Below, piece by piece: positions 1 through 37,457 of a stretch of 37,457 bases of DNA; positions within the stretch are counted from its first letter, which is position 1; each line of letters opens with the position of its first letter. Location: assembly GCA_021199975.1 (NCBI GenBank), contig JAJQHF010000112.1:1-37457 (forward strand), written 5' to 3'. The stretch comes from Candidatus Gastranaerophilales bacterium. GTDB lineage: Bacteria > Cyanobacteriota > Vampirovibrionia > Gastranaerophilales > Gastranaerophilaceae. Made by a program: the position numbers and the translations under genes. Below the pieces are notes generated by a model, which did no database searches, was not told the DNA's origin, and saw only the letters and a list, made by a program, of their open reading frames with translations.

Positions 1-55
1 GATATATTAGCTATGGAAGCTGTTATAACTTTTGTTAAATTGTCTGCAACAGAAG
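1..55. repeat. Terminal direct repeat, identical to 37403-37457 (circular assembly overlap)
   Basis: gatatattagctatggaagctgttataacttttgttaaattgtctgcaacagaag occurs at both ends; a minus-strand ORF reads through the join in frame. Confidence 0.97.
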
Positions 56-377
56 ATTGCACTTGATTTTGCCAACTGAAATGACTTGTTGTATCATAAG
101 GGCTTTCCATTTGATAGTCATCTGCTGTTGGTTCTGTTGTGCCGCTGCCAAAGGTTAAAGACATTCTATTGAAATTAAGATAGGCGCTAGAACCTGTACT
201 AATAGTAGCAGTGTTACCCCCGCTGTAGTTCTGTATTGAGAAACCTGAACTTGACCCTAAACAAAATGTGTATGAACCTGTAAGGGTATCACCTGAAATT
301 GCAGTAACACCTGCTTTCGTAATTGTTGCACCGCTTAAAGTATTCCACAGTATTTTTTCAAAATTATTTAAAATCAT
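1..377 (-). CDS. Virion/tail-tip protein, N-terminal part of a CDS spanning the circular join (rest at 37225-37402)
   Basis: ATG at 377 (MILNNFEKILWNTLSGATITKAGV...) continues through the overlap to a stop at 37225-37227; about 184 aa in total. Confidence 0.75.
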   Translation of the reverse strand, partial: MILNNFEKILWNTLSGATITKAGVTAISGDTLTGSYTFCLGSSSGFSIQNYSGGNTATISTGSSAYLNFNRMSLTFGSGTTEPTADDYQMESPYDTTSHFSWQNQVQSSVADNLTKVITASIANI

Positions 378-379
378 AT

Positions 380-664
380 TTATTCTTCCTCACTTTCTGT
401 TTCTATTTCTTCCACTGTATCCGTTATCTGATTAAATGTACTTGAGCTGTAAACGGTAATAGGTATTGTGGTTAATATCTGTCCTAATGTATCTGTTATT
501 ATTTCGGTGAAATCAAAATCCAAAGTAACTATTTGTTTGATATAGTCAGGCAATTCAGGAAATAAAGCCGTTTCAGGTACATCAACCCCTTTATTTCTAA
601 CAGCCTCTTTAAGTTCCTCAACTATTGCCAGTATTTTTTTAATTCTTGGTGCTATAGATGTCAT
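380..664 (-). CDS. Hypothetical protein in tail/fibre cluster
   Basis: 94-aa ORF, 4-nt overlap with the upstream gene. Confidence 0.65.
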   Translation of the reverse strand: MTSIAPRIKKILAIVEELKEAVRNKGVDVPETALFPELPDYIKQIVTLDFDFTEIITDTLGQILTTIPITVYSSSTFNQITDTVEEIETESEEE

Positions 665-1029
665 TTTTCATCTTCTCCCAACAGTTCATCAAGTTCAGCA
701 TTAATTTCATCAATTAAGGCATTAATTTTATCCGTTACGGTACTTTGCATTTCATCAATAGAAGCTTCGGCACTTTCCAACAATTCATCAATGCTCGTTT
801 GTAAATCACTTTCAGCCAGTGCAACAATTGAAGTAAGCTTCTCTTCCGCTTCTTCAATCTTAGTATCAAATCCCTCACTATATGCCTGTGCCGCTTCCGC
901 ATAAGACTTAGCAAGTGTTGCATAATATTCAGCTTCATCTCTGTATTTTTTACATAAGGCGTAATAATAATCTGCCAGTGAATTTTTTACTGATACTGTA
1001 TTTGTAGTATTTCCTGATACTGTAGCCAT
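661..1029 (-). CDS. Coiled-coil hypothetical protein in tail/fibre cluster
   Basis: 122-aa ORF with Ala/Glu-rich heptads; tightly packed with neighbours. Confidence 0.7.
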   Translation of the reverse strand: MATVSGNTTNTVSVKNSLADYYYALCKKYRDEAEYYATLAKSYAEAAQAYSEGFDTKIEEAEEKLTSIVALAESDLQTSIDELLESAEASIDEMQSTVTDKINALIDEINAELDELLGEDEK

Positions 1030-1030
1030 T

Positions 1031-1411
1031 TTATGTTATAATCCCCTCAACTTTTTTCGGATAAACCGTAACGGTGTTTAAATCCCCTATATCTCCGTCA
1101 TTAATAATAAGGGTATTTTCATACCCCGTATCCTCTAAACACAGTTTTAAGCCGTAATAATACTCTGCAGCGTCCTCTTTTTTATCGACTGTTAATAAAT
1201 CGGTAACGGAACTTAAAATAGAGATAGAAACGGTATCTTCTCCTTTAGCCTGTACACTCATTTCACTACCTATAATATTTCTTTTGTCATCATAAAAAGC
1301 AAAATAGAGCGTATAATTTTCATCAGTCGGTAAGTCGGTAACATAAAGAATGCCGCTGTCACCCTGTACGAGTGTTATATCCCCTGTGGTTTCATCTACT
1401 GTAAATGCCAT
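1031..1411 (-). CDS. Baseplate/fibre-associated protein (BppU-N-like by appearance)
   Basis: 126-aa ORF; 'GDSGILYVTDLPTDENYTLYFAFYD' beta-rich pattern; located between fibre genes. Confidence 0.55.
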   Translation of the reverse strand: MAFTVDETTGDITLVQGDSGILYVTDLPTDENYTLYFAFYDDKRNIIGSEMSVQAKGEDTVSISILSSVTDLLTVDKKEDAAEYYYGLKLCLEDTGYENTLIINDGDIGDLNTVTVYPKKVEGIIT

Positions 1412-1414
1412 ATA

Positions 1415-1918
1415 TTACGCCCCCTTGCACGGGAAGAACTTCGCCGTACTGTTAGTAAATGTAATAACATCCCCTTTACTTACGAGGTATTGCATACGGT
1501 AAGAGTTACCATATTTATAGTGGTAATGATAGCCGACCTCAACCCCGTTAACTCTTAAATAAGCCGTAACACTGTTTGAGCCTTGACTTGATGCTGTACT
1601 CCAGCTGACCCACCCGTAAGAGGTTGCAGTCCAACCGCTTGATATATTTGTTGCGCTGCTGTATTTAGGTGCAATGTTAGCAAGTATTCCGCTTATTGCA
1701 CTACTAAGTGTGTCCGATATCTCGTCAAATTCCGTTTCAAGAGTTTCTATAGAGGTTGTATTAGCATCTATTTTATCCGTTAAAGAAGAAACATCAGCTT
1801 CAAGCGTACTTTCCAAAGCAGAAGTTTTAGTATTTAAAGTATCGAGAATATAATCGTTATTACCGTTAAGGTATTCCGCATAAATATTTTCGCCCTCTTC
1901 CCAGGTATGTAAAGCCAT
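1415..1918 (-). CDS. Putative tail fibre/tip protein
   Basis: 167-aa ORF: N-terminal coiled coil followed by a Ser/Tyr/Gly-rich C-terminus. Confidence 0.6.
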   Translation of the reverse strand: MALHTWEEGENIYAEYLNGNNDYILDTLNTKTSALESTLEADVSSLTDKIDANTTSIETLETEFDEISDTLSSAISGILANIAPKYSSATNISSGWTATSYGWVSWSTASSQGSNSVTAYLRVNGVEVGYHYHYKYGNSYRMQYLVSKGDVITFTNSTAKFFPCKGA

Positions 1919-1952
1919 TTTTAAATGCCCCCTTTGTTATAATATAATTGTA

Positions 1953-1969
1953 CCGGTTTTCAAAACGGG
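1953..1969. promoter_or_regulatory. Dyad motif copy 1 (CCGGTTTT-C-AAAACGGG)
   Basis: 31-bp context 1947-1977 matches 12618-12648 with one mismatch; upstream of the 1415-1918 minus gene. Confidence 0.5.
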
Positions 1970-1975
1970 CATTTT

Positions 1976-4843
1976 TTATTCTTCATCATCCTCAAGAATT
2001 GTATTACCTAATGCGTAAATTAAAGGTATTCTTAATTCGGGATACTGTGCAAGTATAAGTTGTTCATATATAGCAGGAATATTACGGCGGTTTAAAGCAC
2101 GCTGTCCTCTAAGTCCTAAAGCCGTAGCACCTTTAAGCAGATTATTTGCCCCAAATAAATTAATCCCTGTAGGTAAATTGCTTTGTATATCTTGAGCGGC
2201 GTTTATATCGTCTATTTGTCTTAAAAACGGCTCATATCCCTCACTTGTAAGCACTTTTTCCAAATCATTTACATTTCTGCGAGTATTCCCTTTTGTTATG
2301 GTATTTTTATAATTTTTTAAAGCACTTGAAGCGGTATCTGTATTATCGCCTGCCTTTAAAATTCTTCTTACGCCCTCATTTTTTTTGAAGTTACGCAAAT
2401 AAGCATAATTCCTGTTTGCTTTCGCCAATTCAGGACTTGAAGAACTTAACCTTTCCATATATCTGCCGTATAATTGTTCTAATATCGGATTTTTATAATT
2501 CCTTGCGGTTTCATCAGACCAATTAATACTATGCCCTAATTGTTCTTTAATTTTTTGTAAGTCAAGGGGTGATACGCTTTTATTGTATATATCATCTCCT
2601 AAGTGCATATATACAACATCAGGCTCACCGTTATTATATTTTTTGTAATATTCTTTATTCCAACCTGACGGTTTATATTTTTCATTCCATGCGCTTCTGT
2701 TTGTTTCTATAAAGCCGTGTTTTTTGTAAAATTCAGGTAAATATGTATCGAAGGCATCCAGTTTCACACCGCCGTTTTGCTTTGCAAGTTCAATAAGAGC
2801 GTGTCCTCTGCCGTTGCCTTTGCTGACAAAATCAGCCGCTTTAGCTTTTGGGTTTGCGAATGCCGATACAATATCACCGTTAGATTTAACGGCAATACCG
2901 CTTAAACCGTCTTCCGATAAAAATAATTTCATTTTAGAATATTCTTCAGGGGTATATGTATGAACAGAAGCCCCCAAATTTCCTAAATCGGTTTTTGCTT
3001 TTGATATAGCATTATAAAAAGCATTACCATTTTCTATATTTTTCGGTAATTCCCTATAACTTACTTTAGAAATAGTATCATTATTAAAAGGATTATTTGA
3101 ACCGGGATTAACTACCCATAAACCATTTCTTCGTAAGAAAAGCCCATTTTCATCATATCCTCGAGCGTTATATCGGGATAAATTTTTACTGTTTGTTCCA
3201 TTAAGGCTTGACGTTCCTCGAGTGTTTTCGCTGCTTGCAATGCCTGCTTGATTTGTTCTTTGTCCATAATTTAAACCTTTATTATATTCTAATATATTTT
3301 GAGTATTATTTTCAACATTGGTATACGGGTTATTTTTGGGTAAAACCCGCCTTGTTACGCTTGATTTAATGTTGTTATTTATATATCTTGCATTCTGCAA
3401 TAATTCTTCATAAGCCAATAAATCCCTATAATCATTAATTGCCTTTGATTTTATGCCGTATTTTGAATAATCCCCCATATCTGAAACGGCTTTACTTTTA
3501 AGGTTTTCAATGCTTCCGTATTCTTTAACAAGATTAGAATGTACATTTTTGTATTCATTCAATAACTCTTTTTCCGCTAAAATATTGCGGTTCATTTGTT
3601 CCGCTATTTGTCTGTTTAAATTGCTGTCTATATTTCTGACACCAAACTGAGAGGGCGGACTTTCTTCTATTTTTAACGGGGGCGGCATATCTTTTTTAGC
3701 ACTGTCAATTATTTTATTACCGCCGCCTTTAGCACTGTCAATTAAATTTAATAAATCATTTTCAAGATTTCCCGTCATATTTCTTGCGGGATTAACTTCA
3801 TCACCTTTATATTTGTTAAATATATTTGTAACATCACCTTGTAAGTCATCAATTAAAAATACATTTCCTTTATCATTGAGTTTTTTAACTTCTTGATTTA
3901 CCGCCTGCCCTCTTTTATCTAACAATTGATTATAATTATCTCTTACCCTTTCCGTAATATTAGCAAGAAGATTTTCTGATTGGTCGTGTGTTAAATCAAG
4001 GGCTTTGCTGTCTGCTTGTACAGCACGCTCCAGTGTTTCGGGTTTTAGCCCTGTTATTTTCGGTATTAGCTGAGAGACAATTTTTCTAGCCCCGTTATAA
4101 GCCCCGCCAATTAAAGGAAAAGCAATACCGTTGAAGGCTGCCCCAAGTGCGCCGCCCGTTAATGCCCCGCCCAATGTTCTTTCGGCTACATCTTTCCCCG
4201 TTGCCCTGTTGTTAAGTAAATCTTCCGTAGAGTCTGCAAATTCCTGCAATCCGAAACCTAAAGCTCCGTCTCTTGCTACTTTTCCGATATTGGCAAGTTT
4301 TGAAGTCTTGCTTGCGGTGTTAGCTATTTGCGCTCCTCTTGCAGCCTGCGTACCTTTAAGCATAGGAAGAACATCAGCAGCCGTAGTTAATCCGCCCATA
4401 GCTCCACGTTTAAGGGTATTTGTTACTTTAACGTCAAGGGGTGCATTAGTTCCGTATTCCGCTATTTCCTGTAAATAGTTTTCATTAGCGTCATGAACGG
4501 GGTTCATAAGCTTGTTCAATGTTCCTAATACGGGGTGATTTTGTCTGTCTTCTTCACGTCCGGCAAGTTCTGATTTTGCCCATGTTTTAATATCAGCCTG
4601 CTCAACTTCTTTTTGATGCTGTGCATTAATAGCATCAACTTTTTGTTTCTTAGTTAAATTAGGATTGTTTGCTATTTGTATATAAGGGTTCCATGAGTTT
4701 AATTTTTCATCTATTTTCGCCCTTATTTCTTTATCCGTTAAACCGTCGGAGCGGTAATTGTCAACGGTTTTTTGAATATCTCTATAACTGATATTCCTTT
4801 TTTCAAATTCTTTTACTTCGTTTTCGGTTAAATCAACGCTCAT
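1976..4843 (-). CDS. Large internal virion/ejection-type protein with embedded GNAT-like domain
   Basis: 955 aa; Gly/Ala-rich N-terminal segment; 'SKGNGRGHALIELAKQNGGVKLDAFDTYLPEFYKKHGFIETNRSAWNEKY' resembles GNAT acetyltransferase motifs. Confidence 0.65.
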   Translation of the reverse strand: MSVDLTENEVKEFEKRNISYRDIQKTVDNYRSDGLTDKEIRAKIDEKLNSWNPYIQIANNPNLTKKQKVDAINAQHQKEVEQADIKTWAKSELAGREEDRQNHPVLGTLNKLMNPVHDANENYLQEIAEYGTNAPLDVKVTNTLKRGAMGGLTTAADVLPMLKGTQAARGAQIANTASKTSKLANIGKVARDGALGFGLQEFADSTEDLLNNRATGKDVAERTLGGALTGGALGAAFNGIAFPLIGGAYNGARKIVSQLIPKITGLKPETLERAVQADSKALDLTHDQSENLLANITERVRDNYNQLLDKRGQAVNQEVKKLNDKGNVFLIDDLQGDVTNIFNKYKGDEVNPARNMTGNLENDLLNLIDSAKGGGNKIIDSAKKDMPPPLKIEESPPSQFGVRNIDSNLNRQIAEQMNRNILAEKELLNEYKNVHSNLVKEYGSIENLKSKAVSDMGDYSKYGIKSKAINDYRDLLAYEELLQNARYINNNIKSSVTRRVLPKNNPYTNVENNTQNILEYNKGLNYGQRTNQAGIASSENTRGTSSLNGTNSKNLSRYNARGYDENGLFLRRNGLWVVNPGSNNPFNNDTISKVSYRELPKNIENGNAFYNAISKAKTDLGNLGASVHTYTPEEYSKMKLFLSEDGLSGIAVKSNGDIVSAFANPKAKAADFVSKGNGRGHALIELAKQNGGVKLDAFDTYLPEFYKKHGFIETNRSAWNEKYKPSGWNKEYYKKYNNGEPDVVYMHLGDDIYNKSVSPLDLQKIKEQLGHSINWSDETARNYKNPILEQLYGRYMERLSSSSPELAKANRNYAYLRNFKKNEGVRRILKAGDNTDTASSALKNYKNTITKGNTRRNVNDLEKVLTSEGYEPFLRQIDDINAAQDIQSNLPTGINLFGANNLLKGATALGLRGQRALNRRNIPAIYEQLILAQYPELRIPLIYALGNTILEDDEE

Positions 4844-4874
4844 AAATACAAACCTTTTCTTTTTTTTAAAAATA

Positions 4875-6467
4875 TTAAAAACTATATACTTTTCCGCCGT
4901 TTAATTTTGTATTTTGGCTTGCTAAATTTGATAATCCGTATTCATTTATCATCTTAGCACTGCTGCCTGATAACTGCCCTCTTTCTAAATCATCTAATAA
5001 TTTATATATCGCTTTTAGCCTTGCTTTCCCTTGTTCGTAGCTATCAGAAGGGGCGGGTAGCATTTCAAAAGCACGGTCAATATCATTATCCGTCAAAACA
5101 CCTTTTTCTCCTGAAATACTCCGTGCTAACTGTGCCGCCATGCTTTTACGTAAAGCCATATATTGTGTTACATTATTATTTCTAATCCCCATTGAGTTAT
5201 TTAAAGCCGTTCCAAGTCCGACAAGTTTTGAAGTTCCTTTTAGTGCGCTTGATTGCGGCATTTTTGCCCATGCTTGCTCAATATTCCCTAATATTATACG
5301 GGGATTTTGATATTTATCGTTTTGCGCTTCTTTTTCGGCTTTGTTTGCCTCCCGTTGATTTTCTATATTATTTTGTTTTATTCTTTCGTTCAAATCAGAC
5401 CATTTATAATTACTGTCATCATAAATACTATATATATCCGCTTGATTTTTCAGCGGTTTATATTTAATGTCTATATTTTGCAGCGTAATATCATTTTGGA
5501 GTTTTTGGGGCTTATATTGGTTTTCTATCTTTTCTCCTTTTGTTTTTTCAATTACATTTTCTGTAACCGCTTGTTTTTGCTGTAGATTTGCGAGTTCTGT
5601 ATCCATTGCGGTTACACCTTCTGCCAGTGATTTCTGTGCTTCTCCGTATTTCTTTAATGTTTCATATTTTACCTGCTCGGGTAAATCTGAAAGTTTAATT
5701 TGTGCTTCTTCTATTTGCAGCTGTTTAAGCTGATTTTCATATTCCGCTTTTGTTTCATTTATTTTCATTTCACGGTCTTTTAAATTCATTTCTTTGCGCC
5801 TGTTTGCCGTGTCAATTGTGTTTTTATATGTATCATCCGTCAAATATCCGCCGCCCAATTTACTCGTATCTATACCTTCTGCTTCTAATTGCTGCCTGTA
5901 TGTATTATCTCTTAATCTGTTGGCTTGATTACCCGTAAATACCTTTGTACCATATGCCAGAGCTTTTAAGGGGTCTCCGTTTCTGTCGGCTAAAACCGCC
6001 CCGCCCATAATAAGCCCTCTGCCTAACGGGCTTTCGGCTATCCTTGCCAGTGAGCCTAAGCCCTCACCCAAACGGTATGCAAAGCCTTTTTGTCTGCCGT
6101 CTGATGTTGTATTTTCCGCCAAATTAGCAAGACTTAACGGAGTGTTTCTGTTTTCTTTGTAACCGCCTGATATATCATTTAACCATGAAGGGGGAGTGTT
6201 TCTAGTTGTTGTAGTCTGATAAAGATTATTTGCTGCCTGCGCTGCTTGTTCTTGTAATTGTTCTTGTGTTCCGCCGAGCGCATTTTTATTTTCTGATAAA
6301 AGATTAGCGGTAGCACTTGCGGCTATAGGATTACCGCTTATATTTTTTATGAGATTGTCAAATAAAACAGTATTTTGTAAAGCCTGCGCCTGCCTATATG
6401 CCGCATTATCGTTGTTTTGCTGTGTATTATTATCATCTGCCGTTAATAATCCGTATAAATCCGCCAT
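4875..6467 (-). CDS. Putative internal virion/ejection protein
   Basis: 530-aa ORF, Gln/Asn-rich with long coiled-coil middle. Confidence 0.6.
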   Translation of the reverse strand: MADLYGLLTADDNNTQQNNDNAAYRQAQALQNTVLFDNLIKNISGNPIAASATANLLSENKNALGGTQEQLQEQAAQAANNLYQTTTTRNTPPSWLNDISGGYKENRNTPLSLANLAENTTSDGRQKGFAYRLGEGLGSLARIAESPLGRGLIMGGAVLADRNGDPLKALAYGTKVFTGNQANRLRDNTYRQQLEAEGIDTSKLGGGYLTDDTYKNTIDTANRRKEMNLKDREMKINETKAEYENQLKQLQIEEAQIKLSDLPEQVKYETLKKYGEAQKSLAEGVTAMDTELANLQQKQAVTENVIEKTKGEKIENQYKPQKLQNDITLQNIDIKYKPLKNQADIYSIYDDSNYKWSDLNERIKQNNIENQREANKAEKEAQNDKYQNPRIILGNIEQAWAKMPQSSALKGTSKLVGLGTALNNSMGIRNNNVTQYMALRKSMAAQLARSISGEKGVLTDNDIDRAFEMLPAPSDSYEQGKARLKAIYKLLDDLERGQLSGSSAKMINEYGLSNLASQNTKLNGGKVYSF

Positions 6468-6490
6468 TTTTATTTATCCTTATTTTTTTA

Positions 6491-6811
6491 TTAGAGTAAA
6501 GCCGCTTTTATTGCCATATTGCCTAATTTGCCCGCCGTGTATGCAAGCTGATTTTGTGTATTCATTTGAAAGGGATTTAACAAACTGCTTGTCGGGTCTT
6601 GAGCCTGTCCTTGTCCTTGCCCCTGATTTTGTTTTTGGTTTTGAGCTTGCAGCCCCTGCGTTCCGCTTATTTTTTGTGTCAGCAGGTTAAATAAACTATT
6701 GTCGTTATTGTTATTTCCCGCAAAACTCGTATTTATATTGTTTTGATTATTGTTATTGTATCCGCCTGTATTACCCGTATATACATTCAATAAATTTTGT
6801 AAGTATGACAT
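6491..6811 (-). CDS. Asn/Gln-rich small structural protein
   Basis: 106-aa ORF, low-complexity N/Q composition, within late block. Confidence 0.5.
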   Translation of the reverse strand: MSYLQNLLNVYTGNTGGYNNNNQNNINTSFAGNNNNDNSLFNLLTQKISGTQGLQAQNQKQNQGQGQGQAQDPTSSLLNPFQMNTQNQLAYTAGKLGNMAIKAALL

Positions 6812-6837
6812 TTTTATTTATTTACCTTTCTGTTTTT

Positions 6838-7398
6838 TTATCCCACTAATGCGCTTGCAAGTGTTGAATACCAGTTACTATTATTTTTGTCATTATTATA
6901 AGCATTGTAATTATAACTGCTTAAAGCGTTTGCTAAGCTGCTTGAAGAACTCCCAAGCCCTGTCATATATTCATATAACGCATTTGAGGTATTCAAAAGA
7001 TTAGTTAAGTTTGATGATTGCTGGCTTGCATAATTACTGTATAAATCGGATAAATTATCCGCCATGGTATCATTAAATGAATTTGTAGCCGCCTGCAGTC
7101 CGCTTGAACGCATTAACCCTTTGTTTGCCAATTGGCTTAAAACATCACTGTCATAAGACTGTTCCATATTTTTATTAAAATTATCCAAATAAGTTTGGAA
7201 ATTAGCGTCATTGGAATAATCGTTACTCAATACGCTTTGAAGCGTGCTGCTTAAGTTATTGCCCACGGTGTCCATAGTGTCATTAATCCAACCCGGGGCG
7301 GTATAAGTAGTACCGTTTTTATTTGTTGTAGACGTTCCCCAATTGCCGCTGTCTACCGTTGCGCTTGAGTAGCTTGGTGTTGATGAAGAGCTTCCCAT
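6838..7398 (-). CDS. Putative internal virion protein
   Basis: 186-aa ORF, Ser/Asn-rich, between the GNAT-like gene and other ejection-type genes. Confidence 0.55.
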   Translation of the reverse strand: MGSSSSTPSYSSATVDSGNWGTSTTNKNGTTYTAPGWINDTMDTVGNNLSSTLQSVLSNDYSNDANFQTYLDNFNKNMEQSYDSDVLSQLANKGLMRSSGLQAATNSFNDTMADNLSDLYSNYASQQSSNLTNLLNTSNALYEYMTGLGSSSSSLANALSSYNYNAYNNDKNNSNWYSTLASALVG

Positions 7399-7775
7399 TT
7401 TTTACTTCTCCTTATATAAACTTCACTTGTATTATCGTTATCCAATTTTCTAAAACCTGCTTTTTTAAGTACCAATGCCGCATGCCTTAAGGGAGTAAAT
7501 GCAAACATATCTCTATTCTCAAACATATTGCATACTTTTATTATAGCTTGTATGTTATCGGGCATATTTTTACGTATACTCACACCTGAAAGAGTCATCA
7601 ATCCGTTTTCTTCCTGAACCGTAATAAAACCTCTCAGAAAGCCTTTTAATTCGTCATAAAAACAAAATAGGTTAGGATTATTAATTAAGAACTCAAAGTC
7701 GTAAGGACGGGGCATAGGGCGGCTCTCGTAGAGTTTTTTAAATTCTTCCAAATTGCGGCACCGGTCTAAAATCAT
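7353..7775 (-). CDS. GNAT-like protein, positional analogue of T7 gp13-type internal proteins
   Basis: 140 aa; 'LRGFITVQEENGLMTLSGVSIR…AALVLKKAGFRKLDNDNTSEVYIR' acetyltransferase-like pattern. Confidence 0.5.
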   Translation of the reverse strand: MILDRCRNLEEFKKLYESRPMPRPYDFEFLINNPNLFCFYDELKGFLRGFITVQEENGLMTLSGVSIRKNMPDNIQAIIKVCNMFENRDMFAFTPLRHAALVLKKAGFRKLDNDNTSEVYIRRSKKWEALHQHQATQAQR

Positions 7776-7785
7776 TTTTATATAT

Positions 7786-9345
7786 TTATCTCCCTTTAGT
7801 TTTTGTTTTACCTTTAATGTTTTTAAGTTCCATAGAAGAGATACAGAACCCTTGCCCTTCTTCTTCCGTGTAGATTTTAATATTCATTGTGTACCAGGTT
7901 TGGGGGGTGGATATTTCAACTACTTTTTTGGAATAAATATTACTTGCGCAAACTCTAGCCGTTCCCTCAATCATTGTTTCAGGGATAACACCGTTAATAA
8001 GCTGTGTTTCATCATAAACAACCCCCAATGCCTCAGAGTCCACCTTAACAAATTTAGGGTTTTTTTGTTTACCGTTAACGGTTAATTGAACGTAAAAACG
8101 GTTTAAAAAATTATCGTTTAAAACCAGTAATAACGGGGTTTTTTGTTTTTTTAAGTTTGTATGCGTTCCTATATTTATATATGCGGTTTCATAAACAGCG
8201 GGATAGTAAGTACCGTTATTGGTGGTATTTATGTTTTCAATATAGATACTGCCTGTTTCTCCCGCCGTATAGACTTCATTGTTAATAACAACAACATCAT
8301 TAATATCTTGCTCAACTCTTTTAACCCATTCCTGGCGCTTGTAATCATAAATTAAAATCTCTATATTTTCGTTATTTTCTATTATGCACCATATTTCATT
8401 TTTATCACCGTAAACGCATGAAAACATTTTAAAATTATCCACGCTTCCAAAGTAAGATTGTATTTCACGTGCAACCGGACCCGCAGGTCTTATTTGCCCC
8501 GTATCAGTCATAGTAAGATAGTAAATATTTTTTTGATTGTTATCATAAAAGAATAAATAAATATCGTGTTTAACGAGTGACTGGAAGTTATAGCAGCCGT
8601 TCATAGCACTTGTAACCAGTGAAGAGTTTGCCGTGTCATTAGGAGTTGTATTTAAAAAAGATAAATCTTCATTGGTGAAAATATATAAACCGCCCGTAAA
8701 AGCGCAAACGGCGGTAACTTTTTTAGTGTAATCAATATACCAGCTGTCGGCTACATCTTCGGGGTCATCGTTCCAGGTGTAAATATCGTTTTGATGTGAT
8801 GCGTGTACTCCGTATTGGCTTGCAACCACTAAAAACCCGTTCCAATCGGTCATTGAGAGCCATTTTAAACTTCTTCCCAAATAGTCAACCGCCTCAATAG
8901 TTTGTATTTGTTCTTCCTGTGCAAAACAAACGGTTTTTGCTTCTTCGCCGTTGGTAAAAACAAACACATCATAAGCAGTGTCGGACATTGTAATACCGTT
9001 AGCATTACCCGTAACACTAAGCCCTGTAATGAGTTCTTCAAGCGTATCATCAAGATTAACTTTATATAATACTCCCTGCTCCTCATTTTCTCCATAAATA
9101 AATGTATAAGTAACATAGTCTTGAACACTTTTGAATATTCTTATTGCCTTATAACCGTCAGGCAAGTTATAAACAGCAGCATTTCCGCTCATTGATTTTA
9201 TACCCGTTTCTGAGCCTATTTCCGTTTGAATGAGTTCAACATTTTCCATATTAATAGCAGAGATTGCACCGTTAGAGTTAACTCCGTTAAACTCTCTAAT
9301 CCCTTTAAAATAACTGAATGTTTGAGGTGCAATTCTATATGCCAT
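7786..9345 (-). CDS. Podoviral tail stabilisation/tubular-type protein
   Basis: 519 aa, beta-propeller-like composition, size and position as in P22-like tail machines. Confidence 0.55.
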   Translation of the reverse strand: MAYRIAPQTFSYFKGIREFNGVNSNGAISAINMENVELIQTEIGSETGIKSMSGNAAVYNLPDGYKAIRIFKSVQDYVTYTFIYGENEEQGVLYKVNLDDTLEELITGLSVTGNANGITMSDTAYDVFVFTNGEEAKTVCFAQEEQIQTIEAVDYLGRSLKWLSMTDWNGFLVVASQYGVHASHQNDIYTWNDDPEDVADSWYIDYTKKVTAVCAFTGGLYIFTNEDLSFLNTTPNDTANSSLVTSAMNGCYNFQSLVKHDIYLFFYDNNQKNIYYLTMTDTGQIRPAGPVAREIQSYFGSVDNFKMFSCVYGDKNEIWCIIENNENIEILIYDYKRQEWVKRVEQDINDVVVINNEVYTAGETGSIYIENINTTNNGTYYPAVYETAYINIGTHTNLKKQKTPLLLVLNDNFLNRFYVQLTVNGKQKNPKFVKVDSEALGVVYDETQLINGVIPETMIEGTARVCASNIYSKKVVEISTPQTWYTMNIKIYTEEEGQGFCISSMELKNIKGKTKTKGR

Positions 9346-9371
9346 TTTCTTTATTTAATCTCCTGTGATTA

Positions 9372-10034
9372 TTACCAAACTATCCGCCCGAACACCTTAA
9401 CGGGCTTACAAGCTCGTTTAAACACTCTCCACATCTCGTTAAACTCATTAATCATCGGCTTATAGTTTTCATCCTGATCGTCTTTGTTATTTTGAATCAT
9501 TGTTCTCATAACGAGACAATCCATAAAAAGGTATTCAAGATTTTCAGGCAAATTTATATAATCATCCTCATTAACAAATTCAAAAGCCGTATCCCCGTCA
9601 ACTGTCAAAACGGGTTCAAATTGAGAGTAAACAACATTTATATTATATTTTCCGTCAGGTATAGGATATAATCTTATTCTTTGAGTCGGATTATCCGTAT
9701 CAATCCAATAACTTACGGGTGTACCTGTTTCGGATTTGTCATATTTTGCAGGGTCGCCTATAAATGTAAGTTCTTCTAATGTATCAGTGTTATACACTTT
9801 ATCTATTTGACCTACGGGGATATTATATTTATATTTTTTTGCAATACAAGTCAGAGCAAGTTCTAATTTTCTAAAATTAAAGCTTTCAAGGTTATAGAGA
9901 TATCTTAAAGCACAATTTAATTCAGTTCGTGCCTGTAAGCTGTCATCGCTTGTAAAAACCATATCATCCGCATTAAAACCGCTCCATGCTTTATATCCTA
10001 ATTCAGTTAATAAACGCTGCGCCGTAACCGTCAT
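9372..10034 (-). CDS. Tail accessory / head-tail adaptor (P22 gp4-type position)
   Basis: 220 aa: 'AQRLLTELGYKAWSGFNADDMVFTSDDSLQARTELNCALRYLYN' typical of gp4-like adaptors. Confidence 0.6.
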   Translation of the reverse strand: MTVTAQRLLTELGYKAWSGFNADDMVFTSDDSLQARTELNCALRYLYNLESFNFRKLELALTCIAKKYKYNIPVGQIDKVYNTDTLEELTFIGDPAKYDKSETGTPVSYWIDTDNPTQRIRLYPIPDGKYNINVVYSQFEPVLTVDGDTAFEFVNEDDYINLPENLEYLFMDCLVMRTMIQNNKDDQDENYKPMINEFNEMWRVFKRACKPVKVFGRIVW

Positions 10035-10039
10035 TTTAT

Positions 10040-10363
10040 TTATACCACCTCAATTTTATAAATCTCTTTACCTGTTGTATCTTTAGTAATAACCTTACTT
10101 GCACCTTGTTTTAACAGTTTTCTTGCTTCGATATTACCTGAACCTATAAAGCTTTCAACCACAGCCCCCGTAACGGTTATTGGTTTGTTTTTAATCTGCA
10201 GGTTAGTTATTTTATATCTCTTAGATGAACTTTCGTAATTAACCTCAATAACTTTTTCTTTTTTGGGTGCAAGTCCGAGTATTTTATCTTCGGTCGATTG
10301 ATTTTGAGTTTCATTGATTGTTTTTGTTGTTTTAGTTTTATTTTTGATATTTTCAGCAGTCAT
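10040..10363 (-). CDS. Hypothetical protein between coat and adaptor
   Basis: 107-aa ORF in operon. Confidence 0.55.
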   Translation of the reverse strand: MTAENIKNKTKTTKTINETQNQSTEDKILGLAPKKEKVIEVNYESSSKRYKITNLQIKNKPITVTGAVVESFIGSGNIEARKLLKQGASKVITKDTTGKEIYKIEVV

Positions 10364-10498
10364 TTTATAATTTTAAAATCCTTTCTAATTCTAAGTTTTT
10401 TTTAAAGGGAAACGGGGGAAAAGGTTTAATTTTTCCCCCTTCACAAACAAAAAGAATGTGTAAAAAAGAAGAAAAAGAACAAAAAAGAACAAAAAATA

Positions 10499-11359
10499 TT
10501 ATGAGATAGTAAATGTTGCGCTTGCCAGACATGTAGGTTGTACAACCTTAGCACCGTAAACATATAAGCCTCTTACATAATCACCAAAGTTATCTTTATC
10601 CTTAAGACTTTCAACTTTAGTGATTTGTTCTGCGTATGTAATAGCTTCTGATGTACCTGCTAAGATTGCAAAGCCTGTATCCTCTTTAATAATTGTTGAT
10701 TGTTTGATGTCAAAACCTGCATACTGCATAATAGCGCCTTTTCTTACGGTTTGGTCACCTAATGTGGTAGCGTGTTTTGCTTCTTCCGAGTTTTTAATAA
10801 CTCCGATTATTTCAGGCGGAAGAATTAAGAAAGGTCTTTTCCCGTCCTCACCCAATCCGCTGTCATCAATAGCGTTTGCACGTGCAAGAAGCGTAAACAA
10901 GTTAACACAAGTTGAATAAATATCATCCGCCGTAACCGCAACCGTTCCCAATTGGTTTGTTGTGTCAACTCCGGCGATACCCAAGGCGTGTAAATAAGCG
11001 TCTTTAACGTTAACAACTTCTTTTTTAGCCTGATTGGTATATTTGCCCATAAGGTCGATATTTGCTTGTACTTTGTCAATATCAGGAACAATAAAGCTAA
11101 AGCTTTTAGCCTGGTCGACTTTTAAAGTGGTAGTTTCACCGTCTAATTTTTGATATGTCAAAGCTGTATCATCATCATAAGTAGATACTGTAATATTACC
11201 TACTGTTTGGATGTGGACGGTGTCACCCTGTCTTTTAATTTCTCCTTCATAGTTGCGGTTAACACAATCGAGCATAACCCCCGCATCCATAATTTTGCGC
11301 AATAATTCTTTTGACCATATCTCGGGTCTGAATAATCCGTCTTGTACTGTTGTAGCCAT
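10499..11359 (-). CDS. Major capsid protein
   Basis: 286 aa; 'FRPEIWSKELLRKIMDAGVMLDCVNRNYEGEIKRQGDTVHIQTVGNITVSTY' coat-like N-terminus; next to scaffold. Confidence 0.8.
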   Translation of the reverse strand: MATTVQDGLFRPEIWSKELLRKIMDAGVMLDCVNRNYEGEIKRQGDTVHIQTVGNITVSTYDDDTALTYQKLDGETTTLKVDQAKSFSFIVPDIDKVQANIDLMGKYTNQAKKEVVNVKDAYLHALGIAGVDTTNQLGTVAVTADDIYSTCVNLFTLLARANAIDDSGLGEDGKRPFLILPPEIIGVIKNSEEAKHATTLGDQTVRKGAIMQYAGFDIKQSTIIKEDTGFAILAGTSEAITYAEQITKVESLKDKDNFGDYVRGLYVYGAKVVQPTCLASATFTIS

Positions 11360-11379
11360 TTTTTAAAACTCCTTATAAT

Positions 11380-12408
11380 TTATCTTTTCATATACTGTTG
11401 AATCAGTTTGTCTCCGTATTTCTCGTAAGCCGCATTATATTCAGCTTGTGTCATACGTTCTATCTGCTCCGCTGTAGGCATGCCGTCTGAATTAATAATA
11501 TTCCCGGCTGTACCTTCTATTTGTGAGCCTTGTTTAGCGGTTTCAATAGCTTTTTGTGCCTCATACTCTTTTATTGCCTTTGCCCGTTCAACCTGTGCTA
11601 TTCTGTCATAAACGCTTTTGAAAATGTTCATATCTTCTTTGGAGTTTATAAACCCTGCGTTACAAAAGATTTTTAATGCATCCGATTTACCCGTATTGTC
11701 GTTAACATCCGAAAGAAAATCCCCAAAGTCCTCTTTTAAAGTATTAGCCAGTTTAATATTACTTTCATCTTTCATTTGTCTTTGTTTTTGAGCATATTTA
11801 GATTGTAAATCGTTTGTCATTCGTTGTTTTTGCAACGCAACTTTTTCAATAAACCCGCTTGAAAAATAGCGCTTTGCTTCCTCAAGATACCCTTTATTAC
11901 CTGTATTGTAGTAATTAATAAGGTGTTCTCTGACTGTTTCATAGTCTTCGGGTGCTATATCTCTAATGCCGTCAGCGTATAAATTGAACTCTGCAAGAGT
12001 AACAGCGTTTGCAATTTCCGCACTCTCAACACTGTTATAACCTTGTTGTTGTGCTTGTTTAAGTCTTTGCGCCTGTAATTGAGCTTCTTGTTCCGATTGC
12101 TTGTTTAAGAGTTCATTATATTTCTTTTCGAACTCAGAAGCTTTAGAAATCATCTTTTGCGCTTCGCTGTAGCCTTTTTCGAGTTCTTCCACACTTTTAT
12201 ACTTGTTAGCATAGAGTTTTGTTTCCGTACTTGCACTGTTTGTTTCTGTTTGATTGTCATTTTCAGCCGTTTCATTATTCAGAGTTGGTTCAGCTGCTGC
12301 GGTTTCCGACACATTAACATCTGTATTAACGGTATCGGGCACAGTATTTGCTGAGGTGTCAACTACCGAAGTTTTTTCGGGTGTTGAAATTGCCGTATCT
12401 TCCGCCAT
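11380..12408 (-). CDS. Scaffold-like protein
   Basis: 342 aa, acidic, Gln/Glu-rich coiled coil, directly upstream of the coat gene. Confidence 0.65.
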   Translation of the reverse strand: MAEDTAISTPEKTSVVDTSANTVPDTVNTDVNVSETAAAEPTLNNETAENDNQTETNSASTETKLYANKYKSVEELEKGYSEAQKMISKASEFEKKYNELLNKQSEQEAQLQAQRLKQAQQQGYNSVESAEIANAVTLAEFNLYADGIRDIAPEDYETVREHLINYYNTGNKGYLEEAKRYFSSGFIEKVALQKQRMTNDLQSKYAQKQRQMKDESNIKLANTLKEDFGDFLSDVNDNTGKSDALKIFCNAGFINSKEDMNIFKSVYDRIAQVERAKAIKEYEAQKAIETAKQGSQIEGTAGNIINSDGMPTAEQIERMTQAEYNAAYEKYGDKLIQQYMKR

Positions 12409-12419
12409 AAATAAAAAAC

Positions 12420-12611
12420 CTACTTTCTTTTGTTTACTTCGTTTGGTATGGATTTAACCTTGTGTAATAATTCGCACATCCCCTTTATCTCACTTGCTTC
12501 TCTGTTTTTACAGGCATTCTCTGTTATATAATCACTCATATAGGTAATTAATAAACCGCCCTCTTTTAGTTCAAGGTAATTGCGTAATTTAACGAGATTT
12601 TCCATATCCAT
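12420..12611 (-). CDS. Small hypothetical protein
   Basis: 63-aa ORF immediately upstream of scaffold; dyad motif just upstream. Confidence 0.5.
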   Translation of the reverse strand: MDMENLVKLRNYLELKEGGLLITYMSDYITENACKNREASEIKGMCELLHKVKSIPNEVNKRK

Positions 12612-12623
12612 ATTATTATTGTA

Positions 12624-12640
12624 CCAGTTTTCAAAACGGG
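12624..12640. promoter_or_regulatory. Dyad motif copy 2 (CCAGTTTT-C-AAAACGGG)
   Basis: One mismatch to copy 1 over 31 bp. Confidence 0.5.
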
Positions 12641-12746
12641 CATTTTTTGAGTGTTTTTTATAATATATGACGTTTAAAAATACAAAAATAAGGGAATTTA
12701 AAAAAATGTCAAAAAAAGAAAAGAAAAAAGAAAGAGAGTTTTTATT

Positions 12747-13028
12747 ATGAACAATAAAAAGATAATAACAATATTATGTCTTGTAATGTTTGCTGCTCCT
12801 GCTTTTGCGGATAATATACAGTATGGATATAATGCAGTCGGTGAATATGTACCTGTCAAAATAGGTAATGACCGGGTTAAGTACGGATATAATGCTGTTG
12901 GTGATTACGTTCCTACTTCAATAGGAAATAATAAAATAAAATATGGCTACAATGCACAAGGTAATTATGTACCTACTTCTATACAATCATCAACTCGTAA
13001 CTACAATTCACATAAAAACAGATATTAA
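12747..13028 (+). CDS. Secreted tandem-repeat protein (moron)
   Basis: Signal peptide MNNKKIITILCLVMFAAPAFA; three 20-aa repeats YGYNAVGEYVPVKIGNDRVK / YGYNAVGDYVPTSIGNNKIK / YGYNAQGNYVPTSIQSS; opposite strand to surrounding late genes. Confidence 0.75.
   Translation: MNNKKIITILCLVMFAAPAFADNIQYGYNAVGEYVPVKIGNDRVKYGYNAVGDYVPTSIGNNKIKYGYNAQGNYVPTSIQSSTRNYNSHKNRY
12822..12992 (+). repeat. Three 60-bp coding repeats (third truncated)
   Basis: 12822-12881, 12882-12941, 12942-12992 encode near-identical 20-aa units. Confidence 0.8.
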
Positions 13029-13032
13029 TAAT

Positions 13033-13116
13033 ATGTCCGATATAACCATACCGCAAATAATAACAACATTAATTGGTATAGGTTTGTTATGGTATATGAT
13101 TAAATATACCGATTAA
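13033..13116 (+). CDS. Single-TM micropeptide MSDITIPQIITTLIGIGLLWYMIKYTD
   Basis: 27-aa ORF absent from the supplied track, 4 nt after the secreted repeat gene; ends over the portal stop. Confidence 0.4.
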   Translation: MSDITIPQIITTLIGIGLLWYMIKYTD

Positions 13117-15116
13117 ACGGCTTGCGGCGGTATTCCTTGCCCTTGCCCTTGCAGCTGCTGTATCTGCTGCAATTGTTGCTGCTGTTCAAGTTTTTGTTTA
13201 ATCATATCTCTGTAATTATCCCTTTGAACATCCCCCATAGCCTGCTGCTGTAATTCGTTATTTCTTTGAGTTTGCTGAAATTGCTGTATAACCTGCTGTG
13301 CTGATTGTTGGAACATTGGCAATAATTGCTTTTTAACAGGGTCAGGAAGTTTTTTAAACTGCTCGAACAGTTGCGCTTCTTGTGTTTGCGGTAAAAAGAA
13401 TTTTTCCGAATTGTCAAAGCCTACCATCTCAACGGCTGTAACTAATACTTCCCGCCAGTTAATCATCTGTCTTAATTCCTGGTCTTTTCCCACGGTAGAA
13501 AATATTTGAAAAAGCTCCTGAAATTTGTTCTTGCGGTCGTTGATTGCATTTCTGTCTTCATATGTGTATTGATATTGTGCTTGTCTTATCGTGTTATCAA
13601 TCTTAAATTGCAGGTTTTCTCCTTTTTCCTGCAGATAAACGTATTCCACGCCGTCTTTAAACGTTGCCAGTAGCTCCGCAACATTCTCAATCATCGGAAT
13701 AGTCAAGTCTTGATTAATAGTATCTAATTCTTTGCTGACTTGTGAGGATGACCCTTTATCCGCTAAATTCAACTCTGTAGCTGTTCTTTTTTGAGTTTCT
13801 ATATTGCCGTACATAACGCTAGATACGCTTGAAGTATCAGCTATCTTTTGATTTAACAAACCTAATAAATCGGAAATACCGCCTGCACTGAATTTAGCTT
13901 CAACGGGCTGTCCTCCGTTATAATCATTTTTAAAAGGTAATAATTTACCGGGACTATATGGTATTGTACCGTCTGTATTTGTGTTTTCATCATTCAATAA
14001 GTCCTCATGCACCCAGCAAGGGGGATTAGCCGTAAGCTTTTGTACGTCAAAAGCGTTATTGGTAAGCTTTTCTTCCTCTTTGCACATATTTAAAACAGAT
14101 AACAAGGGGCTTATTCCTCTTTTTGTCAACGGGTTGTACTCTAAAGCGCAAAAGATAAACGGATTAATAAACATGGGGTTCTCTTCGAACCTTATGAGCC
14201 ATTTGTCCGCCAATACTTCCGCTATGTAGTTTTTATATGTTTTACCGTCAACGACAAAATCACCGTGAGCGTATAATACGCTGTATTGCCCGCCGTATTG
14301 TGTTTCATCCCTCAAATCAATTATTTCTTTATTTTCTGCACTTTCAACGTCTTTTTGCATTTTAAGCTCGTCAATAACATCATCAGGGATATTATAAACA
14401 GTATTATTTTTAATGTTCTCAATGGTGTCAAAACGCTTGTAAATTTTAATACAGCTATCCCACGACCTTTTATTATAAAGCTTAAATTTGGAATGGTCAA
14501 AAACAAACATAAATGGAGAAATGCTTTCCACACGTGCATTTTCGTATACAGGGATGTTAATATCCGATTGCATATACCCCGCTTGTGTCATCAAAGGAAT
14601 AATATTGTTATAAACAAATCCTACATCTTTTTTCTGTCTTTTAACTACTTTGGTTCTTTTTTCCCAATCTGTTTTAAAAATCATCTCTCCGATATCGTAA
14701 AGGTCGTCAATAGCTTTATCGTACTGCTTACCAATGTTCATTTTTTGTAAACTATCAACAATAGCAGCTTTTTGATTCTTTGCCATTTCTTCCGTTTGTG
14801 CGTTGGTACCGTTAACGGTAAACATCTGCTGCGGATTTTGCCATATTTCCCGCCAAATAGCTGATTTTTTAGTCCTTTTAATATTGTAAATGGTATTCAG
14901 TTTAACGTCTGATTTCCATTCAAGTTCACCCTCATACTTTTTAACACCCTGCTGCAAATAGGTATATTGCATTAATTCCCTTGCAATAGCTATCTGGTCG
15001 CTTCTGTCCGTATCCCATTGATTAAATTTTTGACTGATTGAGGCTGCTAATGCGTTCTTCTGTTCTTCCGATAACTCCGATTGATTATCTTTTATCTGTT
15101 CTTCGATTATTTCCAT
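13113..15116 (-). CDS. Portal protein (P22-type)
   Basis: 667 aa; size and N-terminal pattern; Gln-rich C-terminus; adjacent to TerL. Confidence 0.8.
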   Translation of the reverse strand: MEIIEEQIKDNQSELSEEQKNALAASISQKFNQWDTDRSDQIAIARELMQYTYLQQGVKKYEGELEWKSDVKLNTIYNIKRTKKSAIWREIWQNPQQMFTVNGTNAQTEEMAKNQKAAIVDSLQKMNIGKQYDKAIDDLYDIGEMIFKTDWEKRTKVVKRQKKDVGFVYNNIIPLMTQAGYMQSDINIPVYENARVESISPFMFVFDHSKFKLYNKRSWDSCIKIYKRFDTIENIKNNTVYNIPDDVIDELKMQKDVESAENKEIIDLRDETQYGGQYSVLYAHGDFVVDGKTYKNYIAEVLADKWLIRFEENPMFINPFIFCALEYNPLTKRGISPLLSVLNMCKEEEKLTNNAFDVQKLTANPPCWVHEDLLNDENTNTDGTIPYSPGKLLPFKNDYNGGQPVEAKFSAGGISDLLGLLNQKIADTSSVSSVMYGNIETQKRTATELNLADKGSSSQVSKELDTINQDLTIPMIENVAELLATFKDGVEYVYLQEKGENLQFKIDNTIRQAQYQYTYEDRNAINDRKNKFQELFQIFSTVGKDQELRQMINWREVLVTAVEMVGFDNSEKFFLPQTQEAQLFEQFKKLPDPVKKQLLPMFQQSAQQVIQQFQQTQRNNELQQQAMGDVQRDNYRDMIKQKLEQQQQLQQIQQLQGQGQGIPPQAV

Positions 15117-15156
15117 TTTTTAAATATCCCCTTTTTATAATAACAATTATAACATT

Positions 15157-16449
15157 TTATTTAATCGGAAAATAATATTCAGCGGGATAGGTAACAGCAT
15201 CCAACGGATGGATTAAAAATTTTTTATTCCTGTCTTTTTTTATGTCATTTATTGTCGGTTCATCTACTTCCCTTGTCCCTTCTTTGTATTTAGCATTCTC
15301 AATATTATAAACAGTCCATTTGCACTTATCAGGGTCTATGTAAAAACAGATTTCCCCGTCATAACGCTTTACAAGGTTGTTAAATGCTTCAAACCGCTTT
15401 ATCTTATGCGGGTTTCCCCTGTGAATTTTAATATCAACATGCCTTCCGAAGTGATTTTCAAGCTTTCTTTGAATGATTTTAAAATTTGTTAAATCAGGAT
15501 TAGTTGCCATACAATTATGCTGATTACCTGCTGCATCACCATTAAGTATAATTGCCCCTTTGTGACCGCCGTAACGGTCAATAACTTCATGTGCGCAATC
15601 TTTTGTTGTTGTATGTTCTTTTATTAATTCGTCAAAAACATAGATTTTGTTTTGGTCTTTGTGAAAAAATACCCACGCCATAGGGTCATAGTTGAAATCG
15701 CACGAAATATGTAAGTCTAAATCCTTTTGATAATACAATTTTCGCTTGTTTTGTTCCGTAAATCCTTTAATAATCAAGTTTCCCATATTATCGTCAGGCT
15801 GCCCGAGCCATATAACCTTATAATCATCAGGCTTATTTATCCTTGTAAGCTCCGCCATTTCAATAATATCTTTAGACACAAAAGGGTTTTTGTCATAGTT
15901 GACGTGTATATGCAGCGTTTTATTTCTGTATATTGTTGTTAATTCGGACATTATCGGATGTTTACCGTGCGTTACTTCGGGGTTCATTGTGATAAATATC
16001 TGTGCACCCTGTGAGCGTATTGTTGGATTGAGATTATCCCATGATTTTTTACTTATTTTTTGAGCCTCTTCAACCCATACAAGCCCAAAATCCTCGTAAG
16101 ACTTGACGTTATCGGCTGTAATGTCCGATAATCCGATAAACACAATTACAGAGCCTGTAGACTTGCTTATAATCCTGGTTGCCTGTACCTCATACGGCAA
16201 TGAATATTTTTTTATTATATTAACAAAAAGCTTGTAATTACTCTCACTGATTGAGTTTTGGTGTTCTCTGCAACACAATAAATCAATTTTTTTATACATC
16301 AATTTTTCAAGTAAAAAATGAGCGACAAACCAGGATTTGCCCGAACTTCTACCCCCTGTAAGTGCGATATACCGCCCTTTAAAGTCAAATATGGGTTCAA
16401 AAACCTCTGAATATTGCCAATTATACTCAATCCGCATTATTAACTTCAC
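15157..16449 (-). CDS. terL: Terminase large subunit
   Basis: 430 aa; Walker A 'LTGGRSSGKSWF', 'GLVWVEEAQKIS' Walker B, nuclease-like 'ISCDFNYDPMAW'. Confidence 0.92.
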   Translation of the reverse strand: MKLIMRIEYNWQYSEVFEPIFDFKGRYIALTGGRSSGKSWFVAHFLLEKLMYKKIDLLCCREHQNSISESNYKLFVNIIKKYSLPYEVQATRIISKSTGSVIVFIGLSDITADNVKSYEDFGLVWVEEAQKISKKSWDNLNPTIRSQGAQIFITMNPEVTHGKHPIMSELTTIYRNKTLHIHVNYDKNPFVSKDIIEMAELTRINKPDDYKVIWLGQPDDNMGNLIIKGFTEQNKRKLYYQKDLDLHISCDFNYDPMAWVFFHKDQNKIYVFDELIKEHTTTKDCAHEVIDRYGGHKGAIILNGDAAGNQHNCMATNPDLTNFKIIQRKLENHFGRHVDIKIHRGNPHKIKRFEAFNNLVKRYDGEICFYIDPDKCKWTVYNIENAKYKEGTREVDEPTINDIKKDRNKKFLIHPLDAVTYPAEYYFPIK

Positions 16450-16774
16450 TTGCTTGTATTAATATTGGTTCGTTATTATTATTATTATTATTATCAATAT
16501 TAACTTTTTTTCGATTAATAACAATTTCAAAATTATTGCCTGCTGCAGATATTTCAATCGCTTTAAACTGTGGATAACAGTATTTAGCAAGCAGTGCAAG
16601 GATTGTAACTTTTACTTCTTCTTTGTTTGTCTTATTATAAAGCTCAATTGACTTTTCGAGCACGTTAAAGTTGCGTGTTTCTAAGAACTCACGCACTCCA
16701 AGCGTTGCTTTATTTGGTGTTCCTTTGACTCTGCCCGCATTAGGCAGCTTTTTGTCACCTTTTTTAAAAGTCAT
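16427..16774 (-). CDS. terS: Terminase small subunit
   Basis: 115 aa; 'FKKGDKKLPNAGRVKGTPNKATLGVREFL' typical; overlaps TerL start; contains (TTA)7 microsatellite. Confidence 0.75.
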   Translation of the reverse strand: MTFKKGDKKLPNAGRVKGTPNKATLGVREFLETRNFNVLEKSIELYNKTNKEEVKVTILALLAKYCYPQFKAIEISAAGNNFEIVINRKKVNIDNNNNNNNEPILIQASEVNNAD

Positions 16775-16866
16775 AATATTAACCCACTGCTACAGTAATA
16801 GTAATAGTAATGTATACATCTATTATACACTATTGCATTTTTGTATTGTAACAAATTGTAAATAAT

Positions 16867-16908
16867 ATTGATTAAAAGCAACACATTTAATCAATTATGT
16901 GGTATAAT
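16867..16908 (+). promoter_or_regulatory. Early rightward promoter with 10-bp inverted-repeat operator
   Basis: attgattaaa-N9-tttaatcaat (16867-16876/16886-16895) plus extended -10 TGgTATAAT (16900-16908). Confidence 0.6.
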
Positions 16909-16940
16909 AATAATGTAAGAAAAAAGAAAGGAGGTCAGAG

Positions 16941-17183
16941 ATGACCAATAAATTAGAAATAGAAAAATATAATGAAATGGAGCGTATAGCGCTCCGCAAA
17001 GCCCTAGTGGAGGCTTGTGTAGAGCCTTCAGATGAAATAGTAGAAAGGGAATTATACAATAATTCCCTCAAGCTATTCAAGGGAGCTCATGGCATGGTAG
17101 CATGCTATGAGGATATAGCTGTAGACGTCTATAGTTTGGATGTCTACACAGGACCTTATGTTGATGAGCTATTCAGGGAATAG
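16941..17183 (+). CDS. Small early ORF, or structured RNA: hairpin-saturated
   Basis: 80-aa ORF with RBS aaaggagg; most of its length lies in stem-loops of 5-11 bp. Confidence 0.5.
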   Translation: MTNKLEIEKYNEMERIALRKALVEACVEPSDEIVERELYNNSLKLFKGAHGMVACYEDIAVDVYSLDVYTGPYVDELFRE

Positions 17184-17244
17184 CTCATATTTTTATCTCC
17201 TTATGGAGTAATAATTATAACAAAAAAGAAAGAAGGAACAAAAA

Positions 17245-17517
17245 ATGAAAAAATTTGAAATTCCAAATTATCCGATCGGGAAAACCGATTTAATAGAAAT
17301 TTTAATGAAGTCAGAAACTTCATTAGATTTAATAGCAGATTTGATTTTTGATGAAAAAATCAAAATCACTTCAACATTGAGGCATGGGTTGCATAAATTC
17401 AACTCTTTTAAAAAAGCCGACGACAAAATTGGCTTTCAGAAATATTTTTCAGACACTTGTAAAATATGGTATGGTCAAACATTTGGTGCAAATATGTGGG
17501 GCACTTTTGGTACTTAA
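17245..17517 (+). CDS. Small early protein, hairpin-rich mRNA
   Basis: 90-aa ORF with upstream agaagga RBS. Confidence 0.55.
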   Translation: MKKFEIPNYPIGKTDLIEILMKSETSLDLIADLIFDEKIKITSTLRHGLHKFNSFKKADDKIGFQKYFSDTCKIWYGQTFGANMWGTFGT

Positions 17518-17553
17518 AATGCAAGATGCCAAGCAGAAACGAAAGGAAAAAAG

Positions 17554-18039
17554 ATGAAAAAACGCTATTATGTTGAATGCTTTAGCGAATACTATTATTC
17601 GATTAAAGAATTAGAAGAAGACTTAATCAATTCGTATTTACATGATAATTTAATTGGTTATGATTATGCCCTTAGCCTGTTAAAAAGGCTTAAAAAATAT
17701 TTATTTTGGTTATATGACATAACCAAAATGAAAACTTATACTGATTGGGATTATGAAAGGAAAAGTGATTTAATTTTTAAACTTTCTTCAAAAATTGAGG
17801 ATGTCATGGAGGAAACGAAAATAAAAAAAGAAGAATTATTCAACACAATTAAATATATAATTGAACCGTTCTATGATAATAATAATATTATAGTGTATGA
17901 CGAAAATGACGATTATATAGATGAATTATATATCGAGGACTTACCAAAGTTTGCGAAAATGTTGGATGAACAACCATACACACATGAAGAAATTGAATTA
18001 TGTGAAGATTTTTGCGAAAAATATTACAAATATATTTAA
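17554..18039 (+). CDS. Hypothetical acidic early protein, hairpin-rich mRNA
   Basis: 161-aa ORF with gaaagga RBS. Confidence 0.7.
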   Translation: MKKRYYVECFSEYYYSIKELEEDLINSYLHDNLIGYDYALSLLKRLKKYLFWLYDITKMKTYTDWDYERKSDLIFKLSSKIEDVMEETKIKKEELFNTIKYIIEPFYDNNNIIVYDENDDYIDELYIEDLPKFAKMLDEQPYTHEEIELCEDFCEKYYKYI

Positions 18040-18041
18040 AA

Positions 18042-18089
18042 GGCGGTCTAAATTGACCGCCAGCCCTTAAGGCTTATCTACCATAGTAG
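18042..18089 (+). terminator. Three tandem hairpins after the early ORF (no U-tract)
   Basis: GGCGGTC[6]GACCGCC (18042-18061), AGCC[5]GGCT (18062-18074), CTAC[4]GTAG (18078-18089). Confidence 0.45.
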
Positions 18090-18149
18090 AAATTAAAAAG
18101 ATTATATATTTTTTATAAAAAATTGTCAATAATTAAAATAAAAAAAAGA

Positions 18150-18220
18150 AAGCCGGTATCTAGTTGAACTTTGGTTCTTTGCAAGATATTAAATAGAGCT
18201 TGCGACCAGATAGACGGCTT
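18150..18220. ncRNA. Possible structured RNA element, about 71 nt
   Basis: Nested AAGCCG/CGGCTT, TATCT/AGATA, GGT/ACC, GCAAG/CTTGC; strand uncertain. Confidence 0.35.
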
Positions 18221-18274
18221 AAATAAAAAGATAACATGTTTAATTATATAAGTAAAGGAGTTTTTTTAAAAAAA

Positions 18275-18454
18275 ATGACAAAAGGCGGAAAAAGACCCGG
18301 CGCAGGACGTCCTGTAGGAACAAACAAAGCAAACAAAGCACAAACTCATTCAATAAGGCTAACTGATACCGATTATAACAACTTTAAGCTTTTAGGCGGT
18401 GTCAAATGGCTTAGGGAAGCAATAAAAGAAGCAATGAAGAATATAATACAATAA
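18275..18454 (+). CDS. Small basic, ribbon-helix-helix-like protein
   Basis: KGGKRPGAGRPVGTNK motif plus short helical tail; internal ATG at 18275 preferred over track start 18236. Confidence 0.5.
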   Translation: MTKGGKRPGAGRPVGTNKANKAQTHSIRLTDTDYNNFKLLGGVKWLREAIKEAMKNIIQ

Positions 18455-18469
18455 TATTATAATTTTAAA

Positions 18470-18670
18470 TTATTTTCTCTTTTTCCACTCGATATCATAA
18501 CCAAGCAAATCGGCAATGTGGTAAAGCTCAATACAATCAAACGAGCCGCGTTTAATTCTAGTTGATATGTTTTGCGGTGTTGTTCCTAACATTTCGGCTA
18601 ATTTACTGATATTTAGCCCATTTTCGGCTAATTTACCTTTTAAAAAGTATTCAAATTCGATTCTATTCAT
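18470..18670 (-). CDS. Small HTH regulator
   Basis: 'LNISKLAEMLGTTPQNISTRIKRGSFDCIELYHIADLLGYDIEWKKRK'. Confidence 0.7.
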   Translation of the reverse strand: MNRIEFEYFLKGKLAENGLNISKLAEMLGTTPQNISTRIKRGSFDCIELYHIADLLGYDIEWKKRK

Positions 18671-18677
18671 AACCTCT

Positions 18678-18929
18678 TTAAACTTCTTTTTCTTTCCAAA
18701 TTATTTCATAACCGAGAATATTTGCCACTTCCTCAACTTCAATATATGGCAACATCCCGCGTTTTATTTTTTGAGTCAAACTTTGAGTTGTTATATTTGT
18801 TTGCCCAGCATCTTTTTTTTGTTCCAGAATGTTTGCAAGTGCAGTATATGAAAGATTTGCACCGCCCAGAGCTTTTCTTATTTCTTTTTGCAAGTGTAAA
18901 ATGCGTTCTTCTTTTTCTTTTTCATTCAT
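18678..18929 (-). CDS. Small HTH regulator, apparent paralogue of the preceding gene
   Basis: 'TTQSLTQKIKRGMLPYIEVEEVANILGYEIIWKEKE' parallels 18470-18670. Confidence 0.7.
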   Translation of the reverse strand: MNEKEKEERILHLQKEIRKALGGANLSYTALANILEQKKDAGQTNITTQSLTQKIKRGMLPYIEVEEVANILGYEIIWKEKEV

Positions 18930-19003
18930 TTTTATAACCTCTTTTTATTATTATAAATATATATATTTAAAAAATCAATACGTATATTAAGAAATGTAAC
19001 ACA

Positions 19004-19048
19004 AATATTAAAATTAATATTGACAAATTAAATATTAATGTGTATAAT
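19004..19048 (+). promoter_or_regulatory. Consensus sigma70-type promoter with repeated AATATTAA half-sites
   Basis: TTGACA 19020-19025, 17-bp spacer, TATAAT 19043-19048; AATATTAA at 19004, inverted at 19014, direct at 19031. Confidence 0.75.
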
Positions 19049-19081
19049 ATAAATATAGACATTAAACGAAAGGAACAAAAA

Positions 19082-19315
19082 ATGACAAATTATTATTTTA
19101 CGGAAACATTGGCAAATGGAACATTAGATTACATAAAAGAGTCAATGGACTATTTAAACCATCTTGAAATTTTAACCAAAGACAGTAAAGTTTTAACCGA
19201 TTTTGTTGAAGACATAAAAGACCTTTTAGACTCAGTCTTAACAGATTTTGAAATTGCATCAAAAACAACTATAGAAGATTTAAAATCAATAATTGCAGAA
19301 AAAGAAAGGAATTAA
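19082..19315 (+). CDS. Hypothetical early protein
   Basis: MTNYYFTETLANG...; the track start at 19040 lies inside the promoter, so ATG 19082 is preferred. Confidence 0.65.
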   Translation: MTNYYFTETLANGTLDYIKESMDYLNHLEILTKDSKVLTDFVEDIKDLLDSVLTDFEIASKTTIEDLKSIIAEKERN

Positions 19316-19320
19316 AAAAA

Positions 19321-19581
19321 ATGTTTAAAACAATTACAAAAGAACAAGCAATTAAATTAACTATTTGGGAAAGGAAAAAACAAGCCTCTGATATTATAAA
19401 TTTTTTATTTAAAAATATTAAATATTTACAAAAAAAAGAAATAAAAAGAATGTTTAAAAGTCTTTACAACTTGGGCAGCATATTTATTGAACTTCCTGAC
19501 GATGACACAATTAGGATTTATTATGACGGAAGCGCTAAATTAATAAAGCCACGCCAGCTAAAATTATTTAAAGCGGCATAA
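19321..19581 (+). CDS. Hypothetical early protein
   Basis: 86-aa ORF directly downstream. Confidence 0.55.
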   Translation: MFKTITKEQAIKLTIWERKKQASDIINFLFKNIKYLQKKEIKRMFKSLYNLGSIFIELPDDDTIRIYYDGSAKLIKPRQLKLFKAA

Positions 19582-19971
19582 CTTAACCTTTTTAAGCGCC
19601 TTTTTAATCGTTTTACCCTGTTTTAAGAGCCTTAAAAGCTTAATATGTAACTTTAATCTTTCCCCGATTGTTAAACGCTCCGAGCCTGTAATTTCCGCCT
19701 GATAATACCCTAAATTATCAAAATGGATTGTTAACCCGTTATAAAATAATCTCATATCCCCCAAATTAAGCCTTAATTGATTTTTAAATATAAAAAAGGC
19801 TATTTGTTCATAAATTAAATGAAGGGTTTTTATTCTGAAAATATGCGGTTGGTTGCATTTATAATTAATAATATTGCTAATAATTTTAGATTTTTTAGTT
19901 AGATAATGATAATTATTATCAATATTGTTAATAATAATGTCATCATCCATAATTAAACAATATCCCGCCAC
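19564..19971 (-). CDS. Hypothetical protein adjacent to repressor 1
   Basis: 135-aa ORF. Confidence 0.5.
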   Translation of the reverse strand: MAGYCLIMDDDIIINNIDNNYHYLTKKSKIISNIINYKCNQPHIFRIKTLHLIYEQIAFFIFKNQLRLNLGDMRLFYNGLTIHFDNLGYYQAEITGSERLTIGERLKLHIKLLRLLKQGKTIKKALKKVKLCRFK

Positions 19972-20015
19972 ATTTACCCACCTTTATTATAACATTTATA
20001 ACAGATCAGATTAAA

Positions 20016-20678
20016 TTAATCTAATTCAGATATATTTTTTATCATTCTTCCAATAATTTTAAAATCAATTTTTCTTAAATGCTCCTCATCAAAAAGAAAC
20101 GCTTCATATTCCTTTTTATTTGGTATCATAGTAATAGAGCCGTCTGTATTTTGTGTTATTCTGCAAACAAACAATAAAGTTTTTTTGTAAACTTCACTTT
20201 GTGTAATATACGCATAAACGCCGCTGATTAAAGCGTTTTTAACACTCGTGTCAATTAATAATAAATCACCGTTTTTTATAGGTGTTTCGCCTCCATCCAT
20301 ACAATCCCCGGGCATAGAAATTAATTTTAAAGTGTTCTCGTCTTTTATTTTCCAAACCTTGCGTACTAACTCTTTATCCAGCCATATACTTGTAATATGC
20401 GGGTTTTTAATAACTTTATTGTCCAGTTCTTCTATACCTGAATTATAATATTTAACTTCTATAGCGTCAGCGATGTTTAAACTGTATTTAAGGTTAACAT
20501 TATAAAATGTTTCCAGTTGGTGTATTTGTTCGTCATCAAGTTCTTTTTCTTTGTATTTTTGCAAGTATTGCCTTGATAAGTTCAAACACCGTCCCAAATC
20601 TGCAATGGAATAAATATTTTTTTTCTTTAAAGAAATTAAAAGCATAGCCTCTTGAATATTCATAATAATAATAAACAA
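20016..20678 (-). CDS. CI/LexA-type repressor 1 (HTH plus S24-fold C-terminal domain)
   Basis: 'MPGDCMDGGETPIKNGDLLLIDTS' S24-like; HTH 'SIADLGRCLNLSRQYLQKYK'; ATG at 20663 also possible. Confidence 0.8.
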   Translation of the reverse strand: MFIIIMNIQEAMLLISLKKKNIYSIADLGRCLNLSRQYLQKYKEKELDDEQIHQLETFYNVNLKYSLNIADAIEVKYYNSGIEELDNKVIKNPHITSIWLDKELVRKVWKIKDENTLKLISMPGDCMDGGETPIKNGDLLLIDTSVKNALISGVYAYITQSEVYKKTLLFVCRITQNTDGSITMIPNKKEYEAFLFDEEHLRKIDFKIIGRMIKNISELD

Positions 20679-20702
20679 ACCCCCTTATCTTTATATTAAC
20701 GA

Positions 20703-20731
20703 TTGACATTTATATATAAATAGTTTATTAT
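20703..20731 (+). promoter_or_regulatory. Strong sigma70-type promoter with 14-bp palindrome in the spacer
   Basis: TTGACA 20703-20708, 17-bp spacer, TATTAT 20726-20731; ATTTATATATAAAT 20708-20721. Confidence 0.7.
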
Positions 20732-20790
20732 GTAAATAATATATACTACATTATACACTAAACAAATAAAAAAATCAACAAATAAAAAAA

Positions 20791-20821
20791 CCGTCATTGC
20801 AAGCGAATGCGCAGCAATCCA
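20791..20821. repeat. REP-like imperfect palindrome cCGTCATTGCAAGCGAATGCGCAGCAATCCa
   Basis: ATTGC-AA-GCG-AATG-CGC-A-GCAAT; resembles the GTCATTGCGAGCGAAGCGNAGCAATCC-type bacterial repeats. Confidence 0.5.
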
Positions 20822-20861
20822 TAAAAATAAAAAAATTACTTAATTGATTATCGTTTATTAC

Positions 20862-20896
20862 TACTCCGACTATAACACAACCGGAGTATTTTTTTT
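20862..20896 (+). terminator. Intrinsic terminator
   Basis: TACTCCG[13 nt]CGGAGTA followed by T8. Confidence 0.8.
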
Positions 20897-21174
20897 AAAA
20901 AACTTTTAAACAAACAAAAATAAAAAAAACAAAAAAAAGAAAGTTAATTTTTCGTACATAAGGGTATTTATTTAAAATAAAAGAAGAAGTTAATTTTAAT
21001 ACTGTTTTGTCTTTGATTTAAACTTAGGAAACCTTAAAAACCTATAAGGTTTTATAACATGAAAACATTTTAAATTAAATAGGTTATTAAGTTTTATTAC
21101 AGTTAAAAAGAAATTTTTTATTTTTAATGTTTTATCTTTATGATAAAATCAAGTAAACAAAAAAGATTAAGAGC

Positions 21175-21702
21175 ATGACAAAAGAGATTGAGAACAATTT
21201 AACAGAAATAAAAAATCTGATATATGTAATCAGAGGACAAAAAGTAATGCTGGATAGCGATTTAGCTATGTTATATCAAGTTGAAACAAAGGTATTAAAC
21301 CAAGCGGTAAAGCGTAATATTGAAAGATTTCCTAATGATTTTATGTTTCAATTATCAAAAGAAGAATTTGAAAACTTGAGGTCACAATTTGTGACCTCAC
21401 CCAAAGGCGGCGGCAGACAATATTTACCATACGTTTTTACAGAACAAGGAATAGCAATGCTTTCAGGTGTTTTAAAAAGTAAATGTGCTATTGAAATTAA
21501 CATACAAATAATGCGTACCTTTGTAAAATTAAGACAATGGGCAATAGAAAACAAAGAACTTGCGGAAAGATTAACGGAATTAGAACATTATTTTATGCGG
21601 CATTGTCAAGATAATAAAACAGATTTGCAAGAGATATACAAAGTATTAGCCTTGTTATCCGACCGCACAAGACCGCAAGAAATAGGCTTTAAAACAAAAT
21701 AA
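21175..21702 (+). CDS. ORF6N-domain protein, candidate antirepressor
   Basis: 'VIRGQKVMLDSDLAMLYQVETKVLNQAVKRNIERFPNDFMFQLSKEEFENLRSQFVTS…YVFTEQGIAMLSGVLKS'. Confidence 0.85.
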   Translation: MTKEIENNLTEIKNLIYVIRGQKVMLDSDLAMLYQVETKVLNQAVKRNIERFPNDFMFQLSKEEFENLRSQFVTSPKGGGRQYLPYVFTEQGIAMLSGVLKSKCAIEINIQIMRTFVKLRQWAIENKELAERLTELEHYFMRHCQDNKTDLQEIYKVLALLSDRTRPQEIGFKTK

Positions 21703-21743
21703 AAATTTACGCATTATTTAATCTTTTCTCTTTTCAAATTCTT
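21700..21743. repeat. Direct repeat copy A flanking the moron cassette
   Basis: 36 bp identical, 43/44 overall, to 22981-23024. Confidence 0.9.
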
Positions 21744-22454
21744 TTATTCTTCGTACTTTTGACCGCTTGTTTGTTCCCAAATTGATTTTAAATTATCAAA
21801 ATTCTCTAATTTTTGCAAAACATTAATTAATATACAATGACAAACAAAAATAAATAAAATTACAAAATTTATTAAATTTTTAAACATTAAAACCAATGTC
21901 CATAAATAACAAAAGGGATTTATAAATTGCCAAAAATCCTGTTTAATTATTAGCCACTCATCATACAAATAAAAACCAACTAATACCAAAATGCACACAC
22001 AGGAAATAATACAGCTATAAACATTTAAAAATTTTTCATATTTTTTTGTATTTTTATTTTTTAGTGTAAAAACCGCCAATAATATTAAGAAGGTGTAAGG
22101 TAAATACCATAATAGCCCCAAAAATTGCCCCTGTAAAAACAATAATATTGTTAGACACAAAAAGGCAGCAAATGTAATATATAAAAAAATACACTTTTTA
22201 AATTTTTCTGCAATTAAAGCAGATAAAGCAAATAATATAAATAATACCGTACAAAAAGCAGTTAAACTAATTTGTGTTTTTGTAAAAAAAGCCTCAATCC
22301 AAGTAATAATTATACCTGCGAGTATAGAAATATATAATCCTTTAAATACAGCTTGAGTTTTTGCCATTCTTAATACAATTAACTCATTAGGAATACTTTC
22401 TTCTTTTTCTTTTTCTTGTCCGTTAATTTCTTTAATGACGTCAAAATCGTCCAT
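21744..22454 (-). CDS. Multi-TM membrane protein (candidate superinfection exclusion/lysogenic conversion)
   Basis: 236 aa with several hydrophobic segments. Confidence 0.65.
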   Translation of the reverse strand: MDDFDVIKEINGQEKEKEESIPNELIVLRMAKTQAVFKGLYISILAGIIITWIEAFFTKTQISLTAFCTVLFILFALSALIAEKFKKCIFLYITFAAFLCLTILLFLQGQFLGLLWYLPYTFLILLAVFTLKNKNTKKYEKFLNVYSCIISCVCILVLVGFYLYDEWLIIKQDFWQFINPFCYLWTLVLMFKNLINFVILFIFVCHCILINVLQKLENFDNLKSIWEQTSGQKYEE

Positions 22455-22500
22455 TTACTTAATCTTTCTTCTTTTCTTTTTTCATTTACATAAATCTTTT

Positions 22501-22995
22501 TTATTCTTTATTTTTTCGATACTGAATAATTCTTCTTGTTTCTTCATTTACATCAAAAATGTCAGTTAATAACTGATATTTATCTATCTCCGGAGAATGT
22601 GAATATACTTTGGTTTTATATGCGGTTTTGTTTTTTATATCAATATTTATATATCCTTCAAAATTTTCACAATCAGATTTTAATAAAATGTTATTATCAT
22701 CTCTTTTAATTATTTTATATGTATCCCCGGACGGCATTAAAACCCCATAAGTTCCATAAGTAAAAGATATTAATGCTTGTTTTGATTCACAAATATTTTT
22801 ATTACATTCTATCTCATCAGCCGTTAATCTAAGATTATAATTGTTTAAATCTTTCCATAATCCCGCAATAAGGATATAATCATCTTTTACGGTAAACTCT
22901 GTATAAACGACCGGTGCGGGTATCAAATAATCATCTGCAAATACAGACGGACAAAACAAAAATAAAAACAAAACAGAAATTAAAAATTTACGCAT
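22501..22995 (-). CDS. Secreted/periplasmic protein (lysogenic conversion candidate)
   Basis: Signal peptide MRKFLISVLFLFLFCPSVFA. Confidence 0.7.
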   Translation of the reverse strand: MRKFLISVLFLFLFCPSVFADDYLIPAPVVYTEFTVKDDYILIAGLWKDLNNYNLRLTADEIECNKNICESKQALISFTYGTYGVLMPSGDTYKIIKRDDNNILLKSDCENFEGYINIDIKNKTAYKTKVYSHSPEIDKYQLLTDIFDVNEETRRIIQYRKNKE

Positions 22996-23024
22996 TATTT
23001 AATCTTTTCTCTTTTCTAATTCTT
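22981..23024. repeat. Direct repeat copy B
   Basis: See 21700-21743; covers the RHH gene end and the secreted-protein gene start. Confidence 0.9.
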
Positions 23025-23160
23025 CAACACCTTGCAAAACAAATAATAAAGCTTGCTTAGACACACTACGGCATTGTTTTTTTGCAATAACTTCAAGTCT
23101 TGCATAATCTTCTTTAGATATAACAATCATCATTTGTTTATTTGTTTCTTTAATTGCCAT
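22999..23160 (-). CDS. Small RHH/CopG-like protein
   Basis: MAIKETNKQMMIVISKEDYARLEVIAKKQCRSVSKQALLFVLQGVEELEKRKD; internal ATG 23160 preferred over 23187. Confidence 0.65.
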   Translation of the reverse strand: MAIKETNKQMMIVISKEDYARLEVIAKKQCRSVSKQALLFVLQGVEELEKRKD

Positions 23161-23221
23161 ACAAAAAATATAACAAAAAAAACACAATAAAACAAGTTAT
23201 AAGTTTTTATTATAAAAGTGT

Positions 23222-23250
23222 TTGACTTTATTATTTAAGTATGTTATTAT
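23222..23250 (+). promoter_or_regulatory. Possible plus-strand promoter reading antisense into repressor 2
   Basis: TTGACT-N17-TATTAT. Confidence 0.45.
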
Positions 23251-23311
23251 TTTAATACAGTCTACAGCACATTGACAACCAAATAAAATTATAAAAAGAG
23301 TGGTAAATGAA

Positions 23312-24001
23312 TTATACCCCTATAGACATATTCTTTAAAACCATACCTACAGGGTTAAACCTTAATTGCTGTAACTGGTCTTTAGTATAGATTATTTCAT
23401 CATATGAATTGTTCCAATAACACAGCTTTAAAGAGCCGTCGGGGCGGGGTTTTAGGATATTCACAAATATATAATTGCCGTCCATAGTGGTATAAGCATA
23501 AATGCCGGAGCGAAGCAGATTAACGGCGGATGTATCTATTATAAGTAAATCACCGTCTTTAATTGGGTTCTCGCCGCCGTCCATGGTATCCCCGGGCATT
23601 TTGAGGATACAGAGATTTTTTTCATCCGTTTTCCAAACGTTATGAATTAATTCTCTGTCAAGCCAAAAATTGGTAATGTCGGCACTCCTTATAGTGGTTG
23701 ACACTTTTGGGTCATCATAATACTTAATCTCAACGGCATCAGGATATTGAGCGGTTGCAACAAACGCTTTATCTGTTTTGTTAACCAACATCTCACCCTT
23801 GCCGGTCATTAACCAATTAAGGTTAATGTTAGTATTTTCACATAACTTAACATAAAATTTGCTTGCAGGCTCATTAACACCGCACTCATATTTAGTTAAT
23901 TGCTGCTGTCTAATGCCTACCATTTCAGCAAATTCAGTCTGTTTTAACTTTAAATAAATTCTGAATAATTTAATTCTATCACTAACATTTTCTTCTTTCA
24001 T
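23312..24001 (-). CDS. CI/LexA-type repressor 2 (HTH plus S24-fold C-terminal domain)
   Basis: HTH 'LKQTEFAEMVGIRQQQLTKYECGVNEPA'; 'MPGDTMDGGENPIKDGDLLIIDTS'. Confidence 0.85.
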   Translation of the reverse strand: MKEENVSDRIKLFRIYLKLKQTEFAEMVGIRQQQLTKYECGVNEPASKFYVKLCENTNINLNWLMTGKGEMLVNKTDKAFVATAQYPDAVEIKYYDDPKVSTTIRSADITNFWLDRELIHNVWKTDEKNLCILKMPGDTMDGGENPIKDGDLLIIDTSAVNLLRSGIYAYTTMDGNYIFVNILKPRPDGSLKLCYWNNSYDEIIYTKDQLQQLRFNPVGMVLKNMSIGV

Positions 24002-24034
24002 TTTTCAACACTCTTTCTAATTTTATAATTTTAT

Positions 24035-24067
24035 TTGACAGATACTCTTATTAATTGTATAATACAA
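24035..24067 (+). promoter_or_regulatory. Perfect consensus sigma70-type promoter, dyad over -10
   Basis: TTGACA 24035-24040, 17-bp spacer, TATAAT 24058-24063; TTGTATaATACAA 24055-24067. Confidence 0.8.
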
Positions 24068-24087
24068 AAGTAAAGGAAAATAACATT

Positions 24088-24246
24088 ATGAGAAAAAATG
24101 ATACCAATAAGATTTATGTACATAAACATGTAGTCTTTGATTTAAAATTTTGGGATGTTATATCTGAATATTTAGAAGAAAAACAGATAAATAACTTTTC
24201 CGAGTTTTTAAAATCTGCAATTATGTTTAAAATAAATCATTCTTGA
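24088..24246 (+). CDS. Small RHH-like protein
   Basis: MRKNDTNKIYVHKHVVFDLKFWDVISEYLEEKQINNFSEFLKSAIMFKINHS; the track start at 24055 is in the promoter. Confidence 0.6.
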   Translation: MRKNDTNKIYVHKHVVFDLKFWDVISEYLEEKQINNFSEFLKSAIMFKINHS

Positions 24247-24323
24247 TTTACAAAGAATATTTTAAGATAAACAAAAAAATATGTAAACCTCAACAAAAGG
24301 TTAAATTTGTAGTACAAAAAATG

Positions 24324-24340
24324 CCCGTTTTCAAAAATGC
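24324..24340. promoter_or_regulatory. Dyad motif copy 4 (CCCGTTTT-C-AAAAATGC)
   Basis: Shares aaaaaatgcccgtttt with copies 1 and 2 (opposite strand). Confidence 0.4.
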
Positions 24341-24383
24341 AATAATAGAAATAAGGGATAAAGTAAATAAAAGGAAAAACAAA

Positions 24384-24725
24384 ATGACACAATTAGAAAG
24401 CTTTGCACTGTTAATATTAGTCGGATGTATAGCCTACGCTTTAACTTGTATGTTTGATTATTTAAACCGTTGCAAAGTCAATTACAGCCATAAAATCAAA
24501 AACCTTGAACACAAAAGAGATGATTTGTTTAAATTCAAGTGTAAAAAACTTCACAATAATATGTTCTTTTATTACTGGGATTTAATCAAAACCAAGCCCG
24601 AATTGTTATGTTACGACTTAGCAAGCAGGGATTTAAGCAGGGTGATAAAAGATAACAAGGTGTCATATTTTTATGACATCATCAAACAAAGAAACAACAA
24701 AACAACAAAAAAGGCGGCGATGTAA
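24384..24725 (+). CDS. Single-TM early protein
   Basis: ATG 24384 with aaggaaaaac RBS; MTQLESFALLILVGCIAYALTCMFDYL. Confidence 0.55.
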   Translation: MTQLESFALLILVGCIAYALTCMFDYLNRCKVNYSHKIKNLEHKRDDLFKFKCKKLHNNMFFYYWDLIKTKPELLCYDLASRDLSRVIKDNKVSYFYDIIKQRNNKTTKKAAM

Positions 24726-24730
24726 TTATT

Positions 24731-24877
24731 ATGAGAACGGAAAAAGAGATAAAAGAGGCTTTAATCGATGTAAGACATAAAATATGGCGAAATGATGAAG
24801 ATGTTTACACATGGGAAAAAGTAAAAAAATATCTTGATTGGGTGTTAAGCGGCGAAGAACAAAAAGCAACAAATTAA
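24731..24877 (+). CDS. Small early protein (48 aa)
   Basis: MRTEKEIKEALIDVRHKIWRNDEDVYTWEKVKKYLDWVLSGEEQKATN; not in the track. Confidence 0.55.
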   Translation: MRTEKEIKEALIDVRHKIWRNDEDVYTWEKVKKYLDWVLSGEEQKATN

Positions 24878-24904
24878 TAAAAAAAATAAGGAGAAAAACA
24901 AAAA

Positions 24905-25156
24905 ATGTGTAGTGAAAACGAAAAAGAGGAACGAATTGAAATGTTTGCAACGTTATTTTACTGGAATTGCTTTGAAGATGTTGCAAAAGTGCTTGATTGG
25001 TGTCAAATTAAAGGCTTTTTCAATACAGATGATTGTAAAAAAGTCATTGAAAGAAGGGATTATATCAACCATATAGAAGATAAAGCAAACAATAAATGGC
25101 AAGATGTCGATACACAATTTAATTATAACTTAAAGAGGTTCTGCAATGGCTGTTAA
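24905..25156 (+). CDS. Hypothetical early protein
   Basis: 83-aa ORF with aaggag upstream. Confidence 0.6.
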   Translation: MCSENEKEERIEMFATLFYWNCFEDVAKVLDWCQIKGFFNTDDCKKVIERRDYINHIEDKANNKWQDVDTQFNYNLKRFCNGC

Positions 25157-25316
25157 TGTTAATTTAAAAGAGAAATACAGCCATACAAGGGCTGAAATAA
25201 AAGAATTTACCAATAAAGAACTAATGCAGGCTGTAGTTGAAGCAATGGAAATCCAAAACGGTCATTATTACAGGCAATTAAATAATGAAATAAAACAAAG
25301 GAACATTTACGACTAA
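25146..25316 (+). CDS. Small early protein (56 aa)
   Basis: MAVNVNLKEKYSHTRAEIKEFTNKELMQAVVEAMEIQNGHYYRQLNNEIKQRNIYD; TAATG overlap with next gene. Confidence 0.6.
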   Translation: MAVNVNLKEKYSHTRAEIKEFTNKELMQAVVEAMEIQNGHYYRQLNNEIKQRNIYD

Positions 25317-26059
25317 TGAGTAATTTTAGAAAATTAAAAGCAGATGAAATAGAGTGTAGAGTACAACAATGTACACAAAAAGGATGTTCTTTGCTTTTAT
25401 ATAAAACAGCAAGAACCGACAGAACATTGTTAGATGAAACATACGGCGATTATTGGCAGAATGACTTTAAAGTTATTGACGGCAAGATGTACGGCGGTAT
25501 AGGGATTTATAACAAAGATATAAAAGAGTGGCTGTGGCGCTGGGATTGCGGAACCGAAAGCAATACGGAAGCTGAAAAAGGTCAAGCGTCGGATTGTTTC
25601 AAAAGGGCAGGTTTTAAGTGGGGTATTGGTGTTGAGTTATACTCCGCCCCGTTTATATGGTTAAACGTCAAAACAAAATTAAAAGACGGTAAAAAATACG
25701 AATTGGAGAATAAATTTCAAGAGTTTAGCGTTCAAACAGTCGGTTATTCGGATAATGGAGACATTAACAAGTTAATTATTGTTGATACAAAAACAAATGA
25801 AAAATTATACGAAATGGGAAAAGTTATACCGATTAAAAAAGAACAGCCGCAAACACAACCGCAAATAACAGATGATAACAGCGATTTTGACATTATCATA
25901 AATGTGGCAACCTTTAACGATTTAGTGAATTTGACAAAATATTTTAAAGCGAATATTGATAAAACAAATGACAAAGAAGCCTTTAAAGAGGCTTGTTCAA
26001 GACGTAAAGATTATATATTAGACAAATTAGCAAAAGAAAGAGCAAAGGAGACAAAATGA
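25316..26059 (+). CDS. Rad52/22-family single-strand annealing protein
   Basis: 'GGIGIYNKDIKEWLWRWDCGTESNTEAEKGQASDCFKRAGFKWGIGVELYSAPFIWL'. Confidence 0.75.
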   Translation: MSNFRKLKADEIECRVQQCTQKGCSLLLYKTARTDRTLLDETYGDYWQNDFKVIDGKMYGGIGIYNKDIKEWLWRWDCGTESNTEAEKGQASDCFKRAGFKWGIGVELYSAPFIWLNVKTKLKDGKKYELENKFQEFSVQTVGYSDNGDINKLIIVDTKTNEKLYEMGKVIPIKKEQPQTQPQITDDNSDFDIIINVATFNDLVNLTKYFKANIDKTNDKEAFKEACSRRKDYILDKLAKERAKETK

Positions 26060-26280
26060 AAATAGGAGCAGGATTTTATAACGTAAGTGACAAAGGTAAT
26101 ACATACATTTCATTATCTTTAGATAAAGAGATTTTTGAACTTTACCCGCAATTAAAAAAACTAAAATTTATTTTAACGGAAATTCCGCAGGATAAAAGAA
26201 AAAGCGATAACAGCCCGGGCTGGAGCTTATCAATGTACATACCCGAAAAACAGCAATCAGATGAAGAAATACCGTTTTAA
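26056..26280 (+). CDS. Small SSB-like protein
   Basis: C-terminus SDEEIPF resembles the SSB acidic tip; overlaps the annealase gene end. Confidence 0.5.
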   Translation: MKIGAGFYNVSDKGNTYISLSLDKEIFELYPQLKKLKFILTEIPQDKRKSDNSPGWSLSMYIPEKQQSDEEIPF

Positions 26281-26301
26281 AAATGAAACCTAATCATAAA
26301 A

Positions 26302-26379
26302 GCCCGTGTCCGTCCGGGTGACTCCTTTCTTTGTAGTAACTGATGCAGAAACAATCCACAATGACGGACAATTTTTTTT
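26302..26379 (+). promoter_or_regulatory. Attenuator/pseudoknot-like RNA element ending in an intrinsic terminator
   Basis: GCCCG[TGTCCGTC]CGGGT; loop complementary to GACGGACA (26363-26370), followed by A then T8. Confidence 0.6.
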
Positions 26380-26411
26380 AAAAAAAGGAAGATAGGTAAA
26401 AAAAGATAGAT

Positions 26412-26951
26412 ATGGAAATTGTTAGTCCAATAAAAGATAAAGAGAAAATCGAAAGAATGAAACGACTCTTAGCGCATAACAAAAGAGATTTATTATTATT
26501 CACTTTGGGTATAAACAGCGGCTTAAGGGTTTCAGACCTTTTAGCCTTAAATGTCAAGGATGTAAAAAATAAATCTTTTATTACTATAAGGGAAAAGAAA
26601 ACAAATAAATATAAACAATTCCCGATTAATGAAAAATTAAAGCCGTTAATATACAGAGTTACAGATTTTAGAGATTTAGAAGAGCCGCTTTTTTTGTCTC
26701 AAAAAAATTGCAGATTGAGCAGAACACAAGCATATAGAATGCTGCGCAATACCGCAATAAGAGCAGGGATTAAAGATAAAATAGGGACACATTCGCTGCG
26801 AAAAACCTTTGGCTATCATCATTATAAACAATTTAATGATATTGTACTTTTGCAAAAAATATTAAATCATTCTTCCCCGGCTGTAACTCTCAGATATATA
26901 GGTTTAGATCAGGAAGAGATAAATAATAGTTATAAAAATTTTAGTTTGTAG
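26412..26951 (+). CDS. Short tyrosine recombinase (catalytic domain only)
   Basis: 'INSGLRVSDLLAL', 'GTHSLRKTFGYH', 'LNHSSPAVTLRYIG' supply R..HxxR..H..Y; 179 aa. Confidence 0.88.
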   Translation: MEIVSPIKDKEKIERMKRLLAHNKRDLLLFTLGINSGLRVSDLLALNVKDVKNKSFITIREKKTNKYKQFPINEKLKPLIYRVTDFRDLEEPLFLSQKNCRLSRTQAYRMLRNTAIRAGIKDKIGTHSLRKTFGYHHYKQFNDIVLLQKILNHSSPAVTLRYIGLDQEEINNSYKNFSL

Positions 26952-26965
26952 GAAGAAAGATAAAA

Positions 26966-27121
26966 ATGAAAACCGAACAAGAAATAATTAAAAAATGCTT
27001 ATCTGTTTTAAAGGATATATTGAATAAAGCAGAGCCAAATGGCTTTGGTGACTTTGTTTCAAATATATATGATATTGATAAAGTGACTACATTGTTAGAA
27101 TTGATAGCAGAGGAAGAATAA
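26966..27121 (+). CDS. Small early protein (51 aa)
   Basis: MKTEQEIIKKCLSVLKDILNKAEPNGFGDFVSNIYDIDKVTTLLELIAEEE; resembles the 24731 product. Confidence 0.5.
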   Translation: MKTEQEIIKKCLSVLKDILNKAEPNGFGDFVSNIYDIDKVTTLLELIAEEE

Positions 27122-27126
27122 AAAAT

Positions 27127-28188
27127 ATGCAAAGAGAAAGTTTTTTATTTTATAGAAGTTTTTACAATGCAATAAGATTACTTGGCGATAAATCACGACT
27201 AAAATTATACGATAGTGTGATGAAGTTGAACTTTGAAAGTGACGAAAATGTATCAAACTTGGAACAACTTTGTACCGAAATTGAAACAAAATTGGAACAA
27301 AACCGGACCATTTATGCACAATTTTTGCTCATTAAACCTCAAATAATTGCAAATTTAATGAAATATAAAAATGGGTGCAAAGGTGCAGAATACGGGGCTT
27401 TAGGAGCGGAGTTCGGCAAGTTTGGAGGACGTCCTAAAAAACCCCCCAAAAACCCCCCTAATGATAAAGGAATAAGGAATAAAGAAGAAGGAATAAGGAA
27501 GAAAGAAGAAGGAATAAGGAATAAGGATATTTCTTTCAAAAAAGAAAAAAGTTTTCAAAATTTTCAAAATTCAGATTTTGAAGAAATCGAAACAAACGAA
27601 ATAAACGAAACAAAACAACCTTTAAAGTTTGCAGATTTACCTGAAAATCTAAGAGTATGCGGAAAAAACGAGGGAGTATTTAAACCGCCAAAACTTGAAG
27701 AAGTAAAGGAATATTGCCTGAATGAACGGCAAAATACGATTGATTATGAGCAATTTTACGACTTTTACACCAGTAAAGGCTGGTATATAGGTAAAAACAA
27801 AATGAAAGATTGGCGAGCCGCTGTCAGAACATGGGAAAAGGGCAGTAATAAAACGCAAAAACAAAAAACAGCCGACCCTCCGTGTATTAGACCGGAGTTT
27901 GAGGATTATTACCGCTTTTATGAGGAATTATGCCCTAATTTGCCCCGGTTAAGGTTTGAACGGCGAAATACTCAAATACAGGAGTTATTGGCTCGTTTCA
28001 TAGATGAAATTGACAATGATGTTGGCTATTTTAAGAGCTTATGCGAAAAGGCAAACAAGCTGAAAAAAATATGCGAGAGTCAAATTGACTTTAAAATGCT
28101 GATTAACAACCACATAGGCATATTTAACGGCAGATACGAAAATGACATATTCGACATAACGGAGTATTTCAAAAACAATGGAGCGTGA
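27127..28188 (+). CDS. Replication-initiation-like protein (DUF6291-type N-terminus)
   Basis: 'FLFYRSFYNAIRLLGDKSRLKLYDSVMKL' N-terminus; repetitive linker; 'FYDFYTSKGWYIGKNKMKDWRAAVRTWEK'. Confidence 0.7.
   Translation: MQRESFLFYRSFYNAIRLLGDKSRLKLYDSVMKLNFESDENVSNLEQLCTEIETKLEQNRTIYAQFLLIKPQIIANLMKYKNGCKGAEYGALGAEFGKFGGRPKKPPKNPPNDKGIRNKEEGIRKKEEGIRNKDISFKKEKSFQNFQNSDFEEIETNEINETKQPLKFADLPENLRVCGKNEGVFKPPKLEEVKEYCLNERQNTIDYEQFYDFYTSKGWYIGKNKMKDWRAAVRTWEKGSNKTQKQKTADPPCIRPEFEDYYRFYEELCPNLPRLRFERRNTQIQELLARFIDEIDNDVGYFKSLCEKANKLKKICESQIDFKMLINNHIGIFNGRYENDIFDITEYFKNNGA
27469..27531 (+). repeat. Three 21-bp tandem repeats inside the replication gene
   Basis: GGAATAAGGAATAAAGAAGAA / GGAATAAGGAAGAAAGAAGAA / GGAATAAGGAATAAGGATATT. 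Confidence 0.85.
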
Positions 28189-28537
28189 GGAATTTTTACA
28201 AAAGATTTTCACTTTGTACCCGCTGAATAAAGGCAATGGTACAAACTGGCTGGAAGTATACAAAACGGTACTGAAAGAGAATATCGACTATGACGAGCTG
28301 TATAAGTTTACTATCAGTAATTATGCGGGAGTTTCCGCCCCGAGTCCTGCTTATTTGTTGAAAAATTCAGTAATCAAACAAAGATATGAGGATAAAAAGC
28401 CCGTTGAATTTGAAACAGTCATTGCTGAGAAAAACAATCAGGTGTACGAGTACGGAATAGAAGACAGCTATTTAGAAACTAAAAATTGGCTGATATCCCA
28501 TGGTTTCAACAACATCAGGCTGAAATTTCAAAATTGA
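28178..28537 (+). CDS. Hypothetical replication-associated protein
   Basis: 119-aa ORF overlapping the replication gene end. Confidence 0.6.
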   Translation: MEREEFLQKIFTLYPLNKGNGTNWLEVYKTVLKENIDYDELYKFTISNYAGVSAPSPAYLLKNSVIKQRYEDKKPVEFETVIAEKNNQVYEYGIEDSYLETKNWLISHGFNNIRLKFQN

Positions 28538-28764
28538 TAGAAAAAGAAGGAGTAAATAAAAGCGATATGACAACAAAAGAACAATTTAAAAAAGGAACAG
28601 GCGACTGGGATAAACTATTTGACTTTATGGACAAAAACAATTTTACCTGCTTAGACTTTCTGCTATGTATATGTTCAAATCTGAAGAACGAACCGGAAAA
28701 CGAATTTAAAACAGAAATAAAGCTGAGAGGTACTAAGTTCAAAATTGAGATAAACAAGGAGTAA
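28486..28764 (+). CDS. Hypothetical early protein
   Basis: 92-aa ORF; the start may be internal because it overlaps the upstream gene. Confidence 0.5.
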   Translation: MADIPWFQQHQAEISKLIEKEGVNKSDMTTKEQFKKGTGDWDKLFDFMDKNNFTCLDFLLCICSNLKNEPENEFKTEIKLRGTKFKIEINKE

Positions 28765-28770
28765 AAACAA

Positions 28771-28983
28771 ATGATTAAAGGTGATTTGATACAAGATTTA
28801 GAGGCTTTAAAGGAAGAGTATACCTATAGAATGAGCCAAATAAGCAGTAAAACATACAAAAAAGGCTATACACGCAGACGGGCTGAAATTAGGTATGGAT
28901 ATTACGAAACTGCATATAAACAGCTTAAAAACTTGTTAAAAGCAATTGCACTTAAAAAGATTGAGGTAAAAACTGATGAATAA
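28771..28983 (+). CDS. Hypothetical early protein
   Basis: 70-aa ORF following an ggag RBS. Confidence 0.55.
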   Translation: MIKGDLIQDLEALKEEYTYRMSQISSKTYKKGYTRRRAEIRYGYYETAYKQLKNLLKAIALKKIEVKTDE

Positions 28984-29164
28984 AAATTACAGAGAGAGAA
29001 ACAGAAAAAATCTTAAAGATTTTATAGTTTTAATAATAATTTTAATAATATCAATAGTATTAATAATATGTGGAATACTTAAACCAGATGATTGTTCCTG
29101 CAAAAAACAAACAGAGGCTACTAATTGTAACTGTGAATACAGTATAGAGAGAGGTGGAAAATGA
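28976..29164 (+). CDS. Small single-TM protein with Cys-rich tail
   Basis: 'FIVLIIILIISIVLIICGIL' then 'CSCKKQTEATNCNC'. Confidence 0.5.
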   Translation: MNKNYRERNRKNLKDFIVLIIILIISIVLIICGILKPDDCSCKKQTEATNCNCEYSIERGGK

Positions 29165-29550
29165 ACGACAGATTTAAATTTAGAGCTTATAATACTGAGA
29201 GCAAAAGAATATACGATGTAAGAGAATTGGGTTTTATGCGTGACACTTTGGAACTGGTGGATATTTGCCTGGAAAAACCTAATAATGATGCTTATGGAAT
29301 AGAAATAGAAAGTGTCGAAGAATATATTCTTATGCAATGCACAGGGCTAAAAGACAAAAACGGCAAGCTGATTTTTGAGGGGGATATATTACAAGACGGT
29401 GTCGGTAATACTTTTGAGATTGCATTTATAAAGTATTGTAATTATATTCGTGAAACAAAAAGACATTATTGGTTGAAATTTGATGAAAGGCATACGAGTT
29501 ACGAAATAATCGGCAATATCTATGAAAACCCCGAACTATTGGAAACATAA
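29161..29550 (+). CDS. YopX-family protein
   Basis: 'DRFKFRAYNTESKRIYDV…MQCTGLKDKNGKLIFEGDILQD'. Confidence 0.85.
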   Translation: MNDRFKFRAYNTESKRIYDVRELGFMRDTLELVDICLEKPNNDAYGIEIESVEEYILMQCTGLKDKNGKLIFEGDILQDGVGNTFEIAFIKYCNYIRETKRHYWLKFDERHTSYEIIGNIYENPELLET

Positions 29551-29552
29551 CA

Positions 29553-29867
29553 ATGAATAATAATGAGCTTTTAATGTTGGAAAACATAGCAATAGAAATC
29601 AGACCAAACAATGACAAATTAACCTTAAAAGAACTGGTTGAGTTATACGGCAAAGACTATATCCCGCCCTATTTTATGCAAAACTACGGTAAAATTTACC
29701 CTTGCAGTGAATTTTTTAAAAATAAGTTTATCGAGCTAGATAAATCAATAGGTGAAAAAATAAAAGCAATCAAAGAAAAATCAAAAAATGTTCCTGATGA
29801 TTGTTCCCGGAGTTGGAAAAACAAGCAAAAAAGATATGACAAAATCCTTACAAAACAAATAATATAA
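29553..29867 (+). CDS. Hypothetical early protein
   Basis: 104-aa ORF. Confidence 0.55.
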   Translation: MNNNELLMLENIAIEIRPNNDKLTLKELVELYGKDYIPPYFMQNYGKIYPCSEFFKNKFIELDKSIGEKIKAIKEKSKNVPDDCSRSWKNKQKRYDKILTKQII

Positions 29868-29885
29868 AAAACTATTGGAGTAAAA

Positions 29886-30578
29886 ATGAGCAAAACAAAA
29901 ATACAATGGACTAATGAAACGTGGAATCCAATTACAGGGTGTACAAAATATTCAGACGGCTGTCAAAATTGTTACGCTGAAAAAATGCACAAACGCTTAA
30001 CAGCTATGAGACAAGAGAAATATAAAGAACCTTTTAATAAAGTGATTTTTCACGCCGAAGAATTAACACGCAAATTTGGCAAAAAAACTAAAATGATTTT
30101 TGTCAATTCAATGAGCGATACATTTCATAAAGACGTTACAGATTTAAAAATTCAGCTAATTCTGGACGAATGTTACTTTAACGATCCGCATATTTTTCAG
30201 ATATTAACAAAAAGAGCCGAAAGACTGCCCAATTTTGAATATCCTGCTAATGTATGGCTCGGTGTAACGGTTGAAATGGCAAAATATAAAAGCCGCATGG
30301 ACTATCTAAAACAAACCAATGCAAAAATTAAATTTTTAAGTTGTGAACCCTTGTTAGAAGATTTAGGGGAATTAGATTTGACGAGGATTGATTGGGTAAT
30401 AGTTGGCGGTGAATCGGGTAAAAATGCCCGTCCTTGTCATCCCGATTGGGTTCGTAATATTAAAAGACAATGCGAAGAGCAAAAAGTCCCATTCTTTTTT
30501 AAGCAATGGGGCGGCGTAAACAAGAAAAAAACAGGCTGTTTGTTAGACGGAAGAGAATATAAAGAAATGCCAAAATAA
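29886..30578 (+). CDS. Phage Gp37/Gp68 family protein (DUF5131)
   Basis: 'KTKIQWTNETWNPITGCTKYSDGCQNCYAEKMHKRL', 'VIVGGESGKNARP'. Confidence 0.9.
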   Translation: MSKTKIQWTNETWNPITGCTKYSDGCQNCYAEKMHKRLTAMRQEKYKEPFNKVIFHAEELTRKFGKKTKMIFVNSMSDTFHKDVTDLKIQLILDECYFNDPHIFQILTKRAERLPNFEYPANVWLGVTVEMAKYKSRMDYLKQTNAKIKFLSCEPLLEDLGELDLTRIDWVIVGGESGKNARPCHPDWVRNIKRQCEEQKVPFFFKQWGGVNKKKTGCLLDGREYKEMPK

Positions 30579-30590
30579 AAGGAATAAAAA

Positions 30591-30818
30591 ATGAATAATG
30601 AAATTGAAAATATAAAACAACGTGCAAAAGAGAGAATTGAGATACAAGATAAAATAATACAAGAATTAGAGGAGAATAATTTTAGCAGTCTAAAAGTATT
30701 TTTTGAACTTGTCAAAGAGAATATAAAATATGTAGTTTATAATGAAACATCTGTTTCAAAAGAGAAAAGAAATAATTTAATTAAAAATTTCATTAAAGGA
30801 GTAAAACAATGGGAATAA
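30591..30818 (+). CDS. Hypothetical early protein
   Basis: 75-aa ORF with aaggaataaaaa leader. Confidence 0.5.
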   Translation: MNNEIENIKQRAKERIEIQDKIIQELEENNFSSLKVFFELVKENIKYVVYNETSVSKEKRNNLIKNFIKGVKQWE

Positions 30819-31129
30819 ACTATTATCTAAAAACTGACTTTTGCCCTTGCTGTGGTAAACCTAAAACTACAATACACCTTGGAAAAGCCTCATGCGGTCA
30901 TAGGTTCTTGTTTGAATATCAAAACGGATTAAAAAGCATTAAAGATTTAAAAAAGCTATTAAAAAAAGGGATCATAAAAAATGAATATGAAAAACAAATA
31001 TCAGAAACCGAGTTTTTAATTATGGTAGAAGAAAAGCAACAGCAGCCGCCAATTGAAGAAGATAGACCGGGGTTTTTAACAATAGACGGATATGAATTTT
31101 TAGAAGCAGACGCTTACGAATTTAGTTAA
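30809..31129 (+). CDS. Small zinc-finger-like protein
   Basis: 'FCPCCGKPKTTIHLGKASCGHRFLF'. Confidence 0.6.
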   Translation: MGINYYLKTDFCPCCGKPKTTIHLGKASCGHRFLFEYQNGLKSIKDLKKLLKKGIIKNEYEKQISETEFLIMVEEKQQQPPIEEDRPGFLTIDGYEFLEADAYEFS

Positions 31130-31308
31130 ACTTTTTTATCTTATCTTTATTTTATTTTAATATACAATTACACGCTTCAGAATGCGTTTTATCGAACGTT
31201 TTTTATCTTGTATGATAATTTATACCTCCTTTGTTTTTTAACGGTTTTATTACATAATCAATGTTATGTATATATATTGTTAAGAAATATTAAGTGTACA
31301 AAATGTAC

Positions 31309-31659
31309 TTATAATCCCATTCTTTTTTCAAGAGTTTTTTGGAAAGATAATAACTTGTCTTTTTCAAGTTCTTTTCTAAAACAAGTAGTAAAATATGCCC
31401 CGGGAACTCTAACGCAATTATCCTTGCAAAGGTTCATTACACGCCATGCAGCAGCAGGATTTTTTTTAATAACCGCTCTAGGATTAAAAACTCTCCACTC
31501 TGTTAACTGATTAACCAAATACCACCAGTCGGATTTTGATAATCTGTTTTCACTGCTATCATGACATATAATAGGGGTATTTATACCTTCATGACATAGT
31601 TCATTACATGTCATGTCATGAATCATGTCATGATTGATAACTAAACTTGTTTTTTTCAT
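31309..31659 (-). CDS. Hypothetical protein, isolated minus-strand gene
   Basis: 116-aa ORF preceded by ggag; its 5' end overlaps a TCATGACAT repeat cluster. Confidence 0.5.
   Translation of the reverse strand: MKKTSLVINHDMIHDMTCNELCHEGINTPIICHDSSENRLSKSDWWYLVNQLTEWRVFNPRAVIKKNPAAAWRVMNLCKDNCVRVPGAYFTTCFRKELEKDKLLSFQKTLEKRMGL
31559..31633. repeat. Cluster of TCATGACAT 9-mers (two direct, two inverted)
   Basis: 31559-31567, 31589-31597 (+); 31613-31621, 31625-31633 (-). Confidence 0.75.
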
Positions 31660-31917
31660 TTTCCAATCTCCTTATTTTTTCGTAACTTAAACTTGACCTA
31701 TGAACAAAAACAAGCTATAATCATTTTGTAGTATAATTATTTGCTTTGGGTTTGTTTTTTGCTCAAGGCTTTTTATTTTTTATTAACTCTTGTAAAAGTT
31801 CATGACCTTTTACTTTTCTCATGTTACCGAGCATGGTAGCATGCTGTCAAGGAAGTAATTTACAAGTTATTTTATTTATTTTAACTGTATTTTACCGTTA
31901 AATAAGAGGGTGAAAAA

Positions 31918-32580
31918 GTGGAAAAAAAGTTATCGGTTTCAGAATTCGCAGAACTTGCAGGCACTACAGCAAAAACAATTTATCAAAGAATATTAAATAA
32001 CAGTGAATTACCCGAAAATGAACAGTTAAATACTGTAAAAGAAAAAATAAAAGGTCGTGAAGTAACTGTTATTATTACTGATTACCAACAAATTGAATTA
32101 TACAAAAATTTATACGGTAAAGAACCTGTTAATAACCTACAATATGAAGATATATTAACAGATAATAACATTTCAGATACCGAAATTAACGGTAACATAC
32201 AAGTGAAAAATAATAATAACAATGATTTTGATAATGACATTGTAGATAAGATATTAACTATTAATGACAAATATAATAACCGTCTTGAACTGGTATATAA
32301 CGAGTTAAAAACCGCAAATAACGAGTTAGCGGAAGTTAAAAGCAAGCAATTATTACTAGAAGATAAAGCAAGTCGAGAAGGCTTGTATTTAAACGAAATT
32401 AACACCTTAAAAAAAGATTATAATAAGTTATCAAACATAAACAAACTGTTAATAACTGTAATCATATTACTTTTAACTGTAATTATAATTGCAATTACCT
32501 ATTTTATAACCGTAAATTACATTTCAAAAAATGTTAATAACGAGTTAAAAACAGTTATAGAAAATGTAGAAAACAAATAA
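31918..32580 (+). CDS. HTH protein with coiled coil and C-terminal membrane anchor
   Basis: N-term 'LSVSEFAELAGTTAKTIYQRI'; C-term 'LLITVIILLLTVIIIAITYFITV'; GTG start. Confidence 0.7.
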   Translation: MEKKLSVSEFAELAGTTAKTIYQRILNNSELPENEQLNTVKEKIKGREVTVIITDYQQIELYKNLYGKEPVNNLQYEDILTDNNISDTEINGNIQVKNNNNNDFDNDIVDKILTINDKYNNRLELVYNELKTANNELAEVKSKQLLLEDKASREGLYLNEINTLKKDYNKLSNINKLLITVIILLLTVIIIAITYFITVNYISKNVNNELKTVIENVENK

Positions 32581-32581
32581 A

Positions 32582-32617
32582 AAAGACCAATTCGAGTATG
32601 TGCTCGATATGGTCTTT
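32582..32617 (-). terminator. Intrinsic terminator between convergent genes
   Basis: AAAGACCA/TGGTCTTT plus inner TCGAG/CTCGA; T6 tail on the minus strand. Confidence 0.65.
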
Positions 32618-32641
32618 AATCCCTGAATTTAAATGAAAACA

Positions 32642-32719
32642 GATTAGCTCCAAGAGCAAAGGCATTCTAAACTTTATGTCTACTCTCATTCGAGAACCCA
32701 GCTTTTATAGGAGTTAATC
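32642..32719. ncRNA. Possible structured RNA element
   Basis: GATTAGCTCC/GGAGTTAATC 10-bp stem (one G-U) closing inner AGAG/CTCT and AAAG/CTTT. Confidence 0.35.
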
Positions 32720-32925
32720 CGCTTAATTATATTATAACATATTTATTTAATTATTTGTGCGGTTTTCATTACATACAAAAAATTTTGTGTGTAAAAATTT
32801 ATTAAAATTTATTCACACTGTCTTGTAATTCCTGTTCGCACAGCCCCTGTAACCTCATTTTATAAGACTGCGGCTTATTCCATTCTGTCGGGCTCTGCTG
32901 CTACTTCGAGTTTTGGGCTTTGCCC

Positions 32926-33363
32926 TCACTCTACGGAATTACGCAAAAACAATTCTTTTTCTGCTTTTCTTCTTGCAATAAGCCCCTCAAGTTTAACACC
33001 TTTTGAATATATCCACAAATCAAACTGACCTGCCGCTAAAGGGAAATGCTTATTATTAATGAATTTTAGCATTGTAGATTTTCTAAACGCAACCGAACCT
33101 ACATTGTATATAAAGCTTACAAGTGCATCAAATTGGTTTTGATTTAATTCGACTTTTACATATTTTTCAATTGCATTTTCAGCCGTTTTAACATCCTGTT
33201 TTAGCCAGTTTGTAGCTTGTTCCTTTGTACATGTATCAGTGCTTAACACTCCTGATGTATGACCGTAACCTATAGTCCAAACTCCTGCAGGGCATTTATA
33301 AGCTTTTGTTTTTAATCCCTCGAATTTCTTTATTAAATTTATTCCGTTGTCTGATGTTTTCAT
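32926..33363 (-). CDS. Endolysin, GH24 lysozyme
   Basis: 'LIKKFEGLKTKAYKCPAGVWTIGYGHT'. Confidence 0.93.
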   Translation of the reverse strand: MKTSDNGINLIKKFEGLKTKAYKCPAGVWTIGYGHTSGVLSTDTCTKEQATNWLKQDVKTAENAIEKYVKVELNQNQFDALVSFIYNVGSVAFRKSTMLKFINNKHFPLAAGQFDLWIYSKGVKLEGLIARRKAEKELFLRNSVE

Positions 33364-33379
33364 TTCTCGTCTTTTCTTT

Positions 33380-33649
33380 TTAATTGTTACTGCTGTTTTT
33401 TGTTACAATGGTTATTAACAGATTTTTAACATCTGCTATATCTTGGCGCATTTGCGTTAAATCTTCCTGCAATGACTTATGATTATCCGCATAAATATCT
33501 TTTGACAGATAATTTTTAGCAACATATTCAAGCATTTCAGCCTTTAGGCTTAAAAGTTCACTGGAGCGTGCAAATACTCCTATTTGGATTAATAAAGTTA
33601 TTACAAACACCGCACACGGTGCGAATACAATTATATTATTCATTTCCAT
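33380..33649 (-). CDS. Lysis-associated TM plus coiled-coil protein (holin or spanin-like)
   Basis: N-terminal TM, C-terminal coiled coil, next to lysozyme. Confidence 0.5.
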   Translation of the reverse strand: MEMNNIIVFAPCAVFVITLLIQIGVFARSSELLSLKAEMLEYVAKNYLSKDIYADNHKSLQEDLTQMRQDIADVKNLLITIVTKNSSNN

Positions 33650-33884
33650 TTTTATTATTTTCGACGTTTTCTTTTATTAGATAGTTGTTAAGAAAATTAG
33701 AAATTTCACAAAAACAACCGTTCATTTTCATAATTTCTTTGTTTATCTCGTGAATTTCCATATTATTCTCAACATTTTGTTTTTTTAAAATACTCATTTT
33801 AGTTAACCATTTTAAAAATAAGAAATAGATTAAAATAAAATTAATTGAGGTAAATAAAAAGTTAAAAAAATCAAGATCAAACAT
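33636..33884 (-). CDS. Small TM protein, lysis cassette
   Basis: 82 aa, N-terminal hydrophobic segment. Confidence 0.5.
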   Translation of the reverse strand: MFDLDFFNFLFTSINFILIYFLFLKWLTKMSILKKQNVENNMEIHEINKEIMKMNGCFCEISNFLNNYLIKENVENNKNGNE

Positions 33885-33939
33885 ATTTATAAAACCCGCC
33901 CGCTGATTACCGCCTATAATATTATAATATTATTTTATC

Positions 33940-33953
33940 ACGTCTTAAAACGG
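33940..33953. promoter_or_regulatory. Degenerate dyad motif copy 3 upstream of the lysis cassette
   Basis: Minus strand ATGCCCGTT-TTAAGA-N16-TATAAT. Confidence 0.4.
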
Positions 33954-34021
33954 GCATATTTTTTTTAAAAAACGGAATAAAAAAAAATAAAAGAGAGTAT
34001 ATAAAAAACTCTCCTTTATAC

Positions 34022-34471
34022 TTATTTCTCCATAAAATACTTAATGCGTTTTTTAGCATCACAATAAGCACGTTCGGAGGCTTCACCGGGGTAGTCTTTA
34101 TCTTCTAAATATAATTCAGCCATACTCATAATAATATCGGGGTCTTTAATCTTACTGCCGTAATCAGAATAAAGCATATTAACTATATAAGCATAATCAA
34201 GTTCGGTATAATCTTTTTCGCTTATATCGATACCTGATTTTTTAATAATTTCGTCAACATCCCATTTCGCACCCTTTGAACCGTCAGGATTAACTAAATA
34301 AGATACAGCTTTTTCATAAACTTCTTCATCCTTAAGATGACAGCCGTAATACTGTTCATTAATCATTTTTTCGACTTGTTCCGGGAAATATTCATACATT
34401 TCTTCGACAAAATCGGCAATTTTTTCGGCATCTTTTTTCAAGATACATTTAACTTTTTCTCTTAAGTACAT
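34022..34471 (-). CDS. Conserved gut-phage hypothetical protein
   Basis: 149-aa ORF with ggtttaat-type leader. Confidence 0.65.
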   Translation of the reverse strand: MYLREKVKCILKKDAEKIADFVEEMYEYFPEQVEKMINEQYYGCHLKDEEVYEKAVSYLVNPDGSKGAKWDVDEIIKKSGIDISEKDYTELDYAYIVNMLYSDYGSKIKDPDIIMSMAELYLEDKDYPGEASERAYCDAKKRIKYFMEK

Positions 34472-34503
34472 AATTAAACCTTTCTTTACTTACCGGTTAG
34501 TTA

Positions 34504-34848
34504 TTAATTACAGCCGCAAATCGGAAAATTAGCCAATTCTACCCAGGCATTAGTACCGTCATTAACATACCAGCCTTTATATAACTTCCTGCAGGTTAAT
34601 TCATCCGATGTAACGGGTAAATGATATTTGTTATATAAATTTGCACTATTCCCGTTAACAGTAAGGAAAACATTAACGGGGTCACCCGTTACGGTATTTG
34701 AAATATTATCTGATGATTTAATAACAAAACAAAACGGCTGTTTAGATGCTGTATTTGTGCTGTTTGTAACTGCTATTATTAAGCTTGTACCTGCTGTATA
34801 GGTTAAACCCGTAGATATATGAAAATTTTGACAATTATTGCAAGCCAT
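34504..34848 (-). CDS. Putative virion accessory protein
   Basis: 114-aa ORF, Cys at both termini (MACNNC…CGCN). Confidence 0.6.
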   Translation of the reverse strand: MACNNCQNFHISTGLTYTAGTSLIIAVTNSTNTASKQPFCFVIKSSDNISNTVTGDPVNVFLTVNGNSANLYNKYHLPVTSDELTCRKLYKGWYVNDGTNAWVELANFPICGCN

Positions 34849-34955
34849 TTTTATTATTTCCTTTCTTTTTTATATATTTTTTTTTGGGGGGGGGTAACGG
34901 GGCTTGAGTTTAAATTAATATAAAATCCAAATCAAACCCCGTTAAAATTAAAATG

Positions 34956-35621
34956 CTATACAACATTTAACCCGCACCCTGAGCCGCCGAACCCGTTATA
35001 GAAGTTTGCAGCCTGATAAGGGGAGCAAGTAATATAAGCAGGCTGCGGAACGGGTCTAAGAGTGTTAATAATATTAGCGCTTTGAGCCTGCTGTGATAAT
35101 TGAAAATTAGCCGTTTGCAATGCTTGGTTTTGGTCTGCGAGCTTATCTCTAAGAGCTTGTATAGTATTTTGAACCATTAAAGCCCTTGTTTTTTCTCCGT
35201 CCGCATTAATAGCCGTTACGATATCACAAGTATTTTTAGCGTTTTCATATCTAACCGCATCTATATTGCGATTAGTTTCACAGCAGCAATTTTGAGCCGC
35301 AAAACGATTTTCGGCAATTGCCGCATTAGCTGCCGCAAAGCCTTGCAGCATTGTAGTATTTTGAGCATAGAACCCGTCACAAAGCCCGTTTTTAATTCCC
35401 TCTTGACCTCTTAAGAGTGATTGAGTGTCAAAACCCTGCTGTAATTCTGCCTGTGTTAATCCGTTACCGTTACGATTAAAACCGTTACCGCAAAACGCAA
35501 AAATAACAAAGAGAACTATAACCCAAATCCACTCACCGCCGAAGCCGTAACCGTTCCCGTAATTGTAACCTTTGTTCGTAATGGCTGCAACGTCTGCCGC
35601 TGTTAATCCGTCCATTGTCAT
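34956..35621 (-). CDS. Conserved gut-phage Gly-rich TM protein with CCC motif
   Basis: 'GGEWIWVIVLFVIFAF', 'RFAAQNCCCETN', 'GEKTRALMVQNTIQALRDKLADQNQALQTANFQLSQ', 'PQPAYITCSPY'. Confidence 0.75.
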   Translation of the reverse strand: MTMDGLTAADVAAITNKGYNYGNGYGFGGEWIWVIVLFVIFAFCGNGFNRNGNGLTQAELQQGFDTQSLLRGQEGIKNGLCDGFYAQNTTMLQGFAAANAAIAENRFAAQNCCCETNRNIDAVRYENAKNTCDIVTAINADGEKTRALMVQNTIQALRDKLADQNQALQTANFQLSQQAQSANIINTLRPVPQPAYITCSPYQAANFYNGFGGSGCGLNVV

Positions 35622-35737
35622 AAATGACCGCCTTTCTGTTTTTATTTTTTTTTATTACTTCTACACTGTCACGCAAACAAAAACAAAGATAGATTGCGGA
35701 AAAATCAACACTTTTTTGTGGAATATTTTATTTTACT

Positions 35738-35980
35738 TTATAGGTTTAAACCCATACCCCTAACCGTTTCTTGAACTTGATTAAAATCTATACCTTGAGT
35801 TTTACACAAGTTTATTGCTGTTTGTTTTAATTCTACAGGGTTTTTACCTTTTGACATCTGCATTACCTGCCGAAAAATAGGGTTATTCCCCATTATTTGC
35901 TGCATTAACATCATTGGATTAGGATTGTTTTTTAACTGTCCTATTAACTGAAATATCTGCATCGGATTGCTGCTTAACAT
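35738..35980 (-). CDS. Small Met/Gln-rich phage protein
   Basis: 80-aa ORF overlapping 35919-36398. Confidence 0.6.
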   Translation of the reverse strand: MLSSNPMQIFQLIGQLKNNPNPMMLMQQIMGNNPIFRQVMQMSKGKNPVELKQTAINLCKTQGIDFNQVQETVRGMGLNL

Positions 35981-36398
35981 AATAATCTTTTTTAAACTCC
36001 TCTATTTGTTTTTTTATATAATCTATTTCTTTTTTTATTTCGTTTATTTCGTTTGTTTCACCCGGAATTTCTTTATTTTTATCTTTATTTTTATTTTCAT
36101 CAATAAACAATTTATAAGTTTTAAATTCTAATAAACCGTTATTGCCCAAACCTTTTGTATAAATTTCATTATCAGCTTTGTTAATAAAAGCGGTTATAGA
36201 GCCGTCTAATGCCACTTGCTGGGCATTTGCCTCATCTTTATTCATAACAAATAAAGCCTTTACATTGGGGCTTGCCGTGTTGTTATTAACAGCCGCATAT
36301 TGAGGGTATTGAGCTTCCATTTGCGCCAGTCTTTGCTGTGCATTCATCAACGGATTGTAAAAATAATTAGGATTAGGCATTCCTATATAATTTTGCAT
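35919..36398 (-). CDS. Phage hypothetical protein
   Basis: 159-aa ORF: 'LMNAQQRLAQMEAQYPQ…DGSITAFINKADNEIYTKGL'. Confidence 0.65.
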   Translation of the reverse strand: MQNYIGMPNPNYFYNPLMNAQQRLAQMEAQYPQYAAVNNNTASPNVKALFVMNKDEANAQQVALDGSITAFINKADNEIYTKGLGNNGLLEFKTYKLFIDENKNKDKNKEIPGETNEINEIKKEIDYIKKQIEEFKKDYYVKQQSDADISVNRTVKKQS

Positions 36399-36504
36399 AT
36401 TATAAAAAACCTTTCATATGTATATATGTGTTTATATTATTATTATGACAGGTTTTTATATAAAAAAATCCGTACTTTTACGCTAAAAGTCTACATTTTT
36501 TTAA

Positions 36505-36735
36505 TCATTCAATCAAATTTTTATAAGTATTTTCCACCTTAGCTAATGCAACATTCTTTTTATTATGATATGCGGATTTTGAAATGTTTAATTTTGCACA
36601 AATATTTTCAACCATTCTCTTATAAATAAAAGTATATTTTAAAAGCCAATATTCCTCCTCAGTAAGGAAAGATTTTTTAAATAAATTTTCTAATTCTATG
36701 TTATTTAAAGCTTTTAAATACGCTTTTATATTCAT
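36505..36735 (-). CDS. Small sigma-factor/HTH-like protein
   Basis: 'KRMVENICAKLNISKSAYHNKKNVALAKVENTY' sigma region 4-like. Confidence 0.5.
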   Translation of the reverse strand: MNIKAYLKALNNIELENLFKKSFLTEEEYWLLKYTFIYKRMVENICAKLNISKSAYHNKKNVALAKVENTYKNLIE

Positions 36736-36739
36736 ACGG

Positions 36740-37216
36740 TTATTTTTTCCACCCGCCTTTTATTTTCTGAAAATTATCAACGCTGTGTTTCATCATCCAG
36801 CGTTTGAACCCGTTGACATCCGAACAATAAAGCAATCTTTCAAGTATTATTGTTGATAAATACCTGTTGTTATCTATATATGAATGATTTTCACATAATA
36901 CATCATGTATCATAGAGGGTATTAAAAACTCGGGGCTTGTATTTGCACCTATGAACCGCCAAAAGAAACGGGGTATTGTTGCCCCATCCCATGTGTAGCC
37001 TTTTGGAATGATAAAAGTATATGTTTTCCTATCTGATAATATACCTACGGGTTTTTGAACCGTTATTTTAACCTCTAAATCTTCTTTGTTCAAAAACGGT
37101 TTTTTATCTATTTCCCTGTTCTTGCATTCATCATAGCAGGGCATAGGATAGCTCATTGTAACAGAAGGTTTTTTATCAAACTCTATTATAAGTTCATCAT
37201 CTTTATACCAAATCAT
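36740..37216 (-). CDS. DUF1353-family protein
   Basis: 'YTFIIPKGYTWDGATIPRFFWRFIG…PSMIHDVLC'. Confidence 0.85.
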   Translation of the reverse strand: MIWYKDDELIIEFDKKPSVTMSYPMPCYDECKNREIDKKPFLNKEDLEVKITVQKPVGILSDRKTYTFIIPKGYTWDGATIPRFFWRFIGANTSPEFLIPSMIHDVLCENHSYIDNNRYLSTIILERLLYCSDVNGFKRWMMKHSVDNFQKIKGGWKK

Positions 37217-37224
37217 TTTTTTAC

Positions 37225-37457
37225 CTACCCTGCAATCCCTGACAAATCAAGCGTATATTGGAAAGTTTTTGTTTCGTTAGGTGCTATGGTAACGGGGGTT
37301 ATAAGGCTACGGGCTATGAGAGTGTGATTATAATAATAAGAAGAAGTAGTAGAACTATAACCGGTAACAACCCCGATTTCTGATACTGTTAAATTTTCAT
37401 CCGATATATTAGCTATGGAAGCTGTTATAACTTTTGTTAAATTGTCTGCAACAGAAG
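37225..37457 (-). CDS. C-terminal part of the join-spanning CDS (…TFQYTLDLSGIAG*)
   Basis: In-frame continuation of the 1-377 ORF. Confidence 0.75.
   Translation of the reverse strand, partial: SVADNLTKVITASIANISDENLTVSEIGVVTGYSSTTSSYYYNHTLIARSLITPVTIAPNETKTFQYTLDLSGIAG
37403..37457. repeat. Terminal direct repeat, second copy
   Basis: Identical to 1-55. Confidence 0.97.

Follow-up and report, generated by a model that had tools for sequence, protein, structure and literature searches.

Organization of the locus

Three short genes (ORF1 to ORF3) lie in tandem on the plus strand of the window, by which we mean the whole 37,457-nucleotide stretch analyzed here. The genes and the elements upstream of and over them are as follows.

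16867-16895, unstranded: perfect 10-bp inverted repeat ATTGATTAAA/TTTAATCAAT, upstream of the -10 element of the ORF1 promoter
16900-16908, plus strand: extended -10 element TGGTATAAT, candidate ORF1 promoter, found by sequence and pattern scan
16933-17208, plus strand: chain of eight hairpins over ORF1, found by stem check and folding controls
16941-17183, plus strand: ORF1, orphan protein of 80 aa, putative Acr, with SD and ATG in place
17245-17517, plus strand: ORF2, orphan protein of 90 aa, with no family match above cut-off
17554-18039, plus strand: ORF3, orphan protein of 161 aa, with no family match, folded on the plus strand only

The inverted repeat at 16867-16895 is the only such pair in the phage, with none expected by chance, and is a candidate operator. 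A second operator-like arrangement occurs at 19013-19048, where the inverted repeat ATTAATATT/AATATTAAT overlaps a perfect TTGACA-17-TATAAT promoter.

No match above cut-off was obtained for ORF1-3 in Pfam, PHROGs, or NCBIfam, and none matched a known Acr family. We detected no homologues of the three proteins in INPHARED phages, where helicase matches of ORF3 had E values of 0.2 or worse, and no homologues of ORF1 among 278 family genomes. Structure prediction gave mean pLDDT values of 55 for ORF1 and 50 for ORF2, which are too low for use.

The ends of the window (1-55 and 37403-37457) share a 55-base overlap, indicating that the window is a circular assembly. It is the genome of a temperate phage, encoding CI-like repressors, a terminase, and an integrase, and its contig was binned with host assembly G000. 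A sister phage (G306:C7) has a terminase 73% identical to that of this phage, and head genes are also common to both. Neither the ORF1-3 module nor any CRISPR-repeat mimic was found in the sister phage.

Folding of the RNA over ORF1

The initial annotation had described a chain of strong stem-loops running through the three ORFs. All nine stems for which it gave a sequence were present at the coordinates indicated, and the seven given by position only folded as claimed. Scanning the whole 37-kb phage in 120-nt steps with dinucleotide-shuffle controls, we observed the lowest plus-strand window of the phage at 17041-17160 (z of -5.8), and the windows starting at 16921, 17161, 17281, 17641, 17881, and 18001 were also within the lowest 12. 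Folding of 16930-17212 gave z values of -7.1 on the plus strand and -6.2 on the minus strand, with energies of -106.5 and -86.6 kcal/mol, respectively. No Rfam family matched the region above the gathering threshold.

ORF1 had a minimum free energy of -83.8 kcal/mol, compared to -54.7 +/- 5.0 kcal/mol in synonymous-codon permutations (z of -5.8; none of 300 as low), and resampling by codon usage gave a z of -7.6 (0 of 300). Under the synonymous control, ORF2 and ORF3 were milder than ORF1, with z values of about -2.8 and -3.2, and most other phage genes fell between -2 and +2. The mean gene z was -0.3 in the host and about -0.65 for the remaining genes of the phage. These comparisons with shuffled and synonymous controls, which the initial annotation had proposed as its check, confirmed the claim in that ORF1 lay below every control and other early genes were not folded. 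We also considered that early genes in general might be more structured than late ones, an idea that we rejected after finding no significant difference in either phage.

Strand preference was apparent in these stems. ORF3 was folded on the plus strand only (z of -4.6 versus -1.6 on the minus strand). Among strong stems, defined as those with 7 or more Watson-Crick pairs, the region had nine G-U oppositions to one A-C on the plus strand, whereas the ratio elsewhere was 64:62; the ORF1 stems had four G-U and no A-C. The earlier claim that the noncanonical pairs point to a plus-strand RNA is thus supported for this set of stems, but 18042-18097 and 17190-17212 read as minus-strand mimics of CRISPR repeats, as described below.

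The hairpins may represent ordinary mRNA control unrelated to CRISPR, providing RNase stability or slowed translation of the early operon, although we consider this reading doubtful. In its favor, a stem (GGTCA/TGACC) spans the ORF1 SD and start codon, and a single gene of the sister phage, located in a different module, is strongly folded. However, eight stems in one 240-nt gene far exceed the needs of a start-site switch, and other early genes are unfolded. Palindrome-perfecting mutation by template switching, under weak synonymous constraint, might instead have left the hairpins as a by-product. Consistent with such an origin, the stem sequences differ from one another, and a relative lacks at least one of them; yet this process should neither favor G-U on one strand at 9:1 nor concentrate in one gene, and we regard it as unlikely.

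The RusA-like gene of the sister phage (L042:650-1105) is also strongly folded, with a z of about -5 to -6. With a value of about -6 in that gene, ORF1 is not the sole strongly folded gene in these phages. Four homologues of the RusA-like gene that we tested had z values from -3.8 to -0.7.

Host CRISPR types and spacers directed against the phage

A DNA search identified host contig C98 as a CRISPR array with the repeat GTTTTCGTCTCCTTATGGAGTAATTATTTATTAAAT. From about 40 loci retrieved by way of Cas1, together with PADLOC profiles, we found that this repeat type belongs to III-A systems (Cas10, Csm2, Csm3, Csm5, and Cas6) and that arrays with ATCTACAATAGTAGAAATT belong to Cas12a. The host assembly contains a III-A Cas10 fragment on C72, a Cas12a C terminus with Cas4-Cas1-Cas2 (V-A) on C245, and Cas9 with Cas1 and Cas2 (II-C) on C31. 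Host arrays carry spacers against the phage, two of which are identical or nearly so to their targets. The corresponding sites are listed here.

17046-17078, plus strand: counterpart of host III-A spacer 7, in ORF1, a protein-level match
17080-17109, unstranded: protospacer of a host II-C spacer, 28/30 by sequence match, over the hairpin at 17086-17111
17436-17466, plus strand: protospacer of host III-A spacer 15, 29/31, in ORF2, with the crRNA antisense to ORF2 mRNA
24076-24109, plus strand: protospacer of host III-A spacer 17, 34/34, just 3' of a perfect promoter at 24035

We oriented the III-A crRNAs from the placement of the array downstream of cas2 in L049 and L051. With this inferred orientation, both III-A spacers that match ORF1 or ORF2 are antisense to the mRNA of the plus strand, which RNA targeting needs, and the spacer for 24076 is antisense to the RNA that the 24035 promoter would produce. 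A weaker 18-nt match places III-A spacer 14 antisense to a gene on the minus strand (10499-11359). The phage persists despite a perfect III-A target. The first bases transcribed from the perfect promoter at 24035 are those of the 34/34 target.

Spacer 7 reads EKLYNNSLKLF where ORF1 has RELYNNSLKLF, with 9 of 11 residues kept and six silent codon changes. At the DNA level the agreement (22/34) is no better than chance, and the match was recognized from an unbroken run of nine identical residues in the correct frame and strand. This sequence pattern suggests purifying selection on ORF1 at the protein level. Since host spacers record ORF1, both through the kept residues and silent changes of spacer 7 and through the II-C spacer, it is probable that ORF1 is a genuine protein gene under selection and one already met by host immunity.

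The spacer-7 relative also bears on the stems. The stem at 17046-17068 is broken in this sole recorded relative, which kept the protein. Dual selection for protein and structure, one of the explanations first put forward for the region, is plausible for ORF1 given a z of about -6 with the protein fixed, but the relative, in keeping the protein and losing the stem, speaks against it.

Two solitary repeat units on the minus strand

Two groups of hairpins in the region resemble the repeats of host CRISPR types when read on the minus strand. Their parts are listed in the direction of reading, beginning with the V-A unit.

18101-18129, minus strand: V-A promoter, perfect TTGACA-17-TATAAT, 12/12 consensus bases
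18076-18097, minus strand: V-A (Cas12a) solitary repeat mimic, 21/22 bases, with the handle AATTTCTACTATGGTAGAT at 18094-18076
18062-18075, minus strand: self-complementary AAGCCTTAAGGGCT in the guide position, folding on itself
18042-18061, minus strand: intrinsic terminator GGCGGTC-AATTTA-GACCGCC-TTTT by sequence, end of the V-A unit
17214-17222, minus strand: perfect extended -10 element TGTTATAAT, abutting the III-A mimic
17190-17212, minus strand: III-A solitary repeat mimic, 21/23 bases against the host's own repeat, stem CTCC/GGAG at 17197-17208
17164-17188, minus strand: 11-bp hairpin in the guide position after the III-A mimic, a terminator-like stem after ORF1 on the plus strand

What had been described as three tandem hairpins (18042-18089) is, on the minus strand, a Cas12a crRNA-like gene with promoter, handle, guide-position hairpin, and terminator, and the third of these hairpins, CTAC-4-GTAG, is the Cas12a repeat stem. 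Only 0.085 perfect promoters are expected per shuffled phage. Here the promoter stands in place of the upstream half of a normal repeat, and the transcript is predicted to start with AAUUUCUACUAUGGUAGAU at the 5' end of the handle, the point at which a mature Cas12a handle begins.

A Racr repeat is recognized by 90% or higher identity to a CRISPR repeat along half or more of its length (an SRUFinder partial match), and the V-A mimic shows this degree of identity. It agrees at 21 of 22 bases with the 36-nt V-A repeat of L054, a comparison based on repeats of relatives with the host V-A array lying outside the assembly. The mimic is solitary, intergenic (in the ORF3-ORF4 gap), and outside any array, and it is the only match to the repeat core in the host assembly. 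Across 278 relatives, the core pattern was confined to this phage, to repeats in arrays or pairs, and to a single coding sequence. The upstream promoter and the matching host subtype expected of a Racr are both present. We found no target for the V-A pseudo-guide in the loci searched. By its sequence, the unit is very probably a V-A Racr and a further member of a known element type.

Just before the V-A promoter, 18142-18222 on the minus strand has a three-way-junction fold with an outer stem AAGCCG/CGGCTT, followed by a T-run. This fold is possibly another small RNA or a terminator. A tRNA-like reading was rejected after ARAGORN gave a negative result, and the segment had no Rfam or tracrRNA resemblance.

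In the III-A unit, the hairpin first noted as CTCC-TTAT-GGAG (17197-17208) is the stem of the host III-A repeat. A 17-mer of the mimic is identical to the array repeats, and its other 19 copies are all in the C98 array. On the minus strand, the order is the extended -10 element, the hairpin CTCC-ATAA-GGAG, a drifted 8-nt handle, and the 11-bp hairpin. The mimic likewise reaches 90% identity across half or more of the repeat, is solitary and intergenic between the ORF1 stop and the ORF2 start, and has a host of matching subtype, with C72 carrying the Cas10 fragment and C98 the array. Its candidate promoter combines the perfect extended -10 with a weak -35 and was not listed by our promoter scan, which makes this unit less certain than the V-A unit; we consider it a probable III-A Racr on the basis of its sequence.

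The III-A and V-A repeats each had their best phage match inside the same 1.2-kb segment, and none of 200 shuffled genomes reached either match. We found no mimic of the II-C repeat or of a tracrRNA in the phage. The suggestion that the region might be a decoy came close in that two hairpin groups mimic the host III-A and V-A repeats, although the initial annotation missed the link to CRISPR. Its alternative of one structured multi-domain RNA was not supported, as the region holds three protein genes and no fewer than two distinct predicted small-RNA units on the minus strand, with no Rfam match.

Solitary repeats have been proposed to serve phage integration into host CRISPR arrays (PMC10651486), and those described here might have that role or be array remnants. 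Only half-repeats are kept, however, and in the V-A unit a perfect promoter with its start at the handle takes the place of the upstream repeat half, with a terminator following; such a role or origin is highly improbable.

A candidate counter-CRISPR locus

At the sequence level, the genes of three orphan small proteins are accompanied by a solitary CRISPR-repeat mimic of each of two host subtypes (III-A and V-A). We regard 16867-18129 as a likely counter-CRISPR, or Racr, locus of a temperate phage. The V-A unit would be transcribed leftward from about 18094 as an RNA of roughly 57 nt, consisting of a finished Cas12a crRNA handle and then self-complementary hairpins in place of a usable guide. 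With hairpins instead of a guide, this RNA would occupy Cas12a without targeting. Starting at its CTCC/GGAG hairpin, the III-A unit would similarly sequester Cas6 or the Csm complex. ORF1-3 probably act as anti-CRISPR proteins or as accessory immunosuppressors, and we lean toward calling them putative Acr genes. The locus supplies three new candidates for anti-CRISPR proteins.

Three V-A Racrs (RacrVA1-3) have been proven experimentally; solitary repeats show enrichment around acr genes and correspond to the subtype of their host (Camara-Wilpert et al. 2023, PMC10651486). Like these and other viral solitary repeat units (RacrIF1 and RacrIC1; PMC10651486), the units described here are solitary partial repeats, intergenic in a phage, with a promoter (a candidate one in the III-A unit) abutting the repeat, a host of the matching subtype, and small orphan genes adjoining. 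Unlike known Racrs (PMC10651486), this locus brings together two subtypes, V-A and III-A; it includes a III-A unit, whereas tests in the main text of that paper cover I-F, I-E, I-C, and V-A only; and it has hairpins in guide positions and a neighboring coding RNA packed with hairpins. Such a two-subtype locus with hairpin-filled coding RNA is new relative to known Racrs. As a proposed RNA decoy locus with a candidate type III Racr, tied to the CRISPR types and spacers of its own host, it is directly testable.

The locus also resembles acr-aca operons in having short orphan genes behind one promoter, a palindromic operator-like site, and small HTH genes nearby (18470-18670), but it differs in that no known Acr or Aca family matched and the HTH genes are encoded by the other strand. 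GOLLD and ROOL are large structured RNAs of phages, long and highly folded. The sequence described here is similarly long, highly folded, and phage-borne; in contrast to GOLLD and ROOL, it had no Rfam match, is protein-coding, and is made of simple local hairpins.

Possible shielding of ORF1 mRNA from III-A

Type III systems tolerate mismatches and need no strict PAM. Our favored explanation for the hairpin chain, tentative and unproven, is that it shields the ORF1 mRNA from III-A, keeping the transcript unrecognized by this RNA-targeting system. The mean cost of opening a 34-nt target was highest in ORF1 (13.7 kcal/mol, compared to 6.9 +/- 1.4 kcal/mol for all genes). The III-A spacer sites that match the phage at the DNA level are easily opened (3.4 to 6.0), whereas the spacer-7 site costs 15.4. 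These values fit shielding from III-A, with four sites being too few to show it. The plus-strand G-U bias and the plus-only folding of ORF3 also argue for shielding, and the spacer-7 relative without the 17046-17068 stem and the equally structured RusA-like gene of the sister phage argue against it. A fuller proposal, in which the coding RNA of an immunosuppressor gene is folded against III-A pairing and combined with III-A and V-A crRNA decoys in the same locus, appears somewhat less likely. We also asked if structured acr mRNA is general and rejected the idea, as SIRV2 genes annotated or known as Acr were not structured, a result that likewise counts against shielding.

The chain could instead be an antisense string of hairpins forming a minus-strand III-A Racr of roughly 290 nt, extending from the repeat hairpin (about 17209) to the GGTCA/TGACC stem and a T-rich tract near 16930. 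Both ends of the chain coincide exactly with minus-strand sites, one promoter-like and the other terminator-like, and the minus strand of 16930-17212 is itself well folded (z of -6.2). Nevertheless, the plus strand folds more strongly (by the energies given above), the absence of A-C oppositions from the ORF1 stems on that strand favors plus-strand pairing, and known Racrs are short; an antisense Racr of this size seems improbable. If the shielding reading is true, a structural shield would add a further, separate route of CRISPR escape to those of point mutation, Acr proteins, and Racrs, and would provide an answer to phage escape from type III systems.

Other features of the phage

An ORF on the minus strand at 31309-31659, with a synonymous-shuffle z of -4.5, overlaps plus-strand genes and may not be a real gene; this region is structured. 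A head-region gene at 9372-10034 of the window, compared with L042:6118-6798, is displaced and inverted relative to its neighbors in the sister phage. Finally, a run of nine G residues occurs at 34886-34894, 3' of a T run and between the genes at 34504-34848 and 34956-35621, and is a possible slippery tract.
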